Positions 1-57,378 of a DNA stretch of 57,378 nucleotides are shown in pieces; position 1 is the stretch's first letter; the number at the start of each line of letters is the position of its first letter. This DNA comes from Candidatus Lambdaproteobacteria bacterium RIFOXYD2_FULL_56_26. Its GTDB lineage: Bacteria; SAR324; XYD2-FULL-50-16. Below the pieces are notes generated by a model. It worked only from the letters and a program-made list of their open reading frames with translations. It was not told the origin of the DNA and did no database searches. The position numbers and the translations under genes were made by a program. The stretch is taken from the NCBI GenBank assembly GCA_001783715.1, contig MFNF01000065.1, positions 1 through 57,378 of the forward strand, in the 5' to 3' direction.

Positions 1-17
1 TCAGGTGGAAAGCCTTC

Positions 18-1238
18 TTAACCCTGGGTCTTGAGGGTGAATTCTCCTTGGGTCAGGCCGTATTGGCGACAGAAGTACTCCTCCCCAAAGACCAGCCCCA
101 TTTGCCCCAACAGTTGGTCTCGGTTGACCCATTCGGTCCGGGGGTCCTCTTCTTCAAACCAATAGAATTCTGGGCTTTTAGCCTTGGGGTCGTTGAGTTT
201 TTGGTAGATCCTGGCAATCTGGTTGACCACGGTTTTGACCAACTTTTGGTCTGCCTCCAGGTAGCTGCCCAAGATATCCAAGTGGGTTTTGGAAGCGGCA
301 TAAGAGCCGGTGGTCCCCACTTCGGTGGTCAGGTGCTGGCCCAAAATGGCTTTGGAAATCTCTTTGTTCATCGTGGCCACCAGCTCCTGGTGCACCCTTG
401 CTCCGCCTTGGGTGGACTCCTGCAACTCCACCTGGTTGCCTTCGGGCAGCACCAGAACTGCGTCCCTTACCGCTCTGGAGAGGCTGGCTAAAAGCTCTTC
501 CTGCCCCTGGGCCGGGGTGCCTGCCGGGTACTTGCCGACCAAAAGGGGCATGCCGTACTTTTCCGCCAACATCACCCAAAACTTGACCCCCCCTTTCTTG
601 AAGGTCACCGGCCAAAGGCAACGGGAAAGCAGCCGAAGGCCATAAGGGTTTTCATAAGAAGGGAAGTGCCGGGCAAACACGAATTTGCCCCAAGGCAGGG
701 TCAGCCCCTGGAAGCTGCTCCGCTGCAAAAAGACCGGCTCGTTGTCCGAGTTGAAGCGGAACCAGTGGCTGGGTACCGCTCGCACCCCCTTGAGCCTCAA
801 TCTGCCCCATTGGGCCTGCCAAAGCAGTTCCAAAGGAACCATGCCGTAAAAGGGAGCATCCAAGATCTGGCTGACCAATTCGGTCAGGTCGATCCCCTCC
901 AAGTCCTCCAAAAAGGCTTGGTGCAAGGTTTGGGAGGCTACGGAGATTTTCCGTTCCCCATCCGCCCCTGGGCGAAACCGAAACTCCCGCTGCAAGGTGC
1001 CCAGCTTGCGGGTTTGGACCACCGAGATCACATGGGCATCTGCGGTGAGGTTGGAAAGCACCTCCTCCCCTTGGTCCGCCAAACGCATCAAGACCGGGTC
1101 GGGGTTGGGCAAAAATTGGAAGTCCCCCCGGAAGTCCCAGGCGTTGCGCCGGGTGGCGATTTCCCCTTCCAGCTCTTTGGGCCGGGGGTCTGCCTTAAAG
1201 TCCACAAACTGCCGCTCGTTGATCCAGATCCCTGTCAT
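18..1238 (-). CDS. Mu gp29-like phage portal protein (DUF935 family)
   Basis: The product (406 aa) is the likely portal, the dodecameric ring at the head vertex through which DNA is pumped. Assignment rests on overall similarity to the Mu gp29/DUF935 type (for example the stretch around LVPLELLWQ...VRAVPSHWFRFN, and the later ATMNKEISKAILGQ and TTEVGTTGSYAASKTH segments typical of this family) and on its place directly after the large terminase. The open frame extends further upstream, but the ATG at 1238 is preceded by AGAGGGA and lies 19 bases after the terminase stop, so it is chosen. Next to terminase in the usual packaging order. Confidence 0.85.
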   Translation of the reverse strand: MTGIWINERQFVDFKADPRPKELEGEIATRRNAWDFRGDFQFLPNPDPVLMRLADQGEEVLSNLTADAHVISVVQTRKLGTLQREFRFRPGADGERKISVASQTLHQAFLEDLEGIDLTELVSQILDAPFYGMVPLELLWQAQWGRLRLKGVRAVPSHWFRFNSDNEPVFLQRSSFQGLTLPWGKFVFARHFPSYENPYGLRLLSRCLWPVTFKKGGVKFWVMLAEKYGMPLLVGKYPAGTPAQGQEELLASLSRAVRDAVLVLPEGNQVELQESTQGGARVHQELVATMNKEISKAILGQHLTTEVGTTGSYAASKTHLDILGSYLEADQKLVKTVVNQIARIYQKLNDPKAKSPEFYWFEEEDPRTEWVNRDQLLGQMGLVFGEEYFCRQYGLTQGEFTLKTQG

Positions 1239-1257
1239 GGTCCCTCTTGGAGTGAAA

Positions 1258-2871
1258 CTAATAGCCCCCCATGGCGGTGGTAAAACTTCCCCCGGGCATC
1301 CCGGCGGAATAAACCTTGGGGTTGGTGGAGCCGGAGGCCAAGGCAAAGGCCATTTGTAGGGCATCGGGCCCATCGTCGTGGTCAGCCTTGGGAAAATAGG
1401 TCAGCTGGTCGAGCAACTGCCCTTGGGTGGGGTGAAACAAAATCAACCCGTTGTGCACATGCGGCTGGATCGACTCGATCCTCAGTCCCTTGTCCCGATT
1501 GGGCCGGACCCCTTCGGCCGGGATCGGGACTCCCAGCTCCGCACTGCGGCGGACCAACTCGCTTTTAAAAAACTCCTGAAACTGCACCACTTCCACCACC
1601 CACCGGTGGCACCGGTAGGTTTGTTGCAGCCTGATCACCTCCAAAATGGAAGCTTCGGGGCTCAGTCGTTTGATCACCGCTTCGGCGACATAAAACCTTC
1701 CTTGCCCGTTGCGGCCCAAAACCACCAGGGCGCTGGGGTCCGAGCCCTTGTTTTCCTTGCCCATCGAGGGGTCGATGGCCCCAAAAAAAACCAAGTCTGA
1801 GGGCAGCTCCTCATAATAGTGAAAGGTTTTAAAAATTCGCTCCGACTCATCGATCGGCTCGTTTTGTTGTTCCGAAAAAAAAGCGGCCCGGTTTTCGGTC
1901 CATTTGAGCATCAGCCCCAGGAGGTTTTGCACCTGCGGCCAAAGCAACAGGGCTCCTTCTTTCATGTCCGTTGATTGGGAGCGGTAGTACTCCAGGGCCG
2001 AATCCTTGCCTTGGCTCCAGTACAGCCGCTCAAACCGCTCCCACAGGTCCATCCGCCGGGGCCAAGCCTCAATGGCCCGGAACCGGCCCGGCACAAAACC
2101 CGGATGTTTGAGCAACCGGGCCAAGATCGAGTCGTAGTGCAGCAAGGTCCCGACCACCAGGATGTCATGGCTTTGGTCCGGCGGCCCCAAGGGCACCAGG
2201 GATTTCCAAAACCAGGTGTCGATCTTGTTTCTCTGTTCCAGGTTACGGACCGCCTCATCGTTTTCCAGGTCATCCACCACCACCAAATCGGGCCGAAAGA
2301 CCCCGTGGCTGGACCCACGAATTTTTTTGGCGGTGCCAAAGGCCTTGATCTTGACCCCGTTTCGGGTGATCACCTGCCCCAAGGTCCAGTAACGGCCCTC
2401 GCCGACCACTTGGGGGAAATCGCACCTCAGCCTTGGGTTGGCTTCCAACTCCAGTTTGACCGCCTCCAAAATCTCGGCGGACTGTTCCAGGGTGTCGGAA
2501 ACCAGAACCACAAAATTTTTGGCCCGATAAACCACCGCCTGGAGTACCAGCGCTTTGACCAAGCTGGTTTTTCCGTTCCCCCTGGGGGCGGCAAAAACCA
2601 ACTTTTGGCCCATTTCCTGTTCCCCTTTGGGGCCCAAAATCTGCCCTGCCTTTTGGGCAAAGCTTTGGTGGAAGAGGCTGTACTGCTTTCCGGGCAAAAA
2701 GTGGGGCAGGTAGGTTTCCATGAAAGGGATCAGCCGGTTCCGGCAACCGCCGACCCTCTCCTCCCGTCCCAAAGGGTCCAAGGCTTGGACCCTTTGTTCC
2801 AATTTTTTTTGTAACTCTCTTCTCAGCTCGGCAAATCTTTGTCGTAATTTCGGTTCGTTTAGACCTGCCAT
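1258..2871 (-). CDS. phage terminase large subunit (Mu gp28-like)
   Basis: The DNA-packaging motor and nuclease (537 aa). The ATPase half shows a Walker A-like APRGNGKTS at residues 95-103 and a Walker B LVVVDDLE at about 196-203. The C-terminal RNase H-like nuclease begins near GAIDPSMG (364-371), where D367 is a likely metal ligand. A long charged helix (RQRFAELRRELQKKLEQ) opens the protein. Its start overlaps the end of the small-terminase gene by 13 bases, and the portal follows 19 bases later, so the three are probably translated as a unit. Full length for the family, with no sign of decay. Confidence 0.92.
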   Translation of the reverse strand: MAGLNEPKLRQRFAELRRELQKKLEQRVQALDPLGREERVGGCRNRLIPFMETYLPHFLPGKQYSLFHQSFAQKAGQILGPKGEQEMGQKLVFAAPRGNGKTSLVKALVLQAVVYRAKNFVVLVSDTLEQSAEILEAVKLELEANPRLRCDFPQVVGEGRYWTLGQVITRNGVKIKAFGTAKKIRGSSHGVFRPDLVVVDDLENDEAVRNLEQRNKIDTWFWKSLVPLGPPDQSHDILVVGTLLHYDSILARLLKHPGFVPGRFRAIEAWPRRMDLWERFERLYWSQGKDSALEYYRSQSTDMKEGALLLWPQVQNLLGLMLKWTENRAAFFSEQQNEPIDESERIFKTFHYYEELPSDLVFFGAIDPSMGKENKGSDPSALVVLGRNGQGRFYVAEAVIKRLSPEASILEVIRLQQTYRCHRWVVEVVQFQEFFKSELVRRSAELGVPIPAEGVRPNRDKGLRIESIQPHVHNGLILFHPTQGQLLDQLTYFPKADHDDGPDALQMAFALASGSTNPKVYSAGMPGGSFTTAMGGY

Positions 2872-3371
2872 CGTTCTTTGGCCTCAAGAATGCGCCGTTC
2901 AATCTCGGTGGTTTGGGCTAAAAACAGTTCGGACAGTTCGGGGGCCTTTTCGATAAAGACCTCCCCGACCACGTGCAAGCAACCGGCAATCAAGGCTTCC
3001 GCTTTGAGCTTGGGGTCCATGTTTTTGGCCACCAGGGTGGCCTTTTGGATGGTGCCCATCAGGCCCATGACCAGCTTGGCCCTGCCTTCGGAACTGAGGC
3101 TTGGGTCCTTTTCTAATTCTTTGAGGCATTTTTTGGCTTCACCCAAAAGCAACCCCAAACAGCTGCGAAACTCTTGGGTTAAAAAAGTTTCGTCCTGCCA
3201 ACCTCGAGCCCGTTCCAAGTCCCAATCCAGCCCGGTTTTTTGGTCCTCCCGTAGGTACCGCAAAATCGTGGAGGGCACCAGGGCCAGTTCATGGGCGATT
3301 TGGGTTAAACTCAGGGCTTGGGTGACATAAAGGTGACGGGCCTTTTCTTTGGCTGAAGGAGCTGGGCTCAT
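2859..3371 (-). CDS. DUF1804-like small terminase candidate with N-terminal HTH
   Basis: 170 aa. The N-terminal ~55 residues look like a helix-turn-helix (ARHLYVTQALSLTQIAHELALVPSTILRYLRED) followed by the GLDWDLERAR segment seen in DUF1804 proteins of Mu-like phages. The remainder is helical. Small terminase subunits bind the packaging start and hand DNA to the large subunit, and position immediately before the large terminase supports that role. Stop and start codons overlap with both neighbours: ATGA with the upstream membrane-protein gene and 13 bases with the terminase. The role is inferred from family and order. Confidence 0.75.
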   Translation of the reverse strand: MSPAPSAKEKARHLYVTQALSLTQIAHELALVPSTILRYLREDQKTGLDWDLERARGWQDETFLTQEFRSCLGLLLGEAKKCLKELEKDPSLSSEGRAKLVMGLMGTIQKATLVAKNMDPKLKAEALIAGCLHVVGEVFIEKAPELSELFLAQTTEIERRILEAKERWQV

Positions 3372-3796
3372 GGGTTGGTAGAGGTTCGGAGGCGTTGCCG
3401 TTTTTCGCCCAAGGACTTGACGATCAAATCTATCCGGTCTTCAAATCGGTTGAGTCGCTCGTCGAGCCGAGCAAAAAGCAACTGCTCTTGTTTGAGCAAT
3501 CGCTCCAAAACTTCCCGTTCTTGGCCTAAGATTTTTTTTTCGTTTTGGTGGATCTTCTCTTGGAATTCGGCATTCAGCTCGTTTTGTCGGGCTTCATGTT
3601 CCCCTTGCCGTTTCAGGTTTTCCGAAAGCCGGTCTTCCAAGGCGTTGACCCGGTTTTTGATGGTGATAGCGGCGGCCACAAAGGTGACTACCGCAATCCC
3701 TAGGTTCCATAAGCTGACTTCGGGGTTTACCAGAGGCTCCGCACAAAGCGGTGCCGGGGAAAAGGCCACCCATAGCCACAAGGCTTTGCGGTGCAT
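3368..3796 (-). CDS. small phage membrane protein with long coiled coil (DUF2730-like)
   Basis: 142 aa. The N-terminus looks like a cleavable signal or first membrane segment (ALWLWVAFSPAPLC), followed by a clear transmembrane helix at about 30-45 (LGIAVVTFVAAAITI). A charged coiled coil rich in E, K, R and Q covers residues 50-135. Mu-like phages carry such small membrane/coiled-coil proteins between lysis and terminase genes, and their job is not well established (spanin-like or lysis accessory is possible). Its TGA overlaps the ATG of the next gene. Confidence 0.6.
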   Translation of the reverse strand: MHRKALWLWVAFSPAPLCAEPLVNPEVSLWNLGIAVVTFVAAAITIKNRVNALEDRLSENLKRQGEHEARQNELNAEFQEKIHQNEKKILGQEREVLERLLKQEQLLFARLDERLNRFEDRIDLIVKSLGEKRQRLRTSTNP

Positions 3797-3809
3797 CCTG
3801 AGCCCCTAA

Positions 3810-4046
3810 TTAAGGTTGGTTTTGGATCAATTGCTCGATCGCTTTGGCGGCCAGTTTGTGCCCGCCGGATTTGGCGATTTCCAGGATGTTTTCGTTGTGC
3901 ACCGGAACTTGGTCCAAGACCTGCAAGATTTCGGCTTTCCCCTTTTTGAGGGCTACAGCGTAGGCGGCCAGACCGGGGAACATTACGGCAACAACGGTCA
4001 AAGCGGCATCAAGGATCATGCTCCAATCGGACAAAGACAAATGCAT
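3810..4046 (-). CDS. small phage membrane protein, holin candidate
   Basis: 78 aa. The open frame extends upstream, but the ATG at 4046 has a perfect AGGAGG nine bases before it, so this start is chosen. One strong hydrophobic segment (ILDAALTVVAVMFPGLAAYAVAL, about residues 10-32) is followed by a short amphipathic tail. Size, single membrane helix and location beside a muramidase-bearing lysis region fit a holin or lysis accessory protein, but no family signature was recognised. Ends 13 bases before the coiled-coil membrane protein gene. Confidence 0.55.
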   Translation of the reverse strand: MHLSLSDWSMILDAALTVVAVMFPGLAAYAVALKKGKAEILQVLDQVPVHNENILEIAKSGGHKLAAKAIEQLIQNQP

Positions 4047-4242
4047 CGGGCCTCCTGGGCTCAAAAGGTTACCAAAGCACCTTGCCCCAACCAAGGCGGC
4101 CCGGTCAGAAGGAAAGCCTTCGGTTGCGCATTTTTTCGGCCCAAGCTCCACAAAGCCCGATGGCTCTCCAGAAGAAATCCGCCCCAAGCTTACGGCTGAA
4201 GGGCTTACAACCGGTCCGGTCAGCCGGATTGACTTTTTCCTT

Positions 4243-4270
4243 TTGCATCAAGGCCAAGTTAGCGTACAAT
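4243..4270 (+). promoter_or_regulatory. sigma70-like promoter for the 646-aa gene
   Basis: TTGCAT at 4243-4248 and TACAAT at 4265-4270 are separated by 16 bases and end 28 bases before the ATG at 4299. An individual promoter on a gene read against the phage operon is typical of accessory (moron) genes. Confidence 0.45.
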
Positions 4271-4298
4271 CTCTGATCGTCACCCCCAAAAAGCACCT

Positions 4299-6239
4299 AT
4301 GAACGCCAGCCACCAATTTAGCGAAACCGTCGAACGGTTTGTGAAGATGCAGCGCAAAAAGCGCATCATCGCTCACGAACGGGACATCACTCTCGTGGAT
4401 CTGGTGGCCCAGCTTGAGCCGGTGAGCGTGGAGCAGGTGTTGGCCGGATTTGAACTGCTCAACCAAGAGCTGCCGATGGCGGCGGACTTTTTGCGGCAGA
4501 TCAAAGAGAGTTTTATCGAGGCTGTTCGGTCTCTCAACCGGCTGAACCCCAGCCGGAGGTTTTTTGCCCTGGAGACCTTCAACTACCTGGGCGACCTCGA
4601 CCGCTTGACTTTGGTGACCGAAACCCTGCTCTTTGGCCAGGATTCCCAAATCAGGCCGATTGCCCTGAATTTTTTGCACGCCTTCCCGGGCACCGATCAG
4701 GTGATCAACACCCTGCTCAGCCACAAGGAACTGTTTGACCCCAAAACCATCGACAGCCACCACCATGCCCTGAACGCCTTTCGTTACGACATGGCCGAAA
4801 AGCTCCTGACCCTGCTGCACCAAGACTTTGTTTTGCTGCAGGCCAAGTCGGCCGGGATCGAACCGGAGCTTTCCTTGGACCTCTTGCGGCAGATCGTTCG
4901 CCACCATTCTCCGGCCAAACTTTCCCTCCATCTGATTTCCGGACAGCAGCTTTCGATCAATCTGGCCAAGCTGATCGCCTACATCCAAGGGCACAAGATG
5001 ATGCCGGTGTACGCCAAAAAGCGGAGCGACTTCCTCAAGGGCTTTGTGACCGAGCTTTCTACCCCCGGCAAGATCGAAGGGGTACAGCCCGAAGACATGA
5101 GCAAGGTGGTGGCCTGTTTTCTGTACACCAACGAGCAACTGGCTCCGCCGGAACCTTTGATCAAGCGGCTGGTCTCCGAGGACCAGTTTGGGGACCCGAA
5201 AACCGAATTGGCCCAAAAGGAGTTTTTGGACCAGCTGGCTCCCACAACCTTGGACATGGTGCTCAAAGACCTGCGGGACTTCTTGGTGGAGCTGAACAAA
5301 ACCCCGATGGCCGACCTGGAGGCCGCCTTTTTGGTAGCCCAAAACAAGTACCTGTCCGGCCAAAGGAACGAAGACAGCCTTTTTGGCAGGGTCCATGATG
5401 CCCTGGAGGACCTCAAAGCCACGGGCATTTTGATCTTGGAGAATCTGCTGAATCTCTTTAAGGGGATCAAATCGGCGCTCTCGGGCGGCCCCAAGGGAAC
5501 CCAGGGGGGCAAAAAGAGCCTCGACGAGCTGTTTGACGAGCTGCCCGAAGCGGGAGATCTGGAAGAGTTCCGGGTGATTTTGCGGGATCCGGGCTGCAAG
5601 GAAAGGGCAAAGGAGTATGTCCAGGTCGAGACCAGCGAGGTGGGTTACCGGGCGGCGATGACCGACGGCGGCAAACGGGGCGCTTCGGTGAACCTCCAAC
5701 TCTTTCGGACCCAAGAAAATCTGGCGGATTTTAAGGAGGCTTTTTTGTTGTTGCTCAAACAACTGGGGCAACAACCGGCCAGCACCTTGGTCACCAACGA
5801 ATTTAAACACCCCCAAGCCACCGATTCGGTCGAGGAGTTTTACCTCCCCCTCTTGGTCCCCATGGACGGGCAGGACCCGATCCTCTTTTGCCTGGGGGTA
5901 GGTTATTTTGAAAAGGAGATCCAATGGAGCGGGTCCGAGGAGAACGCCAAGACGGTAGCCGATGCCTACATGGACCCCTACTGCTTCCTGATGCACATCC
6001 AAAACCGGGACACCACCATGAACGCCCGGTCCCGCAAGCTGCTCACCGATATCAAGGGGCTAAAGCAGAAGGAATTCAAAGCGATCAACCTGCGAGGCCA
6101 AGCCTACGCACAGGCTTGCCTTTCGATCCTGTTGGATCTCCTGCATCTGGTCACCGAAGCGGAATGGGACAGCAAACCGGTGCAAAAGTTGGTGGCCTTC
6201 TTGTATGAACAGTTGAAGCTGAAGCCCGAATACTTCTAG
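4299..6239 (+). CDS. unknown 646-aa protein, prophage accessory gene
   Basis: I do not recognise a family. The protein is predicted soluble, without signal peptide or membrane helix. Residues 1-230 are mostly short paired amphipathic helices (for example LEPVSVEQVLAGFELLNQEL, AEKLLTLLHQDFVLLQAK), suggesting a HEAT/ARM-like or other helical scaffold. A Gly/Lys-rich linker (SALSGGPKGTQGGKK) lies near residue 395. The last 200 residues look like a mixed alpha/beta domain ending in helices. No catalytic motif is evident. It is read opposite to the phage genes, has its own promoter, and its TAG stop shares the palindrome CTAG with the stop of the convergent lipoprotein gene. Codon use matches the neighbours. 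There is no clear Shine-Dalgarno sequence. Real coding is supported by length and the absence of a better overlapping frame. Confidence 0.8.
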   Translation: MNASHQFSETVERFVKMQRKKRIIAHERDITLVDLVAQLEPVSVEQVLAGFELLNQELPMAADFLRQIKESFIEAVRSLNRLNPSRRFFALETFNYLGDLDRLTLVTETLLFGQDSQIRPIALNFLHAFPGTDQVINTLLSHKELFDPKTIDSHHHALNAFRYDMAEKLLTLLHQDFVLLQAKSAGIEPELSLDLLRQIVRHHSPAKLSLHLISGQQLSINLAKLIAYIQGHKMMPVYAKKRSDFLKGFVTELSTPGKIEGVQPEDMSKVVACFLYTNEQLAPPEPLIKRLVSEDQFGDPKTELAQKEFLDQLAPTTLDMVLKDLRDFLVELNKTPMADLEAAFLVAQNKYLSGQRNEDSLFGRVHDALEDLKATGILILENLLNLFKGIKSALSGGPKGTQGGKKSLDELFDELPEAGDLEEFRVILRDPGCKERAKEYVQVETSEVGYRAAMTDGGKRGASVNLQLFRTQENLADFKEAFLLLLKQLGQQPASTLVTNEFKHPQATDSVEEFYLPLLVPMDGQDPILFCLGVGYFEKEIQWSGSEENAKTVADAYMDPYCFLMHIQNRDTTMNARSRKLLTDIKGLKQKEFKAINLRGQAYAQACLSILLDLLHLVTEAEWDSKPVQKLVAFLYEQLKLKPEYF

Positions 6240-7930
6240 CGTTTGAAGCAGAGCCCCACGGAGCCCTTGTTGCAGGGGGAGCCGTCGATCCAGACCGCAT
6301 CGTCAAACAACGCCCCTTCTAGTTTGGTCCCGGAAAAAGTCACCTTGTTGAGGTCGGCACCAGAGAAGTCCGCCCCACTCAGGTCGGACTTGCTGAAGTC
6401 TGCCTCTTTGGCTTTGGCTTCCAAAAACTTGGCGTTCCTACAGTTCCCCTGGATCTGCGCCTTTTGCAAGAAGGCCCAACGGAGGTCCGCACCTTCTAGG
6501 GTGGTCCCGGTCCCGGTCTTTGGATTGGGGAGAAACTTGGCTTCGGCCAGTTCGGCCCGCCGTAGGTCCGCCCCTTCCAGGTTCACGCCCAACAAAGTGG
6601 TACGGTTCATCTGGGCTCGCCGCAGGTCTGCGGTTTTCAGCAAGGTTTCCTCCAATTGGGCATTGGAAAGGTCCGCCTCTTTCATCACCGCCCCTTGCAG
6701 GTCGGTGCCCACCAGAATCGCCTTGGAAAGCTTGGCGAACCTTAGATTGGCCAACCTCGCATGGGCTCCGGTCAGGTCGGCACCGGTCAGCTTGGCCCCT
6801 TTGAGGTTTGCCCCAAACAGGTTGGCTTCCCTCAAGTCTGCACCCAACAAATCCGCATCCTCCAATTCGCTTTTGGCCAACGGAGCGCCATGGAGCTTAC
6901 ATTTGGGGCAACTTTTCCCGGAAAGCAGCTGGTTGAGGTCCGACTCCAGGTAGGTGGCACAAAGGCCCAAAGAGACTTTGGAGCAACGTTGCCCGTTGGT
7001 CCAAACCGCCAGGGAAAGATTGGCTTCCTCCAGGTTGGCCCCTCTTAAATTGGCCCCTTCCAGGTTGGCTCCGGCAAAGTTGGCACCCTGGAGCTTGGCT
7101 TTTTCCAGGTTCACCCCCTTGAGGTTGCGGCCCTTGAGGTTTGCACCCGAAAGGTCACAGCCGGAACAAGCCTTTTCTTCTTCCAATTTTTTGACGTTCA
7201 GGGAGACCAGAGACTGCCAAGCCGAAAGGTTTTGGGCGCTTTGGGGGTAGGCCTTCAAGAAATTGCGGATCTCTTGGGGGTCTTCACTGGCCTTGGCTTG
7301 GTCAAGCCAATATTTGGCATGGAGCCGTTGGGCTTCCGCCAGATGGGGGCTGTTCGGGAACCGTTCCAAAAATTTGCCGAAAGCCTCCCGGGTCGCTTCG
7401 GCCTTGGCCCGCTCAAAGCTGAGCTGTTCCAAACTGGCCTTGGCGATCGGAAAGTACTTGCCTTCAGGATACTTCTGCAAGTACCCCTCAAACCCCTCTA
7501 CCCGCCGGTCGTTTTGGGCCTTCAGAAATTCCAGATCCTCCAGCAGGGTCTTGGCCTCCAAAGCAAACTTGCCTTCAGGATACTCCTGCAAATAAAGCTG
7601 GTAGGATTCAACGGAGGGATTTTTTTGGGCCTGTTCGTACAACAGACCTTCTCGGATATTGGAGACCTCTTCCTTGTGTCCCCCTTGAGGGAACTTTTGG
7701 CGGTAGAGGTCCACTGCCTGTAGGTCGGGGTTTTGCCGAACCTGTTCAAACAAAAGTCGTTCTTCCGCCACCTTGGCCGGACCGGCAAATTCGCTGTCCG
7801 GGTATTGACTTAGAAACGTCTCGTACCCCTCATAGGTGTTGCGCCCTTGAGCCTCTTCAAAGGCCGAGTGGGCGCAACTCCCCAAGAGGAAAACCGAAGC
7901 GATAAACAGTAGCCGAGAGCCCTTGAACAT
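6236..7930 (-). CDS. pentapeptide-repeat lipoprotein with N-terminal TPR-like repeats
   Basis: 564 aa. A lipoprotein signal ([14 protein letters not shown]) places the acylated Cys near residue 19, so it is probably outer-membrane anchored. Residues 30-240 hold about six copies of a 'F..YL..YPEGKY...A...L' unit, a TPR/BamD-like helical repeat. Residues 255-555 are pentapeptide repeats of the A(D/N)LxxA type, which form a right-handed quadrilateral beta helix. Two sub-blocks each open with a CxxC pair ([16 protein letters not shown]) and the blocks end in similar 'AVW..G..C...S.GLC' motifs, suggesting an internal duplication and disulfides. Function unknown. Read convergently with the 646-aa gene, the stops overlapping by four bases. 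It lies where phage lysis/morphogenesis genes would be continuous. Confidence 0.85.
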
Positions 7931-7961
7931 GAATACCTAATGGGGCGTAAAATACCAGTTC

Positions 7962-7990
7962 ATTATGAACCTTTGTCGGGGCCAAGGCAA
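7962..7990 (-). promoter_or_regulatory. sigma70-like promoter with palindrome over the -10 box, upstream of the lipoprotein gene
   Basis: On the minus strand TTGCCT (7985-7990) and CATAAT (7962-7967) are 17 bases apart, about 35 bases before the ATG at 7930. A perfect 6+1+6 palindrome (GTTCAT-T-ATGAAC, 7958-7970) covers the -10 box, a layout expected of an operator. Confidence 0.4.
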
Positions 7991-8010
7991 CCCCCTTTGG
8001 CCCAAGGACG

Positions 8011-8373
8011 TTACGAACCCAGGGGAAGACCGGCAGCGGCTCCTTCGTCCGGGTAGTCCTTGATCACCATTCTTACCCACCTCGAAGTACAGCCGATTCG
8101 TGCGGCAATCTGGTTGTTGGGCACCGCCTCATGGTTGAGCTGGTGGATCACCCGCCGTTGTTGCTCTCTCAGCCACTTTCTCCCCAAGGGGAGGTAAAGG
8201 TTTTCGCCGCCGTAGTAGCTGGCCAGTCTGGCTGCCCCTACCGGCCCCAGCACCAAAACGATGGGGTGGTTTTCCGGCGGGTTGTGGGGAATGTACAGGG
8301 CCGTACCGCCAAATCTTTGGATCAGTTTTAAGGCCCCCTCTCTGCCGAGGATTTGAACCAATTCTTCCAACAT
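8011..8373 (-). CDS. Mor-type middle-gene transcription activator of Mu-like phage
   Basis: 120 aa. Mor/C-family activators bind as dimers next to middle or late phage promoters and recruit host RNA polymerase. The N-terminal half contains the family's ALKLIQRFGGTALYIPH region and the GPVGAARLASYYGGENLYLP strand-helix segment. The C-terminal helix-turn-helix is visible as NNQIAARIGCTSRWVRMVI. An open frame continues upstream into the muramidase gene, but the ATG at 8373 with GAGG seven bases before it gives the normal family length. It starts two bases after the muramidase stop, so the two are co-translated. In Mu the order is the reverse (mor, then lys). Confidence 0.85.
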   Translation of the reverse strand: MLEELVQILGREGALKLIQRFGGTALYIPHNPPENHPIVLVLGPVGAARLASYYGGENLYLPLGRKWLREQQRRVIHQLNHEAVPNNQIAARIGCTSRWVRMVIKDYPDEGAAAGLPLGS

Positions 8374-8375
8374 GT

Positions 8376-8873
8376 TTACCTCAATCGTTTTTCGATTACA
8401 TTGATTTGATTTTTGATTTCCGCCAATACTTCCAACAGTTGCCGATTTTGGTTGCCGATCCCGGCCACCCTTTGGGCCAACTCCTGGGCCCGTGGTCCCA
8501 CCTGAGTGGCCCACTTGGATTCCAACATCTGTTTTGCCGACTCCTCCCAGTCGCCGCTCTCCAGAGCCGCCAACATCAATTTAAAGCCCAAGAGCCTCGT
8601 CATCCCCAGGTTAAAGCACAGGTTCACCAGCACCTCCTGGGCATCGGGGACCAAGGCTTCAAACCAAGGCAGGTTGGTTTTGAGTTCTCCAATACAATGG
8701 TCCACGTCTTGGTCGAGCAAAAAGTCTGCTTCTTCGGCACTGATCCCCCGGTCTTCGAGGTTTCTGCCGATGCCGAGGGTCAGCTTGCCTGCCGTACAAA
8801 GATAGGGCTTGAGCCTTAAACCCTCATGACGCAACAGGTCGGCCTTGATTCGTTTGATTTGTTGTCGGTCCAT
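8376..8873 (-). CDS. phage muramidase (GH24 endolysin)
   Basis: 165 aa. Cleaves the glycan strands of peptidoglycan for host lysis. The catalytic pattern E-8-(D/C)-5-T is visible: E17 (RHEG), C26 (LCTAG) and T32 (LTLGIG). The Cys form of the second position is common in phage enzymes of this family. FNLGMTRLLGFKLM and the following region match the second half of the lysozyme fold. A hydrophilic C-terminal extension of about 25 residues is present. No signal peptide, so export would rely on a holin (candidate at 3810-4046). Directly upstream of mor. Confidence 0.88.
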   Translation of the reverse strand: MDRQQIKRIKADLLRHEGLRLKPYLCTAGKLTLGIGRNLEDRGISAEEADFLLDQDVDHCIGELKTNLPWFEALVPDAQEVLVNLCFNLGMTRLLGFKLMLAALESGDWEESAKQMLESKWATQVGPRAQELAQRVAGIGNQNRQLLEVLAEIKNQINVIEKRLR

Positions 8874-8885
8874 CGATTGACTCTC

Positions 8886-9509
8886 CTATAAGGCTGCGAT
8901 GTCCAAAGGCAAAGCCACATACTTCCCTTCGGCTTCATCTCGTTCATAAAGTCGGACATACTTCTTGGTGTGTTCCACCAAAACCGAGTCTCCAATGGCC
9001 TCCATCGCCCGTTTCCACTCTTCGTCCTCAATGTCCAGGTTTCTGAGGCCTAAGATTCTGGGGATGCTGACCTTTCCCTGCTGATTGACCCGAAAGGCAT
9101 CTCGGATCACCGCCACCAGTTTGGGCTCGGAGTTTTTGGCCCACCGTTCGATGCAGCTGTCGATCAACTCCTTGGCGATCCTCAGCTTTTCATCAAAGCT
9201 CAGGATCGAGGCCACTTGGATCTGGAGCTTGTAGCGGCCCGAATAGTCCTTGAGGGTGATGCCGCCCGAAAGGTCTTTTTGTTTGGAACCATACTTGGTC
9301 TGCAAAATCCCCAGATGGGCACCGATTTCGGCGTAAACCCATTTTTTGAGACCGATCAAGTTCTTTTGGGTTTCTTTCCATTGGGTGGCAATGGATTCAA
9401 TCATCAAGTCCTTGCTTTGGTCTTCGGTTCGGATTTGGGAGAGAGGGATCAAACGACCCTGTCCGTCCTCCCAGAAGACCTCTTCGTTGAGATAGCTGAT
9501 TTTTGCCAT
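8886..9509 (-). CDS. DUF3164 family protein of Mu-like prophage
   Basis: 207 aa. Matches the DUF3164 type found in the early region of Mu-like phages: the opening YLNEEVFWEDGQGRLIPLSQI and the central AYAEIGAHLG-like/DYSGRYKLQI segment. Biochemical role unknown. The frame extends upstream to 9572, but the ATG at 9509 is preceded by AAGGA at good spacing and gives the start typical of the family. First gene leftward from the operator region, so it should be the first early gene under repressor control. In complete relatives the transposase genes would come before it. Confidence 0.8.
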   Translation of the reverse strand: MAKISYLNEEVFWEDGQGRLIPLSQIRTEDQSKDLMIESIATQWKETQKNLIGLKKWVYAEIGAHLGILQTKYGSKQKDLSGGITLKDYSGRYKLQIQVASILSFDEKLRIAKELIDSCIERWAKNSEPKLVAVIRDAFRVNQQGKVSIPRILGLRNLDIEDEEWKRAMEAIGDSVLVEHTKKYVRLYERDEAEGKYVALPLDIAAL

Positions 9510-9538
9510 GTTTTCCTTAAAATCAAGAGACCGCCGGT

Positions 9539-9762
9539 AGTACTTCCGTTTAAGGCTATATACTTCCGTCATGAAGTAAAAAGAGTTTACCTATCCCACA
9601 AAATCCCCTAAGATTCAGTCTTCTTAGGGGACATCTGCTTGGAGGCAGAGCAGAAGTTCTGTTCGGATACTGAAGTACTAATAAAGTATTTGTCAAGTAC
9701 TATAGGCAACATTTCATCAACTCAATGAAAGTACAGGGAAAAAGAGAGGAAGTATGAAGTAT
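9539..9762. promoter_or_regulatory. repressor/operator region with many AAGTA half-sites
   Basis: Between the divergent repressor and early genes the word AAGTA (or its complement TACTT) recurs. In plus orientation it starts at 9573 (GAAGTA), 9673, 9684, 9695, 9729, 9750 and 9757. As TACTTCCGT it starts at 9541 and 9561. The three copies at 9673-9699 are exactly 11 bases apart and others are 20-21 apart, so they fall on one face of the helix. AGTACTT at 9539-9545 is palindromic, and ACTTC...GAAGT at 9562-9577 is inverted. This is the expected place for phage operators; binding by the neighbouring repressor is inferred. Confidence 0.6.
9604..9631. repeat. perfect 10-bp inverted repeat with 8-base loop
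   Basis: TCCCCTAAGA at 9604-9613 and TCTTAGGGGA at 9622-9631 are exact complements. It lies in the middle of the repressor-early gene interval. No U-run follows on either strand, so an operator or mRNA hairpin is more likely than a simple terminator. Confidence 0.6.
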
Positions 9763-10698
9763 CTATGGTTGGAAATCATAGAGCTGGCTTTTGTGGCCGG
9801 GTTAAGCTCCTTCAAGAGCCTCAACAACAAAGCCAGAAAACAAAACTGGCCTCACATCAAGCAGCAACGGGCTTATGGCAGCCCTATTCACCTCTACCCC
9901 CTTTCAGGTTTGCCCGACGACCTGCAAATCGCTTGGGCCATGTGGGACCAAGAGAAGGTCACCCAAGCGGTGGAAAAAGAACGGTCTAAACCCGGCGGCG
10001 GCAAGTCCAACCGGATCCCCTTGGGGATCGGTACCAACTTGGCTCAACGAGCCTTGAGCCTGCCGATACGGACCACCTATTTCCAAACGCTCACCAAAAC
10101 CGACCTGCTCAACGGGATCCAAAAAAGAATTTATGACGGCTACAGCCGCGGCCTTTGTCCGGCGGCCCGAGAGATCCTTTTGGAGCGGTTCCCCCAGCTG
10201 GCCACCATTGCGCCGGAAGCCGAGAACATCCTGGTTGCTGAAGAGGCCAGCACCTGGGGGCAAACCCACCTGGAAGACCAGTTCGTTTATGTCCCCCACT
10301 ACAAGATTGAAGCGGCCGCCGGCTTTGGCTCAATCATCGACTCCGAACAGATCATCAACTATTTGGCCTTCCACAAGGATTGGATCCGTAACCGCCTGAG
10401 GGTCAGCCTGGAGGGCTTGGCTCTGATCAACGTGATCGGCGATTCCATGGAGCCGACCTTGCGACACAACGATTTGATCCTGATCGACATGGCCCAAAGA
10501 ACCATCAAGGATGGACTGCTTTATGTGCTGCGGATCGAAAACAACCTGATCGTCAAGCGACTGGAAAGGCTCCTGGACGGGACCATCAAGCTCCGAAGCG
10601 ACAACTCCATCTACTCGGACCAATTGCTCAACCCAAAAAACGAAGACGAACACCCCCAGATCGTGGGACGAGTGATTTGGTTTGGCCGGGAGATCTGA
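9754..10698 (+). CDS. phage repressor: Mu-type DNA-binding N-terminus plus S24 (LexA-like) protease domain
   Basis: 314 aa. The first ~75 residues resemble the Mu repressor/transposase DNA-binding domain (ELAFVAGLSSFKSLNNKARKQNWPHIKQQ). The C-terminal ~125 residues are a LexA/CI-like autoprotease: an AAAG site at 187-190 with a candidate Ala-Gly bond, Ser231 (VIGDSMEPT) and Lys268 (NLIVKRLE) as the catalytic dyad. Such repressors hold the prophage silent until RecA-promoted self-cleavage during DNA damage. A long linker containing GLCPAAREILLERFP lies between. SD AGAGG precedes the ATG. It diverges from DUF3164 across the AAGTA-rich region. All key residues are intact. Confidence 0.9.
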   Translation: MKYLWLEIIELAFVAGLSSFKSLNNKARKQNWPHIKQQRAYGSPIHLYPLSGLPDDLQIAWAMWDQEKVTQAVEKERSKPGGGKSNRIPLGIGTNLAQRALSLPIRTTYFQTLTKTDLLNGIQKRIYDGYSRGLCPAAREILLERFPQLATIAPEAENILVAEEASTWGQTHLEDQFVYVPHYKIEAAAGFGSIIDSEQIINYLAFHKDWIRNRLRVSLEGLALINVIGDSMEPTLRHNDLILIDMAQRTIKDGLLYVLRIENNLIVKRLERLLDGTIKLRSDNSIYSDQLLNPKNEDEHPQIVGRVIWFGREI

Positions 10699-10929
10699 CA
10701 AATCGTTGGAAAATTTTTTCTCTTGCGTACAGGACAGAAAAATCTACCGACCTTTGAGAAATTCATCTTAATTGCATGGTTACCTGAAGCAGCCTTTTTT
10801 GAAGCAGGCTTTGTGCAGGCGTTTTGGGGTGAAAGCAAGGTTGCCCGGCTGCCCCACTGTCGCCTCAACCCTTTGGATTACAATCGGTTTTGGCTCCAAG
10901 TGGCCAAACCTCTGGCGGACGAGACCCAT

Positions 10930-13785
10930 ATGTCGCAAATTCTCCGGGCGCTGTTGCCCCTGATGGCTTTGACCCTCCTCTGTGCGTGGGGCACTTCGGC
11001 TTCGGCCCAAGATGCGCCCAAGGACCGCAAAGAGGTCCGGTTCAAGTGGGATCAGAAGTACTACAGTAAAATCAGCGGGAAACCTGCCTTGGTCTTCGCC
11101 CGAGAGATGCGCAACTCCAGGGTCGCCTTTGCCGACATTGACGGCGACGGCGACCAAGACATTTTTATGGGCCAAGCCAACGGCAAGCTGGCCTACTTCG
11201 AAAACCAAGGGACCGACAAAAAACCGGTTTTTGTGATGGTCACCCAGGAATACAAGGCGATCTTCGAGCAAAGACGGCAGGACCGGAAGGTCAAGGTTTG
11301 GAACACCATCGACATCGGCGAGCGCTCCGCCCCCGCCCTGGTGGACATAGACTTTGACGGGGACCTGGACCTTTTTATCGGCAGCGCCGCCGGAAACATC
11401 TGGTTTTTTGAGAACATCGGCAACAACCTCATCCCGGTCTTCCAGTTGGTGACCGCCAAATTTGAAGGGATCATGGTGGGCCGGGATTCGGTGCCGGTAT
11501 TTGCCGATGTAAACCTGCAACGGAAGTTCGACCTGTTGGTGGGCACCGTTGAAGGCCGGGTGCTGCTGTTTGTCAACCAAGGGACCCGGAGAAAACCGGA
11601 CTTCAAAAATTCCAAACCCACCACGGTCGTGGAGATGAGCCTAGAAACCCACGCCTCCCCCGGCTTGACCGACTGGGACGGCGATGGGGACTTGGACCTG
11701 ATCGTGGGGATGAAAAACGGTACCTTAAACCTGTACGAAAACATTGGTGACCGCTTTTTCCCCGACTGGAAGCTTAAAACCGAAAACTTTCTTTTGATCG
11801 ATGTTGGGGGTGAATCCTCCCCCACCTTCGTGGACATCGATGCAGACGGGGACGACGACATGGTGGTCGGCGGGGCCAGTCCGATCGTATCCTTGTTTGA
11901 AAACCGGGTCCAAGGGGACAAACGGATCCTGTGGAACATCAGTACCAACCTGTTCAATTTCAACAAGCTGGTGGTCACCGGCCAGCGGGCTTCCATGGCG
12001 GCAGGGGACCTGGACTCGGACGGAGACTTGGATTTTATCGTCGGGGAGCGCAATGGCAACCTGAACTACTGGCGCAACGATGGCTCCAAAAACGACCCGG
12101 ACCTGACCTTGGTAACCGAAGAATTGTTGTTCATCACCGGCATGGAAAACAGTGCCCCCACCTTGGGTGACATCGACGGGGACGGGGACCTGGACCTTCT
12201 GGTCGGCGACAAGCAAGGTCTGATTGCCTTTATCGAGAATGTGGGGACCAACAAGTCCCCCAAGTGGGCACTCAAAGACAAGACCTACTTCCAAATCGAT
12301 GTCGGCTCGAACTCGGTCCCCCGCTTGGTGGACATTGACGAAGACGGGGATCTGGACCTTTTGGCCGGTAACTTCACCGGTCGGGTCATTTTGTACCTGA
12401 ACAAAGGCACCAAAACCTCCCCGGTGTTTGCCATAGATTCCACCCGGTTTGCTTCGGCAAAAATCGAAAAAAACTCGGTCCCCGATCTTTTCGACTGGAA
12501 CCGGGACAAATTTGCCGACTTGGTCTTGGGCGGCGAAGACGGGAAACTGCTCACCTACTTCTCCCCTGGGAAAAACGGCAAGGACCAACTCAACTGGGAA
12601 AGCAGCGAAAAGGCGATGGGCCAGTTTGACGTGGAGTTTTTAAGCCACCCCTACTTCACCGACTACAACGGAGATGCCACCCCGGACTTGCTGGTCGGCA
12701 ACGATGAAGGAGACTTTTTGCTCTACCTCAACGGTGGCATCGACAACAGCGCCGATGATCTCCAGGTGGTGGTGGACAACTCGATCGACCAAAAGTCCGG
12801 CTCCTTGGTGGTCGAAAGTGTGGAAGGACCGATTGAACTCGACATTGCCGAGGTCTCCGGCGAAGGGGGACAGGTGGTCGAAGAGGACAAGCCTTTTGAG
12901 TCCTTCATGAACGACGATGGCCCCCAGGTCATGGTTTCGGACCCCAAGTTTTCCAAGATTTCCATCTTGCTGATCAAGAACCGGGAGATCCAAAAGTCCG
13001 CCCCCACCTTGGGCGACCTGGACAACGACGGCGACCAGGACCTCCTGGTGGGCAGCAAAAACGGCAAGGTTTATTACTACCAAAACCAAGGTTCGGACAT
13101 CCATTTTAACTTCGTGCTGGTCAGCGAGGATTACCTCAAGACCGGCGGGGTCATTGCCAACAGCACCCCACTTTTGGTGGACCTCGACCAGGACGGGGAC
13201 TTGGACATCGTGCTGGGCTCGACCTTGGGAAGACTCTCCTTTTACCTCAACCAAGGTTCAACCGAAGAACCCAATTTTGTCTTGGAAAAGGACTACTTCA
13301 AAAACCTCTGGTTGGGCCAAAATGCAAGACCGGCGGTGATGGACCTCAACGGCGACTCGATTTTGGACCTGTTGGTGGGAACGCTCAATGGCCGTCTGAC
13401 CTTTGTAAGCAACGAATCCAACCGCTTTTTGATCCAACGGCGAGACTACCAGAGGCTGGACGTGGGCATCGGCTCTACCCCGGCGTTTGCCGACTTGAAC
13501 AACGATGGGATTCCTGATTTAATGATGGGGTCCGACATCGGCAAGATCCACTTCTACAAAAATGAGTCCCAGGACTTGACCGGGCTGTGGAAGGAGCAGG
13601 AAAACACCTCCGGGGACATCGAATTCCCCAAGGGTACCTGCCCGACCGCCGTGGACCTGGACCACGATGGGGATTTGGATTTGATCACCGGTACCGATGT
13701 CGGGATGGTGTTGATGTACCGAAACGATGCAATCCTCTTGGAGCAGAAAGCCGATGAGGCGCAGCCTACCACAAATGAGGAATAA
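10930..13785 (+). CDS. exported FG-GAP/VCBS repeat protein
   Basis: 951 aa. The frame is open from 10723, but the ATG at 10930 starts a classical Sec signal peptide (RALLPLMALTLLCAWGTSASA), so it is chosen. The rest is about a dozen units of 60-90 residues, each with a 'D.DGDGD.DL..G...G....Y.N.G' calcium-binding loop (for example DIDGDGDQDIFMG, DLDNDGDQDLLVG), expected to form one or two seven-bladed beta propellers. A less regular linker rich in acidic residues lies near 640-690. Such proteins act at the cell surface or in the periplasm in adhesion or binding; no enzyme motif is seen. Its stop overlaps the start of the CARDB gene by 11 bases, implying translational coupling and a joint role. 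Confidence 0.88.
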   Translation: MSQILRALLPLMALTLLCAWGTSASAQDAPKDRKEVRFKWDQKYYSKISGKPALVFAREMRNSRVAFADIDGDGDQDIFMGQANGKLAYFENQGTDKKPVFVMVTQEYKAIFEQRRQDRKVKVWNTIDIGERSAPALVDIDFDGDLDLFIGSAAGNIWFFENIGNNLIPVFQLVTAKFEGIMVGRDSVPVFADVNLQRKFDLLVGTVEGRVLLFVNQGTRRKPDFKNSKPTTVVEMSLETHASPGLTDWDGDGDLDLIVGMKNGTLNLYENIGDRFFPDWKLKTENFLLIDVGGESSPTFVDIDADGDDDMVVGGASPIVSLFENRVQGDKRILWNISTNLFNFNKLVVTGQRASMAAGDLDSDGDLDFIVGERNGNLNYWRNDGSKNDPDLTLVTEELLFITGMENSAPTLGDIDGDGDLDLLVGDKQGLIAFIENVGTNKSPKWALKDKTYFQIDVGSNSVPRLVDIDEDGDLDLLAGNFTGRVILYLNKGTKTSPVFAIDSTRFASAKIEKNSVPDLFDWNRDKFADLVLGGEDGKLLTYFSPGKNGKDQLNWESSEKAMGQFDVEFLSHPYFTDYNGDATPDLLVGNDEGDFLLYLNGGIDNSADDLQVVVDNSIDQKSGSLVVESVEGPIELDIAEVSGEGGQVVEEDKPFESFMNDDGPQVMVSDPKFSKISILLIKNREIQKSAPTLGDLDNDGDQDLLVGSKNGKVYYYQNQGSDIHFNFVLVSEDYLKTGGVIANSTPLLVDLDQDGDLDIVLGSTLGRLSFYLNQGSTEEPNFVLEKDYFKNLWLGQNARPAVMDLNGDSILDLLVGTLNGRLTFVSNESNRFLIQRRDYQRLDVGIGSTPAFADLNNDGIPDLMMGSDIGKIHFYKNESQDLTGLWKEQENTSGDIEFPKGTCPTAVDLDHDGDLDLITGTDVGMVLMYRNDAILLEQKADEAQPTTNEE

Positions 13786-15283
13786 ATTGAGAAAGGCCCT
13801 GTGGATTCTCGTTGCCCTGAGTCTTCTGGGCGAGGTTGCGGTTTGGGCCCAAGAACCCCCGGCAACGCCGTCACCGCAAGCCTCTCAAGAAACCCAGGAA
13901 GGTACCGAGGCCACTGCCGAAGATCCGGCCCCCGAGGCTGAGGCCGAGGCTCCGGCGGAAGAGGGTGCACCGGCGGCCAAAGCGGCCTCTGAACCGGGCC
14001 TGCCGCCCATGGAAGAAGCCCCGGCGGCTTCAACCGAAGCGGCCCCCGAGACTGGCGCAGCCGCCGCTCCAGCGGCCCCGACCGACCAAAAACCGACGGC
14101 GAACGAACCGGCGGCCCCGGTGCTGACCGGTTTGGAGCTGGAGCAGTTGTTGATCGGTGAAGAGGTCATCAATACCGGCCTGGAGCAACTGTGCGAGGTC
14201 ACCTTGCGCAACCGCAGCGCCAAGGACTACCCCGTTACCGTGCGGTTGGTGGTGACCCTGCCCAACCGGAACATCATCACCTTTGGAGACAAAAAGGTGG
14301 TGGCCAAAGGCTACAGCGACACCCGTGCGCTGATCCCTTATCCCTTGGGCATCCACGAAGGAGGAGACTACACCGTGGCGGTCCGGGTCTTTGACTCCAG
14401 AGACCAAGTGGTGTTGACCACCAACAAACTACAAGAACAAATTTTTTACGGGCTGGACAAATCAGAACGGACGGAACCGCCCCAAAAACGGCGCAAAAAG
14501 ACCCTGACCGAGACGGAACTCAAGGAAATCGAAAAGAAGCAAAAAGCAGAAACGCTCAAGGTCAGCAAAGTCACCTTTGACCCACCAGACCTGAAGTTTG
14601 AACGGGTCACCCTGGTCAACTCTTCGGTGCTGCGAGGCGAATCCACCCACATCCGTCTTTACGTGATGAACGACGGCGGCAACTTGGCCAGCAACCTGGA
14701 TTACACCTTGTATTGGTACTTTGCCCAACGGCCCAAGCGGTTGGTCAACTTCTTCAAGGACCAGATCCGTTTGATCGCCCCAGGGGAGCGGAAGATTTTG
14801 GAAGTTCCCTTGACCATCCCCGGTAGCGAGCAACAAGGAAAATACATGGTAGTGGCCAGACTGGACGAGGCCGGGACCATCAAGGAAACCAACGAAAACA
14901 ACAACGAAATGACTTCGGAAAACGAGTTGATCTTCGGGGATGTGGCGCTGGTCTTCCCCGACGATTCCTATTCTTTCGCCGAAGAAGGTCTGTTTCAGTT
15001 TGAATGGCGGTCCAAGCTGTTCAACCAGTTTAAGCTCCAGATCTCCGCCGACCCGGCCTTTGCCAATGAAGACGAGAGTTTTTACCTGCCCAAGGGAGAC
15101 CTGTGGACCCCTTCGGACAAAATCAGTCCGATGCGAGGGGAGATGCCCCAGATGGCGATTGGGTTAATGGAAACCAAAGAGGTTGACCACCTGTACTGGA
15201 GAGTGGTGGCCAAAAACAGCCAAGGCAAGGTCACCGAGTCACAATCCAGAAGGTTTTACATCAACCTCAAGCCCAAAGAGTAA
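13775..15283 (+). CDS. exported CARDB-domain protein with Ala/Pro/Glu-rich N-terminus
   Basis: 502 aa, starting at the ATG (13775) that opens a signal peptide (KALWILVALSLLGEVAVWA). Residues 20-105 are low-complexity A/P/E, a likely flexible spacer. An Ig-like domain spans about 115-225 (EVINTGLEQLCEVTLRN). A charged helix follows (KKTLTETELKEIEKKQKAE), then a clearer CARDB domain at about 270-395, with the typical VLRGESTHIRLYVMNDGGN start and the ending DEAGTIKETNENNNE. A third beta-rich, Fn3-like module closes the protein. These are binding or scaffold modules, not enzymes. The overlap with the VCBS gene suggests both products form one surface or periplasmic assembly. Confidence 0.82.
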   Translation: MRNKLRKALWILVALSLLGEVAVWAQEPPATPSPQASQETQEGTEATAEDPAPEAEAEAPAEEGAPAAKAASEPGLPPMEEAPAASTEAAPETGAAAAPAAPTDQKPTANEPAAPVLTGLELEQLLIGEEVINTGLEQLCEVTLRNRSAKDYPVTVRLVVTLPNRNIITFGDKKVVAKGYSDTRALIPYPLGIHEGGDYTVAVRVFDSRDQVVLTTNKLQEQIFYGLDKSERTEPPQKRRKKTLTETELKEIEKKQKAETLKVSKVTFDPPDLKFERVTLVNSSVLRGESTHIRLYVMNDGGNLASNLDYTLYWYFAQRPKRLVNFFKDQIRLIAPGERKILEVPLTIPGSEQQGKYMVVARLDEAGTIKETNENNNEMTSENELIFGDVALVFPDDSYSFAEEGLFQFEWRSKLFNQFKLQISADPAFANEDESFYLPKGDLWTPSDKISPMRGEMPQMAIGLMETKEVDHLYWRVVAKNSQGKVTESQSRRFYINLKPKE

Positions 15284-15302
15284 TCAGCCTTTTGGGCCTG
15301 GG

Positions 15303-16544
15303 TTACATCCGGGCCTTGAGGATCTCCTTTTTGGCGACCAAAAAAAACAGTTTCCCGTAGCTGCGCATCGCTCCGGCCGAGTTTTCGGCCAGAGGTCCGT
15401 TGCCCCAAAACAGATCGGTTCGACCTGCCCCTTTGATCGCCCCGCCGGTGTCTTGGACCATCACGAAGTGGGAGACCGGTTTTACCCCCTTGTGCAGCCA
15501 CTGTTCGTCAAACTCCGGCACTTCCGTCTTCAGGTAGGCCAAAGCCCCTTTGGGGAACAGGCTGGCATCGGTGGCTACCGACCGCAAGGGGGTCAGAGGA
15601 ACGTTGATGTTGCCCTTGGGGCCTCCGTCATCGGCGCTCAGCTTCATGAACACATAAGAAGCATCATGGTTCAAAATCCGATCCCGCTGCTTGGGGTTGT
15701 CGGCCATGTAGCGGCGAATGCTACCCATCGAAATATCCTCAAGCCGCATCACCCCTTGGTCCACCAAGAGTTTGCCGATACTGCTGTAAGGCCTGCCGTT
15801 GGCCACGTCGTAGCCGATTTTTAGTCGGCTCCCGTCGGGGGCGAGCAAAATCCCCGAACCTTGGACCTGGAGGAAAAAAAGGTCCACCGGGTCCCGCATC
15901 CAGGCGATTTCCAGCCCCTTGCCGTTCAGCACCCCTTTGGTGGTAATCTCTTCACGGGTGTAGTAGGGGACCGGCTGCCCCTTGTCCACCCGATAGACGA
16001 TCGAGCGGTTTTTGAGACTCTCCCGGAATTCGCCCAGGTCCAGGTTCAGCAGGTCATCGGGCCGTCGGTAAACCGGAACGTTGTATTCCTTGGACTGGGT
16101 CAACTGTCCAGGGAAAATCGGTTCATAATAACCGGTAAACAGCACCCCTTTTTCATCATTGGCGGCGCTGCCGAAGACCAAAAAGTTTTCTTCCAAAGCG
16201 GTGACAAATGCTGCCCGTTCCTGGTTTTCCTCCAAGATCTCCAAAAAGAGCCTAGTACTGACCGCCAACTCGGCGGCGGTGTAGCTCAGCTGGCCGTAGT
16301 CGAACTTCGCTTGGGGGTCGATCTTCTCAAAGTAAGAGATGGAGGCCATGGCCGAGTCCACCAGGGACTTGCGGTCCAACGGGTCGCCCTCAAAGACCTC
16401 GCTGAAATCCCGGCCATTGAGGTACATACTCTTGGAGGAAAGCGGGGAGTCTTTGAGCAACTCCACCCTCACCTCTTGGGTGGTACAGCCGTTGAGGGCC
16501 AGAACCACCAAAACCAAAAACTGGACGATTTTAAGATAGTGCAT
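15303..16544 (-). CDS. mltA: membrane-bound lytic murein transglycosylase A
   Basis: 413 aa lipoprotein (LVLVVLALNGC signal). MltA cleaves the MurNAc-GlcNAc bond with formation of 1,6-anhydroMurNAc and works from the outer membrane. Family landmarks are present: VLFTGYYEPIFPG, PVYRRPDDLL, YYTREEI, LEIAWMRDPVDLFFLQVQGSG, and the C-terminal 3D domain with FVMVQDTGGAIKGAGRTDLFWG, which holds the catalytic Asp. Full length. Convergent with the CARDB gene (19-base gap) and 89 bases downstream of the polyprenyl synthase gene on the same strand. Confidence 0.95.
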   Translation of the reverse strand: MHYLKIVQFLVLVVLALNGCTTQEVRVELLKDSPLSSKSMYLNGRDFSEVFEGDPLDRKSLVDSAMASISYFEKIDPQAKFDYGQLSYTAAELAVSTRLFLEILEENQERAAFVTALEENFLVFGSAANDEKGVLFTGYYEPIFPGQLTQSKEYNVPVYRRPDDLLNLDLGEFRESLKNRSIVYRVDKGQPVPYYTREEITTKGVLNGKGLEIAWMRDPVDLFFLQVQGSGILLAPDGSRLKIGYDVANGRPYSSIGKLLVDQGVMRLEDISMGSIRRYMADNPKQRDRILNHDASYVFMKLSADDGGPKGNINVPLTPLRSVATDASLFPKGALAYLKTEVPEFDEQWLHKGVKPVSHFVMVQDTGGAIKGAGRTDLFWGNGPLAENSAGAMRSYGKLFFLVAKKEILKARM

Positions 16545-16633
16545 CCAAAATCCACCGCCGGTTGGACCAAAAAACAGGAGAAGAACAGGCCCAAGCTAAC
16601 ACAAGGGGTCTGCAAAAGAAAAGAGGGTAAGGC

Positions 16634-17614
16634 TTAAAGATTCCGGGTCACCACAAAGTCTGCCAAGGCTACGATGCTGTCGGTGTATTGGTTTTTTGGC
16701 ATCCGCCCCAAATCTTCCTTGGCCAGTTTGATGTAATCCTGAGCCCGGCCCAGACAGTAGGGCACCACTTGGTAGCGGTCCATCATCGAAGAGATCGACT
16801 GGACATGGTCATCGGTGATCACCTCTTCGTCCAGAATCTCCAGGGTTTGGTCCTGGTCGGCGGGGTTGGCGACTTCGAGGAGGCGACTGAGTGGTAACGT
16901 GATTTTTCGTTCCTTCAGGTCCGCCCCTTGTTGTTTGCCCAACCCTTGGTTGTTGAGCCGGTAATCCAGGGCATCGTCCACGATCTGGAAGGCCATCCCA
17001 ATGTTCTTGCCGATCTCGTAATACCGGTCCGACTGCTCCTGGGTCCCGGCGGCCAAAATCGATCCCATCTGCATCGCCGCTCCCATCAGGCTGGCGGTTT
17101 TGTGATAGACGATCTCCAGGTAGTCGGCCTCGGTGGCGGTCTCGTTGGTACGGATCAACTGGAGGATCTCCCCTCGGGCCATCAAGGTCGTGGTCCGAGC
17201 CAAGGCGTGGACCAAGTCCATCTGGCCCAATTTGGCCAAATACTGGAAAGACACGGTAAAAAGATAGTCCCCCACCAAAACGCTTGCTTCGTTGCCCCAG
17301 ATGGACCGGGCGGATTTTTTGCTCCGCCTCAGTTCGGCGTTGTCCACCACGTCGTCGTGCAGCAAAGTGGCGGTGTGGATGTATTCGATGATATTGGCCG
17401 CTTGGCAGCAGTCTTGGGTAATCTTGCCCAGCGACCCGGCGGCAAAAAGTAACATGGCGGGCCGAACCCGTTTGCCCCCGGCCTTGAGGATGTACTGTCC
17501 CACTTCGGTCAGAAGGGGGATGTCGGTCTCCAAGTTTTTCATCACCAAAGCCTCGACCTCCAAAAGTTCCTTTTGGATCGGGCTTAAAATCTGGTTCAGG
17601 TCCGGCTGGCTCAT
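16634..17614 (-). CDS. ispB: polyprenyl diphosphate synthase (octaprenyl/nonaprenyl type)
   Basis: 326 aa. Head-to-tail condensation of isopentenyl diphosphate to make the long side chain of quinones. The first Asp-rich motif DDVVD is at 87-91 with the following RRSKK. The second, DDALD, is at 213-217 within GMAFQIVDDALDYR. GGKRVRP at about 47-53 binds the pyrophosphate. A TTG 21 bases upstream is possible, but the ATG at 17614 is preferred. The small residues before the first motif (ATLL) fit a long-chain product. Exact chain length cannot be read from sequence. The product would supply quinone for the alternative complex III further along. Confidence 0.93.
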   Translation of the reverse strand: MSQPDLNQILSPIQKELLEVEALVMKNLETDIPLLTEVGQYILKAGGKRVRPAMLLFAAGSLGKITQDCCQAANIIEYIHTATLLHDDVVDNAELRRSKKSARSIWGNEASVLVGDYLFTVSFQYLAKLGQMDLVHALARTTTLMARGEILQLIRTNETATEADYLEIVYHKTASLMGAAMQMGSILAAGTQEQSDRYYEIGKNIGMAFQIVDDALDYRLNNQGLGKQQGADLKERKITLPLSRLLEVANPADQDQTLEILDEEVITDDHVQSISSMMDRYQVVPYCLGRAQDYIKLAKEDLGRMPKNQYTDSIVALADFVVTRNL

Positions 17615-17690
17615 GTTCTCTTTTTGATTTCTCAAGGCAAGGTTGCGAAAGGCCCCAACCTATCCGAAGGGTCGGTAAATTTCAATCCCT

Positions 17691-18206
17691 TTAGCGAGCC
17701 TGCGGCAAAGGCTGGCCTTGGGGTTTGGTCTCGGTCTGGGGCAGATTGCCCTTGGGTTGGGGCTGACCCAGCAGCTGGACCTGCGGTTTTGGTTTCGGCT
17801 CTTCTTTTACTTTTACCTGGGCCTTATTTTTATTCACTTTTTGGTACTTGTCGTAGGCCATGAAGGCCTCATCGCTGCGGTCCAGTTTGTCTAAAACCAG
17901 CGCCAAGTTGTACCAAGCCTCGCCAAAGGTGGGGTCCAGCTCAATGGCCCGGCGGTAGGCCCTTTCCGCTTGCTCGTACAGCACCAGATTGTAGTAGGAA
18001 AGCCCCAGGTTGTAATGGAAGGCCGACTGCTCGTCAAACAAGGCCACTGCTTGGTTGTATTCCCCAATGGCCGCCTTAAAGTCGTTGGCGGCAAAATAGC
18101 CGTTGCCTCGGTTAAAATGGTCCAGCGCCCCGATCTTGAGTTCTTCGGTCGAGGTGCAGGCAACCAAAACCAACACCGGCAAAAGGAGCAGGAACAATCG
18201 TTTCAT
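17691..18206 (-). CDS. TPR lipoprotein
   Basis: 171 aa. The start at 18206 opens a lipoprotein signal (KRLFLLLLPVLVLVAC). About two and a half TPR units follow at residues 35-130 (HFNRGNGYFAANDFKAAIGEYNQA; YNLGLSYYNLVLYEQAERAYRRAIELDP; AWYNLALVLDKLDRSDEAFMAYDKY). The tail is rich in Lys, Pro and Gln (KVKEEPKPKPQVQL...). TPRs are protein-protein docking surfaces; the partner is unknown. It ends 76 bases before the polyprenyl synthase start on the same strand. Confidence 0.85.
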   Translation of the reverse strand: MKRLFLLLLPVLVLVACTSTEELKIGALDHFNRGNGYFAANDFKAAIGEYNQAVALFDEQSAFHYNLGLSYYNLVLYEQAERAYRRAIELDPTFGEAWYNLALVLDKLDRSDEAFMAYDKYQKVNKNKAQVKVKEEPKPKPQVQLLGQPQPKGNLPQTETKPQGQPLPQAR

Positions 18207-18373
18207 GGAGAACAAGGGAGTAGATTGGATGAGCCCAACATAAAGCAAACCAAGGCCCAGGGCAAGGGAAAGCCGAAGGTTTCCGACCATTCAACAGTGG
18301 TCAGAAAAAAAAAAGTCTGTTACCTTTGAGGCTCCCTTGCAGGCGCAAACCCTAACCCCTAGAGCTCAAGCCA

Positions 18374-19261
18374 ATGGTTCAACCTCCAAAAACCCTGTTG
18401 TGCCCCGACCTGAAACTCTTTCGTAAAGGCAAGGTCCGAGAAGTCTATGACTTTGACGACCACCTCCTGATGGTGGCGACCGACCAAATCTCCGCTTTTG
18501 ACGTGGTCCTGCCCAGTCTGATCCCCGGCAAGGGAGCGGTGTTGACCCAGATCTCGAACTTTTGGTTTGAGCGGTTCAAGACCCAAATCAAAAACCACCT
18601 CGTCGCCACGGAAGTCAAAGACTTTCCCCAGGCCTGCCAAAAGTACGCCGACATCCTCCAGGGCCGGGCGGTGTTTGTAAAGCGGACCAAAATGATCGAG
18701 TTCGAGTCCATCGTCCGGGGTTACCTCTCCGGCTCGGGCTTCAAAGACTACAAAAAGTCCGGCTCGGTCTGCGGGATCAAGCTCCCCGAAGGGCTGGTCA
18801 ATGCCTCCAAGTTGGAGACCCCGCTGTTTACCCCTTCGACGAAGGCCCATGAAGGCCACGACATGAACATCAGCGAAGCGGACCTAAAAAAGCAGGTGGA
18901 CCCGGCGTTGGTGGACCTGGTCAAGGAAAAGAGCCTGTACCTGTACAACCAGGCGAGGGACTATGCCCAAACCAAGGGGATCCTCATTGCAGACACCAAA
19001 TTTGAATTTGGGTTGCTGGGCGACGAAGTGATCCTGATCGACGAGATCCTCACCCCCGACAGCTCCCGGTTCTGGCCGGCAGCGACCTACCAGCCGGGGA
19101 CCGAACCGCAAAGCTACGACAAACAAATCATCCGCAATTACCTGGAAACCTTGGACTGGGACAAAACCTACCCGGGACCAGAGTTGCCGCAAAACGTGAT
19201 CGAACACAGCTTTGGCAAATACAAGGAGGTGTTTGAAAAGCTCACTGGAAGGACCTTGTGA
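18374..19261 (+). CDS. purC: phosphoribosylaminoimidazole-succinocarboxamide synthase (SAICAR synthetase)
   Basis: 295 aa. Joins CAIR and aspartate with ATP in purine synthesis. Typical segments are visible: LFRKGKVREVYDFDDHLLMVATDQISAFDVVLP at the N-terminus, the SIVRGYLSGSGFKDY motif near 115, AHEGHDMNIS, and LIDEILTPDSSRFWPA. The length is that of the longer (plant/yeast/proteobacterial) form. Its TGA overlaps the GTG start of pyrE. First gene of a purC-pyrE-ftsH-psd run. Confidence 0.96.
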   Translation: MVQPPKTLLCPDLKLFRKGKVREVYDFDDHLLMVATDQISAFDVVLPSLIPGKGAVLTQISNFWFERFKTQIKNHLVATEVKDFPQACQKYADILQGRAVFVKRTKMIEFESIVRGYLSGSGFKDYKKSGSVCGIKLPEGLVNASKLETPLFTPSTKAHEGHDMNISEADLKKQVDPALVDLVKEKSLYLYNQARDYAQTKGILIADTKFEFGLLGDEVILIDEILTPDSSRFWPAATYQPGTEPQSYDKQIIRNYLETLDWDKTYPGPELPQNVIEHSFGKYKEVFEKLTGRTL

Positions 19262-19866
19262 AAGCCCAAATCATTGACGGCCTGATTGAGCTTGGGGCCA
19301 TCCGGTTCGGCAGCTTTACCCTCAAAAGCGGGATGGTCTCGCCGATTTACATCGACCTGAGGATGATCGTCTCCGCCCCCAAGCTGATGGGCCAAGTGGT
19401 CCGGGCTTTTGAAGGGTTGGCGGCGGGGCTGGGGTACGATCTGGTGGCCGGGATTCCCTACACCGCCTTGCCCATAGCCGCCGTCTTTTCCCAAAGGGTG
19501 GGCAAGCCGATGGTCTATGCCCGCAAAGAGGCCAAGACCTACGGCACCAAACGGTTGATCGAAGGGGTCTATCGGCCCGGACAAAGGGTTTTGGTCTTGG
19601 ACGACCTGATCACCAATGGCCTGTCCAAGTTTGAAAGTTTTGCCCAATTTGAGGCGGCCGGTTTGAGGGTCAAGGATGTAGTGGTTTTGATCGACCGCTG
19701 CCAAGGGGGAGCCAAAACCTTGGCCGACCGGGGCTACCGGTTGCACGGTCTGATCAACGTCTTTGAAATCTTGGACCGCACCCTTGCATTGGGCCGCATC
19801 GACCAACGCCTGTACCGTACCTCACGGGAATTCATCGAGTCTTCGGTTAAACTGGCACAGCCTTAA
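19258..19866 (+). CDS. pyrE: orotate phosphoribosyltransferase
   Basis: 202 aa, starting with GTG inside the purC stop (GTGA). Converts orotate and PRPP to OMP in pyrimidine synthesis. The PRPP-binding loop is VLVLDDLITNGLSK at about 111-124. GIPYTALPIAAVFS and the catalytic-loop lysines in YARKEAKTYGTKRLIEG are also typical. Coupling purC to pyrE puts a purine and a pyrimidine step under one control. Confidence 0.93.
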   Translation: MKAQIIDGLIELGAIRFGSFTLKSGMVSPIYIDLRMIVSAPKLMGQVVRAFEGLAAGLGYDLVAGIPYTALPIAAVFSQRVGKPMVYARKEAKTYGTKRLIEGVYRPGQRVLVLDDLITNGLSKFESFAQFEAAGLRVKDVVVLIDRCQGGAKTLADRGYRLHGLINVFEILDRTLALGRIDQRLYRTSREFIESSVKLAQP

Positions 19867-19893
19867 CCAAACCTCCAGACTGGAGATAACGCC

Positions 19894-21714
19894 TTGAACA
19901 GCAGATCGATCCTGACCGGCCTAGCCATCTTAGTGCTGTTTTTTTCCGTCATCAATAATTTTAACTGGAACAGCCAGCCGGTGACCGACATCGCCTACAG
20001 CGACTTCCTCACCTTCTTGGACCGGGGCCAGATTGCCGCAGTCAACCTCAAGGGGGACCGGATCAAAGGGGCTACCAGCAACGGCAAGGCCTTCGCTACC
20101 ACCGGCACCTACGACCCGACCTTGCTCGACAAACTGCGGACCTCCAAGGTTTCGATCAAGGTAGAGTCGGAAGAAGACACCCCTTGGTACCTCGCCTTGT
20201 TGCTCCAATGGGGGCCGTTGCTTTTGCTGGTAGGGGTTTGGGTTTTTATGATGCGCAAGATGCCCGGCGGTGGCGGTGGGGGCAAAATCATGTCCATCGG
20301 CAAATCCAAGGCCCGCCGTTATGAAGAAGACACCAACGACATCCGCTTCGCCTCGGTGGCCGGGGTCGAAGAGGCCAAGGAAGAATTGGTGGAGATTGTG
20401 GACTACCTCAAGGACCCCAGCAAATTCCAGACTTTGGGCGGGAAAATCCCCAAAGGGGTTTTGATGGTTGGCCCTCCGGGCACCGGTAAGACCTTGCTGG
20501 CTAAAGCGGTGGCCGGGGAAGCGGGGGTGTCCTTTTTTTCCATCTCCGGTTCGGACTTTGTGGAAATGTTTGTTGGGGTCGGGGCCAGCCGGGTCCGGGA
20601 CCTCTTTGAAGATGCCTACAAAAACAAGCCTTGTATCATCTTCATCGACGAGATTGATGCGGTGGGCCGCCACCGAGGGGCAGGCCTGGGCAGCGGGCAC
20701 GATGAACGGGAGCAGACCTTAAACGCCTTGCTGGTCGAAATGGACGGGTTTGACGGTACCGAGGGGATCATCACCATCGCAGCCACCAACCGGGCCGACA
20801 TTCTCGACCCGGCCTTGACTCGGCCCGGAAGGTTCGACCGACAGGTTTACGTTGGCCTGCCCGACATCAAGGGCCGCAAGGCGATTTTGGAGGTCCACTG
20901 CAAAAAAATCGCCTTGGAACCCAACACCAACCTGGAAGTGATCGCCAAAGGGACCCCCGGTTTCTCCGGGGCGGAGCTGGCCAACCTGATCAACGAGTCG
21001 GCGCTCCATGCCGCAAGGTACGACAAGAGGCAGGTGACCTTGGAGGACCTGGAATGGGCTCGGGACAAGGTGATGATGGGTGCCGAACGGCGCTCGATGA
21101 TCATGCAGGAAGACGAAAAACGGGCCACCGCTTACCATGAAGGGGGCCATGCCTTGGTAGCCGCCTACACCTTGGACGCAGACCCGGTGCACAAAATCAC
21201 CATCATCCCTCGGGGCCGGGCTTTGGGGGTGACCAGCTTCCTGCCCGAAACCGACCGGCTCAGCATGGACAAAGAGGCTCTGATGGCTCGGATCAAGGTG
21301 GGCCTTGGGGGCCGGGCGGCAGAGGACCTGGTGTTTGCCGACTCTTCGACCGGCGTGGAAAACGACCTCAAGACCGCCACCGACATCGCCTACAAGATGA
21401 TCTGCCAATGGGGCATGAGCGAAAAGTTGGGGGCCTTGACCGTCCCTATGGGCGATTCGGGCAACTACCTCGCCATGGACTACATGCAAGAAGACCCCAT
21501 CTCCGATGAAGTCCAAGAAGTGGTGGACGAAGAGGTGAAGGGGCTCTTGGACCATTGTTTTAATGCCGCCAAAGCCATCCTGACCGAACACCGGGACCAA
21601 TTGGAAGCACTGGCTAACCTGCTGATGGAAACCGAGACGGTGGACCACACCCAGTTTTTTAAGATCCTCGGTCGAGAGCTGCCGCCGGAGGCCTCCAGCC
21701 CGGCCCAAGGGTAA
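19894..21714 (+). CDS. ftsH: ATP-dependent zinc metalloprotease FtsH
   Basis: 606 aa, TTG start preceded by GGAG. Inner-membrane AAA+ protease that degrades membrane and regulatory proteins (LpxC, heat-shock sigma factor in model species). Two membrane helices (about 5-22 and 98-119) flank a periplasmic domain. A Gly-rich linker leads to the AAA domain: Walker A GPPGTGKT at 193-200, Walker B IIFIDE at 248-253, SRH around [19 protein letters not shown]. The zinc site HEGGH is at 415-419. All motifs are intact. Lies 27 bases after pyrE. Confidence 0.97.
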
Positions 21715-21722
21715 GGGGTTTG

Positions 21723-22556
21723 ATGCGGTACCAACTGATCAAATTGCTGCCCAAAAACCTGCTCAGCCGCATGGCCGGGGTCTTGGCGGACACCAAGCTG
21801 CCCAGCCCGTTGTTGCAGTCCTTTTTGAAGGGATACATCAAGTTCTACCAAGTCCGGCTGGAAGAAGTAGAGCACCCGGTGGACCGGATGAAAAACTTCA
21901 CCGAGTTTTTTACCCGGTCCCTCAAGGAAGGGGCGAGGCCGATTGACCCTGCCCCCCAGGGGGTAGTCAGCCCGGTGGACGGGAAGCTGGCCCAGTTCGG
22001 CCCAATCACCGATGGACTGCTGACCCAAACCAAAGGGGTGTTTTACAGTCTGGTGGACTTGGTGGGTGAATCCATGGCGGCGGAGTTTTTGGAAGGTTAT
22101 TTCCTGACCCTCTACCTGAGCCCGGCGGATTACCACCGGATCCACGCTCCCGTGGCAGGAACGGTCCGCCGTTTTTCCTATTTCAGCGGTCAGCTTTGGC
22201 CGGTCAACAACATTGGCATCCGCCACGTGGCCGGGCTTTTTTCGGTCAACGAACGGTTGATCACCCCCTTGGAATCCCCGGCCGGACTGGTGGCGGTGAT
22301 CAAGGTGGGGGCCACGGTGGTGGGCAAGATCACCACCGCCTACAGCGGCCTGACCTCCAACAGCGGCCATTCCACTGTCCTCAACCTGCCCATCGAACCG
22401 CCCCGGCAGTTCCAAAAGGGCCAGGAACTGGCCCAGTTCCAGTTGGGCAGCACAGTGATCCTGCTGTTCCAAAAGGGCCGTTTCACCCCAGAGGCCTTGG
22501 AGCCAGGGCAAAAAGTGAGGATGGGCCAATTGATCGGACATTGGGCCGACCTTTAA
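21723..22556 (+). CDS. psd: phosphatidylserine decarboxylase
   Basis: 277 aa. Makes phosphatidylethanolamine at the inner membrane. The self-cleavage site LGST at 241-244 gives the pyruvoyl group from S243. VSPVDGKL (D86) and DYHRIHAP (H138, H141) supply the other catalytic residues of the type I enzyme. A TTG just before the ATG is a less likely start. Eight bases after ftsH, so almost certainly co-transcribed. Its end overlaps the stop of the convergent outer-membrane barrel gene by four bases. Confidence 0.95.
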   Translation: MRYQLIKLLPKNLLSRMAGVLADTKLPSPLLQSFLKGYIKFYQVRLEEVEHPVDRMKNFTEFFTRSLKEGARPIDPAPQGVVSPVDGKLAQFGPITDGLLTQTKGVFYSLVDLVGESMAAEFLEGYFLTLYLSPADYHRIHAPVAGTVRRFSYFSGQLWPVNNIGIRHVAGLFSVNERLITPLESPAGLVAVIKVGATVVGKITTAYSGLTSNSGHSTVLNLPIEPPRQFQKGQELAQFQLGSTVILLFQKGRFTPEALEPGQKVRMGQLIGHWADL

Positions 22557-23818
22557 CGAGTAGAGTTGTCCACCGCCGAAAGGCCCCAGGGATAGTCAAT
22601 GAAAAGGGTAGTCGCCCCGCCCTCTTCCCCTTGGGCCACATCCAGGCGCACCGTCGCCCCTTCAAACAAAACCCGCAACCCTACCCCAGCACTGTGCCGG
22701 TAGTTTTGGTCCAATTCGATCACTTGGTCTGAAACCGTTCCTACTTCATAAAAAGCCGCCAACTGGAAGCCGGTCCTGACCCCTTTCATCAGGATATAAT
22801 CAAACGGGATGCTTTCGTCGTTAAGGTTCCACCGGAGTTCGGTGCCAAAAAACCGGCTGTGCCCGGCGGCAAACCTGCCGTTGGGGAAGGCCCGAAGTCT
22901 TTGGGTACCGCCCAAGGGAGTGGCCCGGCCATAACGGTTGAAGGCGGAACGTTCGGCGACCCGATTGTCTTGACTGGCCTGACAGGCCCCCTGGGCCGCC
23001 GGATCGGGAATGGCACCGCAGCCTAACCCAATCTGGGCCGCCAAGACGCTGGGGTCGGTCTCGGCCATTTTTGTGACTACCGAATCGGACCGGTAGCCGT
23101 TGAAGGCCCAGGTGGAAAATCGCCCCAAGGGAAGGTACAAGGAAAGGTTTTGGTCGATCACCTCAAAGACGGAGAGGTTGGGGTCCTGGTTTTCCGGGAC
23201 TTTTTTGATCCATTCCAACCGCACCCCCTCCCTGGGGTCTTGCCGGTCATCGGTATAGTCGATCTTGGCTCCCCAGGTGATGTCATTGAAGTCCTGTTTG
23301 CTTTGGTCCACATTTTCAAAGGCAGTGCCGTTGGCATCAAAAATTTGGTGGACTTGGTAGGTTTCCTTCCGTTGCCGCAGGAATCCCTCCAACATCCGGT
23401 CCACAAACATCAGGGTCAATTGGCCCTGGTAGCCCCGGCCCTTGACCTGGGGCAGAATGTAGTCGGTGTTTTGGGAATCGATGCCCCGGTCATACTGGGC
23501 GGCGGCCACGTCGTAGGTAAAGGCACCCCAATCCAAGACCAAATGGTGAGGGACCAGGTGTTGGTTTAAAAAATAGGCCCCGGAAGCCTTAAATTCACCG
23601 TCCAGGTAAAATCCCCCAAAGTCCAGGTCGGTCTCGGCGATGTCCACCACTGTCGCCCCTACCCCGGAGGCTTTGCCCAGTCCGGGAATCTCTTGGACAA
23701 TGGGGTAAACAAAGTATCCGAAACGATATTGAAACGGGTTGCGCCGCCGGTCTAAACCATAGGCCGAAGGAGCAACTAGGCCCAAGGCCAGCAATCCGAC
23801 CAAAAAAGCTTTCATCAT
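22553..23818 (-). CDS. Omp85/BamA-like outer-membrane beta barrel
   Basis: 421 aa with a signal peptide (MMKAFLVGLLALGLVAPSAYG). No clear POTRA domains; it appears to be mostly barrel. Alternating strands and the Omp85-type features DDRQDPREGVRLEW and GGTQRLRAFPNGRFAAGHSRFFGTELRW (lid-loop R...G.F region) resemble the BamA/TamA C-terminal 'surface antigen' domain. The last strand does not end in the usual aromatic residue (WGLSAVDNSTR). Two Cys near 275 and 283 may form an extracellular disulfide. Either assembly or secretion function, or a lone barrel, is possible. Convergent with psd. Confidence 0.7.
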   Translation of the reverse strand: MMKAFLVGLLALGLVAPSAYGLDRRRNPFQYRFGYFVYPIVQEIPGLGKASGVGATVVDIAETDLDFGGFYLDGEFKASGAYFLNQHLVPHHLVLDWGAFTYDVAAAQYDRGIDSQNTDYILPQVKGRGYQGQLTLMFVDRMLEGFLRQRKETYQVHQIFDANGTAFENVDQSKQDFNDITWGAKIDYTDDRQDPREGVRLEWIKKVPENQDPNLSVFEVIDQNLSLYLPLGRFSTWAFNGYRSDSVVTKMAETDPSVLAAQIGLGCGAIPDPAAQGACQASQDNRVAERSAFNRYGRATPLGGTQRLRAFPNGRFAAGHSRFFGTELRWNLNDESIPFDYILMKGVRTGFQLAAFYEVGTVSDQVIELDQNYRHSAGVGLRVLFEGATVRLDVAQGEEGGATTLFIDYPWGLSAVDNSTR

Positions 23819-23836
23819 GTCACCTTAAAAAGAGGA

Positions 23837-23852
23837 GGGTTGCGTACAACCC
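23837..23852. repeat. palindrome upstream of the barrel gene
   Basis: GGGTTG-CGTA-CAACCC is a perfect 6-bp inverted repeat with a 4-base centre, 19 bases before the barrel gene's start on the minus strand. Either a leader-mRNA hairpin next to the ribosome site (AAGGTGA) or a dyad operator. Confidence 0.5.
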
Positions 23853-24050
23853 CAAAAAACATTAAACCCAAACAAAACACCAGTCTCTTTGCACGGATCG
23901 CCCTACATTTACGGGAATGGGCAAGTGGGCTTGGGCAAAACCCGGTGGGAACCCTCGCCAATCCAGCCTTGGGAACCGCCCTTCCCAAACCGCAACTAGG
24001 CAGCCAACCGCCAACGGGCAAGAAATTTTCGCCAACTGACAACCAAAAAC

Positions 24051-24830
24051 ATGGTTCAAAGCTTAAAACCAAATCGCTACGACTGGCTGGCCCTGTTCAT
24101 CCCCCTGGGGGTGGGGCTGGTCTTGGGGGTGGTCACCTGGGAGTCGGATCCGGTCCGGGGCAGTTGGGGGCAGTTTTTTGACTGGCTCTTTTTCCTATTG
24201 GCCGGAACATTGGCCCACCGCCTTTCCTGGTTCCTGTGGCACGAACGTCGGCCCCGTCCCTTCACCCATCAGGTCAGAACCCAGATTCCCTACTTGGCCA
24301 CCGGAATTCTTTTTACCTACGCCGCCATTTTGGCCCAGGTCCGTCCCCAAACCCCCGGCCTCTTTGGGCTGATCTTGGCCCAGGTGTTGGTGATCTCTAT
24401 TTTGGTCCATGTTTTGATGTTGACCACCGGGGTTCTGGAAAGCTTCGCCCAATTGCGGGAACAACGACAACAGGCCCAGAGCCAATTGTGGGTTGAAACC
24501 GGGGGGAAACAGGTGGCCATTCCCCTGGCCGACCTCCTGGCCATTTTGGTGCAGGACCATTATTGCACCCTTTATTACCAGACCCAAGGCACCACCGCAG
24601 AGCTGATGCTTTATGGCCGGTTGATCGACTACGAGGCCCAGGCCAAAGGGTGGCTGGTACGGGTCAGTCGCTCGGCGCTGGTCAGTCTGGGGGCGATTGA
24701 ATCCATCGGTGGCGGGAGAAACCCGGAACTGAAGGTCCAGGGGGTCAAGGAAAGTTTCCGGGTCAGCCGCTCCCGGAAGGCGGAATTGGAGGCCCTGTTG
24801 GACCGGCAGGTGGCTACAAAAACTGGGTGA
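24051..24830 (+). CDS. membrane-bound LytTR transcription regulator
   Basis: 259 aa. Four predicted membrane helices fill residues 12-130 (WLALFIPLGVGLVLGVV; FFDWLFFLLAGTLAH; YLATGILFTYAAILA; LILAQVLVISILVHVLML). A short coiled coil follows (LREQRQQAQSQ), then a LytTR DNA-binding domain (ETGGKQVAIPLADLLAILVQDHYCTLYY ... LVRVSRSALVSLGAIESI). LytTR domains bind imperfect direct repeats. Attachment to membrane helices instead of a receiver suggests direct sensing. Convergent with cheB, overlapping by 17 bases. Target genes not evident. Confidence 0.85.
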   Translation: MVQSLKPNRYDWLALFIPLGVGLVLGVVTWESDPVRGSWGQFFDWLFFLLAGTLAHRLSWFLWHERRPRPFTHQVRTQIPYLATGILFTYAAILAQVRPQTPGLFGLILAQVLVISILVHVLMLTTGVLESFAQLREQRQQAQSQLWVETGGKQVAIPLADLLAILVQDHYCTLYYQTQGTTAELMLYGRLIDYEAQAKGWLVRVSRSALVSLGAIESIGGGRNPELKVQGVKESFRVSRSRKAELEALLDRQVATKTG

Positions 24831-25836
24831 CCGCTTCGGCCACCTTCTCTAGGGACACCACCTTTTCGGCTCCCCCCAAGGCAATTGCTTCTCTGGGCAT
24901 CCCAAAGACCACGCAGCTCGCTTCGTCTTGGGCGATGGTCCGGGCTCCGGCTTGGCGCATCGCCAACAGGCCCTTGGCTCCATCGGCCCCCATGCCGGTC
25001 AGGATCACCCCGACCGCAGCGGACCCGGCTATAGCGGCGGCGGAGTTGAAGATCACGTCCACCGAAGGTTTGTGCCGGTTGACCAATTCCCCATCCTTCA
25101 CTTCCACGTAATATCCGCCGGCCTTACGGCGCAGGTACATCTGGTAGCTGCCCGGAGCCAGGAGGGCCAAACCGGGGCGGACCTCGTCACCGTCTTTGGC
25201 TTCCTTGACCTGCAGGTGGGGGCACAGGGAATCCAGCCGTTCGGCAAAGGAAGTGGTGAACCCCGCAGGCATGTGCTGGACCATCACAATCCCCGGCATA
25301 CCGGCCGGAAGGCGGGTCAGGACCTCTTTGATCGCCTCGGTCCCGCCGGTGGAAGCGCCGATCACGATCACCCGGTTGCTGCCCAGGCTACTGACCTTGG
25401 GGGACAACAAGGCGGCGCTGCCCAGCTTGGGTTTGGTCTTAAAATTGATTTTTTTGGCACTGACGATCAGGTTGCACAACTCCTTGAAGGCATCGTCGTC
25501 CATGCTGCTGGGCTTGGGGAAGACCTCTACCGCCCCGGCATCCAAAGCCTTGATGCTCAAGCTGGGGTCTCGGTCCAACTGACCGCTGACCACGATGATG
25601 GGCATTGGCCGGTGCTGCATCAACACCCCGATAAATTCCAGCCCGCTCATCCGGGGCATCTCCAGGTCCAAGGTGAGCACCTCTGGCTCCAGCAGGACGA
25701 TCTTGTCCCGAGCCTCGTAGGCATCACTGGCGGTGCCGACCACCTCAATACGGGGGTCCCGGCCCAGACGGTCGGTCAGGATACGCCGGACCAGGGCCGA
25801 GTCGTCAACAACCAATACTTTGATTTTGCTGGCCAT
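24814..25836 (-). CDS. cheB: chemotaxis response regulator protein-glutamate methylesterase
   Basis: 340 aa. Removes methyl groups from chemoreceptors when phosphorylated by CheA. Receiver domain with D57 (VLTLDLEMP), D11/D12 and K108 (FPKPS). The C-terminal esterase has the catalytic S162 (IGASTGG), H188 (MVQHMP) and D285 (GMGADGAKG). Complete and standard. Last gene of the chemosensory operon, three bases after cheD's stop region. Confidence 0.96.
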   Translation of the reverse strand: MASKIKVLVVDDSALVRRILTDRLGRDPRIEVVGTASDAYEARDKIVLLEPEVLTLDLEMPRMSGLEFIGVLMQHRPMPIIVVSGQLDRDPSLSIKALDAGAVEVFPKPSSMDDDAFKELCNLIVSAKKINFKTKPKLGSAALLSPKVSSLGSNRVIVIGASTGGTEAIKEVLTRLPAGMPGIVMVQHMPAGFTTSFAERLDSLCPHLQVKEAKDGDEVRPGLALLAPGSYQMYLRRKAGGYYVEVKDGELVNRHKPSVDVIFNSAAAIAGSAAVGVILTGMGADGAKGLLAMRQAGARTIAQDEASCVVFGMPREAIALGGAEKVVSLEKVAEAVTQFL

Positions 25837-25839
25837 AGT

Positions 25840-26370
25840 CTAATAAATTTCGCCCAATTCGTGAGTAAAGTCGAACCTTCTAAGGAAGTTGGCTTCCACC
25901 TGCCCCGAGATGCTGTCAAATTGGATTTTCCGGCCAATGGCCCCACCGGTATCTTGGTGGCGGATCTTGAGGTTGAGCTTTTGCAACACCTTGAGCGTCA
26001 CTTCCAGGTTTTTCTCCCCCACCTGCATCACCGACAAGGAAGAAGGCCCCGCCCCCTTGGAGAGCCCGTTGGCCCCGCCGTAAACCGAAACCTGCAGGTT
26101 CCCCTTGTTGCAGCCATGCTCGACCATCAGGTCAAACAGCACAAAGGTCGCCACATTGCCGTACCGGGTGGAAGGCATCTGGCCGGGCGGCAACTTGGGC
26201 AACATCACATGGTTCATCCCGGCGATTTTTTTGTAGGGGTCGTACAGGCAAACCGCAACACAAGAGCCCAAGACGGTGGAAATGGTCATTTCCTCGCCGG
26301 TCACAAAAATCTCCCCAGGCTGTAAATGGTATCCTTTCTTGAGCCCAGGGATATGGTAAGGCTCAGCCAT
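25840..26370 (-). CDS. cheD: chemoreceptor glutamine deamidase CheD
   Basis: 176 aa. Deamidates receptor glutamines and, in species with CheC, binds it. The catalytic Cys is in TVLGSCVAVCLYDP, with His in AGMNHVMLPK and Thr/Ser following. VSVYGGANGL and the ENLEVTLKVLQKLNLKIRHQDTGG-type C-terminus also fit the family. Start overlaps the upstream receiver gene by eight bases. No cheC is seen in the window. Confidence 0.93.
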   Translation of the reverse strand: MAEPYHIPGLKKGYHLQPGEIFVTGEEMTISTVLGSCVAVCLYDPYKKIAGMNHVMLPKLPPGQMPSTRYGNVATFVLFDLMVEHGCNKGNLQVSVYGGANGLSKGAGPSSLSVMQVGEKNLEVTLKVLQKLNLKIRHQDTGGAIGRKIQFDSISGQVEANFLRRFDFTHELGEIY

Positions 26371-26731
26371 TCATCAGCTCATCAATCTTGGCCAACAGGA
26401 GATTTGCCCGAAAGGGTTTGGCCATGAAGGCATCCGCCCCAGCGGCATGGCCTTCATCTTCGTCTTGTTTTCGTCCCTTGGCGGTCAGCAGGATCACCTT
26501 GGTGTCCTTGCTCCCTTCCCCGGCCTTGACCTTGGCGCAGACCTCGTAGCCCGTCAGGTCCGGCATCATCACGTCGAGAACGATCAAATCGGGGTGCATC
26601 GACTCCACCTTGGCTAAGCCTTCGGTCCCGTTTTGGGCCGTTTCTACTTGGTGTCCGTGAAATTCCAGTCGAAATGCAACCAAATCACGGATCGTCTTTT
26701 CATCGTCCACGACCAGTATCTTGTACCCCAT
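26363..26731 (-). CDS. single-domain response regulator (CheY/PilG-like receiver)
   Basis: 122 aa. A stand-alone receiver with the acidic pair DDE near 9-11, phospho-acceptor Asp in LIVLDVMMPDLTG (about D52), Thr in ILLTAKG and Lys in MAKPF. It could be the output regulator of this pathway or the partner of the co-transcribed histidine kinase. The sequence is closer to the general PhoB/PilG type than to flagellar CheY, so motor binding is not assured. Confidence 0.9.
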   Translation of the reverse strand: MGYKILVVDDEKTIRDLVAFRLEFHGHQVETAQNGTEGLAKVESMHPDLIVLDVMMPDLTGYEVCAKVKAGEGSKDTKVILLTAKGRKQDEDEGHAAGADAFMAKPFRANLLLAKIDELMNG

Positions 26732-26738
26732 GTCACTC

Positions 26739-27560
26739 CTAATGGACTCTTTGGTAAATCGCCGGTTGCACGTACTTGAGGGTGGTCTTGAGCCCGCTGA
26801 GACTCTCGGCGTTGCCGATAAAAAGATACCCCCCCGGCTGCAACTGGTTGGCCAGCTTGGCGACCAACTCCTCTCGGGTCGGTTTGTCGAAATAGATCAT
26901 CACGTTCCGGCAAAAGATAAAATCAAACAACCCCTTGAGAGGAAAGGGTTGCATCAGGTTCAGCCGCCGAAAAGAGATCAACTCCTTGAGTTCCTCTCGG
27001 ACCAAATAATGGCCGTTCCAACGGCCTTGGCCCTTGAGAAAGTATTTTTTGAGCAACGGTTCGGGAATGGGGGAAACCGATTCGTCCGAATAAATCCCCT
27101 GTTCCGCTTCGTCCAAAACCTTGGTGGAAATGTCGGTCCCCAGGATTTTTACGTCCTTGCCCCGTACCGAACCGATCGCTTCGAGCAGAGTGATGGCCAA
27201 GGTGTAAAGCTCTTCCCCGCTGGAGCTGGCCGCACTCCAGATGCGGATCTTGTTTTTTTTTCCCAAGGAGGGATAGACATGGGACTTCAAAAAATCAAAA
27301 TGTTGGGGCTCCCGGAAGAAATCAGTTTTGTTGGTGGAGATGACATTGATCATCTGCACGAACTCATCGGAGTTGTGCGGGTCCACCACAAACTTCCGGT
27401 ACTCCGCATAGGAGCCCATCCCTTGTACTTCCAGACGTTTGCGGAGCCGGGAAACCAGCAACTGCTTCTTGTTTTCGGTGAAGTTGATGCCCACTACATC
27501 GTAAATCAACTTTTGGTAGAGCCGAAACTCCTCATCGGACATCACCAGTGCTTCAAACAT
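26739..27560 (-). CDS. cheR: chemotaxis protein methyltransferase CheR
   Basis: 273 aa. S-adenosylmethionine-dependent methylation of receptor glutamates. The N-terminal helical domain (SDEEFRLYQKLIYDVVGINF) is followed by the methyltransferase fold: TDFFREPQHF, IWSAASSSGEELYTLAI (SAM site), LGTDIS and FDFIFCRNVMIYF. ATG at 27560 overlaps the histidine kinase stop by eight bases; an internal ATG at 27542 is a possible alternative. Part of the same operon as cheA, cheW and cheB. Confidence 0.94.
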   Translation of the reverse strand: MFEALVMSDEEFRLYQKLIYDVVGINFTENKKQLLVSRLRKRLEVQGMGSYAEYRKFVVDPHNSDEFVQMINVISTNKTDFFREPQHFDFLKSHVYPSLGKKNKIRIWSAASSSGEELYTLAITLLEAIGSVRGKDVKILGTDISTKVLDEAEQGIYSDESVSPIPEPLLKKYFLKGQGRWNGHYLVREELKELISFRRLNLMQPFPLKGLFDFIFCRNVMIYFDKPTREELVAKLANQLQPGGYLFIGNAESLSGLKTTLKYVQPAIYQRVH

Positions 27561-29763
27561 GAACCGTCTCTTGGAGATAAGGGAGGCGACACAAAAACCT
27601 CGCCCCCGGGTGACAATTTTCCGCCCAAATCTTTCCGTTATGGGCTTCCACAATCATTCTGGCCAAGGTCAACCCCAGGCCGGTTCCTTTTTTCTGGGTC
27701 ATCGGGCTTTCGATTTGTTTGAACCGATCAAAAATCTGCTCCAATGCCGCCGGTGGGATGCCCAGACCTTGGTCCTCAACCTTCAAGAGGAACGTATTTT
27801 CTTCGGACTCGGCGAACAGTCTGACCTGCTTGCCTTCCGGGGAAAACTTGATGGCATTGCCCACTAGGTTTACCAATAGCTGGATCATCCGGTTGTTGTC
27901 CCCATCAAACTGAATCCGTGAGGGTTCCCAGACCAAAGCGATCGACTTGGCCCCGCTCAGGCTCGACAAGGATTCACAGACCTGGGCCAGCAAAGTGTCC
28001 AGGTCCAAACGGGCAAAGTGAAACTCCAGCTTGCCCGCCGCAATGGCCGAAAGGTCCAGAACCTCGTTGATCAGCAAAGAAAGCCTCTCTCCTTCGCTTA
28101 AGATCACCCTCAAAAATCGTTCCCGTAGCTCCGGCTCCATGGGCACGTCAAGCATACTTTCCGCATAACCGATCATACCCGCCAACGGAGTCCGCAGCTC
28201 GTGGGAGACGGTGGCCAAAAATTCGTCCTTCAGCTTGTCCAGGCTTTGGAGAGAGGCATTGGCCTTTTCCAGATCTTCCTTGGCAGCCTTCAATTCCTTG
28301 ACCCGGTCTTCCACCTTTTTTTCCAACTCCCGGTTGGTTTCCTGCAACAGGGACTCCAACTTTTTGGACTCGGTGATCTCCTCTCGCAGCAAGGTGACCC
28401 CCAAGTCCCGCCCCTGTCCGTCCCCCACCGGCACCAACATCACCCGTTCCCAGTAAGGCTCGCCACCGGCACGGCGGGCCTCAAAGTCCCCGGTCCAGGG
28501 GGACTTTTGCCGGAATGCCTCCAGCAGCGCCAACCTGCTGGCCTCCGAGCGGGGAGAAGGCGCAAAGAAAAAGGCCGGTTTGCCGGTCAGTTCCGAGCCG
28601 CTTTGGCCGGTAATCCGCTCCAAGGCAGGGTTGACATAGGTTACCTCTCCAACTTGGTTGAGCACCATCACTCCCACCGGGCTTTGCTCGGTCACCAAAC
28701 TCAAAAGGTCCACCTTCTGTTGCAACGCCTTGGCCTGACTCAAGTCCCGGCAAACCAACAGCATCCCGTCGAACTGCCCCAAAGGGTTGATCAACATCTC
28801 GGCGGAACAAAGCACCGGCAATTCTGCCCCGTCTTTGGTCCTGAACCGGGCCTCAAAGGTGGGGTGACTGCTGGCAAACCCATAATTATTCCACCAAAGT
28901 TTTAACCAGGGCTGGTCCAGCTGAGCCACCAGGTCCTCGACCTGCAAACCTCGCAGTTCCGCTTCGGAACGTTGCAACAACATGGCGGCAGGGAAGTTGA
29001 CCTTGAGGATTTTGCGGTCCGGCGAAAACACAAACAAGGCATCATGCAGGCTGTTGAAGATGATCTCGTTGCGGGCCCGCTCCAAAAAGGTCAATTCCAG
29101 TACTTGGTTGCGGGAATGCATGATCTCGCCCAAGTCGTGGCTACCGATCAAGCTGGGGTCGATCTGGGCCGCTTGGACGTTCCCGGTGAGCTGAAAATCC
29201 TTGTTTTTCTTTAGGATCAGCGCAATGGGCGTTTGGACCCGGGTCTTGAAGTACAAGGCGGCACTACAAGCCGCCAACCCGCCCAAAACCACCATGGTCC
29301 AAAAAAAGCGCCGGAACGGCAGCAGGGAGTCTTGCAAGGCCTGGGCACTGGAGAAATAAACCAACTGCTGGCCGGGCAGACCCAGGTTGTCCAAAGGACG
29401 CACCACCCAGGGCCAGCTGGGCTTTTGCCCCACCGCCGCCCCTTGGGCAAGTTCCAAAACCGTTTGTTCCAGTCCGGGAGGCTCCCCTGGGACCGGGGGA
29501 CTTTGTCCTTGGACTGTCCCTTGGGAACCGATCCAAAAGACCCGTTCCGCCTCACGAGGCAGCACAACCCAGCCCGCCAGGGCCTCCGGGGAGCCGTGAA
29601 ACGCCGCCAGCTCCTGGTCCACCTTTTGCTTGAGCCACCGTTCGGCCAGTTCGTCCTGGAAGCGGACCAACCCCTGGTCGGCGTACCAACCGGTCACCAG
29701 CAGGGGAAAGGCCAAAAGTACCAAAAACCAATAAAAGGGATACCGCCACAGCCCTTTGATCAT
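27553..29763 (-). CDS. membrane sensor histidine kinase with two PAS domains
   Basis: 736 aa. A helix at about 8-26 and another near 150-172 enclose a periplasmic sensing region. Two PAS domains follow (around 225-345 and 355-465, the second with NQVGEVTYVNPALERITG), then a coiled coil (REEITESKKLESLLQETNRELEKKVEDRVKELK). HisKA has phospho-His521 in SHELRTPL. HATPase has NLVGNAIKF, VEDQGLGIPP and KKGTGLGLTLA. SD GAGGAGG precedes the ATG. No receiver is fused; the receiver gene two places downstream is the likely partner. An ordinary sensor kinase inside a che operon is unusual. Confidence 0.92.
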   Translation of the reverse strand: MIKGLWRYPFYWFLVLLAFPLLVTGWYADQGLVRFQDELAERWLKQKVDQELAAFHGSPEALAGWVVLPREAERVFWIGSQGTVQGQSPPVPGEPPGLEQTVLELAQGAAVGQKPSWPWVVRPLDNLGLPGQQLVYFSSAQALQDSLLPFRRFFWTMVVLGGLAACSAALYFKTRVQTPIALILKKNKDFQLTGNVQAAQIDPSLIGSHDLGEIMHSRNQVLELTFLERARNEIIFNSLHDALFVFSPDRKILKVNFPAAMLLQRSEAELRGLQVEDLVAQLDQPWLKLWWNNYGFASSHPTFEARFRTKDGAELPVLCSAEMLINPLGQFDGMLLVCRDLSQAKALQQKVDLLSLVTEQSPVGVMVLNQVGEVTYVNPALERITGQSGSELTGKPAFFFAPSPRSEASRLALLEAFRQKSPWTGDFEARRAGGEPYWERVMLVPVGDGQGRDLGVTLLREEITESKKLESLLQETNRELEKKVEDRVKELKAAKEDLEKANASLQSLDKLKDEFLATVSHELRTPLAGMIGYAESMLDVPMEPELRERFLRVILSEGERLSLLINEVLDLSAIAAGKLEFHFARLDLDTLLAQVCESLSSLSGAKSIALVWEPSRIQFDGDNNRMIQLLVNLVGNAIKFSPEGKQVRLFAESEENTFLLKVEDQGLGIPPAALEQIFDRFKQIESPMTQKKGTGLGLTLARMIVEAHNGKIWAENCHPGARFLCRLPYLQETVHV

Positions 29764-29819
29764 CCCTTTATCCTCCTCAGCCCCAGGGAATCACTGGGCA
29801 AAAAACCTTGCATACCCAG

Positions 29820-30347
29820 CTAAGAGGCCGGGGCAGCGGACTCTACCTTTTCCCGGGTGACAAACCGGTGCCCTTCGGTGAGCTGGGAAAGCTCCTCGTT
29901 GGAAAGCACCGCTTCCATGTCCAGGATGATGATCACCCGTTTGTCCAACTTGGCCATACCCAAGATGAAGTCGGTATGGATATTGGCCCCCAGCTCCGGG
30001 CTTTCTTCAAAGTCCTTGGGTTCGATGGTCACCACCCCAACCAGAAAGTCCACTACACAACCGGTCGAATGGCCTTGGATGTCCACCTTGACGATGCAGG
30101 ATTCGGGGGTCGGGTCCTTGTGGGGCATGCCGAATTTGATCCGCAGGTCGATGACCGGAATGATGCTGCCCCGCAGGTTGATCACCCCTTTCATGAAGCT
30201 GGGGGTTTGGGGAACCGGCTCTATGGGCATCATCCCCACGACCTCCCGGGCCTCCAAAATTTGGATCCCATACTCTTGCCCGCCGATCATAAAGGTCAGC
30301 AGTTTCCCGCCAGAGTCTTGAAATAACTGGGTTGCTTTTTCCAACAT
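29820..30347 (-). CDS. cheW: chemotaxis coupling protein CheW
   Basis: 175 aa. Links receptors to CheA. The SH3-like CheW fold is recognisable from LLTFMIGGQEYGIQILEAREVVGM, the conserved GVINLRGSIIPVIDLR, and VVDFLVGVVTI. ATG at 30347 with AAGGAG at good spacing, giving a protein slightly longer than E. coli CheW, with a C-terminal tail of about 20 residues. 81 bases after cheA and 56 before the histidine kinase. Confidence 0.94.
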   Translation of the reverse strand: MLEKATQLFQDSGGKLLTFMIGGQEYGIQILEAREVVGMMPIEPVPQTPSFMKGVINLRGSIIPVIDLRIKFGMPHKDPTPESCIVKVDIQGHSTGCVVDFLVGVVTIEPKDFEESPELGANIHTDFILGMAKLDKRVIIILDMEAVLSNEELSQLTEGHRFVTREKVESAAPAS

Positions 30348-30428
30348 GGCCACTCCTTTCCTAAGGTCCAAACCGAAACTCTCTGCCTGGAGGGTACTTG
30401 ATTTCCCCCGGCTCTTCAATCTTTTCCG

Positions 30429-32600
30429 TCAATCCGTGGCACCCAGCTGTTGGTTCTGGATCAAACTGACCGGGTCTAGGATCAACCCCACCCTGCCGTC
30501 TCCCAAGATGGTGCCGCCGCTGATCCCCTTGAGGTTTTTGAACCGGTCCCCCAAAGGCTGAATGACGATTTGCTGGCGGTGCAGCAGTTCGTCCACCAAA
30601 ATCCCATACTTTCGTTTGCCCACCGCCACTACAACCACCACCGCCTGGGTGGGGTTTTTGATGTGCGGCTCGATCTTATAAAGTTCGTACAGCCGCAGGA
30701 TCGGCACCATCTCCCCGGCCAGCAGGAAAAATTGGTCCTCTTTGCCCTGTACCCCTTTGAGGTCTTGGACGGTCGGGGTGATGGTCAAAAGCACGTCCAA
30801 AATCGGCATGATGAAGCGGCTGGGGCCTACGCTGATCACCAAGCCTTCGATGATCGAAGTGGTGAGCGGCAATTTCAGCCGAAAACGGGTCCCCACCCCC
30901 ACTTTGGATTCGGTGTCGATCTTGCCCCGCAGGCTTTCCACCGTTTTTCTCACCACGTCCATACCCACCCCGCGGCCGGAGATGTCGGTCACCGTCTTGG
31001 CGGTAGAAAAGCCGGGCATAAAAATAAAACTGAAGATTTCTTGTTCGGACAGGTTTTCCTTCCCCTTGACCAAACCCCGCTCCTCGGCCTTGGCGTAGAT
31101 CCGGTCCACATCCAGGCCCTTGCCGTCGTCCTTGATTTCGATTTCGATGGCATCGCCCAAGTGTTGGGCCTTGATCATCACCAAGCCTTGCTCCGGCTTG
31201 TCCCCCCTCTCGCCGGCCGGTTCGATCCCATGATCGATGCTGTTGCGCACCAAGTGCATCAGGGGGGCGTAGATGTTGTCGATGATGCTTTTGTCCACCA
31301 AGGTGTCGGCCCCCAAAAGCTCCAGGTGGATCATCTTGCCGGATTTTTTGGACAGGTCCCGGACTTGGCGGCTCAGTTTGGTAAAAACCGTGCCGATGGG
31401 GAACATCCGAATCCCCAGGACCTTGTCTCGCAGGGATTCGGTGATCTTATCCAGGTGGTCGAGTTGGGCGTGGATCCCCCGGTCTTCCAGTTCGGCGACC
31501 GTCGGATTTTGGGTCAACAAGGAAAGAGCTACCACCATCTCGCCCACCAGCTTGGCCAGCTCGTCAAGTCGCTCCGCAGGGACCTTGAGCATCTCTTGGA
31601 TCACCCCGGTGGCCTTCTGAGCCCCTTCGGGTCCCTTGGAGGGTTCGGCTGCCGCTCCGGCTTCGGATTCCTCCTCTTCGGCCATGGCCGCCGCCATTTC
31701 GCTCATACCCGGTCCACGGTCCTTCTTGGCTTGGGCCATCATCGCCGCCGCATCTTGGGGCGAGACCAGATTGGCGTGGCAGACCTCCAAAGCGGTAAAA
31801 AACTGGCCAATGTTCACCGGTCTGGGGGTCTTGCCCTCCACCAGCTCCACCAATTGGGCAATCAGGTTTTTTAAGGTGTCAACGGACTTAAAAAGCAGGG
31901 TAAAGACGTTGGGATCCAGTCCCCGCTTGGCATCCCTAATCTCGCTCAAGATGTCCTCGGTCTTGTGGCCGATCTTGCCGATGGTTGGCATGCCCAAAAA
32001 GCCGGAGGTGCCTTTGATCGTGTGCATCACCCGGAAGATGTGGTCCACCAGGGGAAGCTGGGCCGGGTCGCCCTCCAGGGACATCAGGTTGGCCTCTACC
32101 GCTTCGAGCCCCTCGGAAACCTCGTTGATGAAGTCCGAAACCGAGCCGTCCTCAACAATGTCGTGGGGAGGCGGGTCCTGGACGATCATTTGGTCCGGGG
32201 AGGCCAACGCCGCCTTGATGTTTTCGACCCCTTTGAAGGTGACCTTGATCTTGTCCAAAAATTCGTGAAACCGCCCCTGGTCCCCGCCGCCCTGGAGCAT
32301 CTGGTCGGTCAGTTGGTCGATCAGTTCGTAAACCGCCAAGACGTAGGACAGGCCGGTAAAATGACTGACATGTTCGGTGGCAATATCACCCAGGATTTGG
32401 TAACAGAACTCGATGGCCGTTTCAAAGTCCTGCCAACCTTGGGCATGGTACAAGGCGGTCAGCTCATCAAAGGGCAACATGATGTCGCTGAGGTCGGTCA
32501 ACTTGCACTCACGCAAGTCCGCCTCCAGCAAGCTTTCATTCAGCTTGTCCCTGATCGGCTGGAGCTTTTGTTCCAACTCCGCCAAAACCGATTCATTCAT
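30429..32600 (-). CDS. cheA: chemotaxis histidine kinase CheA with extra N-terminal helical domain
   Basis: 723 aa. Residues 1-140 are a helical region not normally present in CheA. The HPt domain (about 153-255) has phospho-His193 (VMHTIKGTSGFLG). An acidic Ala-rich linker (AAAMAEEEESEAGAAAEPSKGPEGAQ) follows. Then come the dimerisation helices (PAERLDELAKLVGEMVVALSLL), the HATPase (LVRNSIDHGIEPAGERG, DDGKGLD, SGRGVGMDVVR) and a C-terminal CheW-like domain. No separate P2 docking domain is obvious. ATG at 32600 with GAGGG upstream. First gene of the chemosensory operon, 69 bases after the serine acetyltransferase. Confidence 0.95.
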   Translation of the reverse strand: MNESVLAELEQKLQPIRDKLNESLLEADLRECKLTDLSDIMLPFDELTALYHAQGWQDFETAIEFCYQILGDIATEHVSHFTGLSYVLAVYELIDQLTDQMLQGGGDQGRFHEFLDKIKVTFKGVENIKAALASPDQMIVQDPPPHDIVEDGSVSDFINEVSEGLEAVEANLMSLEGDPAQLPLVDHIFRVMHTIKGTSGFLGMPTIGKIGHKTEDILSEIRDAKRGLDPNVFTLLFKSVDTLKNLIAQLVELVEGKTPRPVNIGQFFTALEVCHANLVSPQDAAAMMAQAKKDRGPGMSEMAAAMAEEEESEAGAAAEPSKGPEGAQKATGVIQEMLKVPAERLDELAKLVGEMVVALSLLTQNPTVAELEDRGIHAQLDHLDKITESLRDKVLGIRMFPIGTVFTKLSRQVRDLSKKSGKMIHLELLGADTLVDKSIIDNIYAPLMHLVRNSIDHGIEPAGERGDKPEQGLVMIKAQHLGDAIEIEIKDDGKGLDVDRIYAKAEERGLVKGKENLSEQEIFSFIFMPGFSTAKTVTDISGRGVGMDVVRKTVESLRGKIDTESKVGVGTRFRLKLPLTTSIIEGLVISVGPSRFIMPILDVLLTITPTVQDLKGVQGKEDQFFLLAGEMVPILRLYELYKIEPHIKNPTQAVVVVVAVGKRKYGILVDELLHRQQIVIQPLGDRFKNLKGISGGTILGDGRVGLILDPVSLIQNQQLGATD

Positions 32601-32669
32601 GTGCGCCCTCAAATGGTTTCGCTAAGGGGATAGTATCTGATTTTACGCCTCACTGCCACTAAGGAAAGT

Positions 32670-33614
32670 TTAAATCCCACTACCCAAAAAGAAATCCAAA
32701 TCGATCTCCACCCCCTTTTGGATCCGCCGGTACTCCTGTTTGGTGACATCAAAGGTGATCACCGTCCCCGGAGCGACCGATTCGGTGATCCACACGTTGC
32801 CGCCGATCACCGAGCCTTTGCCGATGGTCGTGCTGCCGCCCAAGATGTTGCAGCCGGCGTAAAGGATGACATCGTCCTCAATGGTCGGGTGCCGTTTGAG
32901 CCCCTTGACCAGCGCCCCGGATTCGTCTTTTTTAAAACTCAACGCCCCCAAGGTTACCCCTTGGTAGATCTTGACCCGATCCCCAATCACGCAGGTTTCC
33001 CCGATCACCACTCCGGTGCCGTGGTCGATAAAAAAGGATTGGCCGATTCTGGCCCCCGGATGGATGTCAATTCCGGTCTGGCTGTGGGCGTACTCGCTCA
33101 ACATCCGGGCAATCAAGTGGATCTCCCGTTTGTAGAACTCATGGGCCACCCGGTACATGGAAACCGCCTGGATCGAGGGGTAGGACAGGATCACTTCCTC
33201 ATGGCTTTTGGCCGCCGGGTCGCCATAGTAGGCAGCGGCAACGTCCTTGGCCAACTGGCTGCGGATCTCCGGTAAGGTGCCCAAAATCTCCAAGGTCACC
33301 TGTTCGGCCAAAATCAAATGTTCCGAATGGGGGGTTTCTCGGTTGCAAAAGCAAATGGCCTTGGTGACCTGGCGCAACAGCCGTTCGTACAGGCTGTCCA
33401 AGAGGTAACCGCTCCAGCTTTCCAGGTTGCCGGTGTGGATCTTTTCGAGGTTGTAAAAGCCGGGGAACAAAAGAAACATCATTTTTTTGATGATGTCTTC
33501 CACTTCCCCCACCGAAGGCAGGTTCGCCTCATCGATGTGGTTGATCCCGCCGTAGAGGTCGTAGGTCTCCAGGATCGCCTGGTGCAGTTCTTTGATCCGA
33601 TCTTCCCGGTTCAT
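32670..33614 (-). CDS. cysE: serine O-acetyltransferase (long-form CysE/SAT)
   Basis: 314 aa. Makes O-acetylserine from serine and acetyl-CoA, the first step of cysteine synthesis. The helical N-terminal region (to about 175) leads to left-handed beta-helix hexapeptide repeats. GIDIHPGARIG (H185) and FFIDHGTGVVIGET (D197, H198) carry the serine/catalytic residues. A long C-terminal tail ends in LDFFLGSGI; an ending in Ile is what allows docking into O-acetylserine sulfhydrylase in known complexes. The frame is open further upstream, but the ATG at 33614 overlaps the lpxK stop (ATGA). No upstream SD, so translation is probably coupled. Confidence 0.92.
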   Translation of the reverse strand: MNREDRIKELHQAILETYDLYGGINHIDEANLPSVGEVEDIIKKMMFLLFPGFYNLEKIHTGNLESWSGYLLDSLYERLLRQVTKAICFCNRETPHSEHLILAEQVTLEILGTLPEIRSQLAKDVAAAYYGDPAAKSHEEVILSYPSIQAVSMYRVAHEFYKREIHLIARMLSEYAHSQTGIDIHPGARIGQSFFIDHGTGVVIGETCVIGDRVKIYQGVTLGALSFKKDESGALVKGLKRHPTIEDDVILYAGCNILGGSTTIGKGSVIGGNVWITESVAPGTVITFDVTKQEYRRIQKGVEIDLDFFLGSGI

Positions 33615-34669
33615 CGCTTTGGGTCGGTTGTCTCCGGTTGTGGCCGGAGAGGTCTTAAAAAGGTACATAAAAATAGGGTCCAGTCCGGCGGTACTTCCAA
33701 TTCCATCTCCAAGAACCCCGCCGGTCCCAAGACCGGGCTCAGGTGGGAGAGCTTGACCGCATCCTTTTGGGTGCAAAGCAACAACTCCGCCCCCAAGGCC
33801 TTGGCCTCGGAGGACAAGCGGAGGGCCAGCCCCTCAGAATAGGCTTGGTGGTCCTGGAGCGCCGTAAATCCGACCACCTGGACTTCCAATTCTTCCAAGG
33901 CCTTCAGGAAACCTTCCGGCTTGCCGATCCCACAAAAGGCAAACACCCTTTTCCCCTTCAGCCCTCGGGCCTCCAGCTTGGCCCCGCCCGACAGGGGCCG
34001 CCAAAACTTGGGCTGATAGCCAAAATAAAAGACCGGGCAACCGGGAGACAGGTAGGGTGCAGCCCAGCGTTCCACCCCTTTGGGATCCCCCCAATTGCTT
34101 CTGGTGATAAGCAAGGCCTGGACCCTTTTGAGGGCAGAGAGGGGCTCCCGCAACCTTCCCCAGGGAAGCAGGCGGTTTTCTTTCACCCCGGCCATCCCAT
34201 CAAGCAGCACCAAGTCGAGGTCTCGGCGCAACCGCCAATGCTGGAAGCCATCGTCCATCACCAACAGGTCCACCTGCCCTTCAAGCGCCTGGGCCGCCAA
34301 GTCCCGCTTGGCATGCACCGCAATCGGCACCTCGGGGTGGGCCAAGTGCAGGGTCCAGGGCTCGTCCCCGGAGTCCTGGGGGCCATACTGGTTTTGGGTG
34401 CCTTGGAGCACCAGGACCTCCTCGGTCCTTTGGCTGCGGCCATACCCTCGGGTGACCAAACCGGGCCGAAGTCCCTGGCTTAGGAGAAAACCCAAAAGCC
34501 AGTCCACCAACGGGGTCTTTCCGGTCCCCCCGAGGCTCAAATTGCCCACCGAAATCACCGGCACCTTCGCTTGGTAGCCTTGTTTCAAGCCCAGCCGGTA
34601 GAGTCCCGCCCAGGTCCGGTAGAACCCCAGGTAAACCCAGGAAAGCAGCCACAGCCCCAGTTCTTTCAT
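33611..34669 (-). CDS. lpxK: tetraacyldisaccharide 4'-kinase
   Basis: 352 aa. Phosphorylates the lipid A disaccharide at the inner membrane. The N-terminal amphipathic helix (LLSWVYLGFYRTWAGLYRLG) is followed by P-loop SVGNLSLGGTGKTP at 40-53. LVTRGYGR, LLVMDDGFQHWRLRRDLDLVLLD and FAFCGIGKPEGF are all family signatures. Start and stop both overlap neighbouring genes by four bases (selU before, serine acetyltransferase after). Shows a lipid A-based outer membrane. Confidence 0.96.
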   Translation of the reverse strand: MKELGLWLLSWVYLGFYRTWAGLYRLGLKQGYQAKVPVISVGNLSLGGTGKTPLVDWLLGFLLSQGLRPGLVTRGYGRSQRTEEVLVLQGTQNQYGPQDSGDEPWTLHLAHPEVPIAVHAKRDLAAQALEGQVDLLVMDDGFQHWRLRRDLDLVLLDGMAGVKENRLLPWGRLREPLSALKRVQALLITRSNWGDPKGVERWAAPYLSPGCPVFYFGYQPKFWRPLSGGAKLEARGLKGKRVFAFCGIGKPEGFLKALEELEVQVVGFTALQDHQAYSEGLALRLSSEAKALGAELLLCTQKDAVKLSHLSPVLGPAGFLEMELEVPPDWTLFLCTFLRPLRPQPETTDPKR

Positions 34670-35700
34670 GGCAGCCTCCAGGCTTCCAAGGTCTGCAGGG
34701 TCGCCTCGGTTTCCCGGTTCTCCAGCTCGGCCACAAAGGTCATCCGGCTGAGGCTGTGGTTGTATTTTACATCGTAGTACTGGGCCAGCACCGCCTCAAA
34801 ACACTGCTGGAACTGCTGCCGGTCAAACCACTCCAACAGCTCTTCTACCCGTTTGTGCCCCAAGTCGGGGAACAGCTTGCCCACCAAGGTCCGCACCTCG
34901 CCCAACCGGTCCGGGAAGCCCAGGACGTACTCCTTGGTGATCCGGGCGGCCCGCTCTACCAGCGGGGCGGTCAGCAAAATCGTAGGGGCCTGGGCCATAG
35001 CTGAAAACAATGGGGCCGGGATCGAAACCGGGCCGATCTTGCGAGATTCACCTTCCACAAATACCGGCCTGGACCAATCTACCGCCTGAAGCCGTTCCAA
35101 CAACAACCCTTCAAAGTTCTTTTGGCTCCTGGGGGTCAGCCCGACCGCCCCAAACATGCTGCCCCGGTGGTTGGCCATGCCCTCCAGGTCGAGGGAGTTG
35201 CTCAAACCTCGGATTACCTCGGTCTTGCCTACCCCGGTTTGCCCCTGGATCACCGTCAGGTTGGGGTAGCCCAGAACGGAAAACTGCTCTAGGCAGTAGT
35301 TTCGGTAGGACTTGTAGCCTCCTTGGACCTGTCTGGCCGGGTAGCCCTTTTGCCGGATAAAGTTGGTGGCCACTTGGCTGCGCATCCCACCTCTGGCGCA
35401 AAGCACTGCCCAGGGACGGTCTTGGGGCAACTGGGCCAACTGCCTTTCCCAGAGGGTCTGTTTGGGTTCAAAGACCTCGTACCCCTTGCGGATCGCCTCT
35501 TCTGGCCCGGTTTGTTTGTACAGGATCCCAATCAGGTGCCGCTCCAGGTCGTCCAACAACGGCAGGTTGACCGACCCCGGAATCCGTCCCTCCTCGTATT
35601 CCTTAGGCGAACGGACATCGATGATCAATGGCCGCACCTCTTCCAGGGCCTCGGCGACCGAAATCTGCGGGTTCTGGTTTTGGTGGAGGTCTTTTCTCAT
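34666..35700 (-). CDS. selU: tRNA 2-selenouridine synthase
   Basis: 344 aa (also named mnmH/ybbB). Converts 2-thiouridine at the wobble position of certain tRNAs to 2-selenouridine with selenophosphate, through a geranylated intermediate. The N-terminal rhodanese domain has catalytic Cys101 (VLCARGGMRS), as in E. coli Cys97. The P-loop IQGQTGVGKT is at 151-160. DVRSPKEYEEGRIPGSVNLP and NHRGSMFGAVG also match. The first ATG (35700) is taken; a TTG at 35763 would add 21 residues. Its presence predicts selD elsewhere and fits the selC gene at 56.3 kb. Confidence 0.95.
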   Translation of the reverse strand: MRKDLHQNQNPQISVAEALEEVRPLIIDVRSPKEYEEGRIPGSVNLPLLDDLERHLIGILYKQTGPEEAIRKGYEVFEPKQTLWERQLAQLPQDRPWAVLCARGGMRSQVATNFIRQKGYPARQVQGGYKSYRNYCLEQFSVLGYPNLTVIQGQTGVGKTEVIRGLSNSLDLEGMANHRGSMFGAVGLTPRSQKNFEGLLLERLQAVDWSRPVFVEGESRKIGPVSIPAPLFSAMAQAPTILLTAPLVERAARITKEYVLGFPDRLGEVRTLVGKLFPDLGHKRVEELLEWFDRQQFQQCFEAVLAQYYDVKYNHSLSRMTFVAELENRETEATLQTLEAWRLP

Positions 35701-35761
35701 CAGCGTGCGGCTCGGTTTTAAGCAGCCTAACTGCTGGAGAAGAAAATGGGTAGGTTGAAAC

Positions 35762-35788
35762 AAAAAAGCCCGGCAGAACCGGGCTTTT
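35762..35788 (-). terminator. rho-independent terminator of the act operon
   Basis: AAAAGCCCGG (35764-35773) and CCGGGCTTTT (35779-35788) form a perfect 10-bp stem with a five-base loop, followed on the minus strand by a run of six U. It begins six bases after the actF stop. Confidence 0.92.
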
Positions 35789-35793
35789 CGTTG

Positions 35794-37101
35794 TTAGTGG
35801 TGCCCTTCGCTGAAGAGCCGTTTGTCGGAAATCGGCAGGGCCGGTACCCGAGACAGGAACCACAGGAAACAGAGCACAAACGCCCCCAAGACCCCCAAGG
35901 TGATCGAGAAGTCAAAGAGGTTGTACTGGAACCCAGGCAAACCATGGACTTCCGCCCCAGCAGCAGCTGCGGCATCGGCCATGTTCTCTTGGATCGAAGG
36001 AACCACCAAGAAGTACTTTTCCAACCACAGGCCCACCAGGATATCAATGGAGATGAGCCGAGAAAACCAAGGGGTGTTGCAGGCGGTGCGGCTCATGAGC
36101 CCAAAGAAGGGGATCAGGAACAGCATTACCAAAAGCAGCCAGAACATCCAGCCCCACTCGTGACTTTGCATCCGCAAAATCAGGTAGGGGGTTTCCTCGG
36201 GAATGTTGCCGTACCAGATCACCAGCACTTGGCTGAAGATCATGTAGGTCCAGAGCAGACACAAGGCGAAGATGAACTTGGAGGTGTCGTGGTGCCGGGT
36301 GACGCTGATGTAGCCGTTCAGTTTGAATTTCTTCCAAACCACGCCGGAGATCAGGTTCAAGCAGGCCATGCCGCCGATCAGGCTGGCCACCAAGTACTGG
36401 ACCCCAAACATGGTTGAGTACCATTCCTGGTCGATGGACATCACCCAGTCAAAGGCGATCAAAGAAGACAAACAAGCCCAACCGATGGCGACCAAAGGGG
36501 CCATGCGGATGTTCTTTTTGTTGGCCAAGATCTCTTCCTCTTCTTGGGTGCCGTAGTTGGAGACCAACCGGTCGGCAAAACCATTGGAGAAATTGGCAAG
36601 CTTTTTGGCCAAGCCAATGTCGGGGCGCAGGGAGTTTTTGATGTAGATCCAAGAAAGAATCAGGACCAACACAAACAACCCGATGTTCCGTTCAATGAAG
36701 AACGGGAAGTTCAGCCATCCGGCTTTGGAATGGATCACCTTGTCGTGGTCCATCCACTGGAAAAAATGGTGGGCCCCAAAAAAGAGCACCAAATAAAGCC
36801 CAAAGGCAACCGGGGTAAAGGCGGCCAAAGCTTCGGCAAAACGCTTGTAAGGGCGGCCCCAGTTTGCGTCGGTAATCTGCCAGATCACCGAGAAGGTCAA
36901 AGCCCCAAAACCGATCCCACCAAAAAAGACGGTGTTGACCAGAAGCGCTTCCCAAGCTAAGTGGGGTTGGCTGCCCAAGGCACCCACCACGAAGCCAACG
37001 ATACCTACGGCCACGAACAGAACCAGCACGCCCCTGAGGCCACCGCTCAATTTGAAGGTCGAGTTCTCGAGAATGACCTTCATCTCTTCATGTCTCGTCA
37101 T
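35794..37101 (-). CDS. actF: alternative complex III subunit ActF (integral membrane)
   Basis: 435 aa with about ten membrane helices. ActF is the NrfD-related second large membrane subunit of the quinol:cytochrome c/oxidoreductase complex. Recognisable stretches are GGIGFGALTFSVIWQITDANWGRPYKR, the Met/Trp-rich SLIAFDWVMSIDQEWYSTMFG and YLILRMQSHEWGW. Start overlaps actE's stop (ATGA). Last gene of the operon: no actG, sco or cox genes follow, only the terminator. Confidence 0.92.
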   Translation of the reverse strand: MTRHEEMKVILENSTFKLSGGLRGVLVLFVAVGIVGFVVGALGSQPHLAWEALLVNTVFFGGIGFGALTFSVIWQITDANWGRPYKRFAEALAAFTPVAFGLYLVLFFGAHHFFQWMDHDKVIHSKAGWLNFPFFIERNIGLFVLVLILSWIYIKNSLRPDIGLAKKLANFSNGFADRLVSNYGTQEEEEILANKKNIRMAPLVAIGWACLSSLIAFDWVMSIDQEWYSTMFGVQYLVASLIGGMACLNLISGVVWKKFKLNGYISVTRHHDTSKFIFALCLLWTYMIFSQVLVIWYGNIPEETPYLILRMQSHEWGWMFWLLLVMLFLIPFFGLMSRTACNTPWFSRLISIDILVGLWLEKYFLVVPSIQENMADAAAAAGAEVHGLPGFQYNLFDFSITLGVLGAFVLCFLWFLSRVPALPISDKRLFSEGHH

Positions 37102-37652
37102 TGCTGCTTCTCCAGTTTATTGCGAATGTAATTAACAATGTCCCACCGGTCTTTTTCGGTGGTGGCATATCCTAAGGGCGGCATCACGATCCCGCCGTAC
37201 TTCGCCTTGCTGTAAATGTACCCGTCTGGGAAGCTTGGGGTCAAAGCCAGCATTGCCGGAGCAACCATACCCCTTTCGTTGACCTTCGATTTGGCGGTAC
37301 CCATCTCGTTGGTTTCAGACGAAGAGGTGTGACAAACTGCACAGTAGGTATTAAATTTCAACTCCCCGTTCACCAACGATTCGGGAGTAGCCGGAACCGG
37401 GTTGGGGGTAGCGGTGTCGACGCTCATCTGGGTGCCCATCCAATCCAAATTCTGCTCGGTGGACTCAAAGACTTTGCCGTCGGTGGTGACCGTCCCCACG
37501 GGGAACTTGCTCATACTGCCCACTTCTTGGGGCTTGATGCTTTTTTGGTCGTAAAGGTCGGTGATCAGCACAAAGATCGACGACTTGGCGAAGGCGCTCG
37601 TCCCCCCCAAGAGCAGCATCGAACAGGCCAGAAGAGTAATCTTATGCTTCAC
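37098..37652 (-). CDS. actE: alternative complex III subunit ActE (mono-haem cytochrome c)
   Basis: 184 aa. GTG start overlapping actD by 11 bases, with a strong GAGGAGGTG ribosome site. Signal sequence KITLLACSMLLLGGTSAFA; cleavage after AFA, or lipid attachment at Cys10, is possible. One CxxCH haem site (CAVCHTS, C104-H108) and a distal Met candidate in the C-terminal GGIVMPPLGYA. Passes electrons from the complex to its acceptor. Confidence 0.93.
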   Translation of the reverse strand: MKHKITLLACSMLLLGGTSAFAKSSIFVLITDLYDQKSIKPQEVGSMSKFPVGTVTTDGKVFESTEQNLDWMGTQMSVDTATPNPVPATPESLVNGELKFNTYCAVCHTSSSETNEMGTAKSKVNERGMVAPAMLALTPSFPDGYIYSKAKYGGIVMPPLGYATTEKDRWDIVNYIRNKLEKQQ

Positions 37653-38172
37653 GGTTCACCTCCTCGGCACTAAATTTGTTCAAAATCCCTTCGACCTTGT
37701 CCAAGTCGTGTTGGGTGCAAGGAACGATCAGGCCAAAGCGGTCCCGAGTGAAGCGGCGGTAGCTTTTCCACTGTTTGCTGCCGGGCATGCCGTGTTTGCG
37801 CAGGTCGTTGAGGATCAACCCGATCATCGAGATCAAGGTGAACCAAACGGCGCAAAGCACGCTCAACTCAAACAAGACCGGCCCCATGATCGGGAAGGAG
37901 ACGATCGGCTTGCCCGAAACCGGAAGGATCCAGTCCAGGGACATAAAGGTCATGAGGGTGAAGGCCAGCGAAAAACCGCAGAACATCCCCGCCAAGGTGA
38001 AAAAAGGGACCCGGCTCTGGGGGTTTCCCAGAGCATGGTCGATCTCGTGCCTCGGACAGGGGGCCAAGGTGGTCAAGCGCTGAAAACCGGAATCCCGCAG
38101 TTCCCGGATGGCCCCACAAAAATCGTCCAGGAACTCGTAAGTCGCCCAGACACCGGAAAATTGCTTACTCAT
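37642..38172 (-). CDS. actD: alternative complex III subunit ActD (DUF3341)
   Basis: 176 aa. Two membrane helices (about 60-80 and 95-120) with short N- and C-terminal cytosolic domains. The N-terminal SGVWATYEFLDDFCGAIRELRDSG and the FPIMGPVLFELSVL segment are typical of DUF3341. ATG at 38172 lies eight bases after AGGAG; an in-frame GTG three codons earlier is possible. Overlaps the end of actC by eight bases. Confidence 0.92.
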   Translation of the reverse strand: MSKQFSGVWATYEFLDDFCGAIRELRDSGFQRLTTLAPCPRHEIDHALGNPQSRVPFFTLAGMFCGFSLAFTLMTFMSLDWILPVSGKPIVSFPIMGPVLFELSVLCAVWFTLISMIGLILNDLRKHGMPGSKQWKSYRRFTRDRFGLIVPCTQHDLDKVEGILNKFSAEEVNREA

Positions 38173-39490
38173 GGTGTGCACTCCTCATAGGTGGAACTAA
38201 AGCCTCTTTTAATTCCGCCACCGCTAAAGACGGCATGATCTTAACGAAGATGAAAAACCACATCGAGAACCAGCCAAAGCTGCCGATGGTGATCCAGATT
38301 TCCACCCACTCGAAGGTGTAAGAACCCCAGGCGTAAGGGTCAAAGTCATGAGCCAAAGAGGTGACCACGATGTTGAACCGCTCCATCCACATCCCGATGT
38401 TTACCAGGATGGAGATCAAAAAGAGGGCCGGAACGTTGGTCCGAATCTTTTTGATCCACAAGGGCAAGGGAGACACGCAGTTACAAAAGACCATCAGGAA
38501 GAAGAAGAACTTCAACTCCCCAAAGGGCCTAAACCAGAACAACGCCTTCTCGTACTTCGCACCAGAGTAGTAGGCGATAAAGAACTCGATGGAATAAGCG
38601 TAAGTAACGATGACCCCAGTAAACATGATCATCTTGGCCATGGCTTCCATGTCCTTCATCTTGATGATGTCCTTAAAGCCCGGGAAAATCGCCCGCAGCG
38701 GCAGGAGCAAGGTCAAGACCATGGCGCAACCAGAGAAGATCGCCCCGGCCACGAAGTAGGGCGGGAAGATTGTGGTGTGCCAACCGGGGATCGAACTCAT
38801 GGCGAAGTCCCAGGACACGATGGAGTGTACCGAAAAGACCAGAGGAGTCGCAATCGCCGCAAACAAGAGGTAGGCCCTCATGTAGTGTTTCCACTCGTGG
38901 TTGGTCCCCCTAAAGCCCAAGGCGGCAATCCCGTAGAACAACCGCTTGAGACCTTTGGATTCATCCCGAACCACTGCAAAGTCGGGAACCAACCCGACCA
39001 AGAAGAACAGGATCGACACCGACATGTAGGTGTTGACCGCAAATACGTCCCACAAGAGGGGGGATTTGAAGTTCACCCACAAAAGCCGCTGGTTGGGGTA
39101 GGGAATCAACCAATAAAAGTTCCAGACCCGACCGATGTGGATCAAGGGGAACAGGGCCGCCGTCATCACCGCAAAGACCGTCATGGCCTCGGAAGCACGA
39201 TAGATGGAGGTCCTAAAGGGGGCTCGCACCAAAAACAGTACTGCTGAAATCAGCGTTCCGGCGTGGCCGATACCGACCCAAAACACGAAGTTGGTGATAT
39301 AAACACCCCAACCAATTGGGTTATTGATCCCGCTGCCTTCCATACCGTGACGAATTTGGTACCCGAAGGCGAAGATCCCCATGCCCAGCATGGTAAGAAT
39401 AATGGCCATACTGGCGAACCAGGTCTTGCCTGGCGGCCTCATCGAATGAAGAATGTCGTCATTGATGCTGGCGTAAGTGACATTGCTCAC
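38165..39490 (-). CDS. actC: alternative complex III subunit ActC (NrfD-like quinol site)
   Basis: 441 aa, GTG start with AGGAGAGG upstream. About ten membrane helices. NrfD-like polysulfide reductase fold with GWGVYITNFVFWVGIGHAGTLISAVLFLVRAPFRTSIYRASEAMTVFAV near the front; the His and Asp/Glu residues in this family line the quinol site. W-rich VHSIVSWDFAMSSIPGWHTTIFPPYFVAGAIFSG is also diagnostic. Electrons pass from quinol here to the Fe-S clusters of ActB. Confidence 0.94.
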   Translation of the reverse strand: MSNVTYASINDDILHSMRPPGKTWFASMAIILTMLGMGIFAFGYQIRHGMEGSGINNPIGWGVYITNFVFWVGIGHAGTLISAVLFLVRAPFRTSIYRASEAMTVFAVMTAALFPLIHIGRVWNFYWLIPYPNQRLLWVNFKSPLLWDVFAVNTYMSVSILFFLVGLVPDFAVVRDESKGLKRLFYGIAALGFRGTNHEWKHYMRAYLLFAAIATPLVFSVHSIVSWDFAMSSIPGWHTTIFPPYFVAGAIFSGCAMVLTLLLPLRAIFPGFKDIIKMKDMEAMAKMIMFTGVIVTYAYSIEFFIAYYSGAKYEKALFWFRPFGELKFFFFLMVFCNCVSPLPLWIKKIRTNVPALFLISILVNIGMWMERFNIVVTSLAHDFDPYAWGSYTFEWVEIWITIGSFGWFSMWFFIFVKIMPSLAVAELKEALVPPMRSAHHE

Positions 39491-39498
39491 GGCCTCTC

Positions 39499-42400
39499 CT
39501 ATGCTTTCTTGTTGTCGTGGTTGATCTTCTTCAAGTAAGTGACGGCAGGCAAATAGTTCACCTCGTCCAACTGGGTGTAACCCCGGTTGGTGGTGGTTTT
39601 GATCTGGGTCACTTTCGCTTTCGAGTCTTTGATGTTCCCGAAGGAGATTGCATCAGTCGGGCAAGTTTCCTGGCAAGCAGTCAAGATTTCGCCGTCAAAG
39701 ACCTCTCGACCTTGGTCCTTGGCTAAATCCTTCCCTGCACGGACTCTGGAGAAACAGAAGTTGCACTTCTCCATCACCCCTTTTTCCCGGACGGTTACCG
39801 CCGGGTTCAGCTGCATGTGAAGCGGTGCAGGGAATTCGTAGGTCCTCCAGTTGAACCTCCGCTGCTTGTATGCGCAGTTGTTGGCGCAGTACCTTGTTCC
39901 TACGCAACGGTTGTAGATCATGGCGTTGATCCCTTCGTCGTTGTGGTAGGTAGCGTAAACCGGGCAAACCGGCTCGCACCCGGCGTTGGCGCATTGGCCA
40001 CACATCTGGGGAGTGAAGTAGGTCTCCAACTCTCCGGTTTCGTGGTTCGGCTCTTGGTAGCGGGCAATGTGGATCCAGGCCATTTCTCTGCCCTTGGACA
40101 TCCTTTCCTTGCCTACCACGGAAACGTTGTTCTCGGCGTAACAGGCGACCACACAGGCGGAACAGCCGATGCAGCGATCCAAGTCCACCGCCATTTCCCA
40201 CTTGTGGCTTTCGTAGTAAACCGGCTTGTCCCGTTTGCTCCATTCCACATGGTACGCCACGTCTGCCGCCCGCTCCTGGTAGAAGCTGGTGTTGTCCGGC
40301 AGGGTGGTTTCGTAATGCCGGTGCCGCAGGTGGTGTTCGAGGTCATGCTCTTCGCTGTGGCCTTGCATGGCCTCAACGCTGGTCATTTTCACGAAACCCC
40401 GGCCCTTGAGGCTCCGGTCGCCCATGTTGGCTTTGGTGTACTCCAAGGACAAGGCGGCGATGTCATGGTGCTTGGCCGTCCCTTCAGGGGTGACCATGTA
40501 GGCATCTTCATCGGTGGCCTTGACCTCAACGGCGGTAGTAAAAACCAAATCCCCGGAAAGAGGGTCCAGTTTAAAGTCCAGCAGCTGAGCGGCACTGAGC
40601 CCTACTTGGAGCGGTTTGATCGTAACGTCGGCAGCCATTTCAACGTGGGGCATCAACAAGGACTTGCCTCGAGTCGAAATGTAGGTAGGGAACGGAATGT
40701 TCCGACCCAACCCGGTCGGCACGGCGACAACACCCCTGGCGATCCCGTAGTTCACAAAGACCCCCAATTTTTGGGTTCCCGCTGCAGTCTTGACCTCGGC
40801 AAAGTTGCCATGTTTGAGGCCCAATTCCACGGCGGTGTCGGGGTGAACTTCCAACCAGGAGTCCCAAACCAATTGGGTCACCGGGTGGGGGATTTCCAAC
40901 AGCCAGCTGCGATTCCCGCCAGCACCGTTGGCATCATGCATGCTGGAGTTGACCGCCAACAGGGTCAAACCGGCAGCTTCGGCCTTGGGGGCCATCTCGG
41001 CGGCATAAGCGCTGCTCTGCAGGCTCACCGACTTGGGGGCAAATTCCCCAAAATGTCCACCTTGCTGCAAGGACTTTTTCCAGAAGGCCTCAAAGGGACC
41101 GGCAACGGCCCAATCCTTCTGGTAGCCCATCCAGGCTGCCTTGATGTAGTCCTGGTAGGTAGCAGCGGAGGCTTCGGCAGCGCCCAGTTGTTTGCCCAGG
41201 GCCAGCAACAGGTCGCCCAGTTCCAGGGTCTCGTACCCAGGCAACTTGGCCATTGCCGGTTGGATCAGACTGTGAATCCCTTTGCGGGGGTTCAGGTCAC
41301 CCCAGGACTCGACGGTATGGCTGGTGGGCAGGTGCATGTGAGCCAAGGCGCTGGTTTCGTCTTCTTCGGTGGACAAACTGACCACCATCGGAACTTTGGC
41401 CAGAGCTTCAGCAAACCCGGCACCTTTGGGCAGAGCGTAAGCAGGGTTGACATTCTCGATCACCACTACTTGGTAAGCCCCAGCGGCCATTTGTTTGATC
41501 GCATCGGCCATCTTGCTCAAGGAATCACCGCCCATTTGGGTCTCTGCACCAAACAAAACGGTTTTGCCCAGGTTACCGGCAACAACGTTGAGCAGGTTCA
41601 CTGCAACCTGCAATTTGGCTCCTTCACCAGTCGATTGGGCGTTGCCCCCGGCAATGGCCAAGGAAGCGCCGCCTTGGGCGAAGTCTTTGGCCAATTCTTC
41701 CAAAACTTTGACCGAAACCCCGGTCCGCTCGGAGACTTTCTCCAGGCTGAAACCGGACAGGTAGGACTTGAGCCCTTCGTTCCCCGCCATCGCCGAACCG
41801 GGCAACAAAGCCGCCGCCATCCCCAAGGCCACTTGGGCCTCTTGGCCGGGCTTCACCGAGAGCCACTGGTCGGCGTTGGAGCCGGTCATGCTCTGGTGAG
41901 TGGAAACGTGAATAAACTTGCCCTTTTGGCCGTGGGAGAAGGCATGCATCTTGGTGTAGTCCCTCAAGTTGGCTTGAGAGTTCATCCAAGATTCCATGAA
42001 GTCGGCCCCGAAACTGACCAGCACCTTGGCTTCCCCAATAGCGTACTGGGGAACTTCGGCGGTTCCGAAGGCGATTTCGTTGCCTTTGGCAATGCTGGCG
42101 TAGGGGGACATTTCAAACTGGAGACTGGACCCATCGGTGCCCAAGACCCCGGCCAAAAGCTTTTTAAAGCTGCCGGAACGGGGTTTGCCGATGTACAGGG
42201 TTTTGCCGCCTTTCATGGCGGTGGCCAAAGCAGCGATCCCTTCGTCCCATTTGACGGGGGCACCTTGCTGATTGGGGCCCTTGGAGCGGCTGGGGCTGTA
42301 CATAGCCTGCATACTCGACTGGCCTTGGGGGCAAATGCTGCCCCGGTTCAAGGGATGAAGGGGGTTGCCCTCCGCCTTGATGGCCCGGCCTTCCCTGGTT

Positions 42401-42603
42401 TTGATCACCAAGCCGCAACCGCCCGAACATTCGGTACAGGTCGAGGCGAAGTTGAATACAACCCCGGGCTGATACTCCGAAGGAGGAACCAGCATCGGGA
42501 TAATCGTTTCGACCGGGTCGCTCCCGCACCCGGCAACAGCGGCCGCCGCACCGCTTACTGCGGCCACTTTAAAGAAGTCTCTGCGGTTGATGCCTTTGGT
42601 CAT
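39499..42603 (-). CDS. actB: alternative complex III subunit ActB (molybdopterin-type plus Fe-S fusion)
   Basis: 1034 aa. A twin-arginine signal (NRRDFFKVAAVSG) and a lipobox with Cys26 indicate Tat export and membrane anchoring. Residues 30-780 resemble molybdopterin oxidoreductases; in this complex that part is known to lack the cofactor. The C-terminal 807-990 region carries four Cys-rich cluster motifs: CIGCSACVVAC, CGQCANAGCEPVC, CVGTRYCANNC and CNFC...CQETC, that is three 4Fe-4S and one 3Fe-4S in known structures. Eight bases before actC; SD AGGAG present. Confidence 0.95.
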   Translation of the reverse strand: MTKGINRRDFFKVAAVSGAAAAVAGCGSDPVETIIPMLVPPSEYQPGVVFNFASTCTECSGGCGLVIKTREGRAIKAEGNPLHPLNRGSICPQGQSSMQAMYSPSRSKGPNQQGAPVKWDEGIAALATAMKGGKTLYIGKPRSGSFKKLLAGVLGTDGSSLQFEMSPYASIAKGNEIAFGTAEVPQYAIGEAKVLVSFGADFMESWMNSQANLRDYTKMHAFSHGQKGKFIHVSTHQSMTGSNADQWLSVKPGQEAQVALGMAAALLPGSAMAGNEGLKSYLSGFSLEKVSERTGVSVKVLEELAKDFAQGGASLAIAGGNAQSTGEGAKLQVAVNLLNVVAGNLGKTVLFGAETQMGGDSLSKMADAIKQMAAGAYQVVVIENVNPAYALPKGAGFAEALAKVPMVVSLSTEEDETSALAHMHLPTSHTVESWGDLNPRKGIHSLIQPAMAKLPGYETLELGDLLLALGKQLGAAEASAATYQDYIKAAWMGYQKDWAVAGPFEAFWKKSLQQGGHFGEFAPKSVSLQSSAYAAEMAPKAEAAGLTLLAVNSSMHDANGAGGNRSWLLEIPHPVTQLVWDSWLEVHPDTAVELGLKHGNFAEVKTAAGTQKLGVFVNYGIARGVVAVPTGLGRNIPFPTYISTRGKSLLMPHVEMAADVTIKPLQVGLSAAQLLDFKLDPLSGDLVFTTAVEVKATDEDAYMVTPEGTAKHHDIAALSLEYTKANMGDRSLKGRGFVKMTSVEAMQGHSEEHDLEHHLRHRHYETTLPDNTSFYQERAADVAYHVEWSKRDKPVYYESHKWEMAVDLDRCIGCSACVVACYAENNVSVVGKERMSKGREMAWIHIARYQEPNHETGELETYFTPQMCGQCANAGCEPVCPVYATYHNDEGINAMIYNRCVGTRYCANNCAYKQRRFNWRTYEFPAPLHMQLNPAVTVREKGVMEKCNFCFSRVRAGKDLAKDQGREVFDGEILTACQETCPTDAISFGNIKDSKAKVTQIKTTTNRGYTQLDEVNYLPAVTYLKKINHDNKKA

Positions 42604-42614
42604 TCTGGCTCCTA

Positions 42615-43241
42615 TTACTTGTGGCAGATGAAACAGTCTTTCGACCCTGAAATATTGCCGTCCGGTTGGACCGAAGCGGCATTGTCGATCGGGAGCGCCC
42701 CGCGAGTCTTACGCACCGGCCCGGCAATCTTGCCGTTGGCCGTCGGATGTTTTTCCATGTGACAAGACACGCAAAAGCCCATGCTCAAAGGCTGTTTCAT
42801 GGTGGCGAAGCTAACTTCCTCAACCTTGGACATGTCCCCATGGCATTGGGTGCAGTCGAAGCCGATTTGAATGTGCCGTTTGTGGGAAAACTCCACAAAG
42901 TCGGGGATGTCGTGGATCTTTTTCCAAGGGATCACTTCTTGCCGATCCCAGTACCCTACGACCTTGGCGATTTCTTGCTGCTGGGCTTCCGTGGTCCCCT
43001 TGACTACCGAATGACACCCAAAGCAGGTGCGAACCGGGGGGATGCCGGAGTTGATCGAGCGCCTTGCGTAAATATGACAAAATTCACAAGGGACTTCGTT
43101 TTTGCCCGCATGGGTAACGTGGCTAAACTTGATCGGCTGGGTAAAGTCGCCCTCGGCCAAAGCCATGGAGGGGACAGCCAGCATGGCTGCGCTAAGGAAT
43201 AACATTACCTTGCGCACGATGTTTTGACCCTGTCTCTTCAT
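42615..43241 (-). CDS. actA: alternative complex III subunit ActA (penta-haem cytochrome c)
   Basis: 208 aa. N-terminal helix (KVMLFLSAAMLAVPSMALA) acts as signal or anchor. Five CxxCH haem sites: residues 52-56, 73-77, 130-134, 157-161 and 203-207, the last almost at the C-terminus. This is the pentahaem subunit that hands electrons from the Fe-S clusters to ActE. First gene of the operon, 11 bases before actB. The 385 bases upstream must hold the operon promoter. Confidence 0.95.
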   Translation of the reverse strand: MKRQGQNIVRKVMLFLSAAMLAVPSMALAEGDFTQPIKFSHVTHAGKNEVPCEFCHIYARRSINSGIPPVRTCFGCHSVVKGTTEAQQQEIAKVVGYWDRQEVIPWKKIHDIPDFVEFSHKRHIQIGFDCTQCHGDMSKVEEVSFATMKQPLSMGFCVSCHMEKHPTANGKIAGPVRKTRGALPIDNAASVQPDGNISGSKDCFICHK

Positions 43242-43626
43242 TCGAAAACCGCTGAATATCGTTTGGAACAGCCGCCCTTTTTAGGACGGACTCAATGGCC
43301 GCCATCTATAGTCCTCTTCGTCTTTGGCAAACGAAAGTGGCTGGATCACACCACAACAAAAATCAAAAATCAACATTCTTTTTATAAGCGGTTTTTATTC
43401 AACACTTGATATATAAATGTTCCACGATGGGATGCTGCCCCCAGGCAACTCCAATCTCTGGCTTTCCCCCCAGCCCACACTGACGCTTCCCCTCCCGGTC
43501 GCAAATTTAGGTTTGCCAAGGTGCCAGGAATAGCAATAAAAACAAACAGGATTTGATTCTCAAAACTTTAAGGTTTATACCTGAGACTCCATCAATCCCA
43601 AGAATACAGACATCCCCCAATTCAAT
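43242..43626. other. intergenic region between divergent actA and ecsC-like genes
   Basis: 385 bases without a credible gene. The centre (43360-43420) is AT-rich (TTTTTATAAGCGGTTTTTATT, TGATATATAAATG), as expected of a divergent promoter zone for the act operon and the EcsC gene. I found no -35/-10 pair with good spacing. A C-rich strip at 43435-43500 follows. On the minus strand CCGTCC-TAAAAA-GGGCGG (near 43280-43300) could fold in the actA leader. Confidence 0.4.
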
Positions 43627-44307
43627 ATGCCCCCCATTGATCCACGGACCGAATCCAAAGTTAGGGAGTTTGTAACCCAGGACCTCAAGGGGTTACACCA
43701 ATTGATGGACTACGGACTGTTGGGTTTTGGCCCCTTTGAGGGAGCCAAGGCCTTAGCGGCCAAGTACCGGTCTTTCGAGCACTCCAAGACGGAGCAGATC
43801 CGGGCGTTGGCCCAGGGGGAATTAAAAAAGCACTTTGCTGCGGGTTTTGTTACCAGCCTCGGAGGGCTATTCACCCTGCCCTTTGCCGTCCCGGCCTCTA
43901 TGGCTGCTTCTTGGATTCTACAGATCCGAATGGTGGCGGCCATGGCCGAATTGGGTGGCTTTGACCTGGAAGAGCCACAGGTCCGTGCAGCCATCGCCTT
44001 TTGTTTGTTAGGCAAACAGGGCAAAGATTTGGTTGAATCGGACTTCCAGGCCCTACAAAAACGGATGACCCAAGGGCACCTGTACAGCCTTTCTCCTAAA
44101 GCCTTACTGTTGATTAACCAAGGGATCATCCGGCGGTTGGGCCAGTTGGCGGGACAAAAGGGGCTCACTCGGCTCAGCCGGGTAATCCCCCTGGCCGGCG
44201 GCCTTTTGGGCGGGGCGATTGATTACTGGCAAGGGAAACAAACCGCAGACTTTGCCTTTGAGTTGTTCGGATTTGACCACCCTGCCAACCAGGTCCATGA
44301 ATCCTAA
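43627..44307 (+). CDS. EcsC family protein
   Basis: 226 aa. EcsC-type proteins are poorly understood, and this form lacks the ABC transporter partners EcsAB. The family signature is clear in FVTSLGGLFTLPFAVPASMAASWILQIRMVAAMAELGGFD (about 80-120). GLTRLSRVIPLAGGLLGGAIDYWQ near 185-205 is a second hydrophobic hairpin. It may associate with membranes. Overlaps the start of the next gene by 11 bases, so the two are co-translated. Confidence 0.85.
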   Translation: MPPIDPRTESKVREFVTQDLKGLHQLMDYGLLGFGPFEGAKALAAKYRSFEHSKTEQIRALAQGELKKHFAAGFVTSLGGLFTLPFAVPASMAASWILQIRMVAAMAELGGFDLEEPQVRAAIAFCLLGKQGKDLVESDFQALQKRMTQGHLYSLSPKALLLINQGIIRRLGQLAGQKGLTRLSRVIPLAGGLLGGAIDYWQGKQTADFAFELFGFDHPANQVHES

Positions 44308-45349
44308 AAAAATCCTGCTGGTCCAGTTAAAGCAGTTGGGCGACGTTTTGATGTGTACTCCGGCGATCCAGGCGCTGCAAGACCGGTTCCCGGAGGCAGA
44401 GATCCACTTTTTGACCCAGCGCCCCAGCGACCAACTGCTGGCCCACAACCCTTTGGTTCGGAAGGTCCATTTTTTCCCAAAAGGCAAACAGATCCGGCCT
44501 TTCTTGGATTTAAAAAAAGCCTCGCAGGCAGAGCGGTTTGATTTGGTGGTGGATTTTTACAACAAACCGGCCAGCGCCTTCTTGTCCTGGATCACCGGAG
44601 CGCCGATAAGGGTGGGCTACAAAAAAGGCCTGCGGCAGTTTTTTTACACCCACCCGGTCACCCCTCATTCAGCCAGCCCCTATTCTGCGGACGAACGGTT
44701 GGCCCTCTTGGCTCCGTTGGGGATTCCCTTTGCCCGTTACAACTTGAGGTTTCTGCCCAGTGACCAGGACCGACGGCAGGCCAAGGAGATTCTGGAACAA
44801 CTGGACCGGGCCCCCAACCGCCCGCTGATCACCTTGAGCCCCGTTTCCCGGCAGCCCTACAAACGCTGGGACAATGGGTCCTTTGGCTGGGTGGCCAACA
44901 AACTGGTGGAGCAGACCCAAGGGCAAGTGCTTTTTGTCTGGGGTCCAGGGGAGAAGCCCTATGTGGAGGAGGTCCGGGCGGCTTTGGCGCAACCGGACCT
45001 GGGGGACTACCGGGACATCTCTTTGGGCGAGACCGTTGCCCTGTTTGAGTTGGCCGACTTCCACCTGGGCAACGACAACGGCCCCATGCACTTTGCCATT
45101 GCCGCCGATTGCCCCAGCTTGGCGGTCTTTGGCAAGCCGCTCCTAGAAAACTGGCTGCCCCCCGGCTCGCCCCACCACCAAGGGGTTGAGTTTGATCCCG
45201 GTTGCAAGCGGAACTGCCGTTATCCCAACTGCGGATCAGAATGCCTGGGTGCCGACAAGGAAGCGGTCTTGGCCAAGGCGTTGGAGGTGATCGAGAAGGC
45301 TTGGGAAGGGGGCCGACGCAAAAGGCCGACCCCGCCGGAAGAAAATTAA
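44297..45349 (+). CDS. glycosyltransferase family 9 (heptosyltransferase-like)
   Basis: 350 aa. The N-terminus LLVQLKQLGDVLMCTPAIQALQDRFPEAEIHFLTQ and the C-terminal FHLGNDNGPMHFAIAADCPSLAVFG are the two halves of the GT9 (GT-B) fold used by ADP-heptose:LPS heptosyltransferases. PVSRQPYKRWDNGSFG is the donor-binding part. Several Cys close to the end (GCKRNCRYPNCGSECLG) are like those in some WaaQ/WaaF relatives. Acceptor sugar cannot be told. A longer open frame exists, but the ATG at 44297 gives the proper family start. Confidence 0.9.
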   Translation: MNPKKILLVQLKQLGDVLMCTPAIQALQDRFPEAEIHFLTQRPSDQLLAHNPLVRKVHFFPKGKQIRPFLDLKKASQAERFDLVVDFYNKPASAFLSWITGAPIRVGYKKGLRQFFYTHPVTPHSASPYSADERLALLAPLGIPFARYNLRFLPSDQDRRQAKEILEQLDRAPNRPLITLSPVSRQPYKRWDNGSFGWVANKLVEQTQGQVLFVWGPGEKPYVEEVRAALAQPDLGDYRDISLGETVALFELADFHLGNDNGPMHFAIAADCPSLAVFGKPLLENWLPPGSPHHQGVEFDPGCKRNCRYPNCGSECLGADKEAVLAKALEVIEKAWEGGRRKRPTPPEEN

Positions 45350-45365
45350 AGCCAGGGCCTAAAGC

Positions 45366-46346
45366 TCAAAAGAGGTACCCCAGCTTGACCTCAAAATCGC
45401 TGAAGGTTTCGGTGTACAGCTGGGAAACCTTTTCGTTTCCAAAGGCAAAACCCAAAACCATCCCCTCTTTGGGCACCCACAAGACCCCACCTCTACTGGA
45501 GTTCCTCGTCACTCCCGAAGACTGGCCGGAGACCGGGTCGATCAAGGTGACGTTTTCCTCTTCCACGGCACTGGAGGCAGAAAACAAAAGGCCGCTGATC
45601 TCCAACTCAAGGGAGGCCAATTGGGTGTCCGTGGCCGGATGGACCGCCTGGGCTTTGGTCAGGTAGGCCGACTGTACCGCCTTGCCGGCGTTGATCCAAC
45701 CCACCTCGACCCGAAACCGAGACCCCCCGGGGGCACCAAACCGCAGCCCCACTCCGGCCATCGTTTCCGTCCAGTTGTTGTCCACGGTCAAGTCCGACTT
45801 CTCCTTCACCTTGGCATAACCTCCGCCGGCATAAAAGGAGTCCCCGATTTTTACCGACAGGTCCCCGGCGGTTTTGTCCAACTTGGTCTTGACCTGGACG
45901 GCGGTGGCGCTCATCCACTGTACCTTGGAATCAGTCTCAGTCCGCAGGCCCAGGTTCGCAAAGTCCGACCCCAACACCGAAAACGAGGCCCGCTGCCGGT
46001 CTCGCTTGAGGGTCACCGGGTGATCGAACCCCGTACCCGGCTTGGTGTTGGGACGGTCTCCGGTGCTGCTGAGCTCCACGGCCAGGGTAGAAAATTGCAC
46101 CCCCACCAGACCAGTCAGTCTCCCGCCGGTGTATTTGATCACTTCCAGATCCCCGACCTTCCTGCTGCCGCTGTGGTCCGAATAAGAACTGCCCACCACG
46201 TCCCCTTCCCGCCAGCCCGCCGCCCCGGCCGACAAGGTAGGTTGGGTTGGGTCCAGCGCCGGGACCACCACCTGGGCCGAAAGACTGCCACCAGCGGCCA
46301 TCAGGCTCGCCAGCACCAGCCCCCTTTTGATCCAATCACTAGCCAT
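45366..46346 (-). CDS. predicted outer-membrane beta-barrel protein, paralogue A
   Basis: 326 aa. Signal peptide (GLVLASLMAAGGSLSAQ) and then QVVVPALDPTQPTLSAGAAGW. The rest alternates polar and nonpolar residues in short strands and ends in GYLF, a C-terminal Phe typical of outer-membrane barrels. No known family recognised. Closely related in layout to the next gene upstream (46361-47287): same QVV-PA-DP start after the signal, same kind of Phe-ending, similar length. Convergent with the glycosyltransferase (16-base gap). Confidence 0.7.
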   Translation of the reverse strand: MASDWIKRGLVLASLMAAGGSLSAQVVVPALDPTQPTLSAGAAGWREGDVVGSSYSDHSGSRKVGDLEVIKYTGGRLTGLVGVQFSTLAVELSSTGDRPNTKPGTGFDHPVTLKRDRQRASFSVLGSDFANLGLRTETDSKVQWMSATAVQVKTKLDKTAGDLSVKIGDSFYAGGGYAKVKEKSDLTVDNNWTETMAGVGLRFGAPGGSRFRVEVGWINAGKAVQSAYLTKAQAVHPATDTQLASLELEISGLLFSASSAVEEENVTLIDPVSGQSSGVTRNSSRGGVLWVPKEGMVLGFAFGNEKVSQLYTETFSDFEVKLGYLF

Positions 46347-46360
46347 CTCTCCCTCTCCGG

Positions 46361-47287
46361 TTACAAGAACCCAAACCCAAGCGTAGCTCCATAGCCTCGC
46401 TCTTTGTACATCTTACTCCCCAATTGTTCGTCCGCCAAGGTGCGGTAAAAAATAAGCGAAAAGGACAACTTCCGGTAGCCCAGGCCATAACGAATCCGGG
46501 TTAGATGTTGGTCCCCTTCTCTGACCAAGGCGGGAAAGGTTTTGGTGGTCGTGCTGCCGGCGCTGAGATACCAGCGGCTCCACAGCAGTTCCAGGTCGGC
46601 ATTTTGCTCCCAGGTCTTGTGGTGGATCGTCTCCAGCCCGGTGCCGCCCGCAACCAAGGGAGAGGATACCAACGACCCTTCCAGGCGAAACATGGAGCTG
46701 TCCGGGTCGCCATACACCAAGGCGAGGCCGCCCAACATTTCGTTCCACTGTTTGTCTTCCACGGCGGCCACCTTTTCGGTGATCCGGTTCATCCCAACAG
46801 CGCCAAAAAACCCTTCCCCCAGACGAAAGCCAAAGCTGCCGCCAAACCCACTTTGTTGGCGAAAAATCCCCCGGCTCTCCTTGGCCCGAGAAATCCCGCC
46901 CAGGCCCACCGAGACCCGCCCCTCCCCCCGCACGGCGATGGAGCCGGAACTTTCGTTTTGTGAAGACGGGTAGAGCAGATCGCTGGTTGCGTCCCAGACC
47001 GCCAGGTCGTCAGAGCCGTTCGAGGCCAGCTCAATGGTAATCGCAGAAGGCTGGATCACCAACAGCCCGGAACTGCCGAAGTTGTGGTCCGGGACCTTTT
47101 GCTGGTCCGTCTTTTGTCCGCCAAACTGGGTCGCCATGGCCACACTGGTGCCGAAGCGCCAGCTGGAAGCGGCGGCCAGTTTGGAGGGCCGAGCGGGGTC
47201 TATAGCCGGGGTAACCACCTGCCCCCAAGATATGCCGGGGTTTAAGGCCAGCCCTACCCCCAAAAGCAGCAACCAAAGATGTTTCAT
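46361..47287 (-). CDS. predicted outer-membrane beta-barrel protein, paralogue B
   Basis: 308 aa. The ATG at 47287 opens a signal peptide (KHLWLLLLGVGLALNPGISWG), and the mature protein begins QVVTPAIDPARPSKLAAASSW, parallel to paralogue A. Strand-like segments end in YGATLGFGFL. Several lines (LGGLALVYGDPDSSMFRLEG versus GVGLRFGAPGGSRFRVEV in A) show common ancestry, so this is an old tandem duplication. 14 bases before A, same operon. Function unknown. Confidence 0.7.
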   Translation of the reverse strand: MKHLWLLLLGVGLALNPGISWGQVVTPAIDPARPSKLAAASSWRFGTSVAMATQFGGQKTDQQKVPDHNFGSSGLLVIQPSAITIELASNGSDDLAVWDATSDLLYPSSQNESSGSIAVRGEGRVSVGLGGISRAKESRGIFRQQSGFGGSFGFRLGEGFFGAVGMNRITEKVAAVEDKQWNEMLGGLALVYGDPDSSMFRLEGSLVSSPLVAGGTGLETIHHKTWEQNADLELLWSRWYLSAGSTTTKTFPALVREGDQHLTRIRYGLGYRKLSFSLIFYRTLADEQLGSKMYKERGYGATLGFGFL

Positions 47288-47453
47288 AGTTCGACAATCC
47301 TGACCAAAAAACCTTTTGTTTCGACAATTTTGCAGCTTGCTCTGCCGCCCAAAGCGAGGCAGGATCAAGCAGGAACGAAGCCAAGCGGCGCTCGGGCCAC
47401 TGGAGAAAATCCTTGCCACAAGGGTTACCCCAATCCAAAGGACTGCAAAAATT

Positions 47454-48176
47454 ATGCAATTAACTGTCGGTATCCTGCAATATTGTCCAACCAAAGGGCC
47501 GACTCTGCCCAATGTAGAAATATTGACCGACTGGATCAAAACCGCCGCCCAGAGCGGAGCCCGGTTGGTGTTGCTGCCCGAGATGAGCCTCAACGGCTAC
47601 CTTTATCGGTCAAAATCCCAAATCCAATCTTTGGCGGAGGAAGCGCAAGGTCCCAGTTTCGCCCATTTCTCCCAACTTTGCAAACAACTGGGGGTTTATC
47701 TGGTGTACGGATTTGCGGAAAAGAAGGCCCCACGTCTGTACAACAGCCAAAATCTCATCGGCCCGGGGGGGGAGCTGCTGGGGACCTACCAAAAGCGGCA
47801 CCTCTTTGAGGCAGATCGACCCTGGGCAAGCGCCGGTTCCGGTCCGTTCCTTGCCGTCCCTACCCCCATTGGCCGTTTGGGGTTGGGTATCTGCATGGAC
47901 CTCAACTTCAACGATTTACCTTTTTTTCACCAGCAACAGAAAACCGACCTGCTGTGCCTGAGTATGCATTGGTTGGAAGAGGGACAAAACGTCAACCAAT
48001 ACTGGTCTGCCCGGCTCCTGCCCTTTGACGGGGTGACCCTGATCGCCAATGGACACGGATTGGACCAGGGAACCCACTATGCCGGACGCTCCGGGGCCTA
48101 CCACAAAGGGCGGTGGCTGGCCTTGGCCGAACCTTCGGGGGACCGGCTTTTGGTTGTTACGGTTGAAACTAACTAA
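47454..48176 (+). CDS. carbon-nitrogen hydrolase (nitrilase superfamily amidase)
   Basis: 240 aa. Catalytic triad of the superfamily is visible: E43 (LLPEMSLNGY), K114 (YQKRHLF) and C147 (GICMDLNFN). IQSLAEEAQGPSFAHFSQL and LYNSQNLIGPGGELLGTYQK are standard landmarks. Slightly shorter than omega-amidases and lacking further domains; the substrate (an omega-amide, carbamoyl compound or similar) is not predictable. Start at the ATG preceding QLTVGILQY, which matches the first strand of the fold. Divergent from the barrel genes. Confidence 0.88.
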   Translation: MQLTVGILQYCPTKGPTLPNVEILTDWIKTAAQSGARLVLLPEMSLNGYLYRSKSQIQSLAEEAQGPSFAHFSQLCKQLGVYLVYGFAEKKAPRLYNSQNLIGPGGELLGTYQKRHLFEADRPWASAGSGPFLAVPTPIGRLGLGICMDLNFNDLPFFHQQQKTDLLCLSMHWLEEGQNVNQYWSARLLPFDGVTLIANGHGLDQGTHYAGRSGAYHKGRWLALAEPSGDRLLVVTVETN

Positions 48177-48323
48177 TCCAGGAGCCTTTTCTTGGAGACG
48201 AAAGGCTTGCACTTGAAGGCATCATTGCCTAAAATGACCTAAAAACAAGGAATATTGATTTGTTTGGCCGCAGCTCAAAGTTAACAACCATTTCCACCTT
48301 GGAACGAAACCTTAGGGAGCATC

Positions 48324-49910
48324 ATGGCAAGCGAGACTTACGGCATCGAAAAACTGGGCTTTAAAAACATCGGCAAGATCTTCCGCAACCTGACTCCCCA
48401 AGAGTTGGTGGAGCACGAACTGCGGTTGGGGGAAGGTTGCATTGGCCCCAATGGTGCCTTGATGGTGGATACCGGCAAGTTTACCGGTCGTTCCCCCAAG
48501 GACAAGTTCATCGTGGACGAGCCCTCTTCGACCGAAAATATCTGGTGGGGGAACGTCAACCAGAAGATCAAGCCCGAGGTTTTTGAAACCCTCAAGCACC
48601 GGGTCACCGAGTTTTTGTCCGGCAAAGACCTCTACATGTTTGACGGCTTCACCGGGGCGGACAAAAAGTACCAAATGCCCATCCGCATTTTGACCAAAAA
48701 GCCTTGGCACGCCATGTTCGTGCGCAACATGTTTCTTCGGCCCACCGAAGCGGAATTGGAGAATTTCACCCCTGAGTTCACCATCCTCAACGCCGCCATG
48801 TACTTCGAAAAGGAATACAAGGAACTGGGGCTCAACAGTGAAGTCTTCATCATCTTCAACCTCGCCCAAAAATTCGCCATCATTGGCGGGACTCAGTACG
48901 GCGGAGAGATGAAAAAAGGGATCTTCAGCGTCATGAACTACCTTTTGCCGCTCAAGAAGGTGATGTCCATGCATTGTTCGGCCAACGTGGGCAAAAAAGG
49001 CGATGTGGCACTCTTTTTTGGCCTCTCGGGCACCGGCAAAACCACTCTATCAACCGACCCAGAGCGGGCGTTGATCGGCGACGACGAGCACGGCTGGTCG
49101 GACGATGGGGTCTTTAACCTCGAAGGGGGATGTTACGCCAAGGTGATCGACCTCGACCCCGCCAAGGAACCGGACATCTACAACGCCATCCGGTTTGAAT
49201 CGATCCTGGAAAACGTGGTGTACGATGCCAAAAGGAAGGTGGACTACAAGGACAAATCCAAAACCGAAAACACCCGTGTTTCCTACCCTTTGCACCTGAT
49301 TCCCAATTCCAAGATTCCTTCGGTCGCCGGTCACCCCAAGAACATCATCTTCCTGACCTGTGATGCTTTTGGCGTACTGCCGCCGGTCGCTAGGCTGACC
49401 CCGGAACAGGCAAGCTACCACTTCCTCTCCGGGTACACCGCCAAGGTGGCCGGAACCGAGCGTGGGGTCACCGAACCCCAGGCCACCTTCTCCACCTGCT
49501 TTGGGGCCGCCTTTATGACCTTGCGGCCCAAGGTTTATGCCGACCTCTTGGCCGAGAAGGTACACAAGCACAAGGTCAAGGCCTACTTGGTCAACACCGG
49601 TTGGACCGGCGGGGCTTATGGGGTGGGCAAACGGATGAATCTGCCGGACACCCGCAAGATCATCACCGCCATCCTCAACGGCGAGATCGGGGAGTCGGAA
49701 TGGCAACACGACTCGGTCTTTGGGTTTGAGATCCCCCTGCATGTCGGCGGGGTGGATACCGCCATCCTCAACCCCCGGAACACCTGGGCCGACCACCATG
49801 CCTTTGACCAAACCCGGATCAAACTGGCCAAGATGTTCATCGAGAACTTCAAGAAGTACGCCGATGACAACCCCACCTTGGCGGCAGTTGGCCCGGTCGT
49901 GACCGAGTGA
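48324..49910 (+). CDS. pckA: phosphoenolpyruvate carboxykinase (ATP)
   Basis: 528 aa. Decarboxylates and phosphorylates oxaloacetate to PEP for gluconeogenesis. [17 protein letters not shown], the P-loop [26 protein letters not shown] and [15 protein letters not shown] are characteristic of the ATP-using enzyme. Full length. ATG with an AGGGAG upstream. Its TGA overlaps the GTG start of rdgB, so both are translated together. Confidence 0.97.
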
Positions 49911-50482
49911 CTTCGGTCAAACGGTTGTTGTTGATCACCGGCAACCCCGGTAAAGCCAGGGAATTCGCTTCCCTGATGCCGGGGTTGACTGTGGAACACA
50001 AGGCTCTGGAGCTTTTGGAGCTCCAGAGCCTCAGTGCACAAGAGGTAGGCCGACACAAGGCCTTGGAAGCCCTCTCCCAACTTCCCGACCGAGAAAAAGT
50101 CCGCTACGATGCCGTCCTGACCGACGACAGCTCCCTTTCCTTCACCGCCCTCAACGGTTTCCCCGGTGCTTTGGTCAAATTCTGCCTGGACGCATTGGGC
50201 CCGGAGGGTTTGGCAGGGTTGTTGGACCAAAAGGATCGATCTGCCGTTGCCGAATGTTGCCTTTCCTTGAGTCTCACCCAAACCGGGGAAGTGATTCAAT
50301 TTATAGGAAAAGTTCCGGGGACCATCCAAGCGCCCCAGGGCAGGGAAGGGTTTGGGTGGGACGGGATATTTTACCCCCAGGGGTCGGACTTAAGTTACGC
50401 CCAACTGTCCCAGGAGCAAAAAAATTCCATCAGCCACCGGAGCGTTGCGGTCAAACAATTGTTGCGGTGGTTGGGGCAATAA
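49907..50482 (+). CDS. rdgB: non-canonical purine NTP pyrophosphatase (RdgB/HAM1)
   Basis: 191 aa, GTG start within the pckA stop. Hydrolyses ITP, dITP and XTP to keep deaminated purines out of nucleic acids. [15 protein letters not shown] (phosphate/purine site), [23 protein letters not shown] (metal-binding acidic residues) and [14 protein letters not shown], then SISHRSVA are all conserved. Some residues vary ([12 protein letters not shown]) but the active-site set is present. Confidence 0.92.
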
Positions 50483-50565
50483 ATTTCTTGGCTTTTGTTT
50501 TGGGTTGCCGGTAGTCTGGGGCCAATGTCTTTTCCATTCTAACACCCAAACAACTGGAGTACCCC

Positions 50566-51804
50566 ATGGCCCTCGACCTTTCCCTCTATTACGCCACCAA
50601 CCGCAACCCCACCGACTGCGGTGGCGACCCCGTCGCTCTCAACCAAGTCAAAGCCTTTGGCACCGAACCTTACCTCCCCCGGCACGGCTACATCACCTTC
50701 GGCAAGTTGACCGTCAAATTGGAGGAATCCGCCGTCCAAAACTGCCTCCAACAATCGATCAACGACATGGGCCAGGGGGACGGTGAAGCGCTGGCCGCCT
50801 TGGTCAAACAAGAACGGATCCAGGTCACCCCCTACGTTGACCCTTTGGGCAAAACGGAAAAAACGTTGGACCCCAAGGAATTTGGGTCCCACCATTTTGC
50901 CCTGGACCTGGAACAGGAGATGAAACAAACCGAATTGGGAGGCAAGGGCTGCGACCTGTTGGTTTACATCCACGGCTTTAACGTCAGCTGGGAAGAAGCG
51001 GTCGGCGGGGCTTTGGCACTGCAACTGATGTACAACCACAAGCGGCCGGTCGCCCAAAGGGGTCAAAATCCCGACTCGGACCAAAAGATTCGCCCTTCCA
51101 GGCCCATCAAGGTGATCTTGTTTTCTTGGCCTTCCAACGGACAAATGCTCCCCTTCCAGTCCTACCGATCAGACCTGCAAGACGTAAATCTGACCGATGT
51201 GGCCTTTGCCCGGGGCTTTTTGATCCTTGCGGACAAACTCAAGACCCGGAGGGAAGAAAACAGGGATGCCAACCAAACCGTCCGCCTCAAAGATCGGCAG
51301 AGGGAAGATTGCGGCGGCAGGGTCTATTTGCTCTGCCATTCAATGGGCAACTTTGTGTTGCAAAAGACGCTGGCCAAGATGCGCAGCTTGAGCAAAGGCA
51401 CCGCAAGGCACCCCAACCTCTTTACCCACGCCTTTTTGTGCGCCCCCGACGTGGACGCAGATGCCTTGGCCCAAGGGCAGCCTTTGAACCCCTTGCTCGA
51501 AGTGGCCCAGGAGGTGAGCGTTTATTTTAACACCGAAGACCTAGCCATGTGGATCTCCGATCACACCAAAGGGAACCCGCAGCGGTTGGGACAAGTCGGA
51601 ACCAGGGGATTGATCGAAAAGGGGATCTACAACATCGACTGCAGCGACGTGGTCCACGGAGTGACCGAACACAGCTACTACCTCAACGGCTCCGTAGCCC
51701 AAGACATCACCCAGACCCTGGCCCGGTGGGACCAAAACCACAAGAGCCGCAGCCGCAACAAGGCCAGCGACCCGGGCACCTTTGTGATCAAACCGGTGCA
51801 TTAA
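50566..51804 (+). CDS. alpha/beta hydrolase, DUF900 family
   Basis: 412 aa. The oxyanion strand LLVYIHGFNVSWEEA (about 131-145), VILFSWPSNG (183-192) and the nucleophile elbow LLCHSMGNFVLQ with Ser259 match DUF900 hydrolases. A late His in HGVTEHSYY may complete the triad. No signal peptide. Substrate unknown; relatives are annotated as esterase/lipase-like. SD CTGGAG. The C-terminal tail is basic (KSRSRNKAS). Its end overlaps the convergent coaD stop by four bases. Confidence 0.85.
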   Translation: MALDLSLYYATNRNPTDCGGDPVALNQVKAFGTEPYLPRHGYITFGKLTVKLEESAVQNCLQQSINDMGQGDGEALAALVKQERIQVTPYVDPLGKTEKTLDPKEFGSHHFALDLEQEMKQTELGGKGCDLLVYIHGFNVSWEEAVGGALALQLMYNHKRPVAQRGQNPDSDQKIRPSRPIKVILFSWPSNGQMLPFQSYRSDLQDVNLTDVAFARGFLILADKLKTRREENRDANQTVRLKDRQREDCGGRVYLLCHSMGNFVLQKTLAKMRSLSKGTARHPNLFTHAFLCAPDVDADALAQGQPLNPLLEVAQEVSVYFNTEDLAMWISDHTKGNPQRLGQVGTRGLIEKGIYNIDCSDVVHGVTEHSYYLNGSVAQDITQTLARWDQNHKSRSRNKASDPGTFVIKPVH

Positions 51805-52295
51805 GTCCGGTGCAGTTCCCGGAGCAGTTTTTTGGCCACCGAATCCAGTACATAGGCCGAGACCTGCTCCCCCAAAAGGGCCAGTTCCCGCACCATAGAG
51901 CTGCTGACCCCAACCAGCTTGGGGTCGGCAAGCATCACCAAGGTTTCCAGTTGGTCACTGATCCCTTTGTACCCTTGGGCCAATTCCCATTCGACGGCAA
52001 AATCCTGTTGTCCCCTCATCCCCCGAATAATTACTCCCGCCCCCTGGGCCAAAGCGTAGCGGGCCACGGAGCCCTCGAAGGAGTCGATCACCACATTCTG
52101 GAGCTTGAAAAAATCCACGTAATCTTGCATCATGTCCAATCGGCTCTGAGTCGAGAAAACCGAAGGCTTGGACGGATTTACCGCCGCCAACCAGTGCACC
52201 CGTCCAAAAACCTTGGCGGCCCGCACCAGGATGTCTGCATGTCCCCAAGTCGGGGGGCTGGCGCTGGTAGGGTAGAGGGCAATCATTTGGCTCAT
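51801..52295 (-). CDS. coaD: phosphopantetheine adenylyltransferase with a divergent P-loop region
   Basis: 164 aa. Joins ATP and 4'-phosphopantetheine to dephospho-CoA. The nucleotidyltransferase TxGH motif is kept (PTWGHADI, His19), as are GVIIRGMRGQQDFAVEWELAQ and VSSSMVREL. The normally very constant YPGSFDP loop, however, reads YPTSASP. Length is normal. Start overlaps the stop of the small Cys-rich gene (ATGA). Confidence 0.9.
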   Translation of the reverse strand: MSQMIALYPTSASPPTWGHADILVRAAKVFGRVHWLAAVNPSKPSVFSTQSRLDMMQDYVDFFKLQNVVIDSFEGSVARYALAQGAGVIIRGMRGQQDFAVEWELAQGYKGISDQLETLVMLADPKLVGVSSSMVRELALLGEQVSAYVLDSVAKKLLRELHRT

Positions 52296-52480
52296 GTGGC
52301 TTTTTTAGGTTTAGGGTCAAAAAAGAGGCAGGGCTGGCCCGATGCGCTAAAAACCTCCATTGAGGGGACCTTCACCGATTTAAAACCCCAATGACGGCAG
52401 CCGTAGGGGTGGCGAGGTTCCCATGTGACGTAATAATGACGGCACAAATGGCAACGAGGGTGATCCAGAGGCTCAACCAT
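52292..52480 (-). CDS. small Cys-rich protein (putative metal-binding)
   Basis: 62 aa. The start at 52480 is inside a longer open frame, but that extension overlaps the divergent OYE gene's start region and has no support. Four Cys: HPRCHLCRHYYVTWEPRHPYGCRHWGFKS...SGQPC, a C-x2-C-x15-C-x20-C spacing that suggests a zinc site. The same pattern occurs in short uncharacterised proteins of many bacteria (some misnamed uracil-DNA glycosylase). Stop overlaps the coaD start, so co-translated. Confidence 0.75.
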   Translation of the reverse strand: MVEPLDHPRCHLCRHYYVTWEPRHPYGCRHWGFKSVKVPSMEVFSASGQPCLFFDPKPKKAT

Positions 52481-52577
52481 AGTAACAACCAGTTTCTCCG
52501 AACGTATGGCCAGTATAGGTCTTGTTCGAAGCGAAGTAAATCTGAATAACGAACAAACCCCTTTTGCGTGAGACTCC

Positions 52578-53552
52578 ATGTCCCTGTTCGATTCGTTTAA
52601 ACTTGGCAACCTGCGGGCGAAAAACCGAATCCTTGTTCCCCCTTACCACGACGGCTTGGCCCAAAAAGACGGCCGGGTCTCCCACGCCATTTACGAGCAT
52701 GTGATGCGGCTGGTCCGCCAAGGGGCCGGGGTGGTGATCCTCAACTCCGCTTATGTCACCCAGCAGGGCAAATCCCACTCCCTCCAACTGGGCATCGCCG
52801 AAGAGGACCATCTGGCGGGGCTCAAAAACTTGGTCAAACACATCAAGGCGGAAGGGGTGATTGCCGGGGTAAGGCTCAGCCACGCCGGGGCCAAGACCAA
52901 CGAGAAGATCTGTGGCGAACAACCCATCGGTCCTTCGGCGATCAACTTCGGCAAGGACTACGACCTCAGCCGCCCCTTTGATTCGGACGATGTAGAAGAA
53001 CTTTGCCTCTTTTACTCCCACGCCATCGAACGGGCCGAAGAAGCAGGCTTTGACTTTGTGGAACTCAACGGAGCCCAACAACAGCTCCTCGACCAGTGCC
53101 TTCACCCCCGGTACAACACCCGGGAAGACGAATATGGCGGCAAGCTGGAAAACCGGCTCCGTCTGGCCTGTGAGATCATCCAAGCGATGAAGGCTCGGGT
53201 AGAAAACCGGTTGATGGTCGGCTATTTCTTTTCGATCCACGACAAACTGGAAGACGGATTCAACGAAAAGTCCCTCAAGACCATGATCAAAACCTTGGAA
53301 AAGGCGGGGGTTGACCTCTTCCACCCGATCACCATCCATGTGATGAACAAGTTTTTTGAATCGGAAGAAACCCTGCTCGAATGGGTAGCCAAAGCGACCG
53401 ACAAGTCGATCATTGTCGAGGGCAACATCAAGTCCACCCAAGTGTTAAAAGAGGTTTTGGCCATCGACAAGGCGACCATGTATGGGATCGACAAGGCGCT
53501 GTTTGCCCGGCCCAACTGGTTCCAGTTCCTGCAAAAGAAAATCGCCGGCTAA
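52578..53552 (+). CDS. OYE-family NADH:flavin oxidoreductase, atypical
   Basis: 324 aa. FMN-binding TIM barrel of the old yellow enzyme type. LFDSFKLGNLRAKNRILVPPYHDGLAQKDGRVS is the first strand region. ELNGAQQQLLDQCLHPRYNTREDEYGGKLENRLRLACEII matches the family's second half, although the usual HGAHGYL is NGAQQQL. The usual substrate His-His/Asn pair is not obvious (LSHAGAKTNEK). No Fe-S Cys cluster or second flavin domain, so it is the short form. Physiological substrate unknown. Six bases before the RNase gene. Confidence 0.85.
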   Translation: MSLFDSFKLGNLRAKNRILVPPYHDGLAQKDGRVSHAIYEHVMRLVRQGAGVVILNSAYVTQQGKSHSLQLGIAEEDHLAGLKNLVKHIKAEGVIAGVRLSHAGAKTNEKICGEQPIGPSAINFGKDYDLSRPFDSDDVEELCLFYSHAIERAEEAGFDFVELNGAQQQLLDQCLHPRYNTREDEYGGKLENRLRLACEIIQAMKARVENRLMVGYFFSIHDKLEDGFNEKSLKTMIKTLEKAGVDLFHPITIHVMNKFFESEETLLEWVAKATDKSIIVEGNIKSTQVLKEVLAIDKATMYGIDKALFARPNWFQFLQKKIAG

Positions 53553-53557
53553 ACCCA

Positions 53558-55585
53558 ATGTCCCAAAACCCCAATTATTGCCTTTTTTTTAAGGCAGGTC
53601 GGCTGGCCTTTGGGTTGATCAAGGACTTGCAAAAAAACAAATGGGTCGTCCAGCCAGAGGTAGGCAAGGAGATCCATTTGCCCAAGGGCCAAACGGCGCT
53701 CACCTGGATCGGTGCGGCCTATGGGAGCGACTCGGAAGGCTTGGCGGTGCTGACCCGAGAGATCCCCAAGGTCGAGGCCTTGGCGGCCACCTTGGACTTG
53801 GTGGTCTTTCATGAGTTGCTGGACAAGTCCCGCCCCTACGGGCTGGAAGAACTGGCCGAACTCTCCTTGAGTGAGCCTTACAGCGGCTGGCAACAAGCGG
53901 CGCTGTTGATGGCACTCAAGGACCAGCCGGTCTTGTTTCACCAAAAAAAATCCGAATACTTTGCCCGATCGCAAGAAGAGATCGAGACCCTCTTGGCCAA
54001 AGAGGCTCGGGAAGCCCAAGCCAAAGCCCTGGAGGACCTCGAATCCGCCTGGGCCTTGTCTCTACGGCAAGGCCAACCTCCCCAAATTGAGCCCTCCCAG
54101 GTGGCCCATTGGCGGCGTTTTTTGGGCCGGTTGCGCCAATTTGTCCTTTACCTGGACGATCACCAAGAGAAGGAACATTTCGCCAAACTCTTTGAGCTAA
54201 GCCCCCGAGGGGGGATTTATGCCGAGCGCCCGCTGCTTGAGGCCCTCAACCTCGCCGGGGAAAAGCTCAGTTGGGGAGCGCTGCAAATCGAACGGGAAGG
54301 GGTCAAGGGGACCTTTTCTCCAGAGGAATTGGCGGCAGCAGAGCAACTGGCCCAGTCGGACCCTTGGACCAACGACTTTGGCCTCCCTACCGAAGACTTG
54401 CGCCACCTAGGCGGGGTTTCGGTGGACAACCAGGAAACCAAGGATTTTGACGATGCCTTGAGTTTTAAGCTGGAAGGGGACCGGCTGTTGCTTTGGCTGC
54501 ACATCGCCGAAGTGGCCAGTTACGTCACCCCGACCCACCCGCTGTTTGCCACCGCCCAAGACCGTTGTTCAAGCCTTTACAGCCCCCTGGCGGTCTTCCC
54601 CATGTTGCCCCCGGTGCTTTCCGAGCGGTTTTTCTCCCTCAATGCCGGAGCGGAAAAGGCAGCGGTGACCTTCTTTTTTGAGGTGAGCCCAGAAGGAGAG
54701 TTCCTAAGCCGCAAGATCAGCCGCTCGGTGATCCGCCTTGCAGCCAACTGGAGCTACCCGGAGTTGGACCAACGGTTGGAGACCCAAGAAGAGCCTTGGT
54801 CGAAAATCGAAGGTTTTTGCAACTCGCTGCGGCAAAAGCGGCTTGAGCAAGGGGCGCTGGAGTTTGACCGGGAAGAGGTGCGGCTGATCCTGACCGACCT
54901 CAACCACCTGCAACTGGACCCACAGCGCCGGGAGACCCGGGCGCACCGGCTGATCCAAGAATTGGCGATTTTGGTCAACGCCGAGGCGGCCAGGGTTTGC
55001 CAAGAAGCCGGAAGGCCCAACCTGTTCCGCAACCAAGAGCCCTACAGCCTGCAACGGGAGCTTCCGGCTGGCCAAAAACCCAAACTGACCGACCTGATCC
55101 TCCGCCCGGCGGTGGTTGAACTCTCCCCCAAAGGCCATTCCGCCTTGGGGCTACCGGCCTATTTACAGACCAGCTCGCCGATCCGAAGGTTTTTGGACTT
55201 GGTCAGCCAGCGGTTGCTTTTGGACCTCTTGGTCAACCGACCTGCCAGTTTCCCCCCGGAAGTCTTGGCCAAATTCGCCCAGGACTCGGAAGCCCAGGTT
55301 AGACGGCTGGGCCAGTTGGAACGAAGGTTGTGGGAGCATCTCAAAATCAAATACCTGGGCCAAAACAAAGAGGAGCTTTACCAAGCCACTTTGGTCCGGG
55401 AGCTTCGGGGCGGCAGGTCCGTCCTACACCTGCCCTTGCTTGACCTGCGGTTGGATGCCCGGTTGGAGGGGCTGGAGGAAGGGGTTTTGTACGAGGTCCG
55501 CATCCGAAACATCAACCCCCAACTGGACGAGGTCGAGCTGGAGTTGTCCGAAGCGGTGGAGCCTAGCCAATCATCGCCAGACTAG
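53558..55585 (+). CDS. RNase II/R-family 3'-5' exoribonuclease
   Basis: 675 aa. The RNB catalytic domain starts near residue 285. SVDNQETKDFDDALSF carries the four metal-binding Asp (D290, D296, D298, D299). DRCSSLYSPLAVFPMLPPVLSERFFSLN and YLQTSSPIRRFLDLVSQRLLLDLL are the other RNB landmarks. The N-terminal half is not a typical cold-shock pair and is rich in helices, similar to the variant RNase II seen in cyanobacteria and plastids. The C-terminus may hold an S1-like barrel. The ATG at 53558 follows the OYE stop by five bases. Overlaps convergent yggT by 23 bases. Confidence 0.9.
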   Translation: MSQNPNYCLFFKAGRLAFGLIKDLQKNKWVVQPEVGKEIHLPKGQTALTWIGAAYGSDSEGLAVLTREIPKVEALAATLDLVVFHELLDKSRPYGLEELAELSLSEPYSGWQQAALLMALKDQPVLFHQKKSEYFARSQEEIETLLAKEAREAQAKALEDLESAWALSLRQGQPPQIEPSQVAHWRRFLGRLRQFVLYLDDHQEKEHFAKLFELSPRGGIYAERPLLEALNLAGEKLSWGALQIEREGVKGTFSPEELAAAEQLAQSDPWTNDFGLPTEDLRHLGGVSVDNQETKDFDDALSFKLEGDRLLLWLHIAEVASYVTPTHPLFATAQDRCSSLYSPLAVFPMLPPVLSERFFSLNAGAEKAAVTFFFEVSPEGEFLSRKISRSVIRLAANWSYPELDQRLETQEEPWSKIEGFCNSLRQKRLEQGALEFDREEVRLILTDLNHLQLDPQRRETRAHRLIQELAILVNAEAARVCQEAGRPNLFRNQEPYSLQRELPAGQKPKLTDLILRPAVVELSPKGHSALGLPAYLQTSSPIRRFLDLVSQRLLLDLLVNRPASFPPEVLAKFAQDSEAQVRRLGQLERRLWEHLKIKYLGQNKEELYQATLVRELRGGRSVLHLPLLDLRLDARLEGLEEGVLYEVRIRNINPQLDEVELELSEAVEPSQSSPD

Positions 55586-55847
55586 TGAACAATGCCCCCA
55601 TCACCGACTGGGCCACTTGCAGTAGGAAAATCGCCGCAATCGGGGTCAGGTCAAGCCCACCCAGGTCCGGCATAAACCGCTGGATTGGCAGCAATATTGG
55701 ATCGGTAAAGCGGATCAACAGCCGGACCAACACCTGGCGAGGGTCGGGGTGAAACCAAGAGAGAACCGCCCGAATGATGATTGCCCAGGTCAGCAAGGTA
55801 AAAAAGGCGTTTGAAAGGTCCCGAAAAACAAAAAACAGGGCATCCAT
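55563..55847 (-). CDS. YggT family membrane protein
   Basis: 94 aa. Two membrane helices (NAFFTLLTWAIIIRAVLSWF and TPIAAIFLLQVAQSVMGALF) with the family signature WFHPDPRQVLVRLLIRFTDPILLPIQRFMPDLGG between them. Function not firmly known (linked with osmotic response or cell division in different bacteria). Normal size for a single-repeat YggT. Confidence 0.9.
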   Translation of the reverse strand: MDALFFVFRDLSNAFFTLLTWAIIIRAVLSWFHPDPRQVLVRLLIRFTDPILLPIQRFMPDLGGLDLTPIAAIFLLQVAQSVMGALFTSLAMIG

Positions 55848-55970
55848 GGACAGGCCGATTTGGGGTTTAGGACCAGTCTAGTGGCCTTCCCCTCGGCCTG
55901 TCAAGCTTTGTGCCCTCTGGGGCTTGGGGGGACAATAGGACGGACCGGGGGCTGGGACCAAGGGGGATCA

Positions 55971-56013
55971 GCTTGGCTTTATAGGCCATTGTGACGGTTT
56001 GCCCTTTGGGGGC
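55971..56013. repeat. degenerate repeat copy 1 upstream of selC
   Basis: 43 bases, from GCTTGGCTTT to GCCCTTTGGGGGC. 36 of 43 positions equal copy 2. CCAAGGG just upstream and CCCTTTGG inside can pair. Confidence 0.7.
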
Positions 56014-56067
56014 GGGGCGTTAAGAATAGGCTGGTTGCCCGCTGGGTAGCGACCCCAAGGTCGGCGG

Positions 56068-56110
56068 GCTTGGCTTTGCAGCGAATTGTGACAGTTTGCC
56101 CTTTGGGGTC
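56068..56110. repeat. degenerate repeat copy 2 upstream of selC
   Basis: 43 bases, from GCTTGGCTTT to GCCCTTTGGGGTC, offset 97 bases from copy 1. Its last eight bases TTGGGGTC are the exact complement of GACCCCAA at 56051-56058, so the unit can fold into a long hairpin. Confidence 0.7.
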
Positions 56111-56190
56111 AAGACTCAAGGACGGAATCTCGTTGCACCAAAGGAGCCGGGTTGACGGAGTCTGGGCCTAAGGACAAAATTTTAGTTGCA

Positions 56191-56220
56191 GGCTATTGGG
56201 ACGGATCGCCCATTGGGGCC
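56191..56220. repeat. degenerate repeat copy 3 upstream of selC
   Basis: The stretch starting GGCTATTGGGACGG and ending CCCATTGGGGCC matches copy 1 in about 24 of 29 aligned positions, 110 bases from copy 2. It ends 52 bases before selC. Confidence 0.55.
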
Positions 56221-56271
56221 TGACCCCCAAGCCTTTTGGGAGGAAGTGCAGGTTAAAATCCCTTCCCCTGG

Positions 56272-56370
56272 GGAGGCGGCAGTGGTGCTGGTGCCCACCC
56301 CGGTCTTCAAAACCGAGCGAGGGAGCTGTAAAAGCCCCCTGGAGAGTTCGATTCTCTCACGCCTCCGCCA
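56272..56370 (+). tRNA. selC: selenocysteine tRNA (anticodon TCA), with CCA encoded
   Basis: 99 bases folding as tRNA-Sec. Acceptor GGAGGCG(G) at 56272-56279 pairs with (A)CGCCTCC at 56359-56366, then discriminator G and CCA. The D arm 56282-56298 is a six-pair stem (GTGG-GC/GC-CCAC) with a bulged T and TGGT loop. Anticodon stem 56300-56304/56312-56316 with loop CTTCAAA gives TCA at 56307-56309. The long variable arm 56320-56340 is a seven-position stem. The T arm GAGAG-TTCGATT-CTCTC is at 56342-56358. The arrangement matches bacterial tRNA-Sec base for base. Oddities are G-A at the last acceptor pair, C-A at the first anticodon-stem pair, one A-C in the variable arm and the bulged T. It serves UGA decoding to selenocysteine with SelA, SelB and SelD, none of which is in the window. 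Confidence 0.92.
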
Positions 56371-56506
56371 ACTGCCTACCGCAGTTCAGCAGGAATCCGA
56401 GCTCTAAGCCAGATTTCATAAGCCTTTAACCATGGGGCTTCCGGGTCGTCTGCTTGAACCGTTCTGTTCCGTTTTCTTCTCTTTTTTGCGGGTTTTTACC
56501 CTTCAC

Positions 56507-56534
56507 TGGAACTTTCTGGAACTGGGGTGGAACT
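56507..56534. repeat. three TGGAACT direct repeats with helical spacing
   Basis: TGGAACT begins at 56507, 56517 and 56528, spacing 10 and 11 bases, so the copies face the same side of the DNA. A protein-binding array is likely; the binder is unknown. Confidence 0.6.
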
Positions 56535-56769
56535 CCTAAAAAACTTCAACCTCAATCCCTGTCTCTATCGTTGCAAGCTTTCCAAAATCGCTTGGCAAGC
56601 TGCGAGCACGTTAACAATTGGAGCCGCTCACCGGGCACAGGGTTCAGACGATCTGCAAGCGGTTCTTCGAAAGACCTACGCAATTTAGACTGCCCTGAAA
56701 TTATACTCAAAAATTGTGATAAGTCAAATTTAAGTTGTAATTTTAAAGAGTTGGCTCTCCAAGCTTCGC

Positions 56770-56798
56770 TTGCTCTTTATGTTCAAATCCACTATTCT
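56770..56798 (+). promoter_or_regulatory. sigma70-like promoter of the toxin-antitoxin operon
   Basis: TTGCTC (56770-56775) and TATTCT (56793-56798), 17 bases apart, end 23 bases before the antitoxin ATG. AGGAG at 56811-56815 is its ribosome site. Confidence 0.55.
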
Positions 56799-56821
56799 GT
56801 ACAGAGACCAAGGAGAAGCTC

Positions 56822-57016
56822 ATGATTGAACTACATGCCGATTTTATTGTCGATGAAGCAGGACAAAAAAAGGCTATCCTCCTTCCCGTAAAGGAGTGGG
56901 AACAGGTTCTTATCGACCTAGAGGAATTAGACGACATTCGGACTTTTGATGCTGCCAAGTCGAAACCCCAAGAGTTTATCCCGCTGAAAGCCGCCTTGGA
57001 TTCCCTTTCCAGGTAA
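56822..57016 (+). CDS. antitoxin of a type II toxin-antitoxin module
   Basis: 64 aa. Short acidic protein (DFIVDEAGQKKAILLPVKEWEQVLIDLEELDDIRTFDAAK) of the size and charge of RelB/Phd-like antitoxins partnered with RelE toxins; the VKEWEQVLIDLEELDD stretch resembles the neutralising helix. It is expected to bind the toxin and repress its own promoter. Lies five bases before the toxin gene. Confidence 0.8.
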   Translation: MIELHADFIVDEAGQKKAILLPVKEWEQVLIDLEELDDIRTFDAAKSKPQEFIPLKAALDSLSR

Positions 57017-57021
57017 GCACT

Positions 57022-57279
57022 TTGGCTTTCGAAGTTCTCCTCTCCAAATCCGTCCTCAAAACCCTCAAAAAAATCCCTCCCCCTTTTCAAGACCGATTGG
57101 TTCAAGCCATCACGGACCTTGAAACAGAAGCCCGACCGTCAGGGGCTAAAAAGTTGGTGGGCAGGGAGGCATGGCGGATTCGTGTTGGTGACTATCGGAT
57201 CATCTATGAAATCGAGGATGAACAACTCAAGATTTGGGTGATTGACCTGGGAAATCGGCGAGAAATCTACCGAAAATAA
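57022..57279 (+). CDS. RelE/ParE-family toxin
   Basis: 85 aa, TTG start. Fold signature is plain: FEVLLSKSVLKTLKKIPPPFQDRLVQAITDLE, KKLVGREAWRIRVGDYRIIYEIEDEQLKIWVIDLGNRREIYRK. R in WRIRVGDYRIIY and the late RREIY are the RelE mRNA-interferase residues. It would cleave ribosome-bound mRNA, though ParE-like gyrase action cannot be excluded. Complete and apparently functional. Base composition is AT-richer than most of the window. Confidence 0.88.
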   Translation: MAFEVLLSKSVLKTLKKIPPPFQDRLVQAITDLETEARPSGAKKLVGREAWRIRVGDYRIIYEIEDEQLKIWVIDLGNRREIYRK

Positions 57280-57378
57280 ATCCCTATTTTTTAAAATTGC
57301 CTTCTTAGCCTATTTATATCTAGGGTCAAGACTAGAACAGCGGGTTTTCTCTGATCAGTTTTAGAAGGATTTTGTTAA

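Follow-up and report, generated by a model that had tools for sequence, protein, structure and literature searches.

The selC gene near the end of the window (the whole stretch analysed, 57,378 nucleotides, contig C65 in a draft genome of 68 contigs and 3.08 Mb that is 97% complete) is predicted to be a functional, single-copy gene for tRNA-Sec, whose irregular pairs would be tolerated or used and whose 3′ part is a probable target of mobile elements. We put this reading as a whole at about 80%. The gene itself is almost certainly an ordinary, working selC with the irregularities typical of its class, judging from its sequence and that of its relatives. One pair, private to it, leads to a modest, testable idea concerning wobble shape in the long variable arm.

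Identity and architecture of the gene

A single tRNA, tRNA-Sec(UCA), was found in the window by ARAGORN (Table 1). The sequence-only reading had described a complete tRNA-Sec architecture with a TCA anticodon and an encoded CCA, and had proposed a covariance-model scan. Sequence, ARAGORN and Rfam all bear the description out: the gene scores 61 bits against the Rfam tRNA-Sec model RF01852, above the gathering score of 47 (E = 3.3e-11), and 101.8 bits with R1, a covariance model built from selC genes of the class, and it has G73 and a long variable arm besides the anticodon and CCA. Its minimum free energy fold is the expected cloverleaf and beats 200 of 200 shuffled sequences (z = −2.7). The acceptor-T arm has 8 + 5 positions, with 12 standard pairs plus a G-A at pair 8, and the D stem has 6 pairs, a 4-nt loop and one bulged base.

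Table 1. Coordinates of selC, its parts and the adjoining DNA in the window.
Feature	Position	Strand	Remarks
selC, tRNA-Sec(UCA)	56272..56370	+	CCA encoded; G73 = 56367; found with ARAGORN, RF01852 and R1
Acceptor 5′ strand	56272..56279	+	8th base G56279 opposite A56359 (tRNA 8-88)
D arm	56282..56298	+	7 nt facing 6; loop TGGT; extra U56286
Anticodon arm	56299..56317	+	TCA at 56307-56309; C56300 opposite A56316
Variable arm	56320..56340	+	8 pairs; pair 5 = A56324-C56336
T arm	56342..56358	+	5 standard pairs; loop TTCGATT
Acceptor 3′ strand, discriminator and CCA	56359..56370	+	strand 56359-56366; discriminator G56367
63-bp block	56309..56371	+	exact second copy at C59:135-197 (L360); probable integration-site repeat
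Lower-G+C DNA to contig end	56372..57378	.	probable first part of an integrated element

The only disturbances of the cloverleaf are G56279-A56359, C56300-A56316, A56324-C56336 and the extra U of the D stem. All four had been pointed out in the sequence-only reading and lie where it had placed them, but two of them are open to another drawing. The anticodon stem can equally be drawn with A56316 bulged and C56300 paired to G56317, so that the C-A mismatch may be a bulge; and with 7 nucleotides facing 6 in the D stem, the choice of the bulged base is a matter of drawing, of which T56286 is one option.

Three of the four irregularities are common to the class

The gene was compared with a class set of 44 selC sequences, 42 of which belong to the class, which we take to be SAR324; 39 class genes, each of 99 nt, could be aligned with no gap. 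A second set was made of 231 unique selC genes from many phyla beyond the class set, 190 of them readable at acceptor pair 8 and 228 at the D arm. In an alignment of 23 distinct class genes, 97% of the cells were paired and 101 double changes were counted, against 26 in shuffles. The cloverleaf of the class genes is strongly backed by covariation.

Three of the four irregularities recurred in the class set, a comparison with relatives that had also been proposed beforehand. Acceptor pair 8 is G-A in 19 of the 39 aligned genes, G-G in 14, G-U in 4 and Watson-Crick in 2, so that it is non-standard in 33 of the 39, as it is in 100 of the 190 readable outsiders. The anticodon-stem pair 29-45, flanked by invariant C-G pairs, is C-C in 18 genes, C-U in 17 and C-A in 4, and a standard pair was found in none of the 39. 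In the D arm, 7 nucleotides face 6 in every one of the 44 class-set sequences and in 116 of 228 outsiders. These three irregularities are thus common to the class. The extra base of the D stem and the anticodon-stem site without a pair, both class-wide, would be tolerated or used. The non-standard eighth acceptor pair, class-wide and common elsewhere, corresponds to C7-G66 of E. coli; together with two other pairs, C7-G66 directs the binding of SelB there and keeps EF-Tu away (PMC9976931). By analogy, the non-standard pair may do the same job in this organism.

Non-standard pairs number 2 to 5 per gene across the class, and 3 here. Several mismatches in one tRNA, which had been considered unusual, are so only when compared with textbook tRNAs; within the class they are ordinary. 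Nor is the protonated pair that had been suggested for C56300-A56316 needed, the site being variable and never paired across the class. A selC gene is misjudged if only its mismatches are counted: pair 8 is non-standard in about half of the sampled bacterial selC genes, and calling them pseudogenes from the pairing there would be wrong.

Eight draft genomes of the class (G019, G022, G024, G025, G036, G037, G045 and G049) have selA and selB, and no selC was found in them with either model. A search for divergent selC genes in class members lacking one above threshold gave serine, leucine, tryptophan and glutamine tRNAs as best matches, and the missing genes may reflect draft gaps or loss. Genome G046 carries two different selC-like genes (C133:338-429 and C95:1761-1855), one of only 94 nt, which may result from contamination or from a true duplication.

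A sole full selC beside the selenocysteine machinery

The genome search that the sequence-only reading had called for gave selA, selB and selD, and no full selC other than the one described here. The other tRNA-Sec family matches that were checked were serine, leucine or cysteine tRNAs. With R1, one further match was obtained, a 3′ fragment on contig C59 missed by both ARAGORN and Rfam. The selA gene is intact, and the SelB protein, 60% identical to that of genome G003, has the GTPase, beta-barrel and C-terminal winged-helix domains. The selD gene (contig C57:65557-66486, L062) contains one in-frame TGA, in the context TCG-U-AAK, and a 7-pair hairpin with a GGUC loop about 22 nt past this TGA, which is where a bacterial SECIS is expected. 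A SelW-like open reading frame (contig C46:58040-58246, L340) has a CxxU motif, YCGV-U-NYEP. No selenocysteine-containing formate dehydrogenase was seen, the molybdopterin enzymes of this genome having no internal stops.

In the established pathway, SerRS loads tRNA-Sec with serine, SelA turns the serine into selenocysteine using selenophosphate made by SelD, and SelB brings the selenocysteine-tRNA to UGA codons; the same steps would apply here. Both selD and the SelW-like gene seem to need UGA read as selenocysteine, and as the selC of the window is the only tRNA found for this job, it is likely to be functional.

The nearest selC (L067:239-337, in genome G003) differs at 9 sites. Four of these are unpaired or bulged (10, 15, 45 and 47), one compensated double change turns C-G into G-C at 54-64, and pair 53-65 goes from G-U in that gene to A-C in ours. 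Site 84 belongs to T-stem pair 74-84 of the tRNA, which is A-C in the relative, A-U in our gene and mostly G-C in the other class genes. This pattern looks like selection on structure. It bears on the alternative that selC is a decaying or non-functional copy losing its pairs, as had been proposed for the gene. The three non-standard pairs and the bulge would fit decay, and so would an Rfam score below that of many selC genes. Yet the genome has no other full selC, its machinery is intact and accompanied by two UGA-containing genes, three of the four irregularities are class-wide, and the changes relative to L067 fall on unpaired sites, are compensated, keep shape or restore a pair. We consider decay very improbable. 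Another of the proposals, a relaxed but working form, agrees with the gene being the sole full copy, with the machinery and UGA genes and with the class-wide irregularities, and appears to be the right one.

A probable integration site in the 3′ part of selC

The C59 fragment is an exact copy of a 63-bp block of selC, which runs from tRNA nucleotide 38 through CCA plus one base, and it is preceded by unrelated DNA. The G+C content is 0.57 upstream of selC, then 0.50, then 0.43 downstream; it is 0.40-0.43 around the C59 copy and reaches 0.58 past 2.8 kb into that contig. An order of contigs C65 and C59 would follow from the shared block. In genome G006, which belongs to the same family, the selC 3′ part occurs a second time as an exact 70-bp copy, 8.9 kb downstream of selC on contig C21 (L370), and the stretch between the two contains a tyrosine recombinase gene (PF00589, 92.8 bits). 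We conclude that selC is probably an integration site for mobile elements in this group. Such elements would target the 3′ part of the gene and restore it on integration, which would produce the exact 63-bp duplicate, as the repeat and the relative suggest.

No integrase was seen in the accessible flanks in this genome, where the stretch is split between contigs. The open reading frames between selC and the contig end have no Pfam match, and no defence or Pfam matches were obtained for the two open reading frames beside the C59 repeat or for the genes downstream of the sister selC. Upstream, an RNase II-like gene and a CoaD gene precede selC, as their relatives do in genome G005, and these neighbours are conserved. 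The long non-coding stretch before selC also contains a 54-nt repeat in two copies (55958-56011 and 56055-56108 of the window), 78% alike and 97 bp apart; TRF found no tandem repeats upstream of selC.

In 10 of 43 class genomes selC lies at most 400 bp from a contig end, for 2.5 expected. The excess is consistent with assembly breaks at adjoining repeats, and a role of selC as a landing site would help to explain why it is so often at a contig end in these draft genomes.

Variable-arm pair 5

The remaining irregularity, A56324-C56336 (tRNA 53-65), is the only one private to our gene within the class (n = 39). Counting from the T stem, it is pair 5 of the variable arm. We first consider it very doubtful that this or another mismatch comes from a sequencing or assembly error. 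One wrong base could make A-C out of G-C or A-U, and the assembly is a draft of 68 contigs. However, both bases lie within the duplicated block, so that a second place with different flanks, on C59, confirms them; the sister gene has G-U at this pair, two changes away; and the remaining irregularities recur in relatives.

In the 39 class genes, pair 5 is G-U in 34, G-C in 4 and A-C in ours. A wider survey covered 247 unique variable arms, 244 of them readable at pair 5; since each arm was folded on its own and the species are related to one another, its counts are descriptive. At pair 5, 129 of these 244 arms (53%) have a G-U or U-G, compared with 5-19% at pairs 1-4 and 6-8, and E. coli selC has G-U there too. 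One-by-one mismatches are also most frequent at this pair (6). An A-C occurs at pair 5 in three arms from unrelated bacteria, namely ours, one from Melainabacteria (L155) and one from Zixibacteria (L164), and in all three the A is on the 5′ side, the same side as the G of the dominant G-U. Apart from these three, only a C-A was flagged (L274), and it belongs to an alternative fold that is implausible.

A nearest-neighbour model gives a cost of about 4 kcal/mol for A-C relative to G-U at this position, a point against the preferred reading of the gene. The protonated A+-C wobble and the G-U wobble are isosteric, so A56324-C56336 can be read as a swap that keeps shape: it probably replaces the conserved G-U and forms an A+-C wobble of equal shape. 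In A+-C pairs the pKa is raised to about 6-7 (PMC12714568). Of the two sites for which protonated A-C pairs had been suggested, this is the only one where protonation is plausible, because here a conserved G-U is replaced. Extending this to bacteria at large, pair 5 of the tRNA-Sec variable arm could be a conserved shape element in which wobble geometry is kept and G-U may be exchanged for A+-C, an idea that we put forward tentatively and hold at somewhat less than even odds. If it is true, pair 5 hints at a site of recognition or of flexing in the long arm that the papers found do not describe. The comparison points to a place in the variable arm where wobble shape can be put to the test. In the literature, of which the structural papers were partly covered, we found no statement on an A-C/G-U swap in tRNA or on a G-U conserved in the variable arm of tRNA-Sec.

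The main rival to a shape-keeping swap is drift: the gene would work, and A56324-C56336 would be a mismatch tolerated after drift, or brought in by the 3′-half copy of a mobile element, with no selection on wobble shape. The entire variable arm lies within the duplicated 63-bp block, which could have arrived with an element; the nearest relative carries an A-C of its own in the T stem; and pair 5 elsewhere also shows U-U, A-G and G-G mismatches, together with many standard pairs. Against this, pair 5 shows a strong preference for G-U across many phyla, and every A-C found in a readable arm is at this very pair and in the G-U orientation. We regard drift as rather unlikely.

Comparison with known systems

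The gene shares with bacterial tRNA-Sec of the 8/5 type (RF01852) the UCA anticodon, G73, CCA, 8-position acceptor and 5-pair T stem, the 6-pair D stem with its 4-nt loop and the long variable arm. It differs from the standard form by the G-A at the eighth acceptor pair (half of the other bacterial selC genes are likewise non-standard there), the extra D-stem base, the unpaired anticodon-stem site and the A-C in place of the usual G-U. Atypical tRNA-Sec molecules with a 12-bp acceptor-T arm and with bulges, 13a in the D stem and 43a in the anticodon stem, have been described (PMC5330540), and the anticodon-stem site of our gene can be drawn as a bulge like 43a. The selC-type tRNA-Cys also have a tRNA-Sec-like architecture and sometimes a UCA anticodon, with U73, an 8/4 form and a T-stem bulge (PMC7609411); in our gene the T stem has all 5 pairs and the discriminator is G73, which rules out this identity.

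E. coli selC is an integration site for genomic islands (PMC6174562). As with these islands, what appears to be foreign DNA adjoins selC at its 3′ end, in our case together with a repeat of the selC 3′ part. Unlike them, the present case belongs to another phylum, and the integrase is found in the relative G006, none being seen in the accessible flanks of this genome.
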